NCBI RefSeq assembly: GCF_030160075.1
Contig: NZ_BSNQ01000003.1
Coordinates: 186,001 to 250,000 of the forward strand
Direction of reading: 5' to 3'
DNA from: Dyella lipolytica
GTDB lineage: Bacteria; Pseudomonadota; Gammaproteobacteria; Xanthomonadales; Rhodanobacteraceae
DNA length: 64,000 nucleotides
Shown: piece by piece, positions 1 to 64,000 of the stretch
Numbering within the stretch: the first letter of the stretch is position 1
Layout: each line of letters begins with the position of its first letter
Translations under genes and position numbers: made by a program
The notes under the pieces: model-generated
Databases searched by the model: none
Seen by the model: the letters and a program-made list of their open reading frames with translations, nothing else
Told to the model about the DNA's origin: nothing

Positions 1-866
1 TTCGGAAATTTCTTTTTGAATGCACGGTTGCGTTCGCGGCTGCGCTGGTTCAGCGCGAACATGCGATTGACGAAACCGGTTTTCTCTTCCGGTGATTCGG
101 TATTCGGTGAAGCCGTGATCTTGCCCATGAAAGCACCTACGCGATGGTTGATGGCATTCATCAGGCCTGTGCGCAGCGGACGCTCGACGTCGGCGAACAG
201 GATGACACGGGTCTGATCGGTCTTGTTTTCCACCCAGTGCACAAAAGTCTCGTCGAACACGACATCCTTGCCGTCGCCCCACGCGTGTTCCTCGCCATCG
301 ACAAAGATGCGGCAATCGCGCGAGTTGGGCGTAATAAGGCCCAGGTGGTAACGCAACGAACCGGCAAACGGATCGCGGTGCGGATTGAGTTTGCTATGCG
401 GCGCAAGCGTGGCAAACATCGCCGCCTTCACGCTGGGAATGGATTTCAGCAACGAGACCGTCTGCGGGCATAAGGTTTCCGCCGAACTCAGGGGCTCGCC
501 GTACCACTTCAGATAGAAGCGTTTCCAGCCCTGCTTGAAGAAGCTATTGAAGCTTGCGTCGTTGTGTTTCTCCGCTGCGCGGATGTGCCCTTCGTCGAAC
601 AACTGCAGCGCTTCATCGCGAATGGTCTTCCAGTTCGCCTGCAGCAGATCCAGTTGCGGGAAGCCGCGGCGATCGAGGATCGGTTTGGCAGGAACGGCCG
701 AGAAGGCATACATCAGCAAGTTGTATGGCGCGAAGATTGCCGAATGATCGACCAGTTGGCGATCGAAGCGCAGACGCGCACGTCCGCGCAGATGCACCAG
801 CAGCACGCACAGCACGAAGGCCAGCAGCACGTAGAGAGCAATGAAGCGGGGGCTGAGGAAATCCAT
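1..866 (-). CDS. lpxO: LpxO-like aspartyl/asparaginyl beta-hydroxylase (3' end outside window)
   Basis: Fe(II)/2-oxoglutarate dioxygenase of the family that 2-hydroxylates the secondary acyl chain of lipid A at the inner membrane. The 288 visible residues start at the ATG at 866 and run off the window edge; family members are about 300 residues, so only the last few are missing. Residues 7-25 form one membrane anchor. The catalytic domain carries the iron ligands H163 and D165 (in NPHRDPFAG) and H210 (in ETFVHW), and the following RVILFADVERPL strand is typical. The gene stands alone, reading away from the leftward thiD group. The family is confident; lipid A as substrate is inferred from the membrane anchor and similarity to LpxO, and another aspartyl hydroxylase role cannot be excluded. 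Confidence 0.85.
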   Translation of the reverse strand, partial: MDFLSPRFIALYVLLAFVLCVLLVHLRGRARLRFDRQLVDHSAIFAPYNLLMYAFSAVPAKPILDRRGFPQLDLLQANWKTIRDEALQLFDEGHIRAAEKHNDASFNSFFKQGWKRFYLKWYGEPLSSAETLCPQTVSLLKSIPSVKAAMFATLAPHSKLNPHRDPFAGSLRYHLGLITPNSRDCRIFVDGEEHAWGDGKDVVFDETFVHWVENKTDQTRVILFADVERPLRTGLMNAINHRVGAFMGKITASPNTESPEEKTGFVNRMFALNQRSRERNRAFKKKFP

Positions 867-955
867 CGTAAAAAGCGGCTCGAATGGCGCCAGGGACAAT
901 CCCGGAGTATGTGGCCGGATGGCCGCAAGTCAAGGATTTTGCGGCTATTCCGGGC

Positions 956-1759
956 TCAGTGACGGAGTACGTACGTGGAGCCGCCGCCTGGCCGATAACC
1001 CTGTTTCAGCGCGCGATGCACGTAGGCGCTGGCGCGGCGCACGGCGGAGCGGGGCGTTTGGCCCGTGGCGAGTTCTGCCGCGATGGCCGACGCAAGGGTG
1101 CAACCGGTGCCGTGACCTTCGCGCGGCAGGCGGACATGACGGACCTCCATCGAGCCGCGATCGTCGAAGTAGCGGTCCACGACTTCATCGCCGCGAGCAT
1201 GCCCTCCTTTCAACAGCACGCTGCCGGCACCGAGGGCGAGCAGTGCTTCGCCAGCGCTGGCAAGTCGCGTGGATGTTCTGAGCGGACAGCCGAGCAAAGC
1301 TTCGGCTTCTGGCAGGTTCGGCGTCAGCACATCGGCCAGCGGAATCAATTCGTTGATCATGGCATCGATGGCGTCCTCGTCGAGCAGGCGCGCGCCGCTG
1401 GTGGCAATCATCACCGGGTCGACAACCAGCCACGCAGGCTTGCGTTTGCGCAACTCTCGCGCAACCAGGCGCACTGTAGCGGCGTTTCCGAGCATGCCTG
1501 TTTTGACGGCGGCGATCGGGAAATCATCGAACACCGCTTCGATCTGACGGCGGATGTGCGTGAGCGGTACAGCATGTATCGCGCTCACTCCCCGCGTGTT
1601 TTGCGAAGTCACCGCCGCAATCACCGATAGTCCATGCACACCGTGTGCATGGAACGTTTTCAGGTCCGCCTGGACGCCGGCACCACCGCCGGAGTCGGAA
1701 CCGGCGATGGTGAGGGCGATAGGAGGCGTAGTCGGCTGCGCCACGCGGTTGCTCGGCAT
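956..1759 (-). CDS. thiD: Hydroxymethylpyrimidine/phosphomethylpyrimidine kinase
   Basis: Ribokinase-fold kinase that phosphorylates HMP and HMP-P in thiamine diphosphate synthesis. The 267-residue product matches the usual length. Visible hallmarks are the N-terminal [20 protein letters not shown] substrate loop, [19 protein letters not shown] and the C-terminal anion-hole motif [14 protein letters not shown]. The ATG at 1759 is chosen because the sequence upstream in frame is phoH coding or intergenic sequence with no homology. It is the last gene of the leftward gcvR-bcp-phoH-thiD run, only 11 bases after the phoH stop. No TPP riboswitch is visible before it, so expression probably depends on read-through and on translational coupling with phoH. 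Confidence 0.93.
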
Positions 1760-1764
1760 ATCGG

Positions 1765-1784
1765 CGGAGGCTACAAAGCCTCCG
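1765..1784 (-). promoter_or_regulatory. Hairpin at the phoH stop / thiD leader
   Basis: A perfect 7-bp stem (CGGAGGC at 1765-1771 pairing with GCCTCCG at 1778-1784, read on the + strand; 6-base loop) spans the phoH stop codon. Its 5' arm in the mRNA holds GGAGG, the only Shine-Dalgarno-like sequence near thiD, but about 19 bases from the thiD ATG. No U-tract follows, so it is not an intrinsic terminator. A ribosome finishing phoH would open the stem, which suggests coupling; this is inference. Confidence 0.4.
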
Positions 1785-3150
1785 ATGCAAAGTCGGCCAA
1801 ACGCGAGCGTTCGCCACGACGCAGCGTGATATGCGCCGAATGCGACCAATGCTTGAAGCGATCGACGGCGTAGGTGAGACCCGAGGTCGTTTCCGTCAAG
1901 TAAGGCGTGTCGATCTGCTCGACGTTGCCCAGACACACGATCTTGGTGCCGGGGCCGGCGCGCGTGATCAGCGTTTTCATCTGCTTTGGCGTGAGGTTTT
2001 GCGCTTCATCGATGATCAGATAGCGCGAGAGGAAGGTGCGTCCACGCATAAAGTTGAGCGAGCGGATCTTGATGCGCGAGGCCAGCAAATCATTGGTGGC
2101 CTGACGCCCCCAACTACCACCTTCTTCCGGATTGGCGAGCACTTCGAGATTGTCGGTGAGCGCGCCCATCCACGGCGTCATCTTTTCTTCCTCGGTACCG
2201 GGCAGGAAGCCGATGTCTTCGCCGACGGATACCGTGGCGCGCGTCATGATGATTTCGCGATAACGCTGCTGATCCATCACCTGGGCAAGCCCTGCTGCGA
2301 GCGCCAGCAGCGTCTTGCCGGTGCCAGCAGTGCCGAGCAGGGTAACGAAATCGACATCCGGATCCATCAGCACGTTGAGTGCGAAGTTCTGCTCGCGGTT
2401 GCGCGCGGCAATGCCCCACACGGCGTGATTGCTGTGGCTGTGGTCGTCCAGCAGCACCAGCGTCGCACGCTGCTCATCGACATGCAGCACACGCAACTCC
2501 ACGCTGTTGTCGCCGGGCAGGAACAGACACTGGTTGGGATACCAGTCTTCATCATCATGGCGATCGAGCTTGTAGAAGGTGCGGCCGCGCTCGTTCCACG
2601 ATTGAACTTCCGGGTGCTTGTCCCAGAAGGTTTCGGGCAGCTCGGTGGAGCCGGTATAAAGCAGCGCGAAGTCGTCGAGGGCGCGATCGTTTTCGTAGTC
2701 CTCCGCATCGATGCCGTAGATTTTGGCCTTGATGCGCAGATTGATGTCTTTGGTGACCAGGATGACGGCGCGATCCTTATTCTGATCGCGCAGTTCGATC
2801 ACCGAGGAGAGGATCTGGTTGTCCGCCTTGCCGTGACCGTTGCTGGTGCGCTGCTGGAAATACAGCCGGCCTACCGCGCCGCCGCGCTTGAGCGTCACAC
2901 CTTCGGGGTTCGTCAGCTCAAGACCATTGCTGATGCCGTGGCCGTTGCCGCGTTCGATCAATTCGTTGAGAAAACGGCTGACCTGGCGGCCGTTGCGCGA
3001 GACTTCCGATGCGCCTTTCTTCTTTTCGTCCAGCTCCTCCAGCACAGTCATCGGGATGAAGATGTCGTGTTCCTCGAAACGGAACAGCGAGGTGGGGTCA
3101 TGCAACAGCACGTTGGTATCGAGGGCGTAGATGCGCTTGCTTCCGGTCAT
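1771..3150 (-). CDS. phoH: PhoH-family ATPase with N-terminal PIN domain (PhoH2 type)
   Basis: A 459-residue two-domain protein. Residues 1 to about 150 are a PIN nuclease domain ([12 protein letters not shown] with D11, later acidic residues around VTKDINLR), and residues about 240-459 are a PhoH ATPase with Walker A GTAGTGKT at 273-280 and Walker [12 protein letters not shown]-PhoH proteins are reported as ATP-driven RNA helicase/ribonucleases; the physiological target here is unknown. It follows bcp by 70 bases and precedes thiD, the usual gcvR-bcp-phoH order in this bacterial group. The long rightward ORF lying over it is a shadow frame. Confidence 0.93.
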
Positions 3151-3220
3151 GCGGAAGGAACCTCATGAGGCAGGAGGTGGAAGGGACGGAGCACGTTTGC
3201 GACGTTGTGTGACGTGGAAA

Positions 3221-3682
3221 TCACCGAGCAAGTATGGCGTCGAGCACCGCCTGGGCATGGCCGGGCACTTTCACGCCCCGCCACTCCGCGGCGAGCTTGC
3301 CGTCGGGGTCGATCAGAAAGGTACTGCGTACCACGCCCATGTGACGTTTCCCGTACAACACCTTTTCATGGATCACATCGAAGGCGTTGCACCAGGTTTC
3401 GTCGGCGTCGGAAACCAGCGGGAAGGGCAGTTCCTGCTTGCTGGCGAAGTTGGCGTGGGATTTTGCGGAGTCGCGCGAAACGCCGACGATTTCAGCATGG
3501 CGCTTGCGGAATTTCGGATAGAGGTCGCGGAAGTCGTTCGCCTCGTTGGTGCAACCGGGCGTGCTGTCCTTGGGGTAGAAATACACGACCACCCATTGGC
3601 CCTTCAGTGAATCGAGTTTCAGCGTGCTGCCGTCGCCGGTGATGCCTTGCAGCTTGGGGGCTTTCTTGCCGAGGTCGGGCAT
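3221..3682 (-). CDS. bcp: Thioredoxin-dependent peroxiredoxin, Bcp/PrxQ family
   Basis: Cytoplasmic peroxiredoxin reducing hydrogen peroxide and alkyl hydroperoxides. The 153-residue product has the FYPKDSTPGCTNEA active site with peroxidatic C44. The second cysteine found five residues later in E. coli Bcp is replaced by N49 (NEANDFRD), while a cysteine at 98 (DETWCNAFDV) is kept. The enzyme may therefore use a different resolving cysteine or work by a 1-Cys mechanism. The start at 3682 has GGAG five bases upstream. It lies between gcvR and phoH in a conserved leftward group. Confidence 0.93.
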   Translation of the reverse strand: MPDLGKKAPKLQGITGDGSTLKLDSLKGQWVVVYFYPKDSTPGCTNEANDFRDLYPKFRKRHAEIVGVSRDSAKSHANFASKQELPFPLVSDADETWCNAFDVIHEKVLYGKRHMGVVRSTFLIDPDGKLAAEWRGVKVPGHAQAVLDAILAR

Positions 3683-3786
3683 GAGTTCTCCGGAAGCCTG
3701 ACTGAGTTTTGCGCTTGCCTGGGCGGAGACTAGCGCGTGTCGGGCAGTGGAAAACAGCCTTGTCAGATCACTCCGGGCGGAGCATC

Positions 3787-4350
3787 CTAGAACTTCACCG
3801 GATCCATGATCGCGTCGAGATTCAACCCGTCGCAGAACTCCAGAAAGTCGTCGCGCAAAGCGGCGATGTGCAATTTATCCGGCACGCCGATCGTGAACTG
3901 CGCCTGGAACATCGAGGCGCCGGTCTGCATGGCCTGATAACGCATCGAGCTGAGCTGTTCCACGCTGATGTCGTGGCGGCTGAAGAAGTCCACGATCTTG
4001 ACCAGGATGCCCGGGCGGTCGGACGACACCACTTCCACCAGATAGGGCAGCAGGTGGCCGCTCGGTTCACGCGGGCTGGTGCGGTAGTGGGTCAGGCGAA
4101 GCTCTTCCTCACGCGCCAGTTTGGTCAGCGCCGTTTCGAGCTTGGCGACGGCGTCCCATGCGCCGGTGGCGAGCAGGGTCAGCGACGTATCCGTGCCGAT
4201 GGTCGAGACCCGCGCGTCGGATAGATTGCAGCCCGCATCGGCAATGCGCCGGGCCAGCGCCAGCAGTGGCGTGCGCGCGGCAGGTGTCAGCGTCTGGATC
4301 AGCAGCTGATGATCGGTGCTGGATCGCGCGGAAAAGGGAGTCGTAGACAT
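3787..4350 (-). CDS. gcvR: Glycine cleavage system regulatory protein, ACT-domain (GcvR-like)
   Basis: A 187-residue protein with two ACT-type domains: an N-terminal one (LLIQTLTPAARTPLLALARRIADAGCNL) and a C-terminal one (YLVEVVSSDRPGILVKIVDFFSRHDISVE). In E. coli GcvR binds GcvA and glycine to repress the glycine cleavage operon. The position, divergent from dapA and upstream of bcp, is the same as in E. coli, which supports the assignment more than the modest sequence signal does. No gcvA or gcvTHP is in this window, so the partner is not seen. Confidence 0.82.
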   Translation of the reverse strand: MSTTPFSARSSTDHQLLIQTLTPAARTPLLALARRIADAGCNLSDARVSTIGTDTSLTLLATGAWDAVAKLETALTKLAREEELRLTHYRTSPREPSGHLLPYLVEVVSSDRPGILVKIVDFFSRHDISVEQLSSMRYQAMQTGASMFQAQFTIGVPDKLHIAALRDDFLEFCDGLNLDAIMDPVKF

Positions 4351-4361
4351 GGACGATGGCG

Positions 4362-4380
4362 ATCCCGCGTCGTGCGGGAT
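4362..4380. repeat. Short hairpin in the gcvR-dapA intergenic region
   Basis: Perfect 7-bp inverted repeat (ATCCCGC, 5-base loop, GCGGGAT) just upstream of the gcvR start. It resembles the short palindromic intergenic elements common in high-GC proteobacteria, but I did not find a second copy in this window. Confidence 0.35.
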
Positions 4381-4401
4381 GACGACGAACGATATGCCAG
4401 C

Positions 4402-4432
4402 TTACTTGCCCGTCCTGCAGGGCCGCAAGTAA
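4402..4432. promoter_or_regulatory. Inverted repeat upstream of dapA
   Basis: Perfect 8-bp inverted repeat TTACTTGC (4402-4409) / GCAAGTAA (4425-4432) around a 15-base centre that itself holds the palindrome CCTGCAGG. It lies 32 bases before the dapA start in the divergent gcvR-dapA region. It could be an operator or a leader hairpin; no lysine riboswitch fold is recognisable in this short region. Confidence 0.4.
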
Positions 4433-4464
4433 CATGCAAAGCTTGGTTTTATGCGGGTTGCGTC

Positions 4465-5358
4465 ATGGACATTCGCGGAAGCATCTGCGCACTGGTTACC
4501 CCGTTCGGGTCGGATGGGGTGCTCGATGTGGCGGCATTCGGTCGCCTGCTCGACTTCCAGATCGCGGGCGGTACCCAGGCTGTGGTCGTTGCCGGCTCCA
4601 CCGGTGAGGCGCACATGCTTGAGCATGATGAGTACGATCGCTTGCTGGCCTACGCGGTCGAGCATGTGGCTGGCCGCGTTCCGGTGATCGCCGGCACGGG
4701 CGAGGCAGGCACCGCCAAAACGGTAGCCGCTACGAAGCGTGCCCGATCTCTCGGCGCGGATGCCGCGCTGGTCGTCGCACCTTATTACGTGCGGCCCACA
4801 CAGGAAGGGTTGCGTCGGCATTTCCTCGAGGTTGCCGAACACGGCGGCCTGCCGGTGCTGCTGTATAACGTGCCATCCCGCACGGCCTGCGACCTGGCGC
4901 CCGAGACGACGGCGGCCTTGCGCGACCATCCTGCCATCGTCGGTATCAAGGAAGCGCGAGGCGATGCCGAGCGTATTCGGCGCACTGCGGAACTTGTGCG
5001 CCCGGATTTCGTCTATCTGTCCGGCGACGATGCCAGCGGAGGTGATGCCATGCTGGCAGGTGCGGCTGGCGTCATTTCGGTGGTGGCCAACCTTGCACCC
5101 AGGGCTTTTCGTGCATTGTGCGATGCGGCCACCGCAGGTGATCGCGGGGCCACTGCACGCTGTCATGCGGTGCTCGATCCCTTGGTGCAGGCGCTCAACT
5201 GTGCGCCGAACCCGATCGCAGTAAAGGCAGGCCTGCCGGAACTGGGGTTGGGAACGGCGACGCCGCGGCTGCCGCTGGTGGAACTGGAACAAGGGCCGGC
5301 GCGCGAGCAGTTGCGCAAGGCCTTGGCGACTCTGGCATCCTTGGCGGATGCCGCCTGA
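4465..5358 (+). CDS. dapA: 4-hydroxy-tetrahydrodipicolinate synthase
   Basis: Condenses pyruvate with aspartate semialdehyde in the lysine/diaminopimelate pathway; cytoplasmic (beta/alpha)8 aldolase. The 297-residue product starts MDIRGSICALVTPFG, matching the family N-terminus, so the ATG at 4465 is preferred over the in-frame upstream extension. Seen are the AGSTGEAHML substrate loop, the catalytic tyrosine in LLYNVPSRT and the Schiff-base lysine in VGIKEARGD. It is followed 50 bases later by the bamC-like lipoprotein gene, the dapA-bamC pairing known from enterobacteria. Confidence 0.95.
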   Translation: MDIRGSICALVTPFGSDGVLDVAAFGRLLDFQIAGGTQAVVVAGSTGEAHMLEHDEYDRLLAYAVEHVAGRVPVIAGTGEAGTAKTVAATKRARSLGADAALVVAPYYVRPTQEGLRRHFLEVAEHGGLPVLLYNVPSRTACDLAPETTAALRDHPAIVGIKEARGDAERIRRTAELVRPDFVYLSGDDASGGDAMLAGAAGVISVVANLAPRAFRALCDAATAGDRGATARCHAVLDPLVQALNCAPNPIAVKAGLPELGLGTATPRLPLVELEQGPAREQLRKALATLASLADAA

Positions 5359-5408
5359 CCCGGTCGACGGCTCGACTCAACTTCGGAACATCTACGGAAT
5401 CTCACTAC

Positions 5409-6002
5409 ATGAAGAAATCTTCCCTCGCCGTTGCCCTGCCGGCCCTGGCTCTCTCTGGCCTGCTGCTTTCGGGCTGCGGCATGTTCCGTTCCGAGCGAGC
5501 GTGGCAGAACGCCAAGCAGCAGTCGCCGCTGGAAATCCCGCCGGGCCTGGATACGCCTTCGGCTAGCGCCGCGCTGGTGATCCCGCCGCCCGGCAGCAAC
5601 CAGCCGTCTCCGAATGGCGCCACCGCACGGGTCGGTAGCACACCGGGCATGATTACCGATGGCTTTATCCTGGCCGATAGCGTGGACGACACCTATCGTC
5701 GCGTAGGCGAGGCCTTGAGCAATGGCGAGATCGGTTCGCTGCAGGGCCACGACGACGCCGCACACACCTACACCCTCAACGTGCTTGCTTCCGACCAACC
5801 GGTGGAAAAGGCGAGTTTCCTGGGCCGTATGTTCGGTCGCGGCAGCAGCAGTTCGAGCGGCCCCAATGTCGCGCCGCGCCAGGTGTTGGTCACCATCAAC
5901 ACGAGTGGCCAGGGCTCGAGCGAAGTGCGCGCGCAGGGTGAAGCCGCTGCCGTCGCGAAAGTGGTCGACAGCCTGAAGTCCCGCCTGGGCGGCAAGGGCT
6001 GA
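5409..6002 (+). CDS. bamC: BamC-like outer membrane lipoprotein
   Basis: A 197-residue lipoprotein with signal peptide and lipobox LLLSGCG (lipidated cysteine about residue 23). The body has a proline-rich unstructured stretch followed by one globular domain (about residues 85-195, ITDGFILADSVDDTYRRVGEAL onward). BamC of E. coli is an accessory lipoprotein of the beta-barrel assembly machinery but has about 344 residues with two helix-grip domains; this product has room for only one. The assignment rests on the lipobox, the position after dapA and the domain pattern. It is plausible but less certain than its neighbours. Confidence 0.7.
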   Translation: MKKSSLAVALPALALSGLLLSGCGMFRSERAWQNAKQQSPLEIPPGLDTPSASAALVIPPPGSNQPSPNGATARVGSTPGMITDGFILADSVDDTYRRVGEALSNGEIGSLQGHDDAAHTYTLNVLASDQPVEKASFLGRMFGRGSSSSSGPNVAPRQVLVTINTSGQGSSEVRAQGEAAAVAKVVDSLKSRLGGKG

Positions 6003-6031
6003 GCAACTGCTCAGCCTCGCAAGGGCTCAAA

Positions 6032-6070
6032 CAAACAAAAACGCCGCCCATGGGGCGGCGTTTTTGTTTG
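6032..6070. terminator. Bidirectional intrinsic terminator between bamC and fdxA
   Basis: An 18-bp perfect stem (6032-6049 with 6053-6070) around a 3-base loop, with a GC-rich core flanked by A5 on one side and T5 on the other. It sits 29 bases after the bamC stop and 11 bases from the fdxA stop, so it can end both convergent transcripts. Confidence 0.93.
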
Positions 6071-6081
6071 GGCCGACTTGC

Positions 6082-6405
6082 TCAGCGTTCGAGCAGATTG
6101 AGCTTATCGGGCTTGTTTTCCCATTCTTTCGCATCGGCCAGCGCGTCTTTGCGCACGGTGATGACCGGCCACGCCTTGGCCAATTCCTTGTTCAGCGGCG
6201 TAAAGCCTTCCTGGCCGGCGGGTACATCGTCTTCCGGATAGATCGCGTTGATCGGGCACTCGGGCTCGCACAGGGTGCAGTCGATGCACTCGTCCGGATC
6301 GATCACCAGGAAGTTGGGGCCTTCGTGGAATGCGTCGACGGGACAGACTTCAACGCAATCGGTGTATTTGCATTTGATGCAGTTATCGGTGACGACAAAG
6401 GTCAT
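6082..6405 (-). CDS. fdxA: 7Fe ferredoxin FdxA ([3Fe-4S]/[4Fe-4S])
   Basis: Small acidic electron carrier of 107 residues. The cysteines C9, C12, C17, C21 and C40, C43, C46, C50 are arranged as in FdxA/Azotobacter FdI-type seven-iron ferredoxins ([14 protein letters not shown] and [12 protein letters not shown]). The C-terminal extension after the clusters (about 55 residues) is typical of the group. It is monocistronic between the shared terminator and the tRNA-Glu gene. The redox partner cannot be told from the context. Confidence 0.95.
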
Positions 6406-6451
6406 GCTGTCGTGTGCCTGCTGTGGATTGGGAGCCGATAATACTGGGTGA

Positions 6452-6527
6452 TGGCGCTCCCAACGAGGTTCGAACTCGTGTTCCCGCCTTGAGAGGGCGG
6501 TGTCCTAGGCCACTAGACGATGGGAGC
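6452..6527 (-). tRNA. tRNA-Glu (anticodon CTC)
   Basis: A 76-nt cloverleaf on the minus strand with genomically encoded CCA. The acceptor stem is GCTCCCA/TGGGAGC. The anticodon stem CCGCC/GGCGG encloses the loop CTCTCAA, giving anticodon CTC at positions 34-36. The T arm carries GTTCGAA. The sequence is close to bacterial tRNA-Glu throughout. Confidence 0.96.
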
Positions 6528-6547
6528 GTATTGTTGCGAGGCGCGGT

Positions 6548-6575
6548 AGTATAGCTGAATTGCTTCGTCCGGCAA
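6548..6575 (-). promoter_or_regulatory. Sigma-70-type promoter of tRNA-Glu
   Basis: On the minus strand TTGCCG (6575-6570) and TATACT (6553-6548) are separated by 16 bases, with the -10 about 20 bases before the tRNA 5' end. Good spacing and position support it as the tRNA promoter. Confidence 0.65.
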
Positions 6576-6638
6576 CGCCCGCGGACGGCAGCCTACTGGG
6601 CCAAAACGCTTGCAGGACAGTGCTTTTGGCCGATATTG

Positions 6639-8069
6639 ATGGAGCCTGGGCATGTTCGCAGTATTCGTACGTGCCATCGGAAGTTGGATACCCGCAAGGA
6701 TTTCGATCGCTTGAATCCCAAAGCCAGGAACGACGCCAAGCCAGTGCTGCGCATCATTCCGCGTGAGCAGCACACGATCTCGCGCAAAAACATCAGCAAG
6801 GCAGCCTTGCGCGTGCTCTATCGCCTGAATGAGGCCGGCTACAACGCATACCTCGTCGGCGGGGCGGTGCGCGATCTGCTGCTGGGCGGACATCCGAAAG
6901 ATTTCGACGTGGCGACCAATGCGACGCCCGATGAAGTCAAGAAGCTGTTCCGCAATTGCCGCCTGATCGGCCGCCGTTTTCGTCTTGCCCACGTGGTGTA
7001 CGGCGACGAGATCATCGAGGTAGCGACCTTCCGCGGCACCGGCGAGGAAGAGGGCGACGGCGATCGCCATGTCGTGGACGGACGCATAGTGCGCGACAAC
7101 GTATGGGGCACCATCGAAGAAGATGCGCTGCGCCGCGATTTCCGCGTCAACGCGATGTACTACGACGTCAGCGATTTCTCGGTGCGCGATTACGTGGGCG
7201 GTGTGCAGGACCTGCATGATCGCGTGCTGCGCCTGATCGGCGATCCGGTCACGCGTTACCGTGAGGATCCGGTACGCATGCTGCGCGCTGCAAGGCTGGC
7301 GGCGAAGCTCGATTTTCGCATCGACCCGGCAGGCGTCGCGCCGTTCGCCGAGTTGGGGCCGTTGCTGAGCGGCGTCGCGCCGGCGCGTCTGTTCGACGAA
7401 TCGCTCAAGATGTTTCTGACCGGGCACGGCCTGAAAAGCTTCCGCATGCTGGAACAATGCGGCCTGCTCAAGTTCATATTTCCTGCCACGGCGCGTGCGC
7501 TCAAGCGCGGCGACAAGGCTTTGCGCTCGTTGATCGAACGCGGCTTGGAAAATACCGATGCCCGTGTTTCGGAAGGCAAGTCGGTTACACCAGCCTTCTT
7601 GTTCGCCGTGCTGCTATGGGGTGAAGTGCGCGATCTTGCCCACACCTGGACGACGCAAGGCAAAGACGCCAACGAATCCTGGGCGCGCGCGGCCACCCAC
7701 GTGGTGGCCGAACAATGCCAGCGCGTGGCCATCCCGCGGCGCTTTACGATCACGATGGAAGAAATCTGGTCGTTGCAACCGCGCTTCGAGCAGATTCAAC
7801 GCAAGAAGGTGTTCCGCTTGCTGACGCATCCGCGTTTCCGCGCGGCCTTCGACTTCCTTTTGCTGCGCGCCGCCGAGTCGCCGGCGATGGGTGAACTCGG
7901 TCAATGGTGGGAGCATGCCCAGCAGCTGCCGCACGAAACGCTGGCAGCTGCCCTGCCGTTGCATCATGCAGGGACGGCGATCGATGTTGCCGAACCCGTT
8001 CGCAGCGGTACCGCACCACGCAAGCGCAAACGTCGACGCAAACCGGCCGGTAAATCCGGGGCGACCTGA
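6639..8069 (+). CDS. pcnB: Poly(A) polymerase I
   Basis: Adds 3' poly(A) tails that promote RNA decay. The family signatures are all present: IPREQHTISRKNISKAALRV, LVGGAVRDLLLGGHPKDFDVATNATP (nucleotidyltransferase motif with the DxD pair), FRNCRLIGRRFRLAHV, RRDFRVNAMYYDVSDF, RYREDPVRMLRAARLAAKL, and a very basic C-terminal tail (RKRKRRRKP). The start is uncertain: ATG 6639 has no clear ribosome binding site, while an in-frame TTG near 6711 follows AAGGA at good distance and would still keep the conserved IPREQH region. The stop overlaps the folK start (ATGA-type), giving translational coupling. Confidence 0.93.
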   Translation: MEPGHVRSIRTCHRKLDTRKDFDRLNPKARNDAKPVLRIIPREQHTISRKNISKAALRVLYRLNEAGYNAYLVGGAVRDLLLGGHPKDFDVATNATPDEVKKLFRNCRLIGRRFRLAHVVYGDEIIEVATFRGTGEEEGDGDRHVVDGRIVRDNVWGTIEEDALRRDFRVNAMYYDVSDFSVRDYVGGVQDLHDRVLRLIGDPVTRYREDPVRMLRAARLAAKLDFRIDPAGVAPFAELGPLLSGVAPARLFDESLKMFLTGHGLKSFRMLEQCGLLKFIFPATARALKRGDKALRSLIERGLENTDARVSEGKSVTPAFLFAVLLWGEVRDLAHTWTTQGKDANESWARAATHVVAEQCQRVAIPRRFTITMEEIWSLQPRFEQIQRKKVFRLLTHPRFRAAFDFLLLRAAESPAMGELGQWWEHAQQLPHETLAAALPLHHAGTAIDVAEPVRSGTAPRKRKRRRKPAGKSGAT

Positions 8070-8548
8070 TGCGCGCATACGTTGCGCTGGGCAGCAACCT
8101 TGGCGATTCCCGACAGCAACTGCTCCATGCCCTCGAAGCATTGGCGCGCTTGCCGGATACCCGTGTGCTCGCGCATTCCCGGTTTTACCGCACACCGCCC
8201 TGGGGCATGCATGATCAGCCTGATTTTCTGAACGCGGTGGCCGTGCTGGAAACGCCGCTACCGCCGCACGACCTGCTAGATGCGTTACTGGAGATCGAGC
8301 GTCATGCCGGCCGCGAGCGCGGCGGCGAACGCTGGGGCCCTCGCACGCTCGATCTGGACCTATTGCATGTGGCCGGCAAAACAGTCAGCGACGAGCGGCT
8401 GACCTTGCCGCATCCGCACATCGCCGAGCGCGCCTTCGTGCTGTTGCCGTTGAGCGACGTGGCGCCTGACCTGGAGATTCCAGGGCAGGGGAATGTGGCT
8501 GATCTTCTGCGAGCCGTTGATACACAAGGCTGCGAGGTATTGGCTTGA
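8069..8548 (+). CDS. folK: 2-amino-4-hydroxy-6-hydroxymethyldihydropteridine pyrophosphokinase
   Basis: HPPK transfers pyrophosphate from ATP to 6-hydroxymethyl-dihydropterin in folate synthesis. The 159-residue product has the full set of motifs: YVALGSNLGD at the N-terminus, FLNAVAVLET, the signature RWGPRTLDLDLLH and LPHPHIAERAFVLLPL. The ATG overlaps the pcnB stop, and panB follows after 54 bases, the same pcnB-folK-panB order as in E. coli. Confidence 0.96.
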   Translation: MRAYVALGSNLGDSRQQLLHALEALARLPDTRVLAHSRFYRTPPWGMHDQPDFLNAVAVLETPLPPHDLLDALLEIERHAGRERGGERWGPRTLDLDLLHVAGKTVSDERLTLPHPHIAERAFVLLPLSDVAPDLEIPGQGNVADLLRAVDTQGCEVLA

Positions 8549-8602
8549 GCCTTTGCCACCCCAGGCCGGATAATTGTTCACCGCAGCATTGAAGGAATAG
8601 CC

Positions 8603-9433
8603 GTGTACGTGGACAACACCAAGGCTTCCGCCCGCAAGCCGGTCACCGTACCGGGTTTGCATACGATGAAAGCCGAAGGGCGCAAGATCGTCATGCTCAC
8701 CGCGTACGACGCCAGTTTCGCCGTCCAGGTCGAACAGGCGGGTGTCGATATCGCGCTGGTCGGCGATTCGCTCGGCATGGTGATTCAGGGTCATCGCAGC
8801 ACGTTGCCGGTGACGCTCGACCAGATGGCCTATCACACCAGCGCAGTGGCGCGCGGTTTGTCGGCGACTTTGCTGATAACCGATATGCCGTTCATGGCCG
8901 ATCGCGACGTCGCCTATGCGCTGGAGGCAGGCGCGAGGCTGGTGGGCGAGGCCGGCGCCGCGATGATCAAGATCGAAGGTGCTGCGCCGCATATCCTCGA
9001 ATCGATCCACGCATTGACCGAGCGTGCGATACCGGTGTGTGCGCATCTTGGGCTGACGCCGCAATCCGTGCACAAGTTCGGCGGCTTCAAGATCCAGGGT
9101 CGTGCCCAGGATGCCGCCGATCGCGTGGTGAGCGAGGCCTTGGCGGTGCAGCAGGCGGGTGCCGATCTGCTGGTGCTGGAAGGTGTTCCCACGACGCTGG
9201 GCGAACGCGTTACCAAGGCGCTTCATATCCCGGTGATCGGCATCGGCGCAGGCCCGCATTGCGACGGCCAGGTGCTGGTGATCTATGACATGCTTGGTAT
9301 TACGCCTGGCAAGCGTCCGAAGTTCAGCAAGGATTTTCTCGCTGGGCGTGCTTCGATCGGCGATGCGATCGAAGCCTATGTAGCCGATGTGCGTAACGGC
9401 ACCTTTCCCGCGGCAGAACACGGTTTCAACTAG
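8603..9433 (+). CDS. panB: 3-methyl-2-oxobutanoate hydroxymethyltransferase
   Basis: First enzyme of pantothenate synthesis, making ketopantoate from 2-oxoisovalerate and methylene-tetrahydrofolate. The 276-residue product shows MLTAYDASFAVQVEQAGVD, the metal-binding GDSLGMVIQGH, IKIEG, VCAHLGLTPQS and the GVPTTLGERVTKAL / IGIGAGPHCDGQVLV region. The start is a GTG at 8603 preceded by GAAGGA. It opens the panB-panC-panD cluster, with panC 11 bases downstream. Confidence 0.96.
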   Translation: MYVDNTKASARKPVTVPGLHTMKAEGRKIVMLTAYDASFAVQVEQAGVDIALVGDSLGMVIQGHRSTLPVTLDQMAYHTSAVARGLSATLLITDMPFMADRDVAYALEAGARLVGEAGAAMIKIEGAAPHILESIHALTERAIPVCAHLGLTPQSVHKFGGFKIQGRAQDAADRVVSEALAVQQAGADLLVLEGVPTTLGERVTKALHIPVIGIGAGPHCDGQVLVIYDMLGITPGKRPKFSKDFLAGRASIGDAIEAYVADVRNGTFPAAEHGFN

Positions 9434-9444
9434 AGCGGATTTTC

Positions 9445-10290
9445 ATGCAAACGGTGCAAGACGCAGCAAGTCTGCGAGCCACGATCCGTGGTTGGCGCTC
9501 GCAAGGGCATACGGTCGGTTTCGTGCCGACCCTGGGCAATTTGCACGCGGGCCACTATTCGCTAGTCAAACTGGCGAGGGAGCGCACGGATCGCGTGGTG
9601 GCCAGCGTGTTCGTCAATCCGACCCAGTTCGGGCCGAATGAGGATTTCGAGCGTTACCCACGCACGCTTGCGCAGGATCAGGCCGGCCTGGCCGAATCCG
9701 GTTGCGATCTCCTGTTCGCGCCGGATGTGGCGACGGTATACCCGTTCGGTGCCGTCAGTAGCGTGAGCCTGCATGTCCCCGACATCACCGACACTCTGGA
9801 AGGCGCCCATCGCCCGGGTCATTTCGATGGTGTCGCGACCGTGGTCTGCAAGCTGTTCAATCTGGTGCAGCCCGATACGGCCCTGTTCGGTCAAAAAGAT
9901 TTCCAGCAGCTAAAGGTGATCGAGCGGATGGTGCGCGATCTCTCCCTGCCGGTGAAAGTGATGGGGGCGCCGACCCTGCGTGCCGAGGATGGCCTGGCCC
10001 TGAGCTCCCGCAACCAATACCTCTCGCCCGCTGAACGGGCCGAAGCGGTGCAGATCTACCAGACTCTGCAGCAGATGCGCGATCTGATCGCCAAGGGGCA
10101 TGCCCGGAAGGTGGTGGAACAGGCTGCCGCGTCCAAGCTGGAACGTGCTGGCTTCGTCCCCGATTACGCCGCGATCCGGCGTGCCGAGGACCTTTCCGAA
10201 CCTGCCGACAGCGAGCACGAGGGCCTGGTCGCCCTGATCGCCGCCCGGCTCGGCACCACCCGCCTGATCGACAACTTGCTATTCGACTGA
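9445..10290 (+). CDS. panC: Pantothenate synthetase
   Basis: ATP-dependent ligation of pantoate and beta-alanine; a HIGH-class nucleotidyl-transferase fold. The 281-residue product carries the HIGH-like motif in PTLGNLHAGHYSLVKLA, the FVNPTQFGPNEDFERYPRT loop, RPGHFDGVATVVCKLFN, FGQKDFQQLKVIERMV and the KMSKS-like SSRNQYLSPAER. It lies between panB and panD and is clearly co-transcribed. Confidence 0.96.
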   Translation: MQTVQDAASLRATIRGWRSQGHTVGFVPTLGNLHAGHYSLVKLARERTDRVVASVFVNPTQFGPNEDFERYPRTLAQDQAGLAESGCDLLFAPDVATVYPFGAVSSVSLHVPDITDTLEGAHRPGHFDGVATVVCKLFNLVQPDTALFGQKDFQQLKVIERMVRDLSLPVKVMGAPTLRAEDGLALSSRNQYLSPAERAEAVQIYQTLQQMRDLIAKGHARKVVEQAAASKLERAGFVPDYAAIRRAEDLSEPADSEHEGLVALIAARLGTTRLIDNLLFD

Positions 10291-10386
10291 GCCACCCCTA
10301 TTTACCGGCTCGGAGCCGATGTTGCGACGCAGCGCCGGCAGTTCGATAATAGCGTGCTATGCAGGCAGTTCCTGCTGGGTGAAGTC

Positions 10387-10773
10387 ATGCAACTCAACAT
10401 GCTGAAGGCGAAGATCCACCGCGTCACCGTGACCCACGCGGAGCTGCACTACGAGGGTTCGATCGCCATCGACGGCTTGCTGCTCGATGCATCGGGCATC
10501 CGCGAGTACGAGCAGATCCACGCGTGGAATATCGACAACGGTAAGCGCTTCGTCACCTATGCGCTGCGCGCTGAGGAAGGTTCCGGCATCATCTCGGTGA
10601 ACGGCAGTGCCGCGCACCGTGCGCAGCCGGGCAACCTCATCATCATCGCGTCGTTCGCACATTTGAACGAGGCCGAACTGGAACAGTTCCAGCCGACGAT
10701 GGTGTATGTGGACAAGGACAATCGCATGACCCACACCAATCGCTCGATCCCCAAGCAGATGGCTGTGGCCTAA
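10387..10773 (+). CDS. panD: Aspartate 1-decarboxylase
   Basis: Pyruvoyl enzyme making beta-alanine for PanC. The 128-residue proenzyme starts [20 protein letters not shown], aligning residue for residue with E. coli PanD, so the ATG at 10387 is chosen over upstream in-frame codons. The self-cleavage site is the Gly-Ser bond in HYEGSIAID (S25), and NGKRFVTYA and [11 protein letters not shown] are also family landmarks. It closes the pan cluster; the separation of 96 bases from panC is larger than inside the rest of the cluster. Confidence 0.96.
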
Positions 10774-10782
10774 GTCGTTCGT

Positions 10783-11862
10783 TCAGGCGGCCGGTGCGGT
10801 CGCCTGCTGTTGCGCCAGCGCCCAAGCGACGTGCTCGCGGACGACTTCCGATGGATGATCGCTGCGTGCCCTAAGCGCGTCACGAACCTGTTCCGAGTGT
10901 GGCGCATTGCCCAGCGCCACGGCGATGTTGCGTAACCAGCCCTCGTAACCGGTACGGCGAATCGCCATGCCTTCGGTGCGCTGAAGAAATTCGGCTTCGC
11001 TCCATCCGAACAATTCCACCAATTTCGCGCCATCGAGGCTATGCCTTGGCGCGAAATCCGGCTCGGCGGCTTCCTGCGCGAATTTGTTCCACGGACAAAT
11101 CAACTGGCAGTCGTCGCAGCCGAAGATGCGGTTGCCCATCGGTACGCGCAGTTCTTCGGGAATCGAGCCTTTCAGCTCGATAGTGAGATAGGAAATGCAG
11201 CGGCGTGCATCGAGCCGGTAAGGGCCGACGATGGCTTGGGTCGGGCATATATCGATGCACTTACGGCACGTGCCGCAGTGCGCGCTTGCCGGTTCGTCGA
11301 CAGGCAGCGGCAGGTCGGTGTAAAGCTCGCCAAGGAAGAAATACGAACCCGCATCACGATTGATCAGCACCGTGTGCTTGCCGATCCAACCGAGCCCCGC
11401 ATTGCGTGCCAACGCCTTCTCCAGCACCGGCGCCGAATCGACATAAGCGCGATAACCGAAATTGCCGACGGCATCGCGGATGCGTTCGGCGAGTTTCTGC
11501 AAACGGTTGCGCATCAGCTTGTGGTAATCGCGACCCAGCGCGTAACGCGCCACATATCCCGTTTCGGTATCGCGAATCACGTCCCAGGCATGCTGTGTGC
11601 CGGGCGGCATGTAGTCCATGCGTACCGAGATCACTCGTTGTGTGCCGGGTTCGAGTTCGTCCGGCCGGCTGCGCTTGCTGCCGTGGCGCGCCATGTAGGC
11701 CATCTCGCCGTGATAACCGTCTTCCAGCCAGCGCTGCAGGTGCTGTTCGTCCTGACCCAGCGCGACGCCGCTGATGCCCGTCTCGGCAAAGCCGAGCTCG
11801 CGCGCCCAGCGTTTGATATCGCTGGCGAGCGAGGCGTAATCCGGCTGCGCATGTGTGGACAT
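10783..11862 (-). CDS. queG: Epoxyqueuosine reductase
   Basis: Cobalamin- and Fe-S-dependent last step of queuosine tRNA modification. The product has 359 residues from the ATG at 11862, and the upstream in-frame extension overlaps the divergent nnr gene and is unlike the family. Visible are the N-terminal AETGISGVALG, the VDSAPVLEKALARNAGLGWIGKHT core, and two [4Fe-4S] motifs CGTCRKCIDICPTQA and CDDCQLICPWN. A C-terminal HEAT-like segment (GYEGWLRNIAVALGNAP) follows. It is divergent from nnr, the same arrangement as E. coli queG/nnr. Confidence 0.95.
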   Translation of the reverse strand: MSTHAQPDYASLASDIKRWARELGFAETGISGVALGQDEQHLQRWLEDGYHGEMAYMARHGSKRSRPDELEPGTQRVISVRMDYMPPGTQHAWDVIRDTETGYVARYALGRDYHKLMRNRLQKLAERIRDAVGNFGYRAYVDSAPVLEKALARNAGLGWIGKHTVLINRDAGSYFFLGELYTDLPLPVDEPASAHCGTCRKCIDICPTQAIVGPYRLDARRCISYLTIELKGSIPEELRVPMGNRIFGCDDCQLICPWNKFAQEAAEPDFAPRHSLDGAKLVELFGWSEAEFLQRTEGMAIRRTGYEGWLRNIAVALGNAPHSEQVRDALRARSDHPSEVVREHVAWALAQQQATAPAA

Positions 11863-11895
11863 GCGTCTATTGTAATCGCTGCCTATAATCGGCCG

Positions 11896-13380
11896 ATGCA
11901 TGCGACCACGCATCACCGCGATCTTTACACCGTCGAGCAGGTACGCGCCCTCGATCGACGGGCCATCGACGACCTCGGCATCAGCGGCTTCGAGCTGATG
12001 AGCCGGGCGGCCACCGCCGCATTCGCCTGTTTGTGCCGACACTGGCCGCAGGCACGGCGAATCGTGGTGTTCTGTGGTCCAGGCAATAACGGTGGTGATG
12101 GGTATTTACTTGCCCGCCTCGCGCATGGTGCGGGCGTGGCGGTGGAAGTGATCGAACTGAGTGATGCATCCCTCGGCGATGCCGCTGCCGCGCGTGATAC
12201 CTGGCAGCGAGGCGCGGGCATCACGCATCGCTGGAGGCAGGAGTCATCGCTACCACCGGCGGATGTCTACGTCGATGCGCTCTATGGCACGGGTTTGAAT
12301 CGCGCGCCGGAGGCAAGCGTGGCTGCGCTGATAGAACGCATCAATGCGTCTGGCGTGCCGGTACTAGCGCTAGACGTGCCTTCAGGACTGAATGCAGATA
12401 CGGGCCATTGTCCGGGTGCGGCCATAGATGCGCAGCTCACGGTCAGCTTCATCGCCGCCAAGCGTGGGATGTACACCGGGCAGGCGCTCTCTAAAGTTGG
12501 CGTGTTGCATATCGATACGCTCGGCCTGCCGGATATTCTCTGGCAGGGTATGCCCCATGATTCGGCCTTGCTCGAAGCAACCCATTTGCCGCCGCGCGCA
12601 CGCGACGCGCACAAGGGCGATTGCGGCCACGTGCTCGCCATCGGTGGCGATCATGGCACCGCAGGAGCCATCCGCTTGTGCGGAGAGGCGACCTTGCGCA
12701 GCGGTGCAGGTCTGGTCAGTGTCGCGACGCGTGCCGACCATCTGCTTGCTTTGAACAGCGCACGGCCGGAACTGATGGCGCATGGCGTCCACGGCCCGCA
12801 GGAACTGCAACCGTTGTTGGAGCGTGCCGATGTACTCGCGGTGGGCCCCGGGTTGGGGCAGGGCGCATGGGGGCATGCGTTGTGGCTGACGGCGCTCGAT
12901 AGCGGGAAACCGTTGGTGTTGGATGCCGATGGGCTCAATCTGCTCGCACGTGAACCCCGCCGCTTTGCGACGCCGGCCGTACTGACGCCGCACCCGGGTG
13001 AGGCGGCACGATTGCTCGACAAGACGGTCGCAGAGATCGGGCTGGATCGATTCGACGCAGCGCGTGCGCTGGCACAACGTTACGGCGCGGTTGTAGTCCT
13101 GAAAGGTTCGGGCAGCCTTATTGCAAATCCCGATGGACGTCTAGACGTCTGTATATGGGGGAATCCAGGCATGGCCAGTGGCGGCATGGGCGATCTTCTG
13201 ACAGGTGTGATCGCCGCATTGTTGGCGCAGGGTTGCTCCGCGTGGGAGGCGGCTCGCCTCGGTGTCGGCTTGCATGCGCGTGCCGGCGATGTGGCTGCGC
13301 GCCATGGTGAGCGTGGATTGTTGGCGAGTGATTTACTGGAGCCCTTGCGTCTTCTCGGCAACGGACTTGAGCATGTCTGA
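11896..13380 (+). CDS. nnr: Bifunctional NAD(P)H-hydrate repair enzyme
   Basis: Repairs hydrated NAD(P)H. Of 494 residues, the first about 215 form the YjeF-N epimerase domain (ALDRRAIDDLGISGFELM, FCGPGNNGGDGYLLARLA, DALYGTG, LALDVPSGLNADTG). The rest forms the ribokinase-like ADP/ATP-dependent dehydratase domain (HVLAIGGDHGTAGAIRL, VLTPHPGEAARLL, GNPGMASGGMGDLLTGVIAALL). The ATG at 11896 fits the family N-terminus; the much longer open frame upstream is a shadow of queG. The stop codon overlaps the tsaE start. Confidence 0.95.
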   Translation: MHATTHHRDLYTVEQVRALDRRAIDDLGISGFELMSRAATAAFACLCRHWPQARRIVVFCGPGNNGGDGYLLARLAHGAGVAVEVIELSDASLGDAAAARDTWQRGAGITHRWRQESSLPPADVYVDALYGTGLNRAPEASVAALIERINASGVPVLALDVPSGLNADTGHCPGAAIDAQLTVSFIAAKRGMYTGQALSKVGVLHIDTLGLPDILWQGMPHDSALLEATHLPPRARDAHKGDCGHVLAIGGDHGTAGAIRLCGEATLRSGAGLVSVATRADHLLALNSARPELMAHGVHGPQELQPLLERADVLAVGPGLGQGAWGHALWLTALDSGKPLVLDADGLNLLAREPRRFATPAVLTPHPGEAARLLDKTVAEIGLDRFDAARALAQRYGAVVVLKGSGSLIANPDGRLDVCIWGNPGMASGGMGDLLTGVIAALLAQGCSAWEAARLGVGLHARAGDVAARHGERGLLASDLLEPLRLLGNGLEHV

Positions 13381-13831
13381 GCAACAGTGGGAGCTTGCCG
13401 ACGAGGACGCCACGCGCGCATTCGGCGCCAGGCTCGCCGAAGCGCTGGATGGCGGACTGGTGGTGTATCTGCGCGGCGAGTTAGGCGCCGGCAAGACCAG
13501 CTTCGCGCGCGCCATGCTCACCGCCCTAGGTGTCGGCGAGCGCATCAAGAGTCCAACCTACAGCCTGGTCGAGGGTTATCAGGCGCACGGTCGGCCGGCT
13601 TGGCATCTGGATCTTTACCGCATCGCCGATCCGGGCGAGCTCGAATGGCTTGGCCTGGATGCGCTATCCGATCCGGCGGCTCTGATCTTGGTGGAATGGC
13701 CGGAGCGGGGGCGCGGTGCCTTGCCGGCACCCGATCTGGAACTCGAACTGGCCTACGAAGGGTCTGGTCGCAGCGCAAGGTTGCGACCACGCACGCCACG
13801 CGGGGAGCGTGTACTGGCCCGTTTGCGGTGA
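13373..13831 (+). CDS. tsaE: tRNA threonylcarbamoyladenosine biosynthesis ATPase TsaE
   Basis: P-loop ATPase that works with TsaB and TsaD to make t6A37 in ANN-decoding tRNAs. The 152-residue product has Walker A GELGAGKTSFARAML, the switch-like IKSPTYSLVEGY, HLDLYRI and a VEWPERG C-terminal motif. The ATG lies inside the last codons of nnr, indicating coupling. The order nnr-tsaE-amidase-mutL is conserved with E. coli. Confidence 0.95.
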   Translation: MSEQQWELADEDATRAFGARLAEALDGGLVVYLRGELGAGKTSFARAMLTALGVGERIKSPTYSLVEGYQAHGRPAWHLDLYRIADPGELEWLGLDALSDPAALILVEWPERGRGALPAPDLELELAYEGSGRSARLRPRTPRGERVLARLR

Positions 13832-14030
13832 GGCGCCGGTAAGTCTCTGGATTGCGCTAAGTATTCGTCCCGTATGGGAAAACTGAACGGATCGGGCCGG
13901 GTGAGCTTGCCTGCGAAATGCGTGGCTTATGGGCAATAGCTTGAGCTTGTCTGACAAATACCCTGCAGGTTATGGAAATTCAAAGGAAAAACTCTTGCAT
14001 TCAGGAAGACGCTGCGCTTCAATTCGCGCT

Positions 14031-15587
14031 ATGAGGGGACTCCTTACTCGCGCTGTCTGGCTGGCTGGTACCGCGATCATCACCGCGGTGCCCTATGGCG
14101 CGCTGCATGCCGCCGACGTGAAGAACGCCCGAGTCTGGGCCGGTCCCGAATACACCCGGGTCGTTTTCGACCTGTCAGGCCCTACGAAGTACACGCTTAG
14201 CCAGCAAGGCGACCGGATCGTGCTGGATCTGAGCGATAGCCGCGTTGCCGGTCAGTTTGATACGCCGGCTGCGCAGGGGCTCTTCAAGGGCCTCGATAGC
14301 ACGCGCCAGGGTAGTTCCGTGCGCCTCACCGCTTCCGTTGCGCCCCATAGCCAGCCCAAGAGCTTCCTGCTGGGTCCCTCGGGACAGTCCGGTTATCGGC
14401 TCGTGCTGGATCTTTATCCTGCGACGGCGAATGCATCGACGTCCGGCAAGTCCACCCCCGTCGCCACGGCGACAGCGGACAGCCCGTCAGACACCACGAC
14501 GTCGGATGACACCGCGGACGCGCCGCCTCCAGCCCCCGTCACCGTCAATGCGAGCAGCAAACTGACCTCCCGCAAAGGTGTGACGACCCGTCAGGCCGCG
14601 GTGCTGTTGAACAGCCAGCGCCAGGTCATCGTGGCGGTCGATGCAGGTCATGGTGGCAAGGACCAAGGCGCCCACGGCCCGGACGGCACGTTGGAAAAGA
14701 ACGTGACCCTGGCGGTCGCGCGCGACCTGGCCGCCCAGATCAACCGCCAGCCCGGCATGAAGGCCATCCTTACCCGCGATGGCGACTACTTCATCCCGCT
14801 GAAGCAGCGTTACGAGATCGCCCGGCAGAACCAGGCCGATCTGTTCGTCGCGATCCACGCCGACTCGTATCCCGGCAGCGATGCCAAGGGGGCATCGGTC
14901 TGGGTGTTGTCCTCGCGTGGCAAGAGTTCGGTGGCTGCGCAGATGCTGGCCGATCGCGAAAACAGTTCCGATCTGATCGGCGGCGTGTCGCTTGCCGCTG
15001 AAAACGACAGTCTTGCCTCTGTGTTGCTGGACATGCAGCAGGGTTGGGCGGTGCAGGCGAGCCAAACGGTCGCCCAAAACGTGCTCAATGCCTTGTCGGC
15101 GCTTGGGCCGACCCACCGCGGATATGTGGAACAAGCCAACTTCGTGGTGCTCCGCTCACCGGATGTGCCTTCGATCCTGGTCGAGACAGCCTTCATCAGC
15201 AATCCGGTCGAAGAGCGCAAGCTGCGCGATTCCGATCATCAAGAACAGTTGGCGACAGCGATCATGGATGGCGTGAAAAGCTATTTCATGAATGAACCGC
15301 CGCCTGGAACATGGTTCGCCGCTGAAGCTGCACGCCGGAAGGGCGTCATGATCGGTAATGACAGCGATCTGGCTGCCACCGTCAAATCGACGAACAAGGT
15401 CGCCGTGGCAAGCGCGCCGACGCCGGCCGATTCAGACGTGCGCGACATGCACCGCGTTACCCAAGGCGAGAGCCTGCGCAGCATCGCCAAGCAATACGGT
15501 GTGAGCGTCGATTCGCTGAAAAGCATCAATGGCATTAGCAGCAACAGCGTCCACGCCGGCATGATGCTGGAGATTCCGGATAGTTGA
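14031..15587 (+). CDS. amiC: N-acetylmuramoyl-L-alanine amidase with AMIN and LysM domains (AmiB/AmiC type)
   Basis: Periplasmic zinc amidase that splits septal peptidoglycan during cell separation. From the ATG at 14031 (518 residues) the order is: signal peptide ending near LHA-ADV (about residue 28), AMIN septal-targeting domain (about 30-135), a Thr/Pro/Ala-rich linker (about 140-190), an Amidase_3 catalytic domain (VDAGHGGKDQGAHG, EKNVTLAVA, AIHADSY, VETAFISNPVEE) and a C-terminal LysM (HRVTQGESLRSIAKQYGVS). An upstream ATG at 13929 is in frame but would spoil the signal peptide. It lies in the tsaE-amidase-mutL cluster, as in E. coli. Confidence 0.93.
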   Translation: MRGLLTRAVWLAGTAIITAVPYGALHAADVKNARVWAGPEYTRVVFDLSGPTKYTLSQQGDRIVLDLSDSRVAGQFDTPAAQGLFKGLDSTRQGSSVRLTASVAPHSQPKSFLLGPSGQSGYRLVLDLYPATANASTSGKSTPVATATADSPSDTTTSDDTADAPPPAPVTVNASSKLTSRKGVTTRQAAVLLNSQRQVIVAVDAGHGGKDQGAHGPDGTLEKNVTLAVARDLAAQINRQPGMKAILTRDGDYFIPLKQRYEIARQNQADLFVAIHADSYPGSDAKGASVWVLSSRGKSSVAAQMLADRENSSDLIGGVSLAAENDSLASVLLDMQQGWAVQASQTVAQNVLNALSALGPTHRGYVEQANFVVLRSPDVPSILVETAFISNPVEERKLRDSDHQEQLATAIMDGVKSYFMNEPPPGTWFAAEAARRKGVMIGNDSDLAATVKSTNKVAVASAPTPADSDVRDMHRVTQGESLRSIAKQYGVSVDSLKSINGISSNSVHAGMMLEIPDS

Positions 15588-15616
15588 TTCTGGGCAAGCG
15601 CTGTTAAGCTTGCCTT

Positions 15617-17437
15617 ATGTCCCGGATCCGCCCGCTTCCCCCCGAACTCATCAACCAGATTGCTGCCGGCGAAGTGATCGAACGGCCGTCGTCGGTCGTC
15701 AAGGAGTTGGTCGAAAACAGCATTGACGCTGGTGCTACGCGCATCGAAGTCGATATCGAACTCGGCGGAGCGCGGCTGATCCGCGTGCGTGACGATGGCG
15801 ATGGCATTGCGGCCGACGATTTGCCGCTGGCAGTCGCCTCGCACGCAACCAGCAAGATCGGCAGCTTCGACGATCTAGAGCACGTGGCGAGCATGGGCTT
15901 CCGCGGCGAAGCGCTCGCGTCGATGTCGTCGGTGGCGCGGTTTGCCATTACATCGCGCCTGAAGGGATTGGATAGCGCGTTCCGCATCGAGGTCGATAGC
16001 GGCCGCATGCAGGCCGCGCGGCCCGCGCAGCATCCGCAAGGTACCAGTGTGGAAGTGCGTGATCTCTTCTACAACGTTCCGGCGCGGCGCAAATTCCTCC
16101 GCGCCGAACGTACCGAGTTTGCGCATATCGACGACCTGCTCAAATCGCTCGCGCTCGCACGCAGCGGCGTCGAATTTCGTTTGAGCCACAACGGCAAATC
16201 CGTGCGCGTGTGGAAAGCAGCGCGCGACGAGCAGGCGATGCTGACGCGTGTGGCGGAAGTGCTGGGTGACGAGTTTCCTCAGCAAAGCCTGCGTATCGAT
16301 CACGCCACGGCCGGCATGCGTCTGTCGGGTTGGGTCGGTTTGCCGACCGCATCGCGTTCGCAGGCGGATGCGCAATATTTCTACGTCAACGGTCGTTTGG
16401 TGCGCGACCGAGTGGTCTCGCACGCGGTGCGTCAGGCCTACGCCGATGTGCTGTTCCATGGCCGATATCCGGCGTTCGTGCTCTATCTGGATCTGGATCC
16501 CGCCGGTGTGGACGTCAACGTACATCCGGCCAAGCATGAAGTGCGCTTTCGCGAGCAACGGCTGGTCCACGATTTCCTGTTTCGCACATTGCACGAAGCA
16601 CTGGCGGAAACACGCGCCGGGCAGAGCGTGCAACCGGAGAGCACAGCATGGGCGGCCGCTCCCGGCGTAGCGTCGCCCGCTGCGCACGCGATAGGCGGGC
16701 AGACGACAGGCTGGCAAAGCGGGTTCGCCCAAAGCCGTTTGCATCTCGGCGTACGTGAGGAACCGTTGGCCGGATACGCCGCCTTAATGGGCGAAGTCGC
16801 CAGCAACCACACCGATCTGCTGCCGCACACATCATCGGTCAATGATGGCGATGCGCCACCGCTGGGTTATGCCATCGCACAGCTGAAGACGATTTATATT
16901 CTGGCCGAGAATACACACGGCCTCGTACTAGTCGACATGCACGCTGCGCACGAGCGCATCACTTACGAAAAGCTCAAGTCGGCACGGGTTTGCAGCAATC
17001 TTCGTTCACAAATCCTGCTCGTGCCGCTGTCGGTAGCGGTCAGCGCGAAAGAGGCCGCCGCCGCCGAGGAACACGGCGAGGCATTGGCCGAGTGGGGGTT
17101 GGAACTTTCGCGCAGCGGTCCATCTGCTGTGGTGGTACGGCGCATTCCGGCCCTGCTCGAAGGCGCGGATGTCGCCGAACTTACGCGGAACGTCCTGGGC
17201 GAACTGGCGCAGCACGGCAGTTCGCGTCAATTGCAGGAACTGGAAAACGAACTGCTGTCCACCATGGCTTGCCACGGTTCGGTGCGCGCTGGAAGGCGCC
17301 TCACGCTGCCGGAAATGAATGCGTTGCTGCGCGAGATGGAAGCGACTGAGCGTTCCGGTCAATGCAACCACGGCCGCCCGACCTGGGTGCAAATCAATAT
17401 GAACGAACTGGATAAGCTATTTCTGCGTGGTCGTTAA
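15617..17437 (+). CDS. mutL: DNA mismatch repair protein MutL
   Basis: GHKL ATPase coordinating mismatch repair. The N-terminal domain is complete: LPPELINQIAAGEVIERP, ELVENSIDAGAT, DDGDGI, GFRGEALASMSSV and the KHEVRFRE region. The C-terminal half keeps the metal-binding endonuclease motif of the DxHA(x)2E(x)4E type as DMHAAHERITYE (D440, E446, E451) and a CNHGRP motif near the end. Latent nicking activity is therefore predicted, as in bacteria lacking MutH. The 606-residue length is normal. It follows the amidase gene after 29 bases. Confidence 0.96.
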   Translation: MSRIRPLPPELINQIAAGEVIERPSSVVKELVENSIDAGATRIEVDIELGGARLIRVRDDGDGIAADDLPLAVASHATSKIGSFDDLEHVASMGFRGEALASMSSVARFAITSRLKGLDSAFRIEVDSGRMQAARPAQHPQGTSVEVRDLFYNVPARRKFLRAERTEFAHIDDLLKSLALARSGVEFRLSHNGKSVRVWKAARDEQAMLTRVAEVLGDEFPQQSLRIDHATAGMRLSGWVGLPTASRSQADAQYFYVNGRLVRDRVVSHAVRQAYADVLFHGRYPAFVLYLDLDPAGVDVNVHPAKHEVRFREQRLVHDFLFRTLHEALAETRAGQSVQPESTAWAAAPGVASPAAHAIGGQTTGWQSGFAQSRLHLGVREEPLAGYAALMGEVASNHTDLLPHTSSVNDGDAPPLGYAIAQLKTIYILAENTHGLVLVDMHAAHERITYEKLKSARVCSNLRSQILLVPLSVAVSAKEAAAAEEHGEALAEWGLELSRSGPSAVVVRRIPALLEGADVAELTRNVLGELAQHGSSRQLQELENELLSTMACHGSVRAGRRLTLPEMNALLREMEATERSGQCNHGRPTWVQINMNELDKLFLRGR

Positions 17438-17505
17438 GCGGCGCTTGTGTCGCTTTCGAATAGACGTCCATACTGGGCCTCCTTGCATCGAGCGGAGCGG
17501 ACCCC

Positions 17506-18426
17506 ATGTGGCGCAATGTCCTGGCCGGACTGATTCTGAGTACTGGAGTAGCCCTCGTGCATGCTGATACCCCCAAACAAGCCACGTCATCCGACGCCTA
17601 CCAGCAAAGCATCGAGCAGTGGCGTGCTGAGCGCGTCGCACGGTTGACTGCGCCCGACGGCTGGCTGAGTTTGATCGGACTGGAATGGTTGCAGGAAGGT
17701 TCCAATAAAATCGGCACAGCCTCGGATAACAACGTCGTGTTGCAGGCCGGGCCTGCGCATTTGGGCGTCGTAACTCTCGACAAAGCAGGGCAGCTGCATA
17801 TCACGCTCGCCGATGGAAGTGGAGCGACAGTCGACGGCAAGCCGGCACACGAAGCGGTGCTGATCGACGATGTACATGTCACCGGCGATGCGGCGCCAAC
17901 CACCGTTGCCTTCGGCACGGCCAATTTCTATGTGATCGACCGCGAGGGCCGCAAGGGCTTGCGCGTGAAGGACACAACCGCCACCACCCGGCAGCATTTT
18001 CTCGGCATCGACTATTTTCCGATCGATCCATCCTGGCACATCGTTGCCGACTGGGTACCGTTCAACCCACCGCACGATCTGCAGATGGGCACGGTGATTG
18101 GCACGATCGATACAGTGAAAGTGCCAGGCAAGGCGGTGTTCGTGCGTGACGGACACACCTACGAACTCTTGCCGTATCAGGAAGAACCGGGCGGTGAACT
18201 GTTCTTCGTGCTTGCTGATCGCACGTCGGGCCATGAAACCTATGGCGCGGCGCGATTCCTATACGCCGCGCTGCCAGTGAACGGTAAAGTCGTGCTGGAT
18301 TTCAACAAGGCCTATAACCCGCCTTGCGCGTTCACTTCGTTCGCGACCTGTCCTTTGGCACCGCCGGAAAATCGACTGGATCTGCGTATCACCGCGGGCG
18401 AGAAGAAGTATCGCGGCGATCATTGA
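17506..18426 (+). CDS. Secreted DUF1684-family protein
   Basis: A 306-residue protein with an N-terminal signal peptide (about residues 1-20, cleavage near VHA-DTP). The core has the family pattern WRAERVARLTAPDGWLSLIGLEWL near the start, then FFVLADRTSGHETYGAARFLYAALP and a C-terminal DFNKAYNPPCAFTSFATCPLAPPENRL block. The biochemical function of the family is not established. The conserved NPPC...CPLAPPEN segment suggests a binding or active site. It is likely in the same transcript as mutL (68-base gap). Confidence 0.85.
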   Translation: MWRNVLAGLILSTGVALVHADTPKQATSSDAYQQSIEQWRAERVARLTAPDGWLSLIGLEWLQEGSNKIGTASDNNVVLQAGPAHLGVVTLDKAGQLHITLADGSGATVDGKPAHEAVLIDDVHVTGDAAPTTVAFGTANFYVIDREGRKGLRVKDTTATTRQHFLGIDYFPIDPSWHIVADWVPFNPPHDLQMGTVIGTIDTVKVPGKAVFVRDGHTYELLPYQEEPGGELFFVLADRTSGHETYGAARFLYAALPVNGKVVLDFNKAYNPPCAFTSFATCPLAPPENRLDLRITAGEKKYRGDH

Positions 18427-18441
18427 CGAGCACATCGGAAC

Positions 18442-18467
18442 GGGCGAGCTGAAAGAGTAGCCCGCCC
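18442..18467. terminator. Weak hairpin between convergent genes
   Basis: Imperfect hairpin (GGGCG-A-GCT against AGC-C-CGCCC, 8-base loop) in the 50-base gap between DUF1684 and the enoyl-CoA hydratase gene. It lacks a T-tract, so termination activity is uncertain. Confidence 0.3.
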
Positions 18468-18476
18468 ATGGGATGT

Positions 18477-19259
18477 TCATTTCCCTTTGAAGACGGCTTT
18501 GCGCTTCTCCAGGAATGCGCTAGTACCTTCCTGCATGTCCTCCGTTGCAAACGCTAAAGCAAACGCCTGCGTCTCAAATTCCAGGCCTTGATCAATGGAC
18601 ATCTCGCCGCCCTGCAGCACGGCGTCAAGAATGCCGGCAGCGGCCAGCGGAGCAGCATGGGCCAGCTGATCGGCGAGCGTGTTGACCGTTTCGTCCAGTG
18701 CCTCCGGTGCCACGACACGATTGATCGCACCCAGTTCGTAAGCACGCTGTGCCGTGATCAGGCTGCCGGTTAGGCAAAGCTCCAGTGCCGCGCTACGGCC
18801 GGCCAAGCGCAGCAAACGCTGAGTGCCGCCGAAACCAGGGACGAGACCGAGATTGATCTCGGGTTGGCCGAACTTGGCTTTTTCGCTGGCGATGCGCAGA
18901 TGGCAGGCCATGGCCAGCTCCATGCCGCCGCCCAATGCAAACCCTTGAATGCGCGCGATCACGGGTTTTCCGAGCCGCTCGATGGTGCTCATCAGCCGCT
19001 GCCCGGTGCGCGAGAAGTTTTGCGCCTGGACCGAGGTGTAGCCGTGCATTTCGCTGATATCCGCCCCGGCCACGAAGGCTTTTTCGCCTGCACCGGCCAG
19101 TACCACCGCGCGAACGGCGTCGTCCTGTGCAGCCTGAGTGAAAGCCAGCGTCAGCTCGTTCAAAGTGTCGCGATTCAGCGCGTTGAGCTTGTCCGGCCGG
19201 TTGACGGTGATCGTACGTACAGCATCGCGATTGCCGATTTCAAGGTTGCGGTACGCCAT
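18477..19259 (-). CDS. Enoyl-CoA hydratase (crotonase family)
   Basis: A 260-residue crotonase-fold enzyme. Both catalytic glutamates of classical enoyl-CoA hydratase are present: E114 in GGGMELAMAC and E134 in GQPEINLGLVPGFGG, with oxyanion-hole residues in AGADISE. A FadB-like or short-chain (S)-3-hydroxyacyl-CoA forming role in beta-oxidation is therefore likely. The ATG at 19259 is chosen because GGAG precedes it by six bases; an ATG 21 bases upstream lacks a site. The gene stands alone, and the substrate chain length cannot be deduced. Confidence 0.92.
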   Translation of the reverse strand: MAYRNLEIGNRDAVRTITVNRPDKLNALNRDTLNELTLAFTQAAQDDAVRAVVLAGAGEKAFVAGADISEMHGYTSVQAQNFSRTGQRLMSTIERLGKPVIARIQGFALGGGMELAMACHLRIASEKAKFGQPEINLGLVPGFGGTQRLLRLAGRSAALELCLTGSLITAQRAYELGAINRVVAPEALDETVNTLADQLAHAAPLAAAGILDAVLQGGEMSIDQGLEFETQAFALAFATEDMQEGTSAFLEKRKAVFKGK

Positions 19260-19289
19260 GGCGGACTCCGTATTGAACATAAAGCACCG

Positions 19290-19298
19290 ATTTTAGCA
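19290..19298 (-). promoter_or_regulatory. Extended -10 promoter element of the enoyl-CoA hydratase gene
   Basis: On the minus strand TGCTAAAAT forms an extended -10 (TGn plus TAAAAT), 30 bases before the chosen start. No convincing -35 is seen. The same 12-base block recurs before the cysteine dioxygenase gene. Confidence 0.4.
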
Positions 19299-19431
19299 GT
19301 GGGAACCTTTGCTGCCCCAGGTGTTCTCAAACAGACTCTTACGACACGTCGAATGGTCGGCAGCTGCGCGAAACGGTCAGACCGCTTAGGATGGCGGCTT
19401 TCGCCGTATGCTTGCCGCCATGGAGAAACGA

Positions 19432-20178
19432 ATGGCACAACTGCGTTGGCTGGTCCCAGGATTGATGCTGCTTGCCGTGTTCGCGGCACAGGCACAGGGA
19501 CCGACTGCACCCAGTCCGCCGCAACCGCCGCCGGCCAAACTGGATAAGCACAAGCTTTCCTACGCGATCGGCTATCGCATCGGCACCCAGTTCTCCGAAG
19601 GCGATTTCCCGGTGGACATGGCCGTGCTGCAACGGGCGATCGAGGACGCCTACGCCAAGCGCCCGCCCGCCGTACCTAAGGAAGAGATGGTCGATCAACT
19701 GGTCAGTCTGGGCGAGCGCATGCACGAGCAGGCGATGGCCGAGTACAACCGCATCGCCGTCGACAATGCACGCAAGAGCGCCGAGTACCTGACGCACAAC
19801 GCTACGCTGCCAGGTGTGGTGCAACTACCCTCGGGTATCCAGTATTCGGTGCTCAAGAAGGGCGACGGTACTGCCAGTCCAGGTATCGACAGCCTGGTGA
19901 CGGTGAACTACCGCGGCATGCTGATCGACGGCACTGAGTTCGACAGCACCTGGGCGCACGGTGCACCGGTGAGCTTCACCGTGGACAAGGTCATCCGCGG
20001 CTGGCAATACGTGATTCCGCGTATGCACGTCGGCGATCGCTGGAAAGTGGTGATTCCGCCCCAGCTGGCCTACGGCGAGCACGGGGCGTTGCCGCGGATC
20101 GGTCCGAATCAGGCACTGGTGTTCGATATTGAGCTGCTGGACATCAAACCGCCGAATCCGCAGGCCGCCGGCCCCTGA
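19432..20178 (+). CDS. Periplasmic FKBP-type peptidyl-prolyl isomerase
   Basis: Mip/FkpA-like foldase of 248 residues. It has a signal peptide (about residues 1-21, ending AQA-QG), an alpha-helical FKBP-N dimerisation part (about 35-125, LSYAIGYRIGTQF through SAEYLTHNA) and a C-terminal FKBP domain (about 130-240: VTVNYRGMLIDGTEFDSTW, VIRGWQYVIPRMHVGDRWKV, IPPQLAYGEHG, LVFDIELLDI). The start at 19432 is preceded by GGAG six bases away; upstream in-frame ATGs at 19408 and 19420 would lengthen the signal peptide. It opens a four-gene rightward operon. Confidence 0.92.
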   Translation: MAQLRWLVPGLMLLAVFAAQAQGPTAPSPPQPPPAKLDKHKLSYAIGYRIGTQFSEGDFPVDMAVLQRAIEDAYAKRPPAVPKEEMVDQLVSLGERMHEQAMAEYNRIAVDNARKSAEYLTHNATLPGVVQLPSGIQYSVLKKGDGTASPGIDSLVTVNYRGMLIDGTEFDSTWAHGAPVSFTVDKVIRGWQYVIPRMHVGDRWKVVIPPQLAYGEHGALPRIGPNQALVFDIELLDIKPPNPQAAGP

Positions 20179-20204
20179 CCTACCTGCGTTATCATGGTAG
20201 GTGC

Positions 20205-20396
20205 ATGTCGAACGATTCCCAGCTTCCCCTTCAAGCTATTTTGAGCCCGTGCGTCGGCATTTGCCGACTCGATCCGCACGGCTATTGTCTTGGCTGTTAT
20301 CGCACGGGCGATGAAATCGCCCGCTGGCGCAGCATGAGTGAGACCGAGCGCTCCCATTTCATGGATGTGGTGCTTCCCGCACGCGAGTCCGCGTGA
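20205..20396 (+). CDS. DUF1289-family small cysteine protein
   Basis: A 63-residue protein with the DUF1289 pattern SPCVGICRLDPHGYCLGCYRTGDEIARW, four conserved cysteines that probably bind a metal or Fe-S cluster. An HMM-like helical tail (MSETERSHFMDVVLPAR) follows. The function is unknown. It lies 26 bases after the FKBP gene and overlaps the Nudix gene by one base (TGATG). Confidence 0.88.
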   Translation: MSNDSQLPLQAILSPCVGICRLDPHGYCLGCYRTGDEIARWRSMSETERSHFMDVVLPARESA

Positions 20397-20992
20397 TGGC
20401 GATGGAGGCCTTGCAGCGCGCACTGCGTCCGTTGTCGCAGCCGCCGACGGCGCCGGGCTGGAACCACATGCAGATGACCGAGCTGCTTGGCGACACCCCG
20501 CGACTTCCCGCCGCAGTGCTGATCGGTTTGCGCGATGACGCGCAGCCGCGCATGGTGTTTACGGTGCGCACCGATCATCTGAGCTCGCATGCGGGGCAGG
20601 TTTCTTTCCCGGGCGGTCGCACGGATCCTGCAGATGGCAATGCGCTAACCACGGCGCTGCGCGAGAGCGAAGAAGAGATCGGCCTGGATCGATCGCTGGT
20701 CACGCCGCTGGGCTATCTGGATTGTTTCGAAACCGTCAGTGGCTTTTGCATTACCCCAGTGGTCGCGCGTATCGCATCCGAGGCACGTTTTCATCCGGCA
20801 CCCAACGAAGTGGCCGAAGTGTTCGAAGTGCCGCTGGCTTTCTTCCTTGAACCGGGCAACCTGAAGCGTTATGTCATGGAATACCGTGGCCATCAACGCG
20901 AAATGGTGGAATTCGAGCATGACGGTCATCGCATCTGGGGCGCCACGGCCGCGATGCTGCAGAACCTGTTGCAGAGGATGGAGCGCTCATGA
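20396..20992 (+). CDS. CoA pyrophosphatase-type Nudix hydrolase (NudL-like)
   Basis: A 198-residue Nudix protein. The core box is GGRTDPADGNALTTALRESE followed by EEIGL, with Asp at the first acidic position as in NudL/CoA-diphosphatase relatives. The preceding VSFPGGRTDP and following TPLGYLDCF...GFCITPVVA also match that subfamily. It may remove oxidised CoA. It starts inside the DUF1289 stop and overlaps the sulfurtransferase gene by four bases. Confidence 0.9.
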   Translation: MAMEALQRALRPLSQPPTAPGWNHMQMTELLGDTPRLPAAVLIGLRDDAQPRMVFTVRTDHLSSHAGQVSFPGGRTDPADGNALTTALRESEEEIGLDRSLVTPLGYLDCFETVSGFCITPVVARIASEARFHPAPNEVAEVFEVPLAFFLEPGNLKRYVMEYRGHQREMVEFEHDGHRIWGATAAMLQNLLQRMERS

Positions 20993-21852
20993 AAACCACG
21001 CTGATTTCCGCCGCCGAGTTGGCCGCACTGTCGCCGGATGACGTGCTGATTGTCGACTGTCGCCATGACCTCTCCGACGCAGGCAAGGGCGAGCGCGATT
21101 ACCTTGCAGAACATATTCCCGGAGCTGTCTTCGCCAGCCTCGATCACGACTTGTCGGATCTCAGTCGCATACATCTCGGTCTGGGACGGCATCCGTTGCC
21201 TTCGGAAGAGGCTTTTTCGGCGGCACTCGGCAAGTGGGGCTGGCGTCCCGGGCTGCAAGTGGTTTGCTACGACGCAGGCAATGGCGCGCTGGCTGCGGCG
21301 AGATTGTGGTGGCTGTTGCGATTGACCGGAGTGCGCGAGGTCGCTGTACTCGACGGCGGTTATGCAGCATGGAAAGCGGCGGCCCAGCCTGTGTCGCAAG
21401 AAGCGCCGCAGCGCAAAGCGACGCAGGTGACGTTGCACTACGACGCTAGCCAGGTTCTGCTCGATCACGCTGCCGCCGGTAACCTGCAACACGAATTGCT
21501 GCTCGACGCCCGCGCGACGCCGCGCTATCGCGGCGAGGTGGAGCCGCTCGATCGCGCCGCCGGCCATGTGCCGGGTGCAGCGAATCGTCCGTTTTCCGAA
21601 AACCTGCAAGCCGATGGCCGATTCAAACCTGCCGCTGTTTTGCGGCAGGAGTTTGTGGCCGTGATCGGCGAGTACGCACCCAACCAAGTCGTTCATATGT
21701 GCGGGTCGGGCGTTACCGCATGTCATAACTTGTTGGCGATGGAGCACGCCGGACTCGCCGGTTCGCGTCTTTATGCGCCATCGTGGAGCGGTTGGGTCAG
21801 CGATCCGTCGCGCCCGGTAGAAACGAGCGCCGGGGTAACCGGCGACTCGTGA
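20989..21852 (+). CDS. sseA: 3-mercaptopyruvate/thiosulfate sulfurtransferase (tandem rhodanese)
   Basis: A 287-residue protein of two rhodanese domains: an inactive N-terminal domain (VVDCRHDL, EHIPGAVFASLDHDL, VVCYDAGNGALAAARLWWLL) and an active C-terminal one (LLDARATPRYRGE, GHVPGAANRPFSENLQ). The loop HMCGSGVTACHN matches the CGSGVT active site of 3-mercaptopyruvate sulfurtransferases rather than the basic loop of thiosulfate sulfurtransferases. The four-base ATGA overlap with the Nudix gene shows coupling. The exact sulfur donor remains an inference. Confidence 0.9.
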   Translation: MKTTLISAAELAALSPDDVLIVDCRHDLSDAGKGERDYLAEHIPGAVFASLDHDLSDLSRIHLGLGRHPLPSEEAFSAALGKWGWRPGLQVVCYDAGNGALAAARLWWLLRLTGVREVAVLDGGYAAWKAAAQPVSQEAPQRKATQVTLHYDASQVLLDHAAAGNLQHELLLDARATPRYRGEVEPLDRAAGHVPGAANRPFSENLQADGRFKPAAVLRQEFVAVIGEYAPNQVVHMCGSGVTACHNLLAMEHAGLAGSRLYAPSWSGWVSDPSRPVETSAGVTGDS

Positions 21853-21869
21853 TCGCGGCGCGAACCGCT

Positions 21870-22625
21870 TCAGTCTTTCTTCTTGAGGCGCGCGACTAAC
21901 TGTTGCAACGTAGCCTGCGTCTGCGGATGAAAAAACGCATCGACAAAGGTATCGATCGGCAACGCATCGACATCGGCGTATGCATCGATCAGATCCGCAC
22001 GCGCGATCAGGCGAGTTTCCAGCATGGCGTGTGCAGGCAGCGCCAGCACTTCGCCCAGCCAGTGCAGCGCGCGCGTAGTGACCTGCTCGACGGTAGTGAG
22101 CTCGTCCACGAAACCGCATGCCAGGGCTTGTTCTGCATCGATCAGCGCACCGGAAACCAGCAGACGTTCCGCGCGATACGCACCCACCACACGGCGCAGC
22201 GCCATTTGGATGCAGTCCGGCGCAATCAGTCCCACCTGCACTTCATTCAAACCAATGCGATAGGCCCCTTGCGCCATGATGCGGTAATCGCAGAACAGCG
22301 AAAGCACGGCGCCGCCAGCGGGGCTGTGACCCGTGATCGCGGCCACTACCGGCACCGTCGAATGCGCCAGCGCGGCGCAGGTCAGAAAGAATTCGCGCCA
22401 GTATTCACGCACGCCGGCGCGGTCGCGAGTGAGCAAGGCCGGCACATCCACACCGGCGGAAAACATGCCCTGCGTGCCCGACAGTACGATGCCGCGCGCT
22501 CCGTCCTTTACGGCGTCCGTGAGGGCGGCTTGCAATGCGCGCAGTAACTCCAGGTTGAGCGCATTGACCGGTGGCCGCGCCAGCTGGACTTCGGTGATGG
22601 CGTCGTGCTTGACGAGATTGAGCAT
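21870..22625 (-). CDS. Enoyl-CoA hydratase/isomerase family protein (probable 3,2-trans-enoyl-CoA isomerase)
   Basis: A 251-residue crotonase-fold protein. The oxyanion motif is SAGVDVPALL and the second is TGHSPAGGAVLSLFCDYRIMA. Only one catalytic glutamate is visible, in IGLNEVQVGL; the position equivalent to the other hydratase glutamate is not acidic (SPAGGAVLS), which points to a delta3,delta2-enoyl-CoA isomerase. The ATG at 22625 follows GGAA. It is the last gene of the leftward uvrA group, 20 bases after the DUF4139 gene. Confidence 0.85.
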   Translation of the reverse strand: MLNLVKHDAITEVQLARPPVNALNLELLRALQAALTDAVKDGARGIVLSGTQGMFSAGVDVPALLTRDRAGVREYWREFFLTCAALAHSTVPVVAAITGHSPAGGAVLSLFCDYRIMAQGAYRIGLNEVQVGLIAPDCIQMALRRVVGAYRAERLLVSGALIDAEQALACGFVDELTTVEQVTTRALHWLGEVLALPAHAMLETRLIARADLIDAYADVDALPIDTFVDAFFHPQTQATLQQLVARLKKKD

Positions 22626-22645
22626 GGCGGGTTCCATAAAGTAGG

Positions 22646-24106
22646 TCAGGATTGTGGTTGGTCGTCGGCCGTCCAGGTGTAATGCACGCCGTAGTCGAGC
22701 ACGGCCTTGCCGTTGGCAGGTACGTCGATCCGAAACTCGAGCGTATCTGTCGTTTGGTGGCTGGGTTTTGCGCTCGACGAGGTTACCGTCCATTGCCGCC
22801 AGCGATTCGGATGTTCGCGTACCGTCACCGTGCGCGCGGTGTCGCCGGCATTGGTCAGTGTGATGCGGAAAGCCTCGTCCATGGTGCGGCCAGCTTTGTC
22901 CACATGAAAACTGGTGCGTTCGCGGCTGCCGCGCAGGTCGAACGCGGTACCCAGCGTGATGGTGGCGTCGCTGCCTTTGGGTGTGTCGTTGATACGGCCT
23001 TCACCGATGAATTGCGGTACGCCGTTGCGGTCTATGGTCAGCACGCGCAGATAGCCGGCGGGCAGGCTGTCGAACGCAGTCATGCGAAGTGTGCTGGTGA
23101 TGGAACTATTGCCATCCGAATTGAAATCGGTATTGAGCATCGGTTGCGGCGGTAGCCAGTTGCCACCGTTTTCGTAAAGTGCGGTGCGTTCGCAGCCAAG
23201 CGTATGGGTAGCGTAGAGAGGCACCTGGCTAATGCTGCCGTCGGGCAGGTCGACCGGCGCGGGTAGGGCGTAGCTGCGATAGTCCGCAAGCGACGATTGC
23301 ACGGGCGTCGCCTCCGCGGCAGCGGGTGCGGCCATGGCGCGCATCATCATGGGGCGCGGCCCAGTGGATTTGGCGAAATTCGGTTCTCCCGCGATCAAAT
23401 TGACTTTGGCGTCGCGCCAATCGCGGCCGCTGCGGTTGGCAATGCTGGCGCGCGACTCGAACTGCATGCTGCACGCATTACCGGGCTGCAGCGTAGCCAC
23501 GTAAGCTGCGCGCCAGCCGATACCTGAGGTGGGATAACTCAATACGGCGTCGGTGGCGCCCGCACGCGCTGCATCGACACGCAAACGCAAACTGGATCCG
23601 GTGGGAAAATGACCGCTCTCGGTGCTCACCGCCGCGTAGTTGCGGATAAGTGTGGTTCCGCCGTTGCCGCCGCGTACAACCAAGCCATCATCGCCAGCGC
23701 GCAGCAAGGTACCGCTGGCCAAAGGCTGGCCGTTTTCGCCAAGGACGTTGATGGTGCTGTCAGTCAGGCCGGTTAGTGCCGCATTGGCGCCTTGGCCGAG
23801 CAGCAGTCGCTGTGAAATGACTTTGGCCTCCCCACCAGGGAATCCTAGCGCCATGGCCTCGGCATCGAGATTGTTCGGCAAGTCGCCGAGTACCACGTCA
23901 TGCACGCCTGCCTGCAAAGTGACACTGCGCTGTTCGCGCACGACGGCATAGCCCTCATTGTCCGCGCCGTTGCCGTTGCTCGCATAGAGCCCCGGACTAT
24001 CACTGCGATACAGCGTTATCGACGCGTTGTCGGCAGCCTCGACTTGCGATGCGCTGCAAAAAACGGCGCAGGCGAGGGCTAAGGCGGTTCGGTGCTGAAT
24101 CGTCAT
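22646..24106 (-). CDS. DUF4139 domain-containing exported protein
   Basis: A 486-residue protein starting with a signal peptide (about residues 1-25, ending VEA-ADN). The central and C-terminal parts have the DUF4139 pattern: beta-rich repeats, LSYPTSGIGWRAAYVATL, SRASIANRSGRDWRDAKVNLIAGEP, and a C-terminal immunoglobulin-like segment (DEAFRITLTNAGDTARTVTVREH). The family has no settled function; an extracytoplasmic role is likely from the signal peptide. The chosen start has GGAG five bases upstream. It lies in the uvrA-thioesterase-DUF4139-isomerase group. Confidence 0.87.
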   Translation of the reverse strand: MTIQHRTALALACAVFCSASQVEAADNASITLYRSDSPGLYASNGNGADNEGYAVVREQRSVTLQAGVHDVVLGDLPNNLDAEAMALGFPGGEAKVISQRLLLGQGANAALTGLTDSTINVLGENGQPLASGTLLRAGDDGLVVRGGNGGTTLIRNYAAVSTESGHFPTGSSLRLRVDAARAGATDAVLSYPTSGIGWRAAYVATLQPGNACSMQFESRASIANRSGRDWRDAKVNLIAGEPNFAKSTGPRPMMMRAMAAPAAAEATPVQSSLADYRSYALPAPVDLPDGSISQVPLYATHTLGCERTALYENGGNWLPPQPMLNTDFNSDGNSSITSTLRMTAFDSLPAGYLRVLTIDRNGVPQFIGEGRINDTPKGSDATITLGTAFDLRGSRERTSFHVDKAGRTMDEAFRITLTNAGDTARTVTVREHPNRWRQWTVTSSSAKPSHQTTDTLEFRIDVPANGKAVLDYGVHYTWTADDQPQS

Positions 24107-24162
24107 GGGGCGCTCCATCGTCGGGGATTCGCCGCCATCATAACGAGCGCAGGTGAACGCCG

Positions 24163-24597
24163 TTAGGCTGCCTCTCCGGCGTCACGAACGGCTTGCGGCA
24201 ACGGCACCGATTTACCGGTGGCGGGGTCCATCCAGACCAGCACGACGTGCCCGTCGCAATACAGCAGTTCGCTGTCCGCGGCATCGACGATGCGGTGGGC
24301 GATGGTTATGGAGCTATTGCCCAGCCGCGCGCAGAACAGCTCGACATGTAATTGCGAGGGCCACGCGATCGGTCGACGATAGTTGAGTTCGCTCGCCGCC
24401 ATCACGGGCATGGCCTGCTCGGTAAACCACGGGCCTGGTATCTGCTGCAGCCATTGCAAACGCGATTCTTCGAGGAACGTGAGGTAGTTCGAGTTATTGA
24501 CGTGGTTGAACGCGTCGAGATCGCGCCAGCGCACGCTGATCGAAGCGGTATAAAGCGACACGGCGTCGCGCTGAGAATCTGTGGAAACGATGGTCAT
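24163..24597 (-). CDS. Hotdog-fold acyl-CoA thioesterase (YbgC/FadM-like)
   Basis: A 144-residue 4HBT-family protein. The catalytic segment [29 protein letters not shown] carries the conserved Asp and the HVNN motif of YbgC/FadM thioesterases. Its start codon overlaps the uvrA stop (ATGA), so it is translated with uvrA. It may hydrolyse acyl-CoA products; the acyl chain is not predictable from sequence. Confidence 0.9.
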
Positions 24598-27485
24598 GAA
24601 GCCACTTTACGCTTGGGTTTGATCTTGCCGTTGTCGGCTTTCGGGCGTGCGGCTTTCGCGGGTTTCAGATGCGGCGCGAGAAAGTGACCGGTGTGCGAGC
24701 CAGGCGTAGCGGCGACTGTTTCGGGTGTGCCGGTCACTAGAATGCGGCCGCCGCCTGAACCACCTTCCGGACCGAGATCGACGATCCAATCGGCCGTCTT
24801 GATCACATCGAGATTATGTTCGATCACCACGACGGTGTTGCCCTGCTCGACCAGCTGATGCAGTACGTCCAGCAACTGTTCGATGTCGTGGAAGTGCAGG
24901 CCGGTGGTCGGCTCGTCGAGGATGTACAGCGTGCGTCCGGTGTCGCGCTTGGACAATTCCTTGGAAAGCTTCACGCGCTGCGCTTCGCCACCGGACAGCG
25001 TGGTCGCGCTCTGGCCGAGCTTGATGTAATCGAGACCTACCGCACGCAACGTATCGAGCTTGCGCGCGATGGTCGGCACGTTCTCGAACAGCTTGGATGC
25101 GTCTTCCACCGTCATGCCGAGCACATCGGCGATGGTGTGACCCTTGTAGAGAATTTCCAGCGTCTCGCGGTTGTAGCGCTTGGCCTGGCAGACGTCGCAA
25201 GGCACGTACACGTCCGGCAGAAAGTGCATCTCCACCTTGATCATGCCGTCACCTTCGCAGGCCTCGCATCGACCACCGCGTACATTGAAGCTGAAGCGGC
25301 CCGGCGTGTAGCCGCGCGAGCGCGCTTCCGGCACCTGTGCGAACAGTTCACGCAGCGGTGTAAACAGGCCGGTGTATGTGGCGGGATTCGAACGCGGCGT
25401 GCGTCCGATCGGCGATTGGTCGATATCGACGACCTTGTCGAACAGATCCAGACCTTCGATCGATTTGTACGGTGCCGGCTGTGTGCTGGAGCCATTCAAT
25501 TCGGCGGCGGCCAGCGAGAACAGCGTGTCGTTGATCAAGGTGGATTTGCCCGATCCCGATACACCGGTTACGCAGGTAAATAGCCCAGCCGGTATGGCCA
25601 GATCCACATGCTTGAGGTTGTTGCCGCTGGCGCCTTTCAGATGCAGCCACGAATCCTTGTCGAGTTGCTCGCGGCGCTCCGTAGGAACCTTGATCTCGCG
25701 TTTGCCGGACAAGTATTGACCGGTGAGCGAGCGCGAAGAGGAAAGGACGTCTTTCAATGTGCCCTGCGCAACGATCTCGCCACCATGCACGCCCGCGCCG
25801 GGACCGATGTCCAGGATATGGTCGGCAGCGCGGATCGCATCTTCGTCGTGCTCGACCACGATCACGGTGTTGCCCAGGTCACGCAGGCGGGTGAGCGTAC
25901 CAAGCAAGCGTTCGTTGTCGCGTTGATGCAAGCCAATCGAAGGTTCGTCCAGCACGTACATCACGCCGACCAGGCCGGCGCCGATTTGCGAGGCCAGGCG
26001 AATACGCTGCGCTTCGCCACCGGACAAGCTATCGGCTTGGCGGTCGAGCGTGAGGTAATTCAAGCCCACATCGTTGAGGAAGCTCAGCCGTTCGCGGATT
26101 TCCTTGACGATCTTCACCGCAATGTCGCCACGCCAGCCGGAAAGCTTTAACGTGTCGAAGAAGGCGAGCGCATCGTCGATGGCACGTACCGTGAGTACGG
26201 GCAAGGCTTGATCGGCCACGAACACGTTACGCGCCGAACGGTTCAAGCGCTGGCCGCGGCAATCAGGGCAGGGATGATCGCTGATGTATTTCGCCAGTTC
26301 TTCGCGTACGGCTGGCGATTCGGTTTCTTTGTAGCGTCGTTCCAAATTCGGCAAGATGCCTTCGAAGGCATGCTCGCGCGTAACCTTGCCACCGCGTTCG
26401 GTGAGATAGCGAAAAGCGATCTTCTCTTTGCCGCTGCCGTACAACACGGCTTGTTGCACGGCATTCGGCAACTTCTGCCACGGCGTATCGACATCGAAGC
26501 CGTAATGGTTGGCCAGCGAGAGGATCAGCTGGAAGTAGTGCGCATTGCGCCGATCCCATCCGCGCACGGCACCGCCCGCCAGGGATAGTTCCGGATGGCC
26601 GACTACGCGATCGGGCGAGAACACCTGGGTGACGCCTAAGCCGTCGCAGCCGGGACAGGCACCCACCGGCGAGTTGAAGGAGAACAGGCGCGGTTCCAGT
26701 TCCGGTAGCGAGTAATCGCAGACGGGGCAGGAATAGCGCGAGGAAAATAATTGTTCGTTCGCTTTCGGGTCGTCCATATCGACGACGATCACCAAGCCGT
26801 CGCCCAGGCGGAGCGCGGTCTCGAACGACTCGGCCAAGCGCTGCTTGATGTCATCGCGCGGGCGGAAGCGATCGATCACCGCCTCGATGGTGTGTTTCTG
26901 GCGCAGCGTAAGTGGTGGCACTGCATCGAGATCGTAAACCGCGCCATCGACACGAGCCCGCACGAAGCCTTGCGCGCGCAGCTGCTCGAACACCTGCACA
27001 TGCTCGCCCTTGCGCTCGCGGATCACCGGCGCCAACAGCATGAAGCGCTTTTCCGGATCCAGCGCCAGCGTGCTGTCGACCATCTGGCTGACCGTCTGCG
27101 CTTCCAGCGGAATACCGTGGTCGGGGCAGCGCGGCGTGCCGACGCGCGCATAGAGCAGGCGCAGGTAGTCGTAGACCTCGGTGATCGTGCCCACGGTCGA
27201 GCGCGGGTTGTGCGAGGTGGATTTCTGTTCGATCGAGATCGCCGGCGACAAACCCTCGATGTGGTCGACGTCCGGCTTCTCCATCATCGACAGGAATTGC
27301 CGTGCATACGCCGACAGCGATTCGACGTAGCGGCGCTGCCCCTCGGCGTAAATCGTGTCGAACGCCAGCGAGGATTTGCCTGAACCTGACAAGCCGGTGA
27401 TCACGATCAGCCGGTCGCGTGGCAGGTCCAGGTCGATGTTCTTCAGATTGTGCGTGCGTGCGCCGCGGATGCGTATGGTGTCCAT
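24594..27485 (-). CDS. uvrA: UvrABC excinuclease subunit A
   Basis: DNA damage recognition ATPase of nucleotide excision repair. The 963 residues show two ABC modules: Walker [15 protein letters not shown] near residue 31 and [14 protein letters not shown] near 645, and the two signature motifs [16 protein letters not shown] and [16 protein letters not shown]. Zinc fingers are CPVC/CPGC (about 253-280) and CEAC/CDVC (about 740-765). The insertion between them includes [20 protein letters not shown]. It heads a leftward four-gene run. I found no clear LexA-type box upstream. Confidence 0.97.
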
Positions 27486-27559
27486 GACGCTTTGATATTT
27501 GGGGAATCATTCACTATAGCAAGCCGACGCGGGAAGTCTGTGGTGTGCCCGCAAAAACC

Positions 27560-27581
27560 TGCTGACAACGTGGTGTCAGCA
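27560..27581. promoter_or_regulatory. Perfect inverted repeat in the uvrA-DUF2059 divergent region
   Basis: TGCTGACA (27560-27567) and TGTCAGCA (27574-27581) form a perfect 8-6-8 palindrome, 75 bases upstream of uvrA and 92 bases upstream of the DUF2059 gene. The size and symmetry suit a dimeric repressor operator. It does not match the E. coli LexA consensus. Confidence 0.4.
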
Positions 27582-27672
27582 GCCGCGTTAACAGCCTATC
27601 TAGGCAGCGGCGAGCGGGACGAATATGCTCGGTTGCTATTTCCCGATTCCCGGCGAATGCGGAGGGTGCGAC

Positions 27673-28194
27673 ATGACGGTTGGCAAGTGGGCGGTATGCG
27701 TAGGGGTGTGCGTGGCGCTGGCGACCGGTTCCGCCTTCGCGGCCCAGCCGAGCGAGGCGCAGGTGCGGGAACTGATGCAAGTAATGAATGTGCCTGGCCA
27801 GTTCGCCGTCATGAATAACCAGATGGCAGCCATGATGAGCCAGCAGCTGCCCTGCGTGCCGGCCAGCTACTGGCAGACCTACATCGACAAGAACGGCGTG
27901 GACCAGCTCACCAAGGCCATGATTCCGGCCTATCAGCACCATTTCACCGCCGACGAAGTCGACGGGCTGATCAAGTTCTACCGCTCCCCCCTGGGCCAGA
28001 GGCTGGTCACCGAGATGCCGGCGACCATGGCCGAAGCCGCCCAGAGCGGCCAGCAGTGGGGGCGCCAGCGCACCACGGACATGTTCTCGGCGCTGCAGAA
28101 AGAGGGCAAGCTGGACTCCCAGGGCCGTTGCCCGGGCACCGGTTCAGACGGTGGCGGTGCCGCGACGCCTCCCGGGGGCGGTTCCGGCCAGTAA
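27673..28194 (+). CDS. Secreted DUF2059 domain-containing protein
   Basis: A 173-residue exported protein with signal peptide ending FAA-QPS (about residue 25). It has a DUF2059 region (about 85-145): FTADEVDGLIKFYRSPLGQRLVTEMPATMAE is the typical core. The tail is Gly/Pro-rich. The ATG at 27673 follows GGAGG, so the 16 residues upstream in frame are not used. The function of the family is unknown; its location next to ribosomal protein genes is not informative. Confidence 0.87.
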   Translation: MTVGKWAVCVGVCVALATGSAFAAQPSEAQVRELMQVMNVPGQFAVMNNQMAAMMSQQLPCVPASYWQTYIDKNGVDQLTKAMIPAYQHHFTADEVDGLIKFYRSPLGQRLVTEMPATMAEAAQSGQQWGRQRTTDMFSALQKEGKLDSQGRCPGTGSDGGGAATPPGGGSGQ

Positions 28195-28244
28195 ACGGGT
28201 CATAGGGCGGCCATTCGGCGGACCGCGGGCGGGCTGGTCACTTG

Positions 28245-28274
28245 TTGACCAGCAAACTGCTCGATCGTTATAAT
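28245..28274 (+). promoter_or_regulatory. Sigma-70-type promoter of rplU-rpmA
   Basis: TTGACC (28245-28250) and TATAAT (28269-28274) are separated by 18 bases and lie 67 bases before the rplU start, an almost consensus promoter for the ribosomal protein pair. Confidence 0.8.
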
Positions 28275-28340
28275 CCCCAGTTCGCTGCGCCGGAATCGGT
28301 GGCAGCGAACCCAAGAGAATAACGACAGAAGGGCTTTCCC

Positions 28341-28655
28341 ATGAGTTATGCAGTCATCAAAACCGGTGGCAAGCAGTACCGCGTGCAGCAGGGCGATGTC
28401 CTGCGCGTGGAGCTGCTGAACGCCGAAGAAGGCGCCAGCGTGAAGTTCGACGAGGTGCTGCTGGTCGGCGCCGGTGAGTCGATCACCGTTGGTGCACCGA
28501 CCGTGGCCGGTGCCACTGTGAGCGCCACCGTGCGCAAGCATGGCCGCGCCGATAAGGTCCGCATCATCAAGTTCCGCCGCCGCAAGCACCACAAGAAGCA
28601 GCAGGGACATCGTCAGCATTTCACCGAAGTCGAGATCACGGGCATCAACGCCTGA
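28341..28655 (+). CDS. rplU: 50S ribosomal protein L21
   Basis: A 104-residue protein binding 23S rRNA. It has the N-terminal [17 protein letters not shown], the central [10 protein letters not shown] and the basic C-terminal [17 protein letters not shown] typical of L21. It is followed 20 bases later by rpmA, the universal pairing. Confidence 0.98.
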
Positions 28656-28675
28656 TTCAGCCGGAGTAGACAGTC

Positions 28676-28933
28676 ATGGCACATAAAAAAGGCGTAGGTT
28701 CATCCCGCAACGGTCGCGATTCGAACCCGAAATACCTGGGTGTGAAGATCTACGGTGGCCAGGCCATCGAGGCCGGCAACATCATCGTGCGTCAGCGCGG
28801 CACCAAGTTCCATGCCGGTACGGGCGTGGGTCTGGGCCGTGACCACACCCTGTTCGCGCTGGTCGACGGTACCGTCGAGTTCAAGACCCGCGGCGAGAAC
28901 AACCGCAAGTTCGTCAACGTCATCAAGGGTTGA
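28676..28933 (+). CDS. rpmA: 50S ribosomal protein L27
   Basis: An 85-residue peptidyl-transferase-centre protein starting [24 protein letters not shown]. The body has [21 protein letters not shown] and ends FVNVIKG. The N-terminal tail matches forms that are not proteolytically trimmed. It is in operon with rplU and ends before a strong terminator. Confidence 0.98.
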
Positions 28934-28944
28934 TCCCTTCCTGA

Positions 28945-30120
<1,176 letters not shown>

Positions 30121-30202
30121 GTCGACAAGCAGGGTCGCGTGAGCGCGGCCCATCGTTCATCATTGTGGCTTCGCGGCCGAGGGCCGCCGTTCGGAGGCCT
30201 TG

Positions 30203-31255
30203 ATGAGCAATCGCCGCGATTTTCTGAAGACTACGCTGCTGGCGACATCCGCGCTGGCTTTGCCAAACGTATCGCGCAGCGCCGCGTCGCTATCGGGCAG
30301 TGTTCCCGGCGGTGCCGGTGCGCGGGTCGTTTCCACCTGGGATTTCGGCGTACCTGCGAATCAGGCGGCGTGGGCCGTACTGGGCAAAGGTGGGAAGCCG
30401 CTGGACGCCGTCGAGGCGGGTGCGCAGATACCCGAATCGGATCTGTCTAACCACAGCGTCGGGAGGGCCGGTTATCCCGACCGCGACGGCAAGGTCACGC
30501 TCGACGCCAGCATCATGGACGGTGACGGCCGTTGCGGCGCGGTGGCGGCGCTCGAACACATCGGGCACCCGATCAAGGTGGCGCGCAAGGTGATGGAAGA
30601 CACGCCGCACGTGCTGCTGGTCGGCGACGGTGCGCTGGAGTTCGCGCTACAGCAAGGCTTCACCCGGGAAAACCTGCTGACGCCGGAGTCCGAGAAAGCG
30701 TGGCACGAGTGGCTCAAGCAAGCGAAGTACAAGCCGGTAGCCAACAGCGAGAATCTCGACTACCACCGCAGCCTGCCGGCCCCCGGCATGCCCGGAGGCA
30801 AGAACAATCACGACACCATCGGCATGCTGGCCGTCGATGCCAACGGCCGCCTCGCCGGTGCCTGCACGACCAGCGGCATGGCGTGGAAGCTACACGGCCG
30901 CGTGGGCGACAGCCCGATCATCGGCGCGGGCTTGTACGTCGACAACGAGGTGGGCGGCGCGACTTCCACAGGCGTAGGCGAAGAAGTGATCCGCAATGCC
31001 GGCAGTTTTCTAGTCGTCGAGCTGATGCGCCAGGGGCGCAGTCCGCAGGAAGCTTGCGAGGAAGCCGTGCGGCGCATCGTGAAAAAGCATCCCGACGGTG
31101 CGAAGGAAATACAGGTCGGCTTCCTTGCCTTGCGCCGCGATGGCGAATGCGGCGCCTATGCCATCCAGAAGGGTTTCACCTACGCCGTTTGCGATGTGCG
31201 CAAACAGGACCTCCTGCTGGCTTCGCCCAGCGTCTACCAGACGACGTTTACCTGA
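30203..31255 (+). CDS. Tat-exported N4-(beta-N-acetylglucosaminyl)-L-asparaginase (glycosylasparaginase)
   Basis: Ntn hydrolase that splits GlcNAc-asparagine, releasing aspartate. The N-terminus SNRRDFLKTTLLATSALAL is a twin-arginine signal. The self-cleavage site is Asp-Thr in NNHDTIGML, making T205 the N-terminal nucleophile of the beta chain; STWDFG, GNG-like VGDGALEFAL and TSTGVGEEVIRNAGSF are further family motifs. The start is the ATG after GGAGG; a TTG just upstream is not needed. The stop overlaps the cutC ATG. Periplasmic glycopeptide scavenging is the likely role; the family is firm, the substrate an inference. Confidence 0.9.
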   Translation: MSNRRDFLKTTLLATSALALPNVSRSAASLSGSVPGGAGARVVSTWDFGVPANQAAWAVLGKGGKPLDAVEAGAQIPESDLSNHSVGRAGYPDRDGKVTLDASIMDGDGRCGAVAALEHIGHPIKVARKVMEDTPHVLLVGDGALEFALQQGFTRENLLTPESEKAWHEWLKQAKYKPVANSENLDYHRSLPAPGMPGGKNNHDTIGMLAVDANGRLAGACTTSGMAWKLHGRVGDSPIIGAGLYVDNEVGGATSTGVGEEVIRNAGSFLVVELMRQGRSPQEACEEAVRRIVKKHPDGAKEIQVGFLALRRDGECGAYAIQKGFTYAVCDVRKQDLLLASPSVYQTTFT

Positions 31256-32013
31256 TGCCACGACAAACATTGCTCGAGGTTGCGGCCGGTTCGCTCGCGT
31301 CGGCGCTGGCGGCGCAGGAAGGCGGCGCAGATCGCGTGGAGCTTTGCGGGAGTCTGGCCGAGGGTGGCATCACGCCTTCATGCGGCGTGATTGCGTTGGT
31401 GCGCGATCGTGTTCGTATACCGATCTACGTGCTGATCAGGCCGCGTGGCGGCGACTTCCTTTACGAAGACGCCGAGTTCGAGATCATGCAGCGCGATATC
31501 GAAACCTGCGTGCATCTGGGCTGTGATGGCGTGGTCATCGGCGCGCTGAATGCCGATGGTTCGGTCGATCCGCGCTGTCGAGAGCTGGTGTCCGCGGCAG
31601 GCACCTTGGGTGTCACGTTTCACCGCGCCTTTGATGCCAGCGCGAGCTTGCCCCGCGCGCTGGACGAGGCGATCGCCATAGGGTGCGAGCGCGTGTTGAC
31701 GTCGGGCGGATGCGCGAATGCCTTGCAGGGTTCCAAGGTGATCGCCGGTCTGGTGCAGCAAGCGGCGGGTCGCATCACCATCATGGCCGGCGCGGGAATT
31801 CGCTCGACGAATCTGGCCGAGGTAGTGAGGCGTAGCGGAGTGGATGAAGTCCACGGCTCGGCGCGTGCGGTCCATCGCTCGCTGATGCGCTATCGCAATC
31901 CGGCGCTGCAGGATTTGTCGCCGGATACGGAGCGGACCAGCGTCGCTGAAGTGCGCGCGATGAAAGAGCGGCTCAAAGCGCTAGCTCATCTTCCCAAGGG
32001 AGCGGGGGGATAA
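31255..32013 (+). CDS. cutC: CutC-family protein
   Basis: A 252-residue TIM-barrel protein historically linked to copper homeostasis, though that role is disputed. Family motifs are LLEVAAGSLASALAAQEGGAD, RVELCGSLAEGGITPS, PRGGDFLY, GVTFHRAFDAS, RVLTSGGCANALQG, ITIMAGAGIRSTNL and EVHGSARA. The ATG overlaps the stop of the preceding amidase gene, showing coupling. The long upstream open frame is a shadow of that gene. The actual biochemical function is uncertain. Confidence 0.9.
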   Translation: MPRQTLLEVAAGSLASALAAQEGGADRVELCGSLAEGGITPSCGVIALVRDRVRIPIYVLIRPRGGDFLYEDAEFEIMQRDIETCVHLGCDGVVIGALNADGSVDPRCRELVSAAGTLGVTFHRAFDASASLPRALDEAIAIGCERVLTSGGCANALQGSKVIAGLVQQAAGRITIMAGAGIRSTNLAEVVRRSGVDEVHGSARAVHRSLMRYRNPALQDLSPDTERTSVAEVRAMKERLKALAHLPKGAGG

Positions 32014-32024
32014 GGGTGCAAACG

Positions 32025-32048
32025 AAAAAGCCGGCGTTTCCGCCGGCT
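32025..32048 (-). terminator. Intrinsic terminator of rpsT
   Basis: The stem AGCCGGCG/CGCCGGCT (32029-32048, 4-base loop) is followed on the minus strand by CTTTTT, 30 bases after the rpsT stop. Confidence 0.85.
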
Positions 32049-32077
32049 TCTCGCCAACCCGATCGAACGTTTGGAGC

Positions 32078-32341
32078 TTAAGCCAGTTCGCGAATCTTCG
32101 CGTTCAGGCGGCTCTTGTGACGGGCGGCTTTGTTCTTGTGGATCAGGCCGCGGGCGGCGTAACGATCCATCACCGGCTGGGCAGCTGTGAAAGCGGCCGT
32201 GGCGGCAGCCTTGTCCTTGGCCTCAATGGCCTTGACGACCTTCTTCAGGGCGCTGCGCACCATGGAACGGGCGCTGACATTGCGCAGGCGGCGCTGCTCG
32301 GACTGGCGCGCACGCTTCTTCGCGGACTTGATGTTAGCCAA
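32078..32341 (-). CDS. rpsT: 30S ribosomal protein S20
   Basis: An 87-residue basic protein that binds the 5' domain of 16S r[24 protein letters not shown] and the C-terminal [18 protein letters not shown] are diagnostic. It is monocistronic and divergent from murJ, the standard arrangement. Confidence 0.98.
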
Positions 32342-32386
32342 GGTAGAACTCCGGAAATGAATTGCTTGGGTTGGAAAAAGGCGACA

Positions 32387-32415
32387 ATTGTGACGTCAAT
32401 TTGCCGCTAGGTCAA
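32387..32415 (-). promoter_or_regulatory. Probable promoter of rpsT
   Basis: On the minus strand TTGACC (32415-32410) and CACAAT (32392-32387) are 17 bases apart, 46 bases before the rpsT start. The -10 is a weak match. Confidence 0.4.
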
Positions 32416-32596
32416 GCGGTTGGCCGTTTTTGGACGGTGTGAGCCGCTGATTCTACAAGGTTTTGACCAGGAACATCGGCTTTTTGCCATCGCACCGCCT
32501 CCGGCGTGCTGTCCCAAGGCCTCTGGTGGCTGTCAAACTACCTTCCCTGTGCCGGCGCCAGTCGCCGCTTTTCTCAATCCAGGTGTCGGCAAGGGC

Positions 32597-34204
32597 ATGA
32601 AATCTCCCAGCATGTTACGCGGGCTGCTTTCGTTCAGCAGCATGACCATGGTGTCGCGCGTGCTCGGGCTGCTGCGGGATATCTCGATCAGCCACGTGTT
32701 CGGCGCCAACGTCGCCACCGACGCGTTCTGGGTCGCGTTCCGCATTCCGAACTTCATGCGCAGGATGTTTGCGGAAGGCGCATTCGCTACCGCCTTCGTG
32801 CCGGTCTTCACCGAGGTGAAGGAGAAGGGCAGCCACGATGATCTGAAGGAGCTGATGGCTCGCGTTTCCGGCACCTTGGGCGGCGTCTTGCTGGTGGTCG
32901 CTGCGCTCGGCGTGCTGTTCGCGCCGCAGGTGGCAACGTTGTTCACGCCGGGCGCGCTGGGCGAGCCGCACAAATTCGCACTGACCGTCGAATTGTTGCG
33001 TCTTACGTTTCCCTTCCTGCTATTCGTTTCGCTGACGGCGCTGTCCGGCGGCGCGCTCAACAGTTTCCATCGCTTCGGGCTGCCGGCGCTGACGCCGGTG
33101 ATCCTCAATCTGTGCATGATCGCCGGCGCATGGTGGCTGTCGAGGCGTTTGCAGACGCCGATCCTTGCGCTGGGCTGGGCGGTCTTCGCCGCGGGCATTC
33201 TGCAGGTGCTGTTTCAAGTGCCGGCGTTGCGCCAGCTCGATCTGCTGGCATGGCCGCGTTGGGGATGGAACCATCCCGATGTGCGCCGGATCATGCGCCA
33301 GATGGTGCCGACTTTGTTCGGCTCGTCGGTATCGCAGATCAATCTGCTGTTCGACACGGTCATCGCCTCGTTGCTGATTTCCGGTTCGCAGACGTGGCTG
33401 TCGCAAGCGGATCGTTTTCTGGAACTGCCCTTGGGCGTATTCGGTGTTGCGCTTGGCACGGTGATTCTTCCATCACTGTCGCGGCATCACGTCGCCACCG
33501 ACCACGAGGGTTTCTCCAAGGCGCTGGATTGGGGTCTGCGCACCACGCTGTTGATCGCCGTGCCGGCGATGTTCGGATTGATGTTGCTGGCCGAACCGCT
33601 GGTGGCCACGCTGTTTCAGAACGGCCAGTTCCGACCGTTCGATACGCGCATGGCGACGCTGTCTGTCACAGCATTGAGTTTTGGCGTACCCGCCTATGCG
33701 CTGGTGAAAGTACTGCTGCCCGCGTTCTACGCACGAAAAGATACGCGTACGCCGGTCCGCGCTGGCGTGGCTTCACTGCTCACCAACATGCTGCTCAACG
33801 CGGTATTCCTGCTGATGTTGTACGCGATGTGGGCGCCATCCGAATTGAAAGCGGGGCCGTTGCTGGATGGTTTGTCCAAGGTGCCTGGATTGCACCTGGC
33901 CTTGGGCATGGCCAGCGCGCTCGCCAGCTACATCAACCTACTGTTGCTATGGCGCTGGTTGCGGCAGGCGGATATCTACCAGCGCCAACCGGGATGGGGC
34001 CGCCATCTTGCGCGTCTGGCGGTGGCTTGCGCGGCGATGACGGCGGTCCTGCTGTGCGGGCGCTGGTACTGGCCGGACTGGACGCAGATGCAGGTGATCG
34101 GTCGCGTGTGGCGACTGGCGCTGCTGGTCTGCACCGGTGGTGCGACGTACGTGGCCGTCCTGTTCGCCACCGGCTTTCGTCTACGCGAATTGCACCACGC
34201 TTGA
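32597..34204 (+). CDS. murJ: Lipid II flippase MurJ
   Basis: Inner membrane MOP-superfamily flippase of peptidoglycan precursor. The 535-residue product is hydrophobic throughout, with about 14 membrane segments, and has family motifs VSRVLGLLRDISISHVFG, DAFWVAFRIPNFMRRMFAEGAF, AFVPVFTE and QINLLFDT. The first 59 codons of the open frame upstream have no homology and contain no plausible start region; the ATG at 32597 has AAGG before it. It starts the murJ-ribF-ileS-lspA run. The 255 bases between rpsT and murJ hold the divergent promoters. Confidence 0.95.
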   Translation: MKSPSMLRGLLSFSSMTMVSRVLGLLRDISISHVFGANVATDAFWVAFRIPNFMRRMFAEGAFATAFVPVFTEVKEKGSHDDLKELMARVSGTLGGVLLVVAALGVLFAPQVATLFTPGALGEPHKFALTVELLRLTFPFLLFVSLTALSGGALNSFHRFGLPALTPVILNLCMIAGAWWLSRRLQTPILALGWAVFAAGILQVLFQVPALRQLDLLAWPRWGWNHPDVRRIMRQMVPTLFGSSVSQINLLFDTVIASLLISGSQTWLSQADRFLELPLGVFGVALGTVILPSLSRHHVATDHEGFSKALDWGLRTTLLIAVPAMFGLMLLAEPLVATLFQNGQFRPFDTRMATLSVTALSFGVPAYALVKVLLPAFYARKDTRTPVRAGVASLLTNMLLNAVFLLMLYAMWAPSELKAGPLLDGLSKVPGLHLALGMASALASYINLLLLWRWLRQADIYQRQPGWGRHLARLAVACAAMTAVLLCGRWYWPDWTQMQVIGRVWRLALLVCTGGATYVAVLFATGFRLRELHHA

Positions 34205-34220
34205 ACGTTATACTTGCCCG

Positions 34221-35174
34221 ATGATGAAACTGTCCCGGGACGTTGCGGGGCCGTGCGTGGCCCCCGGCGGCAGTGTGATTGCGGTCGGTGCTTTCGACGG
34301 CCTGCACCGCGGTCACCAAGCCCTGCTGAGCGAAGTGCGCGAACGTGCGCAGGCTCTCGGCTGCATGCCCGTCGTGGTGAGCTTCGAGCCGCTGCCGCGC
34401 GCTTATTTCTCGACCGAGCCGGTACCGCGTCTGTCCAGCGTGCGCGAGAAGCTGCGTGGCTTCGCAGCCGCGAGCATGCAACACGCGCTGCTGTTGCGTT
34501 TCAACAAAGCACTGACGGCGATGTCAGCCGAGGATTTCGTGCAGCGCGTGCTGATCGAGCGGCTCAACGTGCGCGAAGTCTGGGTGGGCGCGGATTTCCG
34601 CTTCGGCCACAAGCGCGCCGGCGATGTCGCCATGCTGGAACGGATGGGCGCGGAACGCGGATTTGCCGCGCATACCATGCCTGCCGTTTCGCTGGATGGT
34701 GAACGCGTCTCCGCCAGTCGGGTGCGGGCCTTGCTGGCAGCTGGCAATTTCGGCGCCGCTGCGCCGCTGCTCGGACGGCCCTTCGTGATCGAAGGCAAGG
34801 TGGAATACGGCAAGCAGCTCGGCCGCACGCTCGGGTTCCCGACCGCCAATATCCACCTGCGCGAACGGGCGACGCCGGTGCATGGCATCTTTGCCGTGCG
34901 CGTGGGTCTGGGTGAAAGCGCGTGCAGCTGGCCGGGCGTGGCCAGCCTGGGTACGCGGCCGACCGTCAACGAAGTCCCCGAGCCGTTGCTGGAAGTCCAC
35001 CTGTTCGATTTCGACGGCGATCTGTACGGTCAGCGCATGGCGGTCGAGTTCGTGGCCAAGCTGCGCGAGGAGATGAAATTCGACGATTTGGACGCATTAA
35101 AGGCCCAAATGAGTCATGATGCGCGCTCGGCCCGGGAGATCCTGGGCATGAACCCCGCCCTGATCAACGCGTGA
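34221..35174 (+). CDS. ribF: Bifunctional riboflavin kinase/FAD synthetase
   Basis: Makes FMN and FAD from riboflavin. The 317 residues comprise an N-terminal FMN adenylyltransferase domain (AVGAFDGLHRGHQALL HIGH-like motif, VVSFEPLPRAYF, SASRVRALLAAGNF) and a C-terminal flavokinase domain (GRTLGFPTANIHL, GIFAVRVGLGE, VEFVAKLREEMKFD). Two adjacent ATGs at 34221 and 34224 are both possible. It lies 16 bases after murJ and precedes the ileS leader. Confidence 0.95.
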   Translation: MMKLSRDVAGPCVAPGGSVIAVGAFDGLHRGHQALLSEVRERAQALGCMPVVVSFEPLPRAYFSTEPVPRLSSVREKLRGFAAASMQHALLLRFNKALTAMSAEDFVQRVLIERLNVREVWVGADFRFGHKRAGDVAMLERMGAERGFAAHTMPAVSLDGERVSASRVRALLAAGNFGAAAPLLGRPFVIEGKVEYGKQLGRTLGFPTANIHLRERATPVHGIFAVRVGLGESACSWPGVASLGTRPTVNEVPEPLLEVHLFDFDGDLYGQRMAVEFVAKLREEMKFDDLDALKAQMSHDARSAREILGMNPALINA

Positions 35175-35185
35175 AAGGCAACGAC

Positions 35186-35257
35186 ATGAGTTCCCATTAC
35201 ATGCCAGCCATCCGCAGTACGTCCGCGAAAGCGGCCGTGGCGATCATTATTATTTGA
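35186..35257 (+). CDS. Candidate isoleucine-rich leader peptide of ileS
   Basis: A 23-codon ORF in the 221-base gap between ribF and ileS, too short for normal gene calling. The ATG at 35186 has AAAGG seven bases upstream. The peptide ends AAVAIIII and then TGA, so the last four sense codons (ATC ATT ATT ATT, 35243-35254) are all isoleucine. This is the layout of attenuator leader peptides (such as those of ilv and thr operons), placed directly before the gene for the enzyme that charges tRNA-Ile. Stalling at these codons when charged tRNA-Ile is scarce would change folding of the RNA downstream. The ORF and codons are seen; the regulatory role is inferred. Confidence 0.65.
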   Translation: MSSHYMPAIRSTSAKAAVAIIII

Positions 35258-35313
35258 AGCACCCGCCGAAGCGCGTGCGCTTGCCGCCGCGCGCGGCGAG
35301 CAACAAGCACGAG

Positions 35314-35387
35314 GCTTCGGTTCCCCCTGGCATCGAAGCGGAACGAACCGGTGATGCCGTCGTAGTGATGGCATCCCTCAGACGGCA
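35314..35387 (+). promoter_or_regulatory. Alternative RNA stems between the leader peptide and ileS
   Basis: Several perfect complementary pairs overlap and exclude each other: GCTTCG 35314-35319 with CGAAGC 35334-35339; CGGTTC 35318-35323 with GAACCG 35345-35350; GGCATC 35329-35334 with GATGCC 35353-35358; GATGCC again with GGCATC 35370-35375; and TGCCGTC 35355-35361 with GACGGCA 35381-35387. The last would end eight bases before the ileS ATG, whose ribosome binding region is weak. No U-tract follows, so control would be translational or Rho-dependent rather than by an intrinsic terminator. Confidence 0.5.
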
Positions 35388-35395
35388 CCCGAGCG

Positions 35396-38254
35396 ATGAC
35401 CCAGGACTACAAGAACACCATCAACCTGCCGCAGACCACTTTCCCCATGCGCGGCGACCTGCCCAAGCGCGAGCCGGGCTGGCTGGCCGAATGGGAAAAG
35501 GCGGGGCGTTACCACCAGATCCAGGCCAAGACGACCGGCCGCCCGATGTTCGTGCTGCACGACGGTCCGCCGTATGCGAACGGCGCCATCCATATCGGCC
35601 ATGCGGTCAATAAGATCCTCAAGGACATCGTCGTCAAATCGAAGCTGCTGTCCGGCTTCCACGCGCCCTACGTGCCGGGCTGGGATTGCCACGGCATGCC
35701 GATCGAAATCCAGGTCGAAAAACAGTTCGGCAAGAACCTGCCGCCCGCCGAAGTGCAGCGCAAGGCGCGCGCCTATGCGGCCGAGCAGATCCAAACGCAG
35801 AAGGCCGACTTCAAGCGCCTCGGTGTGCTGGGCGATTGGGATCGTCCGTATCTCACGATGGATCACACCAACGAGGCATCCGAGATCCGCGCGCTGTCGG
35901 AGATGCTGCGCAAGGGCTACATCTATCGCGGCCTGAAACCGGTGAACTGGTGCTTCGACTGCGGCTCGGCGCTGGCCGAAGCGGAGGTCGAATACGAAGA
36001 CAAGACGGACATCGCCATCGACGTGGGCTTCGCCTTCGACGATCCCGCGGCTGTGGCCAAAGCGTTCGGTCTCGACAAGCTGCCCAAGCCCAACGGCCAG
36101 ATCGTGATCTGGACCACCACGCCCTGGACGATTCCCGCCAACCAGGCGCTCAACCTGCACCCGGAATTCAGCTACAGCCTGGTCGATACGCCGAAGGGCT
36201 TGCTGATCCTCGCTACCGAACGCGTGGAAGAGTGCCTGAAGACGTACGGTTTGGAAGGCCACATCATCGCGTCCGTACCAGGTACTGCACTGGGCGAGCT
36301 GAGCTTCCGTCATCCGCTCTACGCGGTCGATCCGGGCTACGGGCGCCTGGCGCCGGTGTATTTCGGCGACTACGTGACGCTCGACACCGGTACCGGCATC
36401 GTCCATTCCTCACCGGCCTATGGCGTGGAAGATTTCCTGTCGTGCAAGGCGCACGGCATGAAGGATGCCGACATCATCAGTCCGGTGATGGGCGACGGCC
36501 ACTACGCCTCCACACTGCCGCTGTTCGGTGGCATGTTCCTGTGGAAGGCCAATCCCAAGATCGTCGAAGCACTGGAGCAGGCCGGCTCGCTGCTGCACCA
36601 TCACAAGTACGTGCACAGTTACATGCACTGCTGGCGACACAAGACGCCGATCATCTACCGCGCCACGTCGCAGTGGTTTGCGGGCATGGATATCACACCG
36701 AAAGACGGCGGCAAGACGTTGCGCGAAACCGCGCTGGATGGCATCGAAGCCACGCGCTTCTATCCTGCGTGGGGCAAGCAGCGTCTGCACTCGATGATCG
36801 TCAATCGCCCGGACTGGACTCTGTCACGCCAGCGCCAGTGGGGCGTGCCGATGGCGTTTTTCGTCCACCGTGAAACCGGCGAGCTGCACCCGCGCACGCC
36901 GGAGTTGCTGGAGGAAGTTGCCAAGCGCATCGAGAAGGATGGTATCGAAGCGTGGCAAAGCATCGAGCCCAGTGATTTCCTGAGCGAGCAAGATGCCGCG
37001 CTCTACGAGAAGAATCGCGACACGCTTGACGTGTGGTTCGATTCGGGCACCACGCATTGGCACGTATTGCGCGGTTCGCACGTAGACGTATCCACGTTCC
37101 CTGCCGACCTGTATCTGGAAGGTTCCGACCAGCATCGCGGCTGGTTCCACTCTTCGCTGCTTACTGCATCGATGCTCGATGGTCAGCCGCCGTACAAAGC
37201 GCTGCTTACGCACGGCTTCACCGTGGACGGGCAGGGCCGCAAGATGTCCAAGTCGCAGGGCAACGTGGTCGCGCCGCAGAAGGTGATGGATACGCTGGGT
37301 GCGGACATTCTGCGTCTGTGGGTGTCTTCCGCCGATTACCGCAACGAGATGTCGGTATCCGACGAGATCCTGAAGCGTGTGGCCGATGCGTATCGGCGCA
37401 TCCGCAACACCGCGCGCTTCCTGCTCGGTAATCTCGACGGTTTCGATCCCGTGAAGCATCTCGTGCCCGTTGATAAGAGCGTGCTCCTCGACCAGTGGGC
37501 GGTAGGGCAGGCGTTCGAAGTGCAGCAAGCGGTAGTCGCTGCCTATGAGCGCTACGACTTCCCCGAGATCATCCAGCGCGTGCAGAACTTCTGCACCAAC
37601 GAAATGGGTGCTTTGTACCTCGACATCACCAAGGACCGCCTCTACACCATGCCGACCGAAAGCCTCGGCCGGCGCAGCGCGCAGAGTGCGATGTACCGCA
37701 TCCTGGAAGCGCTGGTGCGCTGGTTGGCTCCGGTGCTGTCGTTCACTGCCGAAGAAATCTGGCAGCACATGCCGGGCGAGCGCGGCGAAACCGTGCTGTT
37801 CGAAACCTGGTACGACGGCCTGGTGAATACGCAAGGCGCACCGGAACAACGCCGCTACTGGGCCGATCTGCTGGCGATTCGCGACACCGCATCGCGCGTG
37901 CTCGAAGACATGCGCAAGGCCGAACGTATCGGTGCGGCATTGGAAGCCAAGCTGGTGCTGCACGCCGATCCGGCAACGACCGCCCGTTACGCGGCGACCG
38001 CGGATGAGCTGCGTTTCTTTTTCATCACTTCCGAACTGAGTTTCGCACCGCTGCAGGCCGATCCGAATGAAGTGGCCGCGCTGACCTTGGAGGACGGCGA
38101 AGTGCATGTTGCCGCCAGCGTAAGCGACGCCGCCAAATGCGTTCGCTGCTGGCATCGCCGCGATGACGTGGGTAGCAACCCCGCACATCCGGAGCTTTGC
38201 AGCCGTTGTGTCAGTAACGTGGAGGGGCCGGGCGAAAACCGGCGCTGGTTCTGA
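35396..38254 (+). CDS. ileS: Isoleucyl-tRNA synthetase
   Basis: Class I synthetase charging tRNA-Ile, 952 residues. Seen are the N-terminal [21 protein letters not shown], the HIGH motif in [20 protein letters not shown], the editing (CP1) region with [14 protein letters not shown], the KMSKS loop in [12 protein letters not shown], and a C-terminal zinc finger CVRCWHRR...CSRCVSNV. The start is certain from alignment with E. coli IleS. Ribosome binding sequence before it is poor, which fits regulation by the upstream leader. lspA begins two bases after the stop. Confidence 0.98.
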
Positions 38255-38256
38255 GC

Positions 38257-38751
38257 ATGACCATGCGAAATCCATCCAATGCGTTGCCCTGGTTGCTGGT
38301 CTCGGTGCTGGTCATTGCACTCGATCAGCTCAGCAAACTCTGGGCGCTGTCGGCGCTGCAGCCGGTCGGTACGCCGCATCCAGTGATTCCCGGCTTCCTC
38401 AACTGGACGTTGGCCTTCAACACGGGCGCAGCTTTCAGTTTTCTTGCCCAAGGTGGCGGATGGCAGCGGTGGTTCTTCGTGCTGCTTGCGGTGGCGATCA
38501 GTGTGGCGCTGGTAGTGTGGCTTGCACGCACCGCGCGGCGCGAATGGCGCACGGCGTTGCCGCTTGCGCTGGTGATCGGCGGTGCGCTGGGCAATCTCAT
38601 CGACCGCCTGCATGCGTCGCAAGTTACCGACTTTATCCAGGTGTATTACCGCGATTGGTATTACCCCACGTTCAACGTGGCCGATTGCGCCATCTGCGTG
38701 GGCGCGGTGTTGCTGATCCTGTTCGGTCTGCGCTCTCCGACGCAGGCCTGA
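38257..38751 (+). CDS. lspA: Lipoprotein signal peptidase (signal peptidase II)
   Basis: Aspartic protease of the inner membrane that removes prolipoprotein signal peptides. The 164 residues form four membrane segments. The motifs are DQLSKLW, FNTGAAFSFL, and the two catalytic aspartates in GALGNLIDRL and FNVADCAI. It is translationally linked to ileS (2-base gap). The fkpB and ispH genes that often follow are absent here. Confidence 0.96.
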   Translation: MTMRNPSNALPWLLVSVLVIALDQLSKLWALSALQPVGTPHPVIPGFLNWTLAFNTGAAFSFLAQGGGWQRWFFVLLAVAISVALVVWLARTARREWRTALPLALVIGGALGNLIDRLHASQVTDFIQVYYRDWYYPTFNVADCAICVGAVLLILFGLRSPTQA

Positions 38752-38825
38752 GCGCGTCGTCAGGGCATCATCGATTGGCAATTCCGGCACGGATACGTCG
38801 AAAACATCTGGCAAGGAAAAGCAAT

Positions 38826-40292
38826 TCAGACGGCCAGCTCCACGCGATTGCGCCCGTTGCGTTTGGCCTCGTAAAGCGCACGATCGGCCGAGGCGACAAG
38901 TTTCTGTGGTGTCGTATCGATTGTCGGTACGATGCTTGCCACGCCGATGCTCACGGTGACGCGACCCAGAGGGCTGTCGCCGTGTTGCAGGTTTATGTGT
39001 CTGACGGATGCACATAGTCGCGCGGCCACTTCGTATGCACCGGCAAGAGGTGTGTCAGGCAGAATCAAAGCGAATTCTTCGCCGCCATAGCGAGCAAGAA
39101 GATCGGCAGGGCGTTGCACGGCCTGGCGCAGCACCGTGGCCACTTCGCGAAGACAGGCGTCGCCTGCGGGATGCCCGTAGCGATCGTTGAACAACTTGAA
39201 CATGTCGACATCGATCAGCAGCAAAGCGATGGCGCGTTGCGTACGCTGCGCTATGCGCCATTCCCGCTCCATCGCCGCATCGAATGCGCGCCGATTCGGC
39301 ACGCCGGTCAGATCGTCGCGAAAGGCGAGCTCGGTCAGCGCCGTACGGTCATGGCGCAATACGTCCTGCGCCTCGATTTGGCGAACTTGACTCAGAATGC
39401 TGCGCAGACCGTATCCGATCACCGCCAGAATCACGCCTGCGACACCGAGACTGAAGCGTTGCCGAAGCAGTAGCAACGCGATAGCCAGCACCGACAAGGC
39501 CAGCAATAGCGGACTGCCGATGCGAACAAAACGCACCAGGGCGACGGACGGATTCAAGCCTTGCACCACACGTGGCGGCGCACGCCACGCCAGGATCACG
39601 AACACCAGAAACGGCACGTCGATGATCAGGTCGTAGAGGCTCCCGATATTGGGCGCGACATCCATGGCGACGTGATGGTTGTAGTACGCCGCAGCCAGGG
39701 CGTACAGCATGGTAAAGGCGGTCAACACACCGAATAAGTGGCGTGTCTTTAACGCGTCGGCGGCGAGCAAGCGAATCGCTGTGGCGACAACGAGGAACGC
39801 GTTCTCGATATCGAACATATAGGTGATCATTTCCGCGGACCGAGCGCTCGATGCGCCGTGCAAGGTAGTCCACGAGAACATCAGCGCGAAATAGAGATAA
39901 CCCAGCGATATCGCGAGAATGGCGTCGATGCCACGTTGCACGCGGCTGCTGCTCTCCGCACCCACTGTCGCGACGGCGTAGGAAATAGGCACGCCGTAAA
40001 GGATGTAAAGCAACATGGTTTCGCCGGGCGCTTCGTTGCTATTGCCGGCGAAAAGATCTAGACGAAGGCTGCTGATCATGCCCAGCGTCCATAGCAGCAA
40101 GCTAAGTGCTGCCAGGCTCCATCCATGGGCTGGCGAGAGACCCGCTATCAGGCCACGCCGCAGTGCAGAGGCGGCCGCAAGCAGTGGAGCGGTGACCAGG
40201 AACGCATACGATGCGGCCATGGCGTGCGTGGGCATAAGCAGAATGAGCACGGCGTGCAAGAGGATGAACCCGATTGCAAGCAGCACCGTCAT
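38826..40292 (-). CDS. Membrane diguanylate cyclase (GGDEF domain)
   Basis: Makes cyclic di-GMP. Of 488 residues, the first about 305 form eight or nine predicted membrane segments with no recognised sensor family. The GGDEF domain (about 320-488) has LAFRDDLTGVPNRRAFD, DVDMFKLFNDRYGHPAGD, the active-site loop RYGGEEF and ADRALYEAKRNGRNRVEL. An inhibitory RxxD site (RPAD) lies five residues before GGEEF, so product inhibition is expected. The monocistronic gene converges with lspA. Confidence 0.92.
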   Translation of the reverse strand: MTVLLAIGFILLHAVLILLMPTHAMAASYAFLVTAPLLAAASALRRGLIAGLSPAHGWSLAALSLLLWTLGMISSLRLDLFAGNSNEAPGETMLLYILYGVPISYAVATVGAESSSRVQRGIDAILAISLGYLYFALMFSWTTLHGASSARSAEMITYMFDIENAFLVVATAIRLLAADALKTRHLFGVLTAFTMLYALAAAYYNHHVAMDVAPNIGSLYDLIIDVPFLVFVILAWRAPPRVVQGLNPSVALVRFVRIGSPLLLALSVLAIALLLLRQRFSLGVAGVILAVIGYGLRSILSQVRQIEAQDVLRHDRTALTELAFRDDLTGVPNRRAFDAAMEREWRIAQRTQRAIALLLIDVDMFKLFNDRYGHPAGDACLREVATVLRQAVQRPADLLARYGGEEFALILPDTPLAGAYEVAARLCASVRHINLQHGDSPLGRVTVSIGVASIVPTIDTTPQKLVASADRALYEAKRNGRNRVELAV

Positions 40293-40386
40293 GATATCTG
40301 CAGGACCCCTGACTTACGCTGGAAATACCTTAATACACATTGCGCCTTGGGAATGTATGCGCGCTTTCACGAAGAGGGAGGGATCT

Positions 40387-41775
40387 CTATCTACCACCAT
40401 CCTCTTTACCCGGCGGTGTGCGCTGAAAACTGCCAGCATCACCCGGATACACCACCGGGCTCTCATAACCATCGGCAGAAACGGACGAGACGCCAAAGAA
40501 CCAATCGTCGATCACCACATCCTTGATCACGGCGTGGTCGACGTCGCCAACGGCGTTGCTGAATTGCCATTGCGGTGCGGTGGTGTCGCGCCAATGCACG
40601 CGATAGCCGGCCGCGTCGGGTACTTTCTTCCAGTGCAGGGTAGTATCGGTAGCCACCGCGCCTTCGGTATCCACGCCGGTAGGCGGCACGGGCGCGCGGC
40701 TGAGCGCGGCCATCGTCACGGTGTTCAGTGCGGTGACGCGAGCGAGGTAGCGGAAATCCACACCGTCGATAGTGTCGCCGTAGTGGATGCCATGCTCAGT
40801 GCGCAGATCCTGATGCTCGTGCGTGTAGTCCTCATGGCCCTCGCTGACGCGCACTGCAGGATAGCCGGCTTCGAGAAAGGGCACCTGGTCTCCGCCGCGT
40901 GAGTAGCGATCGGTGCGATAAACCATGCGCACTCGCAAATCTGGCAGGTATTGTTCCGCCGTCTTTGCCATGTAGCGGGCGATATTGCGCGAGGGCGAGT
41001 CGACTTCGCCGCCGTGATAGCGGCGGTATGCCGCCTGCTCGGCGGTCTCATTGCTCTTGGTGCCTTCTGAGAACACTCGCACCGTCGTGTTGTCGAGCAC
41101 GCCGTTCTGACCGTGGCTATTACCGATGATATCGTTGTTGAGATCGACCTGAACTTGCCAGCCCTGTGCGGCGGCGTAGTCGGCCAGCACCTTGCCGCCG
41201 TACAGACCTTGTTCCTCGCCCGAGAGTGCGGCGAACACCAGCGTGGCTCGGTTATCCTGTTTCGACAGTAGGCGCGCGGCCTCGATCAATGCAGCGACGC
41301 CAGAAGCATCGTCATTGGCGCCGGGAGCGTCGCTGGTCGCGTTCATCACGTCGGTGACGCGCGAATCTATATGGCCGGTCATCACAATCACGCGCTTGGG
41401 ATCGCTGCTGCCGCGTTTGATCGCAACCACATCCATGATTTCGGTGGGTTGCGGAATGCGCTTGCCGGTGACCATCTGCGATGGCGTGACGACTTCGATA
41501 CAGCCGCCGCAGTCGCGCGAGATCGCCTCGAAGCGAGCTTTCACCCAGCGCCGTGCGGCACCGATGCCACGCGTATCAGACTTCGTATCAGACAGCGTGT
41601 GACGTGTGCCGAAGCTGACCAGCTTCTCGATCGTCGCATGCAACTCGGCTTCGCTCGGTGCGCTGGCGAGCGCATGCAGGGAAGGTTGTTCAAGGGGTTC
41701 GACGGGGTTATCGCTATGACTAGCGAAGGCAAGCGCTGGCAACAGAGCGAAGAAGGGTACGAGGATTTGACGCAC
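40387..41775 (-). CDS. Secreted M28-family metallopeptidase
   Basis: A 462-residue protein with signal peptide (ending AFA-SHS, about residue 19). The M28 aminopeptidase domain (about 95-370) carries the two-zinc motifs MTGHIDSRV, PGANDDASGVAALIEAARLL, ALSGEEQGLYGG (catalytic Glu) and later YSRGGDQVPFLEAGYPAVRVSEGHEDYTHEH. A C-terminal fibronectin-type-III-like segment (about 375-450, ATDTTLHWKKVPDAAGYRVHWRD) follows. It is likely an extracytoplasmic aminopeptidase for nutrient peptides. The gene is monocistronic. Confidence 0.9.
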   Translation of the reverse strand: MRQILVPFFALLPALAFASHSDNPVEPLEQPSLHALASAPSEAELHATIEKLVSFGTRHTLSDTKSDTRGIGAARRWVKARFEAISRDCGGCIEVVTPSQMVTGKRIPQPTEIMDVVAIKRGSSDPKRVIVMTGHIDSRVTDVMNATSDAPGANDDASGVAALIEAARLLSKQDNRATLVFAALSGEEQGLYGGKVLADYAAAQGWQVQVDLNNDIIGNSHGQNGVLDNTTVRVFSEGTKSNETAEQAAYRRYHGGEVDSPSRNIARYMAKTAEQYLPDLRVRMVYRTDRYSRGGDQVPFLEAGYPAVRVSEGHEDYTHEHQDLRTEHGIHYGDTIDGVDFRYLARVTALNTVTMAALSRAPVPPTGVDTEGAVATDTTLHWKKVPDAAGYRVHWRDTTAPQWQFSNAVGDVDHAVIKDVVIDDWFFGVSSVSADGYESPVVYPGDAGSFQRTPPGKEDGGR

Positions 41776-41921
41776 GGAAAGCCCCCCGAATGACGGTGTG
41801 CCAACCTTACAACGAGTGGCCTTTCTGGTGCCGGGGATTGCAGTTGAGTACCGTATTGGAGCAAAACATCTTGTTATACGTCGGCAAAACGCCAGGATGG
41901 CTCATGGGCACGTTGTGAAGC

Positions 41922-42458
41922 ATGAACACCACGCACACACTGCTGGCGCTACGCCTTCCCGAAGCAGATCTGCTCATCGGCGATCTGCGGGATAAACACG
42001 ATCCCTCTGCGCGACGCTCGCTAGGCGCGCACATCACGATCTGGTTCGACTGGAAGCCTGCGGATCAAGTCTCGGAAGCTGATTTGTCCTGTCTGGCGGA
42101 GTTGGTAGCGACGACAGCACCGATCGACATCACGCTGCGGCATGTCGGTTACTTTCATGGAGTGGTCTATCTTTCGCCGGAGCCCGCACTCCCACTTCAC
42201 GAGTTGGAGCGCAGGATTCGCGCGGTCTTTACCCGTGAGGATCGGGAGCGTCCACGCCCATACGTACCGCACGTCACGATCGGCCGGAAGTTAAGCGACG
42301 AAACGGCACGGCTGGTTGGGCAAGAGGTTGAGCGGCGCATCTTGAAAGGCGGTGCGCTCGTCACGCGATGCGATCGTCTTTCACTGCTGGTTCTGCAGAA
42401 TTCTCATTGGGTGCCGCAAGCCAGCTTTCGATGCGGTGGCGGAGTAAATCCAAAATAG
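41922..42458 (+). CDS. 2H phosphoesterase superfamily protein (2'-5' RNA ligase-like)
   Basis: A 178-residue protein with the two HxT motifs of the 2H superfamily: GAHITIWF (about residue 37) and YVPHVTIGRKL (about 112). Members include 2'-5' RNA ligases and cyclic phosphodiesterases; a specific activity cannot be assigned. The protein resembles the bacterial ThpR-like group only in these motifs. It is monocistronic and ends beside the tRNA-Leu terminator. Confidence 0.82.
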   Translation: MNTTHTLLALRLPEADLLIGDLRDKHDPSARRSLGAHITIWFDWKPADQVSEADLSCLAELVATTAPIDITLRHVGYFHGVVYLSPEPALPLHELERRIRAVFTREDRERPRPYVPHVTIGRKLSDETARLVGQEVERRILKGGALVTRCDRLSLLVLQNSHWVPQASFRCGGGVNPK

Positions 42459-42488
42459 CGAGCTGGATTTCGACCCCTTCGGGCAAAT

Positions 42489-42511
42489 AAAAACCCGCAA
42501 GGTGCGGGTTT
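42489..42511 (-). terminator. Intrinsic terminator after tRNA-Leu
   Basis: The stem AAACCCGC/GCGGGTTT (42491-42498 with 42504-42511, 5-base loop) is followed on the minus strand by TTTTTATTT, seven bases past the tRNA 3' end. It may also act on the convergent 2H phosphoesterase gene. Confidence 0.85.
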
Positions 42512-42517
42512 CTAAAG

Positions 42518-42603
42518 TGGTACCGGTGATAGGACTCGAACCTACACGACATCGCTGCCAGTGGATTTTGAGTCCACCGCGTCTACCATTCCGCCACACC
42601 GGC
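42518..42603 (-). tRNA. tRNA-Leu (anticodon CAA)
   Basis: An 86-nt class II tRNA with encoded CCA and a long variable arm. The anticodon stem GTGGA/TCCAC holds the loop CTCAAAA, giving anticodon CAA (reads UUG). The T arm has GGTTCGAGTCC. The acceptor stem begins with a G-T pair. The whole closely follows bacterial tRNA-Leu. Confidence 0.95.
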
Positions 42604-42631
42604 CCGTGAGCGAACGCCCATTATGCCGATT

Positions 42632-43213
42632 TTAATGCACCGGGTCGAGACTCAGTTGGCGGTCGGTGCGTTCGTAGCAATCGTCCTGGCCCTTGGGCTG
42701 GAAGGTGGCGCAGTGGGTCATGTTGCCGGAATAGATGTGCAGGCTCACGGCCACGGTGTCGTCGCTGGGGTTGCGGATGGTGTGGTACTCGTGGGGCGGA
42801 ATCAGGCTGCCGGCGGAGCCGGGGCCGGCCTGGATCGAGCCGACGGGCTGGAACTGGCACAGGTCACCCTTGTCGGCCAGGCGCTCGTATTGGACGACTT
42901 CCAGCGAGCCGCTCCACACGCCTTCGACGCACCACATGCCGCAGTGGTCGTGGATCGGTGTGCCTTGGCCGGGGCCCCAGGTCATGGCCACGACGCAGTA
43001 GCCGTGGTCGTCGCTGTGGTAGAGCTCGCGGCGGGCGTAGCGATTCTCGGCGGTTTCGAACACGCACTCGGGCAGGGTGATTTCCTTGCTGCGGATCAAC
43101 TTGCATAGGCTGTTGCGCAAGCTGTCGGTGATGGCCGGTGTGGTGCTTTTGGACACGGCGGCATCGATCGCGTCGATCAGCTTGTCGCAGCCGGGAAATT
43201 CCATAGTCAGCAT
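42632..43213 (-). CDS. Cysteine dioxygenase
   Basis: Cupin iron dioxygenase oxidising L-cysteine to cysteine sulfinate. The 193-residue product has the ligands H88 and H90 (TPIHDHCGMW) and H144 (EYHTIRN), an arginine where mammalian CDO binds the cysteine carboxylate (RYARRELYH), a cysteine C95 at the position of mammalian C93, and Y161 (SLHIYSGNM) at that of Y157. A Cys-Tyr thioether cofactor is thus possible, unusual for bacterial members, which mostly have Gly there. The ATG at 43213 is chosen; 43204 is an alternative. It lies next to the MetX-like gene, also in sulfur metabolism. Confidence 0.9.
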   Translation of the reverse strand: MLTMEFPGCDKLIDAIDAAVSKSTTPAITDSLRNSLCKLIRSKEITLPECVFETAENRYARRELYHSDDHGYCVVAMTWGPGQGTPIHDHCGMWCVEGVWSGSLEVVQYERLADKGDLCQFQPVGSIQAGPGSAGSLIPPHEYHTIRNPSDDTVAVSLHIYSGNMTHCATFQPKGQDDCYERTDRQLSLDPVH

Positions 43214-43244
43214 GGGTGTTCTCGAAAATCGTTGTGCCGGCGGC

Positions 43245-43253
43245 ATTTTAGCA
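43245..43253 (-). promoter_or_regulatory. Extended -10 promoter element of the cysteine dioxygenase gene
   Basis: On the minus strand TGCTAAAAT lies 31 bases before the start. The + strand block ATTTTAGCAGTG is identical to the one at 19290 in front of the enoyl-CoA hydratase gene. No clear -35 is visible. Confidence 0.4.
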
Positions 43254-43281
43254 GTGTGGACGCCGGTCTGCGGACGGCCGT

Positions 43282-44397
43282 TCAGAGTCGAGTGAGGAAG
43301 CCGCCGATGGCCCGGCTGTAGTTCTCGATATCGACCAGAAACGCATCGTGCCCCTGCGGAGAGTCCAGCGCGACGAACTCCACCTGGGCGCCGGCCGCTT
43401 CCAGCCCTTCGGCGATCTGTTCCTGCTGCTCCAGCGGAAACAGGATGTCGGTGCTTACCCCGATCACCAGCGCCCGCTCGATGCGAATGTGCTTCAAACC
43501 TTCCAGCACGCTGCCCTGACCGTACTCGGAAATATCGAACCAGTCGCTGGCGCGGGAAAGATAAAGGTAACTGTTGGGGTCGAAGGTGCGCACGAAGCGT
43601 TGCGCATGACTTTCGAGGTAGGACTCCACTTGGAATTCGAAACCGAACGGTTGGTCTTCGCGTTCCTCCGGATCGAGCCGGATGCGTGCGAAGCGGCCGT
43701 TCCATTCCATCGCCGAGCGGTAGGTGATGACGCCGAGCTTGCGCGCGATGCTCATACCGATGTCGGGGTAGCGTCCGCCGTGTTCGACATGGATGTCGTA
43801 GTCGCCGTTGTTCCAATGGGGATCGAGCCGAATCGCCTCGCGTTGCAGCGAACGAATGGCGATCGCGAAGGGCTGAGCCTGCGGCGCGGTGTCCACGCTG
43901 ATATGCGCACGCACGCTGCCGGGATGCAGCAGCATATAGGCCAGCGCGCTCATGCCGCCCATCGAGCAGCCGATCAGGCAGGCGAGCTTTTCGATCTGCA
44001 AACGGGTCACCAAGGCATGGGCGGCGTTGGCGACGTCTTCCAGTGATAGATCGGGAAAGCTGAGGCGATAGGGTTCGCCGGTGGCGGCGTCGATCGACGC
44101 GGGGCAGGTGGAGCCTTTGTCGCTGCCTAGCGAGTTCATGCAGATCACGAACCAGCGCGTGGTATCGATCGCCTTGCCGGGCCCCAGCATGCCTTCCCAC
44201 CAACCCGGTGCAGGATCATCCTGATTGGACGCCGCGTGCGCACTGGGTGACAAGCCGGTAAAAATCAGCATCGCGTTGTCGCGGGCCGTGTTCAGCGTGC
44301 CCCAGGTTTCATAAGCGACGTGTGCGCCGTGCAGCATACCGCCGCGCTTCATCGCGAAAGGTGAAGGCAGGGAGAAGTACTGACGTGCGTCGCTCAT
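43282..44397 (-). CDS. MetX-like acyltransferase, probable serine O-succinyltransferase
   Basis: An alpha/beta-hydrolase fold O-acyltransferase of 371 residues. The nucleophile is S145 in LIGCSMGGMSALAY; STDILFP and SPQGHDAFLVDIENY supply the Asp and His of the triad. Sequence landmarks include FTGLSPSAHAASNQD and NSLGSDKGSTCPAS. The family is annotated homoserine O-acetyltransferase, but in Xanthomonadales relatives with this LSPSAHA context the enzyme was shown to make O-succinylserine for cysteine synthesis. That assignment is inferred here from the motif and the neighbouring cysteine dioxygenase. Homoserine acyltransferase activity remains possible. Confidence 0.82.
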   Translation of the reverse strand: MSDARQYFSLPSPFAMKRGGMLHGAHVAYETWGTLNTARDNAMLIFTGLSPSAHAASNQDDPAPGWWEGMLGPGKAIDTTRWFVICMNSLGSDKGSTCPASIDAATGEPYRLSFPDLSLEDVANAAHALVTRLQIEKLACLIGCSMGGMSALAYMLLHPGSVRAHISVDTAPQAQPFAIAIRSLQREAIRLDPHWNNGDYDIHVEHGGRYPDIGMSIARKLGVITYRSAMEWNGRFARIRLDPEEREDQPFGFEFQVESYLESHAQRFVRTFDPNSYLYLSRASDWFDISEYGQGSVLEGLKHIRIERALVIGVSTDILFPLEQQEQIAEGLEAAGAQVEFVALDSPQGHDAFLVDIENYSRAIGGFLTRL

Positions 44398-44406
44398 TAC
44401 CGCTCC

Positions 44407-45468
44407 TTAGTCGTGCACTTTGTCGATCAGAATGCTGATCGGCGTCTTGCTGTTCACGTCGATCACGCCGGCATTGCCTTCCAGATCGCCGGCCTGTGCC
44501 ATGGCCTCGCCATGGTGGGTAATTCGCGCGCCGACGAATACGCGTGGCACTGACGATAGCTTCATCGACGGCATCATGCTCATCGCATCGGTCAACGTGA
44601 CCGTGGCCGGTAACTGGCCGGCGTCGAGTCGTGTCACGGCAAGCGGCATGGGCGGTCCGTTTTCAGCGCGGGCGTAGACAAACAAGGTGTCGCCGGCTGC
44701 GAGCTTTGACTTGAGCGCGGGAGCCAGTGCGATCTTGATTTGCAAGGCAGGCGCCTCTGCATGGCTGGATGTCGCCTCGTTCGCGCTTGAGGCAGCTGCG
44801 GGCGCGCCACCCGCGTGCGCATCGGCGAGCGCGATCTGCTGCGCGACGGCCTGCGCCACATTGGAGCCAGGTTGAAGTTGGGGCTGCAGCAAGCGCCACG
44901 TCGCCGCCGCATCGGCGTATCGACCTTCCTGATAATCGCTGATGCCGAGCAACCACAAGCCGCGCTGATTGTCCGGCTCCAGTTTCACGGCTTGTTCCAG
45001 CAGATCGCGCGCACGGCCCTCGATACGATGATCCGGGCGCGCCGTCGAATCGGCCTGCGCCCAACCGACCATCGCACTCGCGTCGTTCGGCGTCAGCTGC
45101 AGTACGTGTTCGTAAGCTTGGCGCGCCTCATCCGGCTGCTGCATTTCGGTGGCGGCCTGTGCCAGCAGCGCCCAGCCTTGTACATCCTTGGGATGGCTGG
45201 CGAGGTGGGCGCGCAGTTCGTCGAGCGCCTTGTTGATGTCCATGCCCGCCTGCGCCTGCGCGGGCACGCCATCGAGCGTGGAGGGCGTACCGATCTTCAG
45301 ATACAGACCCGCTACACCAAGGGGAACAGCAAGCGCGATAAACAGCATCAGCACGAACACGTTGCGTGGACGGCCCGATTGCCGGCCGTGCCGGAGTAGC
45401 GGTAGCAACAGCAGTGCCAGCACCACAGCAATCATCACTGCGGCTGCGATATAGAAAGCTAACTTCAC
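44407..45468 (-). CDS. ccmI: Cytochrome c maturation protein CcmI (TPR)
   Basis: Apocytochrome c chaperone of System I maturation. The GTG start at 45468 overlaps the ccmH stop (GTGA); the longer frame upstream is a shadow of ccmH. The 353 residues hold two N-terminal membrane segments (about 1-22 and 34-52), TPR repeats (about 75-200, DVQGWALLAQAATEMQQPDEARQAYEHVL and NQRGLWLLGISDYQEGRYADAAATW), an Ala-rich linker and a C-terminal periplasmic domain (LAAGDTLFVYARAENGPPMPLAVTRL). It is the last gene of the ccm operon. Confidence 0.92.
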   Translation of the reverse strand: MKLAFYIAAAVMIAVVLALLLLPLLRHGRQSGRPRNVFVLMLFIALAVPLGVAGLYLKIGTPSTLDGVPAQAQAGMDINKALDELRAHLASHPKDVQGWALLAQAATEMQQPDEARQAYEHVLQLTPNDASAMVGWAQADSTARPDHRIEGRARDLLEQAVKLEPDNQRGLWLLGISDYQEGRYADAAATWRLLQPQLQPGSNVAQAVAQQIALADAHAGGAPAAASSANEATSSHAEAPALQIKIALAPALKSKLAAGDTLFVYARAENGPPMPLAVTRLDAGQLPATVTLTDAMSMMPSMKLSSVPRVFVGARITHHGEAMAQAGDLEGNAGVIDVNSKTPISILIDKVHD

Positions 45469-45908
45469 CAATCGTCCCCATTGTCGGTCGGTGCGACGGG
45501 TGTGCCGACGCGGCTGCGCTTGCGTATCGTGTAGCCCACCACGACGCCACCCGTGATAAGGATCAGCAGCGGTCCGAACCACAGCAGCCACGTGCGTGTA
45601 TTGACCGGTGGGTCGTACAGCACGAAATCGGAATAGCGATCCACCAGGTATTGCTTGATCTCGGCGTCGCTTTTGCCCTGCTGCATCAGCTCAAACACCT
45701 TGTGGCGCAGATCGCGCGCGAAGTCCGCGTTGGAGTCGGCCAGGTCTTCGTCCTGACACACGAGGCAGCGCAGCTCGCTGGTGAGGTGTTGGAAACGCAA
45801 CTCTTCGGCGTGATCGCGGAACGGCAGTGGGTCGATCGCCTGCGCTGCGGCGATGCCGGTTATGGCGATCAGCGCAAGCAGTGTCCATGCGCGCAAGACC
45901 TTGCCCAT
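45465..45908 (-). CDS. ccmH: Cytochrome c maturation protein CcmH (thiol reductase)
   Basis: Reduces the CxxCH thiols of apocytochrome c before haem ligation. The 147-residue product has a signal/anchor (1-23), the LRCLVCQDEDLADSNADFARDLR motif with the redox pair C48/C51 region, then a C-terminal membrane segment (about 105-125). The ATG overlaps the ccmG stop and the stop overlaps the ccmI GTG. It corresponds to the short CcmH of bacteria having a separate CcmI. Confidence 0.94.
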   Translation of the reverse strand: MGKVLRAWTLLALIAITGIAAAQAIDPLPFRDHAEELRFQHLTSELRCLVCQDEDLADSNADFARDLRHKVFELMQQGKSDAEIKQYLVDRYSDFVLYDPPVNTRTWLLWFGPLLILITGGVVVGYTIRKRSRVGTPVAPTDNGDDW

Positions 45909-46450
45909 CACGGCGCTTCCTTTTGCAGGGCGGCGATGGCGGGCATGAGTTGTTGTGCGATCACATCGGGCGTCAGTGGGCCGATGCGCTTGTAGCGGAC
46001 CACGCCTTTGCCGTCGATCAGGAACGTTTCCGGCGCGCCGTACACGCCAAAATCGATGGCGGTGTGACCGGACTGATCGGTTATCACGATGTCGTACGGA
46101 TTGCCGTGTTGTGCCAGCCATGCTTTGGCATCGGCCGGTTCGTCCTTGTAGTCGTAACCGACCACCGGTATGCCCAGCTGTTTGGCTTCTGCCATCAGCA
46201 CCGGATGTTCCTCGCCGCAGGCGAAGCACCAGCTGGCGAATACATTGACCAGGTAGGGCTTGCCCAGCATCGATTCCTTGCTGACCGTCTGCGCGGGATC
46301 GTCGAGCTTGGGCAGCGCAAACGCAGGCGCAGGTTTATTGATCAGCGGTGACGGCACGGCTGTCGGATCGTGCGAACTGTTCCACCAGATGCCAAAGCCA
46401 AGCAGTATGGCCAGCAGCACGAAGGCGAAGAAGGGCAGCAGCCGGCTCAC
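45908..46450 (-). CDS. ccmG: Thiol:disulfide interchange protein CcmG/DsbE
   Basis: Membrane-anchored thioredoxin-like reductant of the maturation pathway. The 180 residues begin with an anchor (about 5-24), then a thioredoxin fold with active site ASWCFACGEEH and the cis-proline loop GVYGAPETFLID. The GTG start at 46450 overlaps the ccmF stop (GTGA), so the sequence upstream in frame is not translated as CcmG. Confidence 0.94.
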   Translation of the reverse strand: MSRLLPFFAFVLLAILLGFGIWWNSSHDPTAVPSPLINKPAPAFALPKLDDPAQTVSKESMLGKPYLVNVFASWCFACGEEHPVLMAEAKQLGIPVVGYDYKDEPADAKAWLAQHGNPYDIVITDQSGHTAIDFGVYGAPETFLIDGKGVVRYKRIGPLTPDVIAQQLMPAIAALQKEAP

Positions 46451-48420
46451 GCCTGCGATTCCTGCACGGGCGTGGTGATGGTCTGCGTGGCTTCCGCATC
46501 GCGTTTCACGCGGAAGCGACGATCTGCTGCGCTCACGAATCCGCCCAGCATCATGAACAGCCCGCCGCCCCAAATCCAGCGGATAAATGGCTTGGTATAC
46601 AGGCGCAGCGCCCAGGCACCTTCGACGTGGTTCGCATCCATCGGTTCACCCAACGCGACATACAGGTCGCGGGTGATGCCGGGATCGACCGCCGACGCGG
46701 TTTGAACTCGCTCGTGCGTATACGTGCGCTTTTGCGGGTGCATGACGGCGATCGGGGCACCTTTTCGCGTCACGGTAACCACGCCTTGCTCGGCCACCCA
46801 GTTCGGGCCGGTCGTCTGCGTGACGCCGTCGAAACGGAATTCGTAACCGCCGACCGCGGCCACCTGGCCGGGGCTCATGCGCACGTCGCGCGTGACGCTG
46901 AGCGATTCGGACAGCAGTACGCCGATCAAGAAGATCGCCACGCCGAAATGCGCCAGCAGCATGCCGGCCATCTCGGCTGGGTAGCGGCGTCCGCGTGGCA
47001 TCTCGCGCCAGCGCTTGACGATATACAGCACGACACCGACGCCCACCCACACCGCGCAGGCCACACCGGCAATCGCTTTGAGTTGCCCCTCCACGAAGAA
47101 CGCCGCGATGATCGCGCACGCTGCCGCCGCCATGCCTGCGCGCACCAGCACTTGCTTGAGCGCAGGTACATCGCTCTTGCCCCAGCGCAGATACGGCCCG
47201 AACGGCAACAACAGCACCACCGGCAGCATCAGCAAGGGAAACAGCAGACCGAAGTAGGGTGGGCCCACCGAAATCTTGCCGAGGTTCAGCGCATCGCCCA
47301 ACAGTGGGAACAGCGTGCCGAGCAGCACCATGGCGGCCGCAACGGTGAACATCAGATTGCCGATCAGGATCGCGCTCTCACGCGAGATCAGCGCAAACGC
47401 CTTGCCGCCGGCCACCTTCGGCGCACGCAGCGCGTACAGCAGCAGCGATCCGCCCACCACAAAAGCGAGGAAGCACAGGATGTAGGTACCGCGGCGCGGA
47501 TCCGATGCGAACGCATGCACCGACGTAAGAATGCCCGAGCGCACCAGGAATGTACCCAGTAACGAAAGCGAGAACGCGAACAACGAAAGCAGGATGGTCC
47601 ACGCGCGCAGCGAGCCGCGTTTCTCTGTCACCGCTTGCGCATGGATCAGCGCCACGCCCACCAGCCACGGCATGAAGCTGGCGTTCTCCACCGGATCCCA
47701 GAACCACCAGCCACCCCAGCCGAGTTCCGCGTATGCCCACCAGCTGCCGGCGACGATGCCGCAGGACAGAAAGGCCCACGCGGCGTTCGTCCACGGACGT
47801 GCCCAACGCACCCACGCCTGTTCCATCGAACCGCCGAGCAGCGCCGCGATGGAAAACGCGAACGCGACCGAAAAGCCCACGTAGCCCATGTACAAGACGG
47901 GCGGATGGAACGTCATGCCCGGATCCTGCAGCACAGGATTGAGATCGGCGCCGTCGGCGGGCATCGGCAGCAGTCGGCCGAACGGATTGGAGGTGAACAG
48001 GATGAAGCAGAGGAAACCCACCGAGATGATGCCGAGCACACTCAGCACGCGCGCCAGAAACACTTCGGGCAGCTGCCGGCTGAATAGTGCGAGCGCCACG
48101 GTCCACACGTTGAGGATCAGCACCCACAGCAGCATCGAACCTTCATGCGCGCCCCACACCGCGGCGATGCGGTAATACCAGGGCAGCTGTAGATTGGAAT
48201 TGTCGGCCACGTACTGCACCGAGAAATCGAAATGCAGGAAGGCCCACACGAGTATCGCGAAAGCCAGGGCGACAAACACCGCTTGCCCGCTGGCCGCCGG
48301 CCGCGCGACGGCCATCAGCGCGCGATTGCCGCGCCATGCGCCGAGCAACGGCAGGATGCTCTGCGCCAGCGCCAGCATCAACGCAAGGATTAACGCCAAC
48401 TGGCCCAATTCAGGTGTCAT
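46447..48420 (-). CDS. ccmF: Cytochrome c haem lyase subunit CcmF
   Basis: Large polytopic membrane protein attaching haem to apocytochrome c. The 657 residues contain about 14-15 membrane segments and the Trp-rich WWD haem-handling motif [19 protein letters not shown] (about residues 230-248), preceded by [12 protein letters not shown]. Histidines of the external loops are present. The ATG overlaps the ccmE stop (four bases), consistent with one operon. Confidence 0.97.
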
Positions 48421-48887
48421 GGCGACGGCTTGTCCTGGTTGACGGTCTCATCGATGTGCTTGCCCGAATGCGCCTTGGCCATCGCGTCTTTCAGTTCTTT
48501 CGGCATATAGGTTTCATCATGCTTGGCCAGAACTTCGGTCGCGACGAAACGCGCGCCGTCCATGTGGCCGGTCGCGATCACGGATTGGTTCTCGCGAAAC
48601 AGGTCGGGCAGGATGCCGTTGTATTCGACCGGCATATCGCCGCTGGCATCGACCACCGTAAACGTGACCTTGAGCGAATCGTTGCTGCGCTGGATCGATC
48701 CCGCTTTCACCATGCCGCCGAGGCGGAACGTTTTGTAGCGCGCCGCTTCGCCACCTTGCACCTGGGACGGCGTAAACAGGTAGTTCATGTTCTGCTGCAG
48801 CGCGTACACCACGAGTGCCGACGCCACGATAACGGCAGCGAGCACGGCGATGATGATGGTGAGTCGGCGTTGGCGCGTGGGGTTCAT
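48417..48887 (-). CDS. ccmE: Periplasmic haem chaperone CcmE
   Basis: Carries haem from CcmC to CcmF through a covalent histidine bond. The 156 residues have an N-terminal anchor (about 9-29, [24 protein letters not shown]), an OB-fold body ([38 protein letters not shown]) and the haem-binding histidine in [11 protein letters not shown] (about residue 126). The start is the ATG at 48887; the frame upstream is shadow. Confidence 0.96.
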
Positions 48888-48913
48888 AAGGGATAGGTGC
48901 TTTGAAATCGCGC

Positions 48914-49126
48914 TTAAGTTGCGGCTGTGGAGTTTCGGCTTGCGCGGTCTTTGCGTGCGTCCTGCCGCGCCATTCTTGCGCGCAATTCGCGCAGCACACG
49001 GCGGCGGCGAAACTGCGGCGCCAGCCAGTCGATCAGCAGCACAATGAAGAACACGCCATAGGCAGGCCATACATAGGCGGCGTAACCACCCATGGCAAAA
49101 AACGATTGCAGTGAGGCGACGCTCAT
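48914..49126 (-). CDS. ccmD: Haem exporter protein CcmD
   Basis: A 70-residue single-span protein that holds CcmE to the CcmC complex. The membrane segment (about residues 13-33, [23 protein letters not shown]) is followed by a very basic tail ([22 protein letters not shown]), as in the family. The ATG overlaps the ccmC stop by four bases. It is small but unmistakable by position and pattern. Confidence 0.92.
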
Positions 49127-49881
49127 CGGGCCACCTCGTTCTCGGCAATGTGACGCACCCAGTCCTTGCCGCTTTCCAGCGCCAGCAGATCGGTGCGCGT
49201 GCGGCCGAACAGGCTGGCGACGTAATAGCACTTGGTGGCGGCCATCATGGTCAGCAGCGGCCAGATCATCGACGGCGCAATCGACGACGGCCCGAGTAGA
49301 CGGATGGTGGAACCCTGGTGCAAGGTGTTCCACCAGTTCACCGAGAAATGCACGATCGGTACGTTGACGATGCCGATCAGCGCAAGAAACGCAGCGGTGC
49401 GCGCACCCTGACGGCGATCCTCGAAAGAGTGGTACAGGCCGATCACGCCCAGGTAAAGGAACAGCAGTACCAGTTCCGAGGTGAGTCGCGCATCCCACGT
49501 CCACCACGTGCCCCACATGCGCTCGCCCCACAGCGAACCGGTGACGAGGGTGATGAAGGTAAACGAAGCGCCGATCGGCGCGGAGGCCATCGCCACCACT
49601 TCAGCCAGCTTGATGCGCCAGACCAGCGCGATGAAGGCCGCGATGCCCATCACCCCGTAAATAAACAGACTCATCCAGGCACAGGGCACGTGGATGAAGA
49701 TGATGCGGTAGTCATCGCCTTGCTGGTAATCCGGCGGCGCCAGCACCAGGCCGCCATAGAGTGCGGCGACGCCGAGGATCAATGCGAGCGCGATCGCCCA
49801 CGGCCGCAGTTTGCCCGCAAAGCCGTAGAACACCGGCGGCGAACTGAGTTTGTGCAACCACAAAGGGATCCAGTTGGCCAT
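49123..49881 (-). CDS. ccmC: Haem-handling protein CcmC
   Basis: Presents haem to CcmE. The 252 residues have six membrane segments and the WWD motif [22 protein letters not shown], with two conserved histidines in [11 protein letters not shown] and [14 protein letters not shown]. The start at 49881 aligns with the family N-terminus; it lies two bases after the ccmB stop. Confidence 0.96.
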
Positions 49882-49883
49882 AG

Positions 49884-50579
49884 CTATGAATCCAGCGCGA
49901 TACGGAGCGCCGCTGCGCAAGCCAGAGGGGCAAGCACAACGGCCATGACGAGCGCTGCGCCTAACCATGCGATGGGGGCGATCCAAGGCAGCCCCTCTTG
50001 GGCGGCTGCCAAGGCCCCGGCGGCGAAGATCACCACCGGCACGCACAGCGGCAGCAGCATCAAGGCGAGGAGCATACCAGAGCGCCGCGTACCGGCCGTG
50101 AGCGCCACTAACACGCCGCCCACGAGACTCAGCAGAGGGGTCGCCAGCAGCAGGGCGAGCAACAACACCGGAATGACGGGAGATGGCAGGTGCAGCATGC
50201 CCGCGAGCAACGGGGCGATCACGATCAGCGGCACGGCCGTCGCCAGCCAGTGCGCAAGAATCTTCATACCCAGCATCAACGCCAGCGGTTGCGGAGCGAG
50301 CATCAGTTGTTCCAGCGAACCGTCCTCGATATCGCTGCGGAACATCGCGTCCAGCGCCAGCAACATCGCCAGCAGCATGGTGACCAGCACTACGCCGCCG
50401 GCGATCCGTCGCAGCAAGGCGTCTTCCGGACCCAGCGCGAAGGGAAACAGCGAGGTGACGATCAAGGCGTACAGCACCGGCAGCACCATGTCGCCGCGCT
50501 GGCGCCAGGCCAGCGTGAGGTCGCGGCGCAGCACGGCCATGCAGGCGTGGCCGAGACCGGGTCGGCGCGCGTCAGTCAT
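49884..50579 (-). CDS. ccmB: Haem exporter permease CcmB
   Basis: Membrane subunit of the CcmAB ABC transporter that releases holo-CcmE. The 231 residues have six membrane segments with RRDLTLAWRQRGDMVLPVLYAL at the start, FRSDIEDGSLEQLMLAPQPL and the long hydrophobic C-terminal half. The ATG overlaps the ccmA stop by eight bases. Confidence 0.95.
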   Translation of the reverse strand: MTDARRPGLGHACMAVLRRDLTLAWRQRGDMVLPVLYALIVTSLFPFALGPEDALLRRIAGGVVLVTMLLAMLLALDAMFRSDIEDGSLEQLMLAPQPLALMLGMKILAHWLATAVPLIVIAPLLAGMLHLPSPVIPVLLLALLLATPLLSLVGGVLVALTAGTRRSGMLLALMLLPLCVPVVIFAAGALAAAQEGLPWIAPIAWLGAALVMAVVLAPLACAAALRIALDS

Positions 50580-51216
50580 GCAGGCGGATTCGCTGCGGTT
50601 CGCCGCCGTGGAATTGCACGGCGCCATGGCTGGTGACCAGGGCAGCGCCGCCGTGCGCGATATGCGCTTCCAGCAGTCCGTTGACCAGTTCGATGCCAGT
50701 ACGGTCCAGGTTGGCGTAGGGCTCATCCAGCAGCCACAACGCGGCAGGGATCAGCAGCAAGCGTGCGAGCGCGACGCGTTTCTTCTGGCCGGCGGAGAGT
50801 TTGCGCACCGGCTCGTTTTCAAAGCCGGCGAGACCGACTCGCGCCAGCGCATCGTCCACCTGGCTGTGTTCGCGGCTGCCGTGCAGGCCGATGGCGAAGC
50901 GCAGATTTTCGCGCGGGCTCAATTCGGACTTGAGCCCCAATTGATGACCGAGGAACACCACCTCGCCGCTGCAACGGTCCCAGCTCAGCGGTTCGCCGCG
51001 CCAGAGCAACTCGCCTTCCTCGGGGCGCAGCAAACCGGTAAGGATGCGCATCAAGGTCGTTTTGCCGCTGCCGTTGTCACCTTCGATCAGGGTCAGCTCA
51101 CCGGCGTCGAGACGGAAATCCAGCGGGCCGAACACGGGTTCGTCCTGGCGATGGAAACTCAGTGCCCGAGCTTCGAGCAAGGGCGTGGCTGGCGTGGCAG
51201 GAGTCATTGCCGGCAT
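50572..51216 (-). CDS. ccmA: Haem exporter ATP-binding protein CcmA
   Basis: ABC ATPase powering the CcmAB complex. The 214 residues carry Walker A EGDNGSGKTTLMRIL, Q-loop FLGHQLGLKSELS, signature LSAGQKKRVALARL, Walker B LWLLDEPYANLD and a switch His in LVTSHG. Two in-frame ATGs nine bases apart (51216 and 51207) are possible starts, and neither has a strong binding site. It is the first gene of the nine-gene ccm operon. Confidence 0.95.
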   Translation of the reverse strand: MPAMTPATPATPLLEARALSFHRQDEPVFGPLDFRLDAGELTLIEGDNGSGKTTLMRILTGLLRPEEGELLWRGEPLSWDRCSGEVVFLGHQLGLKSELSPRENLRFAIGLHGSREHSQVDDALARVGLAGFENEPVRKLSAGQKKRVALARLLLIPAALWLLDEPYANLDRTGIELVNGLLEAHIAHGGAALVTSHGAVQFHGGEPQRIRLHD

Positions 51217-51227
51217 TGTCGGAATGC

Positions 51228-51662
51228 TTATCCAGCTTGTCCATGCGGTGCCCTGTCACTGGTCAGGCGCAGGCGCGCCGCGCCCTTGCCGAGGCCGTGG
51301 ACATAAGCGAACTGCTGGAATTGCTGCGCCAGACGGTCGATATCGTTGAGGTCCGGGCCGACCACGAAAAAGCTGGGCTCCCGCCAATCGACGCCCACCC
51401 CAAGCCCCGGGCGGATGGAAACGGTTCGCGGCAGCTCGCGCAATGCGGCGATCAGATTTTGTTGCGCAGCATGGTTCCGCGCGCGCGGCTGTGCTTGCGA
51501 GCCGGGATTCCAGGCGGTGATGAATGCCCAGCTGCGGTTGCCGATCAGTGCGAGCAATGGCGCCGGCAGCGCAGCATCGACATGGATGGAAGCCCAGCCG
51601 CCCGGTGCAAGACGCACCCGGTAATCGGTGGTCCGATAAACGGTAAGCAGCGCGTTATCCAT
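51228..51662 (-). CDS. DUF3293 domain-containing protein
   Basis: A 144-residue protein with the DUF3293 pattern SWAFITAWNPGSQAQPRARNHAAQQNLIAALR, then SIRPGLGVGVDWREPSFFVVGPDLNDIDRLAQQFQQFAYVHG. Its function is unknown. The ATG lies inside the last codons of kmo (about eight bases of overlap), so the two are translated together. The gene ends just before ccmA. Confidence 0.88.
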   Translation of the reverse strand: MDNALLTVYRTTDYRVRLAPGGWASIHVDAALPAPLLALIGNRSWAFITAWNPGSQAQPRARNHAAQQNLIAALRELPRTVSIRPGLGVGVDWREPSFFVVGPDLNDIDRLAQQFQQFAYVHGLGKGAARLRLTSDRAPHGQAG

Positions 51663-53025
51663 GGCGCAACTTCGGCAGCGGCGGCAGGGTGGCTTCCAGC
51701 GCGGTGATGGCGGCATCCAGCTGCACGTCGTTCGCGCTGGTCGAACCGCGCAGCAATTGTTCCAGCAGTTGATCCTGCGCACGACCGCGTTCGTAGACGT
51801 AAGCGTAGGGCAGGTGCGTAAAGGTGACCATGCGATAGCGTGCCATGAAGTGCTTCGGTGCGCGCTCGGCGAGCCGTGCACCCAGTTCGCGCTTGGCCAG
51901 ATAGTGCGGGTCGGCCACCGAATCGCGCATTTCGATGTAGTTCTCCAGCGCCATCGCCGCGATGGCGTTGGCGTTCGGCTGGCGGATGCGCTGGAACTCG
52001 GCGAAGGCATCGGCCGTGTCGCGCCGGGATTCGGCGAGCAGGTCGGCCAAGACCACCGTGTCTTCAAAACCGCAATTCATGCCTTGACCATGAAAGGGCA
52101 CGATGGCATGTGCGGCATCGCCGATCAGCAAGGCGCGGCCGTCGATGTGCCAGCGATCCAGATAAAGCGTCGACAGCGTGCCCACGGGATGGCTGTCGTA
52201 GTCCTCGGCGAAATGAGGGATCAGCGGCAGTAGATCGGGAAAGTCTTCGCGGAAAAACGCGCCGGCTGCGCGGGAGTCGGGCAGGGTGTCGAAGCTGGGA
52301 TGCGGTCCGTGCGCCGGCAGGAACAGGGTGACGGTGAAGCTACCTTCGGTGTTCGGCAACGCGATGCACATATAGCCGCCACGCGGCCAAATATGCAGCG
52401 CGTGCGGTTCGATCGCGAAACGTTCGGCGCCGGTGGCGGGCGGAATTTCCAGTTCCTTGTAGCCGTGGCCCAAGGGTTCGACGCGTGCGCCGAGCGGTTG
52501 GTAATCGTCCATCGCGGCACGCAAAGCCGAGCCTGCACCGTCGGCTCCGATCAGCACGGATGCATCGTGGCTGCGCTGCGTGCCGCTTTCGTCGGCAAGC
52601 ACGATGCGCTTCGCATCGAGATCGGCTGAAACCAGCGACTGACCAAAATGCAGTGTCACTCCTGCGGCTTCTGCCGCGTCGAGTAGCAACATGTTCAATC
52701 CGCCGCGCGACACCGACCAGATCACTTCGCTGTCGTCGACGCCGTAGCGCTGTAGACCGGAGGCACCCTCGAGCGGATGCACCATGCGGCCGCGCATCAT
52801 GACGGCTCGCTCCAGTACATCCTCGGCCAAGCCTGCGGTGCGCAGTGCCTGCAGGCCACGCTCGGCCAGCGCGAGATTGATCGAACGGCCGCCGACAAAG
52901 CCGGCGCGCCGCGGATCGGGGCGCTTTTCGAAAACCTCTACGGCAAATCCGCGCCTAGCCAGCAATTGGGCGAGCAGGGCGCCGACCAAGCCGCCGCCGA
53001 TCAGGGTGATACGTTGCCGTGTCAT
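51655..53025 (-). CDS. kmo: Kynurenine 3-monooxygenase
   Basis: FAD-dependent hydroxylase of tryptophan catabolism, turning kynurenine into 3-hydroxykynurenine on the way to quinolinate or alpha-keto acids. The 456 residues have the Rossmann motif ITLIGGGLVGALLAQLLARR, RAGFVGGRSINLALAERG, the DG motif LIGADGAGSALR, GDAAHAIVPFHGQGMNCGFED and a C-terminal membrane-like helix region. The ATG at 53025 is preferred over the upstream extension. No other kyn genes lie in the window. It overlaps the downstream DUF3293 gene. Confidence 0.93.
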   Translation of the reverse strand: MTRQRITLIGGGLVGALLAQLLARRGFAVEVFEKRPDPRRAGFVGGRSINLALAERGLQALRTAGLAEDVLERAVMMRGRMVHPLEGASGLQRYGVDDSEVIWSVSRGGLNMLLLDAAEAAGVTLHFGQSLVSADLDAKRIVLADESGTQRSHDASVLIGADGAGSALRAAMDDYQPLGARVEPLGHGYKELEIPPATGAERFAIEPHALHIWPRGGYMCIALPNTEGSFTVTLFLPAHGPHPSFDTLPDSRAAGAFFREDFPDLLPLIPHFAEDYDSHPVGTLSTLYLDRWHIDGRALLIGDAAHAIVPFHGQGMNCGFEDTVVLADLLAESRRDTADAFAEFQRIRQPNANAIAAMALENYIEMRDSVADPHYLAKRELGARLAERAPKHFMARYRMVTFTHLPYAYVYERGRAQDQLLEQLLRGSTSANDVQLDAAITALEATLPPLPKLRHG

Positions 53026-53088
53026 GCCGCGTTCCGTGGAAGAGAGCAGCCCACTCTTCCGCAAGTGAGCGTTTCCTGCAAGCAGGGC

Positions 53089-53850
53089 TCAGAAGCTCAT
53101 GAAATAGCCGCCATTCACCGGCAAGTTCGCGCCGGTGATGTAGCTGGCATCGTCCGCCGTGAGAAAAACCACTGCACGCGCGATATCGGCAGGCGTGCCA
53201 AGTCGTCCCACGGGAATGTCGGAAATGATTTGCTGGCGGATTTCATGGGGTACTGCCGCGACCATCGGCGTATCGCAATAGCCAGGAGATACCGTGTTGA
53301 CCGTTACGCCCTTGCGTGCCGTCTCGCGCGCCAGCGCCATGCTGAAACCGTGCACACCGGCTTTCGCGGCGGAATAGTTGGTTTGCCCGAACTGGCCGGT
53401 CTGGCCGTTTACCGAGCTCAAGTTGACGATGCGACCGAAGCTGCGCGCCGTCATACCCTCGACCACGTGCCGGCACATGTTGAACACGCCGTCGAGATTG
53501 ACTCGCATGAGCTCGTGCCATTGTTGCGGATCCATCTTGCGCAGGCTGGTGTCGCGGGTGATGCCGGCGGCGTTGACCAGGATGTCGGCGCGACCAGCGC
53601 TACGCTCGATGTGCTCGATCAGGCTGCCGCAGGCCTTGAAGTCGCTGACATCGCAGGGTTCGAAGCGGATGGCGCCGTTGTAGGCGGACATCTGCTCGCG
53701 GAACGCCTCGATGCGCTCGCCACGGGTGGCCAAATCGACAGCAATCACTTGTTTACCGGCTTCAGCCAGCCGCAGGCAGATTTCCGTGCCGATGCCGCCG
53801 ATGCCACCGGTCACAATGGCGACGCGAGCGGTGGAAGTTGACGAAGTCAT
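53089..53850 (-). CDS. phaB: Acetoacetyl-CoA reductase (polyhydroxyalkanoate pathway)
   Basis: Short-chain dehydrogenase making (R)-3-hydroxybutyryl-CoA. The 253 residues show the NADP motif IVTGGIGGIGTEICLRLAEAG, NAAGITRDTSLRKMDPQQW (typical of PhaB), the catalytic S-Y-K set in NLSSVNGQTGQFGQTNYSAAKAG, and the C-terminal SYITGANLPVNGGYFMS. It lies downstream of the PHA repressor gene phaR, which supports the PHA role over FabG. No PHA synthase is in this window. Confidence 0.93.
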   Translation of the reverse strand: MTSSTSTARVAIVTGGIGGIGTEICLRLAEAGKQVIAVDLATRGERIEAFREQMSAYNGAIRFEPCDVSDFKACGSLIEHIERSAGRADILVNAAGITRDTSLRKMDPQQWHELMRVNLDGVFNMCRHVVEGMTARSFGRIVNLSSVNGQTGQFGQTNYSAAKAGVHGFSMALARETARKGVTVNTVSPGYCDTPMVAAVPHEIRQQIISDIPVGRLGTPADIARAVVFLTADDASYITGANLPVNGGYFMSF

Positions 53851-53870
53851 TACATATTTCCTTCAGCGCA

Positions 53871-53900
53871 TGCCGCGCGGCAGCACGTGCTGTGCTGCAG
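53871..53900. promoter_or_regulatory. GCA/TGC-rich palindromic region upstream of phaB
   Basis: The 71-base gap before phaB contains the perfect 12-bp palindrome CAGCACGTGCTG (53881-53892), flanked by GCCGCGCGGC and by TGCTGCAGC. It is a candidate PhaR operator because the repressor gene is adjacent; published PhaR sites are TGC/GCA-rich. Confidence 0.4.
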
Positions 53901-53921
53901 CGGGAAGCGGACCATCGCAGA

Positions 53922-54437
53922 TCAACCCGGCTTCTTGGTGCCGGTGCCGGTGCGACCAGCCTGGCCTTGCGTCGCAGTCGTAGGCTGGGTCTGAGAGGCG
54001 GCATCGAGGAAGCCGCGCTGCATCGACTTCCAGGCATCCATGTTGCGCTCCGTCAGCTCGTTCAACATCGACCACGGGGTTTGCCCCATCAGGCTGTTGA
54101 GTTGGCTGCGGAACTGCTGCTGCTGGTCGAGGAAGACTTGCAGGCTGCGCTCCAGGTACGGCCCCATGAATCCTTGCAGGGAGTCGCCGTAGAAACGGAT
54201 GATCTGGCTCAGCAGCTGGGGCGACAGCATCGGCTGCCCTTTCTCCTCGTGCTCGGAGATGATCTGCAGCAGCACGGAGCGGGTCAGGTCCTCGCCGGAC
54301 TTGGCGTCGCGGACCTCGAAATGTTCGCCATCCAGAACCAGCTGACGGACCTCTTCCAGCGTGATGTAGCTGGAGATTTCCGTGTCATAGAGCCGACGGT
54401 TCGGGTACTTCTTGATAATGCGATTAGTTTGTGCCAT
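53922..54437 (-). CDS. phaR: Polyhydroxyalkanoate synthesis repressor
   Basis: DNA- and PHB-binding repressor of phasin and PHA genes. The 171 residues have the N-terminal DNA-binding domain RIIKKYPNRRLYDTEISSYITLEEVRQLV and the PHB accumulation regulatory domain (ISEHEEKGQPMLSPQLLSQIIRFYGDSLQGFMGPYLERSLQVF). A Gln/Thr/Gly-rich tail follows. The ATG at 54437 gives MAQTNRIIKKYPNRRLYD; an upstream TG-start adds only three residues. It reads toward phaB. Confidence 0.94.
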   Translation of the reverse strand: MAQTNRIIKKYPNRRLYDTEISSYITLEEVRQLVLDGEHFEVRDAKSGEDLTRSVLLQIISEHEEKGQPMLSPQLLSQIIRFYGDSLQGFMGPYLERSLQVFLDQQQQFRSQLNSLMGQTPWSMLNELTERNMDAWKSMQRGFLDAASQTQPTTATQGQAGRTGTGTKKPG

Positions 54438-54492
54438 GCGACACAAGCTAGCAGAAGGTATTGCGCCGCACCAGCCGGTGTTCAGCTTTTAT

Positions 54493-54512
54493 GCTGCACC
54501 CGAGGGTGCAGC
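54493..54512. promoter_or_regulatory. Inverted repeat upstream of phaR
   Basis: Perfect 9-bp inverted repeat GCTGCACCC/GGGTGCAGC with a 2-base centre, 56 bases before the phaR start. It lies between the emrB-like stop and phaR. The TGCA-rich arms resemble those before phaB, suggesting autoregulation by PhaR, though it could also be a transcript-end hairpin for the gene upstream. Confidence 0.45.
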
Positions 54513-54524
54513 AAAGCATGTAGG

Positions 54525-56078
54525 TCAATGCCCCATGGCCCCGCCGGCGCTCCCGAACGGTGGCCGCGAGAACCAGATGAAAGGGATCAGCATCACGAAC
54601 AGGATGGCGCACAGGTAGAAAATGTCGTTCACCGCCAGGGTGAGGCCTTCGCGGCCAACGATCTGGTCGATAAGCCCCAGCCGCTGGCTGGCGCTGAGGC
54701 TTGTATGCGATAGCTGCTGTATGTATTGCGTAGCGGCTGGCTGGCCGGGGCTTACGTATTCGGTCAGCGTCGCGTGGTGATAGATCCCGCGATGCTGCCA
54801 GAGCGTTACCGTCACCGCCGTCGAGACGCTGGAACCCAGCGTACGGAAGAAATTGGAAAGCCCCGACGCGCTGGCAATTTCCGACGCCGGCAGACCGGAC
54901 AGATAGATCTGGTTGAGCGGAATGAAGAAGCATGGGATCGCCATGCCCATCACGAAGCGCGGCACCACCAGCGCAGCGAAGGACGCGGCACTGTCGAAGG
55001 TGGAGAACCAGTAGGACGTGAGCGCGAACACGATGAAGGCAAAGGTCACCACCATGCGCAGATCGAGCCTATGCATGTTGCGGCCAAGGATCGGCGCAAG
55101 CAGGAACGCCAGGACGCCCACCGGCGCACTGGCCAGGCCGGCCCAGGTGGCGGTGTAGCCCAGCGTGGTCTGCAACCACAGCGGAAACACCACGTTGATA
55201 CCGAAGAAGGCAAACATGCCCAGCGACAGGCTGATCACGCCCACCGTGAAATTGCGCTGCTTGAACAGCGTGAGGTCGACCACCGGGTGCTTGGCATGGA
55301 TTTCCCACACCACCAGGAAGGTCAGACAGATCAGCGCGGTGATGCCCAGCGTGGTGATTAAAGGTGAAGCAAACCAGTCGTGATCGTTGCCGTTGTCCAG
55401 CATGAACTGCAGACAGCCGACACCCGCTACTAGCAGGATCAGACCGACCGCATCGATCGGTGCCTTGAAGGTCTTGGTCTCGCGCTTGTGCAGCAAGGTC
55501 CAGGTGATGACGCCGGCCATGATGCCGACGGGCAGGTTGATGTAGAAAATCCACGGCCAGGAAAAGTTGTCCGTAAGCCAGCCGCCGAGAATCGGTCCGA
55601 AAATCGGTGCCACCACCACGGTCATCGCCCATAGCGCCAGCGCGATACCTTGCCGTTCCTTCGGATAACTGGAAAGCAGCAGCGTCAGCGACAGCGCCAC
55701 CATCGGGCCCGAACCCGCGCCCTGCAGCAGTCGGCCGATCACCAGCATCGGCATGCTGGTGGCCATGCCGCACAGCATGGAGAACACCACGAACAGCATC
55801 ACCGACGTGACAAAGGTGCGAACCTCGCCGAAACGTCGCGCGATCCAACCGGTGAGCGGTTGCATGATCGCGCTGGCCAGCGAATAGGAACTGATCGTCC
55901 ACGTGCCTTCGCTGGCGCTGACGCCCAGGCTGCCGGAAATGTGCGGCACCGCTACGTTGACGATCGTCATGTCCAGCACTTCCATGAAGGTGCTGAAGGC
56001 GACGGCGATGGTCAGCAGCACCAGCGGCGTGCCGTGCAGCGGTTTCAAAGGTGCTGCGTTATCGGTAGTGACGGCCAT
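54525..56078 (-). CDS. emrB: DHA2-family multidrug efflux MFS permease (EmrB-like)
   Basis: Inner-membrane proton-drug antiporter of about 14 membrane segments, 517 residues. Motifs are LDMTIVNVAVPHISGSLG (motif D1), GWIARRFGEVRTF (motif A), IGRLLQGAGSGPMVALSLTL (motif B) and GPILGGWLTDNFSWPWIFYINLP (motif C). It is encoded with an EmrA-like adaptor and an outer membrane factor downstream of marR, so it forms a tripartite pump. The drug range is not predictable. Confidence 0.94.
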   Translation of the reverse strand: MAVTTDNAAPLKPLHGTPLVLLTIAVAFSTFMEVLDMTIVNVAVPHISGSLGVSASEGTWTISSYSLASAIMQPLTGWIARRFGEVRTFVTSVMLFVVFSMLCGMATSMPMLVIGRLLQGAGSGPMVALSLTLLLSSYPKERQGIALALWAMTVVVAPIFGPILGGWLTDNFSWPWIFYINLPVGIMAGVITWTLLHKRETKTFKAPIDAVGLILLVAGVGCLQFMLDNGNDHDWFASPLITTLGITALICLTFLVVWEIHAKHPVVDLTLFKQRNFTVGVISLSLGMFAFFGINVVFPLWLQTTLGYTATWAGLASAPVGVLAFLLAPILGRNMHRLDLRMVVTFAFIVFALTSYWFSTFDSAASFAALVVPRFVMGMAIPCFFIPLNQIYLSGLPASEIASASGLSNFFRTLGSSVSTAVTVTLWQHRGIYHHATLTEYVSPGQPAATQYIQQLSHTSLSASQRLGLIDQIVGREGLTLAVNDIFYLCAILFVMLIPFIWFSRPPFGSAGGAMGH

Positions 56079-56099
56079 GACGCGCTCGCTCGGCAGAGA

Positions 56100-57296
56100 T
56101 CAGTTCGAGGACGCACCGAGATTGGCGCGGATGATCTTTTGGGCCTCTACATCGGCCTGCGCGGCGACCTGGTCGTACACCGAAGTCTCCGCGGGCGGCT
56201 GCTGCGCGGCGGCGGCCAGCACCGGTCCCTTGTCGTTGGTGATGTCCACGGTCACGTCGGTGGACAGGCCTACGCGCAACGGATGCTTGTCGAGCTCGTC
56301 ATTGTCGAGTGCGACGCGCACGGGTACGCGCTGCACCACCTTGATCCAGTTGCCGGTGGCGTTCTGCGCCGGCAGCAGCGAGAACACGCTGCCGGTGCCG
56401 GCGCCAAGGCCGATGACTTTGCCGTGATATTCGACGCTGCCACCATAGATGTCCGTGGTGATCTTCACCGGTTGGCCGATGCGGATGTGGCGCAGCTGGT
56501 TTTCCTTGAAGTTCGCATCGATCCACAAGTTGTGCAGCGGAATGATGGTCATCAGCTGTTGGCCTGGTGCGATGCTGCTGCCAAGCTGCACGCTGCGTTG
56601 CGCGACATAACCGGTGACCGGTGCGACGATGGTGTTGCGTTGCGCGGCAACCCAGGCGGCGCGGAAGTTTGCGCGCGCCTGCAACACGGAAGGATTGTTT
56701 GCGATATCGGTGCCTTCGATAGCGGCACGCGAGGCCGATGCTTGTGCCTTGGCGGTGTCCAACGCGGCGCGCGCCTGCGCCACGCTATCGCGCATGTGCT
56801 GCACGACTTCCGGCGATTCGGCTTGCGCGGCAACCAGCGGCAAATGGCGAGTGAGATCGGCCTCGGCCTTGCGCAGATCAACCTGGCGAGCGGCGACCGT
56901 GGCATCGGCGCCATTCACCGAATCAGTCTGCTGACGCACTTCGCGCACCGCTTGCGCTAATGCGCTGCTGGTCTGGCGCAGGCGCACGTCGGCATCGGTG
57001 CCGTCCAGCTTCACCAGCACCTGTCCGGCTTCAACGTGCTGAGTGTCGTCGGCAAGGATAGCTACGACGGTGCCGGGAACCTGCGAAGAAAGCGCCACCT
57101 GGTTGCCGCCGACATACGCGTTGTCGGTGGTTTCGCGGGTGGATAACACGAAGTACCAAAGCAGGAACCAGGTCAGCGCGGCGAGCACGAAGATGGTGGC
57201 CACGATCAGCAGCGCGCGGCTGCGCTTGGCAGGGTCCTTCGCGGCAAGGCCGCTATCGTTGGCGTCCTTGGAGAGGGTGGACTCAGAGGCGCTCAT
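56100..57296 (-). CDS. emrA: EmrA-like membrane fusion protein (HlyD family)
   Basis: Periplasmic adaptor of 398 residues linking the EmrB pump and the outer membrane channel. It has one N-terminal membrane segment (about 28-50), a lipoyl-like half-motif (TTDNAYVGGNQVALSSQVPG), a long alpha-helical hairpin (about 100-205), the second lipoyl half (NTIVAPVTGYVAQRSVQLGSSI) and a beta-barrel with VPVRVALDNDE. The stop is 21 bases before emrB, and the start overlaps the outer membrane factor stop. Confidence 0.94.
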   Translation of the reverse strand: MSASESTLSKDANDSGLAAKDPAKRSRALLIVATIFVLAALTWFLLWYFVLSTRETTDNAYVGGNQVALSSQVPGTVVAILADDTQHVEAGQVLVKLDGTDADVRLRQTSSALAQAVREVRQQTDSVNGADATVAARQVDLRKAEADLTRHLPLVAAQAESPEVVQHMRDSVAQARAALDTAKAQASASRAAIEGTDIANNPSVLQARANFRAAWVAAQRNTIVAPVTGYVAQRSVQLGSSIAPGQQLMTIIPLHNLWIDANFKENQLRHIRIGQPVKITTDIYGGSVEYHGKVIGLGAGTGSVFSLLPAQNATGNWIKVVQRVPVRVALDNDELDKHPLRVGLSTDVTVDITNDKGPVLAAAAQQPPAETSVYDQVAAQADVEAQKIIRANLGASSN

Positions 57297-58849
57297 GATT
57301 GTGGGGCTCCGGCGAGATTCGAAGTGGAAGCAGGGGAAGAAGAAGTCGTCTGCGGCGATGCGTTACCGGCGTCGACGTGATAGCCACCGCCCAGCGCCTT
57401 GATCAGCGCGAGGTCCGTGCTGAGTGCTTGCGCTTGCAGGCTGATGGCCTGGTCTCGCTGCAGCAGCAGCTGTGCTTCGGCAGCGAGGTTTTCGCGGGCG
57501 TCCTTGACGCCGCGCTGGGCGCGCGCCTGCGCGGTAGCAACCAGCGTCCCGTTGGCCTGCACTTGTGCATCTTGCTTGGCGCGGCGCGCGGCAATTTGCT
57601 GCGCAGTCACGGCTTGCGTTGCGACATCTTTGGCAGCACCTGTCACCGTTACGTTGTATTGCGCGATGGCGTCATCGAGTTGCGCTCGGCTGGCGCCGTA
57701 GGCTGCCTTCAACCGCCCTCCCTCGAAGATCGGCAAATGCACGGCCGGCGTGATACCGAAAACCCGGCTGCCGAGTTCGAAGAGATTGCCGAGATCGCCC
57801 CTGCTGCCTTTTGCCAGGCCAGGAATATTGGGCGAACCCTGATTGGTGCTGGACAAGCCAGCCATCGCATTGATGCTGATGTCGGGGAAATACTCGGCAC
57901 GCGCCACATCGGTTTGTTTCAGCGCGGCCTCGACTTGCCAACGGCTGGCGGCAATGTCCGGACGGCGCGCGATCAGATCCAGTCGCGCATCGTCAGGCAA
58001 CGCACCCGCGACGTCCGGTAACGCATGCGGTTGCAGTGGGGGCAGTTCGGCGGGCGACACACCCACGAGTGCGGCGAGTGCCACCTTGCGAATCTCGATC
58101 GAGCCTTCCAATGTCACCTGCGTCTGCTGCGCACCAGCTAGTTGCACGCGCGCCTGTTGCACGGTGTCAGGCAGATCCACACCTTGTCGCACGCGCAATT
58201 CGGCGATCTGCAGCAATCGCTGCTGCACCGTCACCGCCTGTTGCGCCAATGTGAGTCTGTTTTCGTCGGCAAGCCAACCGAAATAGGTATCGGCCACCGC
58301 ATTCTGGATGGTCAGTGCGGCGGCACTGCGTTGCGCTTCCGCTGCGTGGGCCTGATCTAGCGCCGCTTCGATCGATTCGCGTTTCTTGCCCCACCAGTCG
58401 AAGTCGTACTCGAGCTGTACGCCGAGATCGGCCTGGTTATACCAATTGAAGCCGAGCAGGGACGGTGGAAACAGACCGTGATCGCTCATGCGTTGACGTG
58501 TCAGTTGCGCATTGCCGTTGATGCTCAGGCCGGCCTGTGCGGCGGCAACTTTCACGGATTGTTCGGCGGTCTGCACGCGCGAATGCGCCTGCGCCAGGTC
58601 TGGCGACTGTTTCATGGCCAGTGCGATCAGATCATCCAATTGCGAATCGTTGTATACGCGCCACCAATCGGTGGCGGGCCAACCTGCGCGAGTGGGGGCT
58701 TGCAGGCCGGCCAGCGGGACGTCGTCACGTAGCGTAGGATGCGGCAATTTCGCCGGAGCGAATGCGCAGCCCGCGAGGACCACCGTGCATAGCATGGTTA
58801 ACGCAAGCGGACGAAGACGCACGGGAGGCTTGGACGAAACAACGTTCAT
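57293..58849 (-). CDS. Outer membrane efflux lipoprotein (NodT/OprM type)
   Basis: TolC-superfamily channel of 518 residues. The lipobox VVLAGCAFAP makes a lipidated cysteine near residue 28. The two OEP repeats (about 60-260 and 290-490) carry WWRVYNDSQLDDLIALAMKQSPDLAQA, EYDFDWWGKKRES, DLIARRPDIAASRWQVEAAL and FPDISINAMAGLSS. Its stop overlaps the emrA ATG (ATGA) and its ATG overlaps the marR stop, so all four genes are one operon. Confidence 0.94.
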   Translation of the reverse strand: MNVVSSKPPVRLRPLALTMLCTVVLAGCAFAPAKLPHPTLRDDVPLAGLQAPTRAGWPATDWWRVYNDSQLDDLIALAMKQSPDLAQAHSRVQTAEQSVKVAAAQAGLSINGNAQLTRQRMSDHGLFPPSLLGFNWYNQADLGVQLEYDFDWWGKKRESIEAALDQAHAAEAQRSAAALTIQNAVADTYFGWLADENRLTLAQQAVTVQQRLLQIAELRVRQGVDLPDTVQQARVQLAGAQQTQVTLEGSIEIRKVALAALVGVSPAELPPLQPHALPDVAGALPDDARLDLIARRPDIAASRWQVEAALKQTDVARAEYFPDISINAMAGLSSTNQGSPNIPGLAKGSRGDLGNLFELGSRVFGITPAVHLPIFEGGRLKAAYGASRAQLDDAIAQYNVTVTGAAKDVATQAVTAQQIAARRAKQDAQVQANGTLVATAQARAQRGVKDARENLAAEAQLLLQRDQAISLQAQALSTDLALIKALGGGYHVDAGNASPQTTSSSPASTSNLAGAPQS

Positions 58850-59370
58850 GGCGGATCACCCGCTTCGTATTTGAGTTGGCTGAGGTTGTAGGCAAGCTTG
58901 CGCAGCAGACGGCTCAAGTTGCGCCTGTCTGCATCGCTGAAGCCGGTAAAGATGAGCTTCAGACGGGGAAACATGGTGGGCAGCATCTTCAATACGAAGC
59001 GCCTGCCTGCAGTGGTGATTTGCATGACGACGCGGCGCCGATCTTCGGCGCTGGGACCGCGCGTAATGAGGCCTCGTTTGACCAGGGCGTTGGCGATGCG
59101 CGTCATGTTGGTGGCGCCTTGCGATGTGAAGACGCAAAGCTCACCCGGCGTGGAACTGCCATCCGGTCGGGAGAACAAGGTAATCAGCGTGCGGAACTCG
59201 CTGTCGTTGAGCTTGTAGGGGCGGAGCTTGTACTCAAACTCCGTTTGCATGCGCTCGCTCAACAGCATCAGCACACGACAAAGCGCCGCATCCTCGGGCA
59301 TCTCCGGAATCGCTGCGCGGACGCCGGCAATGCCTTCGTCCAGCCATTTGAGGTGGTCTATGAGGGACAT
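58846..59370 (-). CDS. MarR-family transcriptional regulator
   Basis: A 174-residue winged-helix regulator. The DNA-binding core is LNDSEFRTLITLFSRPDGSSTPGELCVFTSQGATNMTRIANALVKRGLITRGPSAEDRRRVVMQITTAGRRFV, with the DRR wing of the family. It heads the outer membrane factor-emrA-emrB operon, so it is the probable repressor of that pump, inactivated by substrates. The ATG at 59370 places a perfect palindrome 13-30 bases upstream; an upstream in-frame ATG at 59415 would put the palindrome inside the coding region, which is less likely. Confidence 0.93.
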   Translation of the reverse strand: MSLIDHLKWLDEGIAGVRAAIPEMPEDAALCRVLMLLSERMQTEFEYKLRPYKLNDSEFRTLITLFSRPDGSSTPGELCVFTSQGATNMTRIANALVKRGLITRGPSAEDRRRVVMQITTAGRRFVLKMLPTMFPRLKLIFTGFSDADRRNLSRLLRKLAYNLSQLKYEAGDPP

Positions 59371-59382
59371 TTCATCGGTGCA

Positions 59383-59400
59383 TATTTCACTGATGAAATA
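59383..59400. promoter_or_regulatory. Probable MarR operator
   Basis: Perfect palindrome TATTTCA-CTGA-TGAAATA, directly before the marR start, with a second half-site ATTTCATC at 59369-59376 that pairs with GATGAAAT (59392-59399). An AT-rich inverted repeat of this size next to the regulator gene suits MarR autoregulation. Confidence 0.65.
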
Positions 59401-59459
59401 AATGATGCAACACAATGCGGCCGATCCGCAAGTACCCGCCGATCAATCGGATGCGTGGA

Positions 59460-60224
59460 TCAAATCCCGAAGAGGCGCCGTACGTTTGCCGTGGTGGCTG
59501 CTGCGATGAGCTCGGGGTCCTCGTTGCGCAGCTGGGCGATGCAGTGCAGGACGTCGGGGAGGTAAGACGGTTCGTTGCGTTCGCCGCGATGCGCGGCGCC
59601 GGGTTGGTCGGGAGCGTCGCTTTCCAGCAGCAGATATTCGATCGGCATGTTGGCGACGATCCGGCGCAAGCGTTGGGCGCGTTCGTAAGTGATTGGGCCG
59701 CCGATGCCGAGATGGAAGCCGATCTTCCACAGCTGTTCGGCCTGTTCCTCGCTGCCCGAGAAGCTATGCACCACGCCGCGCAAGCCGCCGGTCCGTCGGA
59801 GAGTGGTTGTCACTTCATCCATGGCGGCGCGTGCGTGCAGGATCACCGGCAAATCGAACTCACGGGCCAGGGCCAGTTGCTGTCGAAAATAATCGCGTTG
59901 CCCCTGCGCATCGTGTCCTTCCTGATGAAAATCGAGGCCGATTTCGCCTACGGCGACGGGGCGTTGCGTATCGAGCCAATGTGACAAGGTTGCGAGATCG
60001 TCACGATGGTGCCGATGCATGAACATCGGGTGCAGGCCATAAGCCGGGAATAGCCCGCTCCCGGTGGTACACAAGGCATGGATACGCGACCAGCTTGCGG
60101 CATCCGTTCCCGGAATCACCTGCAGCGCTACGCCCGCGCTACGGGCGCGCCCGATCGCAGCTTCGCGATCACTGTCGAAGCGTTCATCGTCCAGGTGTAC
60201 ATGGCTATCGGCAAGTAATGGCAT
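59460..60224 (-). CDS. TatD-family metal-dependent hydrolase
   Basis: A 254-residue TIM-barrel deoxyribonuclease/hydrolase. The metal-binding residues are seen in DSHVHLDDERFDSDR, AVGEIGLDFH, LPVILHARAA, VVHSFSG and LLLESDAPDQPG. It is closer to the YjjV/YcfH side than to Tat-linked TatD. The start at 60224 aligns with the family N-terminus. It is upstream of marR but the latter has its own operator region. Confidence 0.92.
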   Translation of the reverse strand: MPLLADSHVHLDDERFDSDREAAIGRARSAGVALQVIPGTDAASWSRIHALCTTGSGLFPAYGLHPMFMHRHHRDDLATLSHWLDTQRPVAVGEIGLDFHQEGHDAQGQRDYFRQQLALAREFDLPVILHARAAMDEVTTTLRRTGGLRGVVHSFSGSEEQAEQLWKIGFHLGIGGPITYERAQRLRRIVANMPIEYLLLESDAPDQPGAAHRGERNEPSYLPDVLHCIAQLRNEDPELIAAATTANVRRLFGI

Positions 60225-60409
60225 GGCTTGGGTCGATTTGTTATGCAGCCCTGTCCTGACGCCGTGCTGTCGATTCGTGGCGCGAAAGGATCAACGGTCT
60301 TGAGATCAGTCTAAGCGCTATTCAGCGTCCCGGCGGTTCAATGCGCTTGCGCAGATTATCGCGGCGGCGCAGCGCAGGCGCTGGCTGTTTTAGTACAGGA
60401 GATTCGGAC

Positions 60410-61039
60410 ATGACCAAGTTAGCACTCAAGGCATTGTGCATAAGTGTGATAGCGACTTTTGCACTCGGTTTGGCGGCCTGCAGCAAGCAGGCGAGTTTCG
60501 ACGCGGGTACTGCGGGTGCAGCTCCGGCGGCCAGTGTTGACGGTGCCGCTCAGGCTACGCAGCCGGCTCAGTCGCCGCCGCCCGGTAGCGACGACGCGCA
60601 ATATGCCCAGGTGGTTAGCGTGGCGCCTGTTCGCCAGGCTGCCGGTCAACCGCAGCAGGTTTGCCATGACGAGGTGGTCACCAGGAAGGTGCCGCCGAAA
60701 GATGAGCATCGCATCGCTGGAACCGCCATCGGTGCGGTGGCGGGCGGGTTGCTGGGTCACATGATCGGCAGCGGCAAGGGAAATACCCTGGCGACCGTCG
60801 CCGGTGCGGTGGGCGGCGGCTATGCGGGTAATCGCATCGAGGCGAGCCGGCAAGAGCACAACGTCCAGTCCACGGTAGTGCATCGTTGCACTACCGTTGA
60901 AAGTAGTAGCAGTAATATCGTGGGTTATGACGTGACTTACGTTTACAACGGTGTGACACGTACCACTCGCATGGATCACGATCCAGGCAACCGCGTCAGG
61001 GTGGAACAAGGTGTTATGGCAGTCTCGGACGCACATTGA
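60410..61039 (+). CDS. Glycine-zipper 2TM lipoprotein (17 kDa surface antigen-like)
   Basis: A 209-residue lipoprotein with signal peptide and lipobox LGLAACSKQ (cysteine about residue 24). After an Ala/Pro/Gln-rich linker, the glycine-zipper segment IAGTAIGAVAGGLLGHMIGSGKGNTLATVAGAVGGGYAGNRIE (about 107-150) forms the 2TM domain. A C-terminal domain with YDVTYVYNGVTRTTRMDHDPG follows. The start has AGGAG eight bases upstream. It ends about 20 bases before a second protein of the same type, suggesting duplication. Confidence 0.88.
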   Translation: MTKLALKALCISVIATFALGLAACSKQASFDAGTAGAAPAASVDGAAQATQPAQSPPPGSDDAQYAQVVSVAPVRQAAGQPQQVCHDEVVTRKVPPKDEHRIAGTAIGAVAGGLLGHMIGSGKGNTLATVAGAVGGGYAGNRIEASRQEHNVQSTVVHRCTTVESSSSNIVGYDVTYVYNGVTRTTRMDHDPGNRVRVEQGVMAVSDAH

Positions 61040-61059
61040 TCGATTCACAGGAGGTCGTC

Positions 61060-61533
61060 GTGGAAATCAAGTCAGGCAAGTTCGCAGTGGTAGCGGCATT
61101 GATGGTAGGTATGGCGGCCCTTTCTGGATGTCAGACTCAACCGGTCTATCAGGCACAGCCGGCCTATGGATACCGCGGCTGCCAAAGCTGCGGCGTGGTG
61201 CAGCAAATTCAGCAGGTCTATGTGCAGCAGCAGGGTAGTAACAACGCGGGCATCGGCACCGTGATCGGCGCGGTGGCGGGTGGCTTATTAGGCAGCACGC
61301 TCGGCCATGGCCGCGGTACGACCGCTACCACCGTTGTGGGTGCAGTGGCTGGTGGCGCGGTAGGTAACGCCATCGGTTCGCAAAGCGGTACGCCTGGCAG
61401 TACCGTGCCGGCCTGGCAGATTGTCGTTCGTCTCGACAATGGGCAGTACGCGACGGTTACGCAGGTCCCCAATCCCGGCGTGCGCCCCGGTGATTACGTC
61501 GTAATCAACAATAATCAGGTTTATCCGCGCTGA
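61060..61533 (+). CDS. Glycine-zipper 2TM lipoprotein (SlyB-like)
   Basis: A 157-residue lipoprotein starting with GTG at 61060 after AGGAGG. The lipobox is AALSGCQTQ. A Gln/Tyr-rich stretch with a CQSC pair leads to a glycine-zipper core (IGTVIGAVAGGLLGSTLGHG, TTVVGAVAGGAVGNAIG) and a small C-terminal beta domain (WQIVVRLDNGQYATVTQVPNPGVRPGDYVVI). It follows the 60410 gene and shares its layout, so the pair may be co-expressed paralogues. A role in outer membrane integrity is inferred. Confidence 0.88.
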   Translation: MEIKSGKFAVVAALMVGMAALSGCQTQPVYQAQPAYGYRGCQSCGVVQQIQQVYVQQQGSNNAGIGTVIGAVAGGLLGSTLGHGRGTTATTVVGAVAGGAVGNAIGSQSGTPGSTVPAWQIVVRLDNGQYATVTQVPNPGVRPGDYVVINNNQVYPR

Positions 61534-61561
61534 TAAATAGACGTCTAAACGTCCATAAAAT

Positions 61562-61590
61562 AAAAGGCCCTCTGCAGAGGGCCTTTTTTA
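61562..61590. terminator. Bidirectional intrinsic terminator
   Basis: A 12-bp stem AAAAGGCCCTCT/AGAGGGCCTTTT with a 2-base loop, followed by TTTTTT, 28 bases past the lipoprotein stop and close to the end of the convergent SleB-type gene. It can serve both strands. Confidence 0.9.
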
Positions 61591-61608
61591 TTCGCCAAAT
61601 TGTGCGTA

Positions 61609-62043
61609 TCAGTTGATCGAATAGAACTTGTGATCGCCGATGGTGATTGCATGTAGATTGCGCGACCATGCAGGCGAAATCGATACGGTAGCGAAGTGAT
61701 CCGCATGCGGCACGAAGAAGCGCCGCTCGTCTACGGGAAGATCCCAATTGACGATCGACTTGCCCGCGATGTCCCATGCCTTCTGGAACGCTTTGAGATT
61801 GTCGATATCCTGGGACTGCGACGTAGTAGTGAGCGCAAATTGATGTGGTGACTTCACCACATCGCACACCGTGCCACCCCACTGACCGCGTTCGCGTCGG
61901 CGCATGGCAACTTCGGCCACGGCCATCTGACCGACCGTCGACTGGTCACGTGCTTCCAGATAGACGGTAGTCGCCAGACAAGTCTGGTCTGCGAGCGGTT
62001 GGGGCAGTACGGACATCAGCCACAACAACATGGAAAGTTTCAT
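61609..62043 (-). CDS. Exported SleB/CwlJ-family cell wall hydrolase
   Basis: A 144-residue Hydrolase_2 domain protein. The signal peptide (about 1-20, PLADQ end) is followed by TCLATTVYLEARDQSTVGQMAVAEVAMRRRE with the catalytic glutamate of the family (YLEAR), CDVVKSPHQFALTTT and a C-terminal ATHF-like FVPHADHF...FYSIN block. It probably cuts peptidoglycan. The ATG at 62043 has GGAGG six bases upstream. It is monocistronic. Confidence 0.9.
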   Translation of the reverse strand: MKLSMLLWLMSVLPQPLADQTCLATTVYLEARDQSTVGQMAVAEVAMRRRERGQWGGTVCDVVKSPHQFALTTTSQSQDIDNLKAFQKAWDIAGKSIVNWDLPVDERRFFVPHADHFATVSISPAWSRNLHAITIGDHKFYSIN

Positions 62044-62483
62044 ACCTGCCTCCAGCTTGCAGTTACATCGCGACATGACATGCATGTGTTGACGCAGTTG
62101 CGGTGGACGGGCGGGCAGACCGTTCCACCTGGATATATCGCCTGGGCCGAAACTTGTGGCACAAGCGGTTAGCCACGACATCGTGGCGAAATCGATCGAC
62201 TTGTCCGGTGCCGACCGTCATGAGTTTGCTGTGACGCTGCGGGGCAAAAGGCCCATGCTTGCAGCGTGTTCGCGCATACGGCGAATTGTCATCCGGCGAT
62301 GCTCTGCCGGGTCGCGCCGATCCGGACCCCTCCGGTTCGTCGCGTATAACGGCACCCTGCGGGCTGGTGGATGCCGAAAAAAGTTTGGCGGAATCTAGTG
62401 GGGCTTTCTTTTCTTTGCAAGTGCCTGGTCGGTTTGGTTCACATTTCACTCACATTGATGACACGCTGCACATCGTGCATACA
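62044..62483. other. Gene-free region of 440 bases
   Basis: Between the SleB-type gene start and the ygfZ stop. Open frames here have no family features. The stretch is less GC-rich near 62380-62540, where T-rich and A-rich runs (around 62380-62420) occur, and a GATCCGG/CCGGTTC imperfect hairpin lies near 62318-62338. It must hold the SleB gene promoter. I see no tRNA, riboswitch or repeat family. Confidence 0.5.
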
Positions 62484-63287
62484 TCAATCCGACCAAGTAT
62501 CGAGCAACTGCACTACTACACCATTATCGCTAGTGTTTTCTGAGCTTTGCATGATGCTGCTTGCTATGTCGTCAGTTATGACTGCAAGCGCTTCGATGCG
62601 TTCCTCGTTTGAGATGACGTTCAGCAATCGCACGAATTCGCGATCACCTCTACGCAACATACTCCCTTCTGCAACGGCTCGTGATAGTTCGACGCGATGC
62701 AGGTGCCGTTTGTTCCCGCCGCGATAGTGCAATCGCGCAACGATTTCCTGTCCTGGGTAACAACCTTTATCGAGTGCGATGCCGCCGAGTCGATGCAGCG
62801 ATAACGCAGGCGGAAGAGATTCGTTCAATGCATCCGCGGGAAGCCATGGCCATCCTGCGCGCAATTGCGCGAGTCGCCATGCGTCGTCATCGACAACATC
62901 GGTACCGAATTGCAAAGAGTGCGAACCGCAACCCAGGCGAATCACGTCACCGTCTGCGTCGACGATGTGCATGGGTAGTGCAGCGCCGCTTCCGAGCGTC
63001 GACGTGTTCGCAACGGACAAGCGCACACGCGAACGAAAGACGAAGCGTTGCAGCGCTTCTGCGAAGCTTGCGGCATCGCCACCGCGCAGCAGCAGCAACA
63101 ATCGCTCCTCGGCCAGTCGCGCGAGATGGAACACAGCGCGTACTCGCCCTTGTGCATCGAGCCAGCTGCTGAATTGCCATTGGCCGTTAGGCAGGGCACT
63201 GACCTGGCTGGTGAATTGGCTGTGTGCGAACGCAACAGCGTCCGGACCTTCGATGAAAACTGCTTGGGCGAGGTTGGATGTCGGCAT
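62484..63287 (-). CDS. ygfZ: Folate-binding Fe-S cluster repair protein YgfZ
   Basis: GcvT-like folate-binding protein that helps maintain certain Fe-S enzymes. The 267 residues carry the signature KGCYPGQEIVARLHYRG (about 174-190, with the key C176) and the upstream WPWLPADALNESLPPALSLHRLGGIALD. The N-terminal FIEGPDAVAFAHSQFTSQVS matches the GcvT fold. It is divergent from the SDHAF4-sdhC genes, a common neighbour since succinate dehydrogenase needs Fe-S clusters. Confidence 0.92.
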   Translation of the reverse strand: MPTSNLAQAVFIEGPDAVAFAHSQFTSQVSALPNGQWQFSSWLDAQGRVRAVFHLARLAEERLLLLLRGGDAASFAEALQRFVFRSRVRLSVANTSTLGSGAALPMHIVDADGDVIRLGCGSHSLQFGTDVVDDDAWRLAQLRAGWPWLPADALNESLPPALSLHRLGGIALDKGCYPGQEIVARLHYRGGNKRHLHRVELSRAVAEGSMLRRGDREFVRLLNVISNEERIEALAVITDDIASSIMQSSENTSDNGVVVQLLDTWSD

Positions 63288-63415
63288 GCGCTAAGAGAAG
63301 TGGGGGCTGCAGGGGCATGGTGCAAGGCGGCAGCCGGCCTATGCAGCGCTAGGCGCCGCACGTCAACTGGTTGTGCCGCTATGCCGCAAGTATTACGCTT
63401 TTAGCGATACAAACC

Positions 63416-63583
63416 ATGCCTGACACCTCCTCCAAACCCGCAACCAGTCCCGAACCCGCGAAGACGGAGCGCGTAATCACGCCTGCTTCGCCAACGCAGG
63501 AGAAGGAACCGGCCGGGCGACCGGCACCGGATCCCACACGCTACGGCGATTGGGAAAAGAACGGGCGCTGCATCGACTTCTGA
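63416..63583 (+). CDS. DUF1674 / SDHAF4-family succinate dehydrogenase assembly factor
   Basis: A 55-residue protein ending in the family signature TRYGDWEKNGRCIDF (usually RAIDF). The N-terminal two-thirds is Pro/Thr/Glu-rich and likely unstructured. Eukaryotic SDHAF4 helps insert the flavinylated SdhA. It lies 93 bases before sdhC, which supports the same role here. The ATG at 63416 is chosen; the start upstream in frame is unlikely. Confidence 0.85.
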   Translation: MPDTSSKPATSPEPAKTERVITPASPTQEKEPAGRPAPDPTRYGDWEKNGRCIDF

Positions 63584-63676
63584 TTCGCTGTACCGGCCGC
63601 GTCGTATAGGTGGCCATGGAACAGGGGAAGCAGAGGGTAGTGCGGGCATCAGCGATTCCACCCCAGGATAGCCGCC

Positions 63677-64000
63677 ATGGCAGACACGCGACGACCGCTT
63701 TCACCGCACCTACAGATATATAAGTGGCAAGTGCAGATGGTGACCTCCATCTTGCATCGCGCCACCGGCATTGCCCTGGCCGTGGGCACCTTGCTGATCC
63801 TGTGGGGCTTGCTCTCGCTGGCTGCCGGCGAAGATGCCTTCAATCAGTTCAAGGTCTGCGCTGGCAGTCCGATCGGGATCATCTTGATGATCGGGTGGAG
63901 CTGGTCGCTGTTCTTTCACCTGTGCAACGGCATTCGCCACCTGATTCAGGACGCGGGTACCGGTTACGCCATTGCCCAGTTCGTGCGCTCCAGCTGGCTG
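63677..64000 (+). CDS. sdhC: Succinate dehydrogenase cytochrome b556 subunit (3' end outside window)
   Basis: Membrane anchor subunit binding haem b and ubiquinone. The visible 108 residues show RPLSPHLQIYKWQVQMVTSILHR (quinone-site Ser and Arg) and the haem-ligand histidine region WSLFFHLCNGIRHLIQDAG, with three membrane segments. The full protein is about 125 residues, so the end is cut by the window. The start has AGGA eight bases upstream. sdhDAB presumably follow outside the window. Confidence 0.94.
   Translation, partial: MADTRRPLSPHLQIYKWQVQMVTSILHRATGIALAVGTLLILWGLLSLAAGEDAFNQFKVCAGSPIGIILMIGWSWSLFFHLCNGIRHLIQDAGTGYAIAQFVRSSWL

Follow-up and report, generated by a model that had tools for sequence, protein, structure and literature searches.

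A candidate isoleucine leader peptide upstream of ileS in part of the Rhodanobacteraceae

Why should a short open reading frame that ends in four consecutive Ile codons lie directly in front of the gene for isoleucyl-tRNA synthetase? This question is raised by a locus of Dyella lipolytica with the gene order murJ - ribF - leader - ileS - lspA, found in the window (the whole 64-kb stretch of DNA that was analysed). The features of the locus are collected in Table 1. The initial annotation had described a 23-codon ORF with a ribosome binding site and four terminal Ile codons, located 138 nt before ileS and flanked by ribF and ileS. On re-reading the sequence all of this was recovered: ATC ATT ATT ATT TGA occupies 35243-35257, ileS begins at 35396, 138 nt past the leader stop, and the matches to the TIGR00083 and TIGR00392 profiles agree with the two flanking assignments. 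The duplex between the AAGG in front of the leader and the 16S tail is modest (-3.2 kcal/mol). Judging from the spacing, lspA is likely to form one operon with ileS.

Table 1. Coordinates of the features at the ribF-ileS locus, counted from the first letter of the window
Feature	Position	Strand	Remarks and basis
ribF	34221..35174	+	NCBIfam TIGR00083/NF004159; stop codon 11 nt upstream of leader start
Shine-Dalgarno-like AAGG of the leader	35175..35178	+	7 nt 5' of ATG; sequence
Leader ORF (candidate)	35186..35257	+	23 codons, MSSHYMPAIRSTSAKAAVAIIII then stop; sequence and orthologues
Putative regulatory Ile codons ATC ATT ATT ATT	35243..35254	+	adjoin TGA; table of 37 leaders
Element 1, GCCGAAGC	35265..35272	+	starts 11 nt from first base of stop codon; pairs with element 4
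Elements 2 and 3, hairpin GCTTGCCGC / GCGGCGAGC	35279..35301	+	nested in helix 1:4; 98.6% of cells paired
Element 4, GCTTCGGT	35314..35321	+	shared strand; partner is element 1 or element 5
Element 5, GGCATCGAAGCGG	35329..35341	+	partner is element 4 or (predicted) the ileS start region
ileS translation start region, predicted sequestered	35388..35404	+	opening-energy calculation
ileS, putative controlled gene	35396..38254	+	TIGR00392, 870 bits against a cut-off of 621
lspA, next gene after ileS	38257..38751	+	TIGR00077; start 2 nt past ileS end

The Ile run is a rare object in this genome. As a codon background we used 33 long, mechanically chosen ORFs of the window (14,794 codons), in which Ile makes up 4.4% of codons, giving a chance probability of about 4e-6 per site for four consecutive Ile codons; IIII is absent from all of these codons. 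ATT accounts for 16% of their Ile codons, yet for three of the four in the leader run. Across both strands of the window, (ATH)x4 occurs at the leader site only, in line with the earlier judgement that chance is an improbable explanation. When the string is required to end in TAA or TGA, the whole 4.05-Mb genome holds two sites, the leader and one other. The latter (L128:1490-1530, in contig C9 of the same genome) lies in an AT-rich intergenic stretch that we take to resemble a Fur-type operator, and it was rejected as another leader on account of its intergenic and unrelated place.

The distribution of the leader was examined at several taxonomic levels. The pattern RCGATYATKATTATTTGA, with at most one mismatch, was matched in 31 of 233 genomes of the family, 30 of them at the ileS leader, while its reversed control gave no match in the same genomes. 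By this search, 6 of the 26 genera sampled in the family have the leader at ileS. In genus g23, eight of 15 genomes match the pattern at ileS; six of the seven pattern-negative genomes (all except G199) were inspected, and each of them carries a variant of the peptide end (AIVIII in four, GNIII and SIIII in one each, all followed directly by the stop). No such leader was found in the upstream regions of g3, g6, g8, g9, g10, g11, g12, g14, g16, g17, g18, g19, g20 and g22 (one to eight genomes each), and g2, g4, g5, g21, g24 and g25 gave no match in the pattern search alone. G015, whose contig lacks the ileS start, stands outside these leader counts. A covariance model of the leader and its helices, run with strict filters at which weak matches are lost, matched 25 of 398 genomes of the order, and 24 of these matches lie before ileS in species already known to bear the leader. 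The remaining match (G097) was rejected because it falls in an apparent coding sequence away from ileS.

Beyond the order, no Ile run against a stop was found before ileS in the 108 class-level genomes inspected out of 149. This sample consists of 80 fetched upstream regions (one of just 174 nt) and 28 loci; the other 41 genomes are the genome under study, one with a short locus and 39 others. Four of the 108 regions were flagged for short ORFs that loosely contain Ile, none with an Ile run against the stop. The nearest case is the short ORF MKKPLAMLISAIIIHFLT in L336 (genome G557), which ends about 19 nt before the matched ileS start and is possibly an independent Ile leader, possibly a chance ORF. 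In a set of 80 loci, five (L047, L049, L100, L112 and L121) contain the leader, all from the group of the window itself. In the 72 loci with betaproteobacterial titles, a few of them short upstream, L113 alone was flagged, for an unrelated Ile-containing ORF. By eye, no leader was obvious in the stretches upstream of 14 valS-like loci in genus g1. In the sampled genomes the leader thus appears to be confined to part of the Rhodanobacteraceae. The conservation that the initial annotation had proposed to look for across the Xanthomonadales was found for the start, the terminal Ile codons and the stop, but among the genomes sampled it is restricted to six genera of one family.

Orthologous leaders were compared in a table of 37 rows, two of which (DHG33 and Rhclean409) probably repeat G202 and G204; the leader of G014, ending in AAIIII and a stop, stands outside this table (its ribF motif was not recognised). 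Ile occupies the last two codons in all 37 leaders. The third-last codon is Ile in 35 and Met in two, and the fourth-last is Ile in 32, Val in four and Asn in one. At the last three codons ATT is used in 35, 37 and 35 leaders, the last codon being the synonymous ATC in two, and the stop is TGA in 35 and TAA in two. The start stays close to the ribF stop: in every leader the nearest in-frame ATG is found within -4 to +12 nt of that stop, and in 28 it overlaps the stop as ATGA. Counted from this ATG, the leaders are 22-34 codons long. The distance from the ribF stop to the leader stop takes the values 65, 71, 74, 77, 80, 83, 92 and 101 nt in 31 of the 37 leaders, all of one frame class. The N-terminal part of the peptide drifts: its pooled pN/pS is 0.94 (29 close pairs, overlapping and of equal length). 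Since the frame, the start, the Ile codons and the stop are kept while the N-terminal part varies freely, these four appear to be under selection and the rest of the peptide does not. The comparison therefore points to a conserved, translatable short ORF with its own start and ribosome binding site upstream of ileS, in which a run of codons for the related amino acid seems to be kept while the remaining residues are free to change.

According to the initial annotation, absence of the ORF from close relatives, or free change of its Ile codons, would speak against a leader; when looked for, neither was seen, and the proposal of an Ile leader peptide tied to ileS, conserved in relatives at its start, terminal Ile codons and stop, holds at these points. 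The leader-peptide reading is strongly supported by these orthologue comparisons, and the leader is presumably translated in the cell. Because the Ile run is the sole conserved part of the peptide, the leader would gauge how quickly ribosomes pass the Ile codons, and hence how much charged tRNA-Ile is available.

Phylogenetic trees of the two flanking genes tell different histories. On the RibF tree (44 rows), the presence of the leader needs one change, a grouping recovered in a weak 52% of bootstrap trees. An IleS tree built from the first 200 residues calls for five changes, of which supported branches force three or more. There are two types of IleS in the family, split by a fully supported branch of length 0.79, and the leader stands before both. 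One type is found in g1 and g26 and the other in g7, g13, g15 and g23, a distribution discordant with the RibF tree. These comparisons suggest that the ileS coding sequence was replaced behind a retained leader, so that the leader, as far as the trees indicate, belongs to the locus.

The untranslated stretch after the leader is strongly structured (z -4.07). Five elements were delineated in alignment A1, which holds 32 distinct sequences after removal of three leaders with insertions and three duplicates. In hairpin 2:3, 98.6% of cells are paired, and two pairs show changes of both partners. Helix 4:5 is paired in 91.0% of cells, and helix 1:4 with its inner extension in 78.1% (222 of 255 cells for the eight pairs of helix 1:4 proper, summed from the per-pair table). 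Sliding the partners by one to three columns lowers the whole structures to 30-53% paired. None of the 500 shuffles reaches the observed values for cells paired and for the covariation score, which kinship among the sequences can inflate. The number of pairs changed on both sides is unremarkable (72 and 51 of 500 shuffles were as high), and so are the pair types. In G101, elements 1, 4 and 5 are altered jointly (GCCGAGGC, GCCTCGGT and ATCGAGGC), as expected of a strand common to two exclusive helices. Helices 1:4 and 4:5, which share element 4, thus appear to be mutually exclusive, with support from covariation.

Helix 1:4 has several weak points. One of its pairs is unpaired in 17 of 32 sequences, the helix is poor in genus g7, and it is missing from the RNAalifold consensus, which has 2:3 and 4:5. 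With a ribosome placed before the stop, it was not predicted in g7, G099, G193, G198, G201 and G205. Helix 4:5 is hardly predicted in g23 in any of three ribosome states, except in G201. Natural changes were also seen within the 1:4 loop: G012 has lost hairpin 2:3, and in G003, G005 and G014 a 275-nt repeat splits it, elements 1 and 4 being kept in all four. The repeat is strongly palindromic (L010:1141-1415 in G003, with the same site in L004 of G005 and L007 of G014) and forms an outer stem with two long hairpins, showing compensating changes between species. It is one member of a dispersed family, matched in 15 of 16 genomes of the genus (up to 32 matches per genome); the genome under study has 12 matches, none within the window, and an Rfam search with the repeat returned sub-threshold miRNA matches alone. 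RNAalifold also proposed that the Ile codons pair with the start codon of ileS; this was set aside (five weak, mostly invariant pairs over a long distance).

The ileS start is predicted to be unusually structured where the leader is present. Opening it costs a mean of 10.6 kcal/mol in the 32 leader sequences, compared with 8.1 kcal/mol when the upstream part is shuffled (mean z +1.27), and 6.4 kcal/mol in 25 leaderless relatives, compared with 7.3 kcal/mol after shuffling (mean z -0.54; L175-L178, four more leaderless regions, were left out of this set). The cost is above the shuffled mean in 26 of 32 leader sequences but in only five of 25 leaderless ones. With the ribosome before the stop, element 5 is the predicted partner of the start in 26 of the 32 (at least five expected pairs); the value is lower in G011, G101, G201 and three g7 sequences. 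This pairing uses different sequences in g1 and g23, and the complementarity of element 5 to the start exceeds that of its shuffled versions by no more than a modest margin (mean z -0.77). Six ileS starts were compared with the 16S tail: the match is weak in three (-2.0 to -2.2 kcal/mol; two from g1 and one from g26) and moderate in three (-5.1 to -5.9 kcal/mol; g7 and g23). The folding predictions accordingly place the ileS start in a buried state in the default fold.

A consensus scan of 34800-35600 found no intrinsic terminator between the leader and ileS. A leu/ilv leader is encoded elsewhere in the same genome, on the reverse strand of L211 (C5:42400-46400) at about 794-1020. By eye, its ORF ends in MDLLPFGGLLLLPLVLVLLITNGGAG and a stop and is followed by a GC hairpin and TTTTTT before a leuA-like gene; the cluster seems to extend to ilvC (also by eye) and to an acetolactate synthase gene (TIGR00118). 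Thus the device that seems to serve biosynthesis in this genome is missing from the ileS leader. The ilv/thr-type logic proposed in the initial annotation survives as far as an Ile peptide leader is concerned, but a classical terminator-type attenuator is not supported. A T-box was also sought: Rfam gave no match at the gathering threshold, and among the four sub-threshold matches with E up to 5 none is a T-box or leader family. Two other routes into ileS were tried and rejected. Readthrough or frameshifting does not fit, as the distance from leader to ileS falls into different classes modulo 3 and the stops in the alternative frames are not at conserved positions. A second ORF, running from a TTG over the leader stop to an ATGA at ileS, is open in several g23 species and closed early in 11 of 15 g1 species, as well as in g15 and g26.

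On this basis we consider it probable that the leader is part of a cis-acting, ribosome-mediated attenuator, with charged tRNA-Ile as the sensed molecule and translation initiation of ileS as the main point of action. Ribosomes leaving ribF would enter the leader through translational coupling, and the charged tRNA-Ile sensed there would be the product of IleS itself. Whether the ribosome is held on the Ile codons or has advanced the 3-12 nt to the stop, where its leading edge would come close to the first base of element 1, would decide between helices 1:4 and 4:5. This choice would set whether element 5 can bury the ileS ribosome binding site and start codon. We infer that stalling switches the helices and that control is exerted at the level of translation; by physiological analogy, more IleS would be expected when charged tRNA-Ile falls.

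The sign of the response deserves separate consideration. In hand-counted sequences, the distance from the first stop-codon base to the start of element 1 is 11-13 nt. A ribosome of standard footprint standing on the Ile codons should fall short of element 1, and one on the stop codon should just reach its edge. When the cut of the RNA is moved from +10 to +16, opening of the ileS start becomes 1.6-5.4 kcal/mol cheaper (mean 3.5) in 12 of 12 g1 sequences, and it is also cheaper in G099. In g7 and g23, cutting away element 1 produces no consistent change of start accessibility in the equilibrium model, with rises in some sequences. For g1 the folding model, which contains neither kinetics nor the exact ribosome edge, thus favours an open start once ribosomes finish the leader, opposite to the expected sign. 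A further reading is an inverse leader, in which a ribosome at the stop masks element 1, helix 4:5 forms and the ileS start opens, so that IleS would track the successful decoding of Ile codons. We hold this polarity to be unlikely. If true, IleS would fall when charged tRNA-Ile is scarce, a feed-forward control of the synthetase that would perhaps limit mis-charging with valine in place of the usual derepression.

The same Ile-sensing leader might instead act on transcription, with helix 1:4 as an antiterminator and with helix 4:5, or the C-rich region that follows, promoting Rho-dependent termination; Ile limitation would then stall the ribosome, helix 1:4 would form and ileS-lspA would be transcribed. 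In trp/leu attenuators, control codons and a stop are followed by the first strand of a pair of exclusive helices. The locus shares this layout, its element 4 is common to helices 1:4 and 4:5 with covariation in both, and the scheme would give the expected negative feedback. Against it, no U-tract terminator was found here and the leu/ilv leader of the same genome has a canonical one, the structure of the untranslated stretch makes it poor for Rho loading, and the unusually structured ileS start of leader-bearing species would be needless for a purely transcriptional device. Transcriptional output is therefore, in our estimate, a minority prospect.

Other explanations dispense with the sensing of Ile altogether. 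The AU-rich ATTATTATTTGA might be an RNase E-type processing site whose downstream hairpins shield the 5' end of the ileS mRNA, the Ile codons being incidental. The final three codons are conserved largely as nucleotides (ATT, in a GC-rich genome), and stable hairpins lie directly downstream; both would suit such a site, but cleavage needs neither a frame kept across several in-frame length changes, nor an ATG placed so close to the ribF stop in all 37 leaders, nor the GTC found within the run of four leaders and the synonymous final ATC of two. We regard this explanation as improbable. It is still harder to see the leader as a small functional protein or a sequence-specific arrest peptide, even though it is a conserved small ORF with a ribosome-binding site: its N-terminal part evolves almost freely, its length varies, and what is conserved is mainly the Ile run, whereas arrest peptides generally require conserved residues upstream of the stall site. 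Finally, only four Ile codons are involved, and a chance ORF in a conserved intergenic region might be invoked; this view is refuted by the pattern matches in 31 of 233 genomes together with the g23 variants, the table of Ile codons, the pN/pS and the kept frame, and its probability is negligible.

The initial annotation knew of no peptide-leader control of ileS in proteobacteria. This part has to be qualified, since a ribosome-profiling study of Caulobacter crescentus (PMC4117421) mentions an 'ileS leader CDS (CCNA_03934)' in a figure legend; no description of it as a sensor of isoleucine was found in the literature searched. By description, CCNA_03934 resembles the present leader in being a small coding sequence termed an ileS leader, in an alphaproteobacterium; it differs in that it served as the negative control of a swarm assay, the legend giving neither Ile codons nor a mechanism (PMC4117421). 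A word search of PMC4833913 did not find ileS named, and no description of an Ile leader-peptide attenuator of ileS in proteobacteria was found in the literature searched, which lay mostly outside subscription journals. For Gammaproteobacteria the locus is a candidate case, with good support, of ileS control by a peptide leader. Its layout is unusual: the Ile codons adjoin the leader stop, the start lies at the stop of ribF, and the scan found no terminator. An inverse action would add an unusual regulatory logic for a synthetase. Natural variants, namely the two IleS types, the loss of the inner hairpin and the repeat insertion in three species, make the mechanism directly testable.

Control of a synthetase gene by a leader peptide has precedents, among them the attenuator of pheST in E. 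coli. In Streptomyces, leader-peptide attenuators are described for trpS2 and leuS (PMC1262725). All of these share with the ileS leader a short ORF with codons for the amino acid of its own synthetase and alternative helices downstream. The present leader differs from them in concerning isoleucine and ileS, in holding its control codons against the stop with no intrinsic terminator found, and in lying within a gene cluster with its start at the stop of the preceding gene. For Actinobacteria, PMC1262725 reports ileS genes with candidate translational T-boxes, as well as attenuators of trpS and leuS genes. The actinobacterial ileS T-box (PMC1262725) resembles our leader in its predicted control of translation initiation through tRNA-Ile charging; a T-box RNA, however, binds tRNA itself, whereas here a translatable ORF is the proposed sensor and no T-box was found. 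Closer at hand, the leu/ilv leader of L211 is likewise an ORF rich in branched-chain codons, but its control codons lie well before the stop and its layout is of the classical terminator type. In translational attenuators of the erm type, a ribosome stalled by a drug masks strand 1. These attenuators have in common with the ileS leader a leader ORF, stepped exclusive helices and one strand able to bury the next start region; they differ in that the Ile codons here lie upstream of strand 1, from where a ribosome of standard footprint should fall short of it. If its output is indeed translational, the ileS leader would be an amino-acid-sensing counterpart of these drug-sensing translational attenuators.
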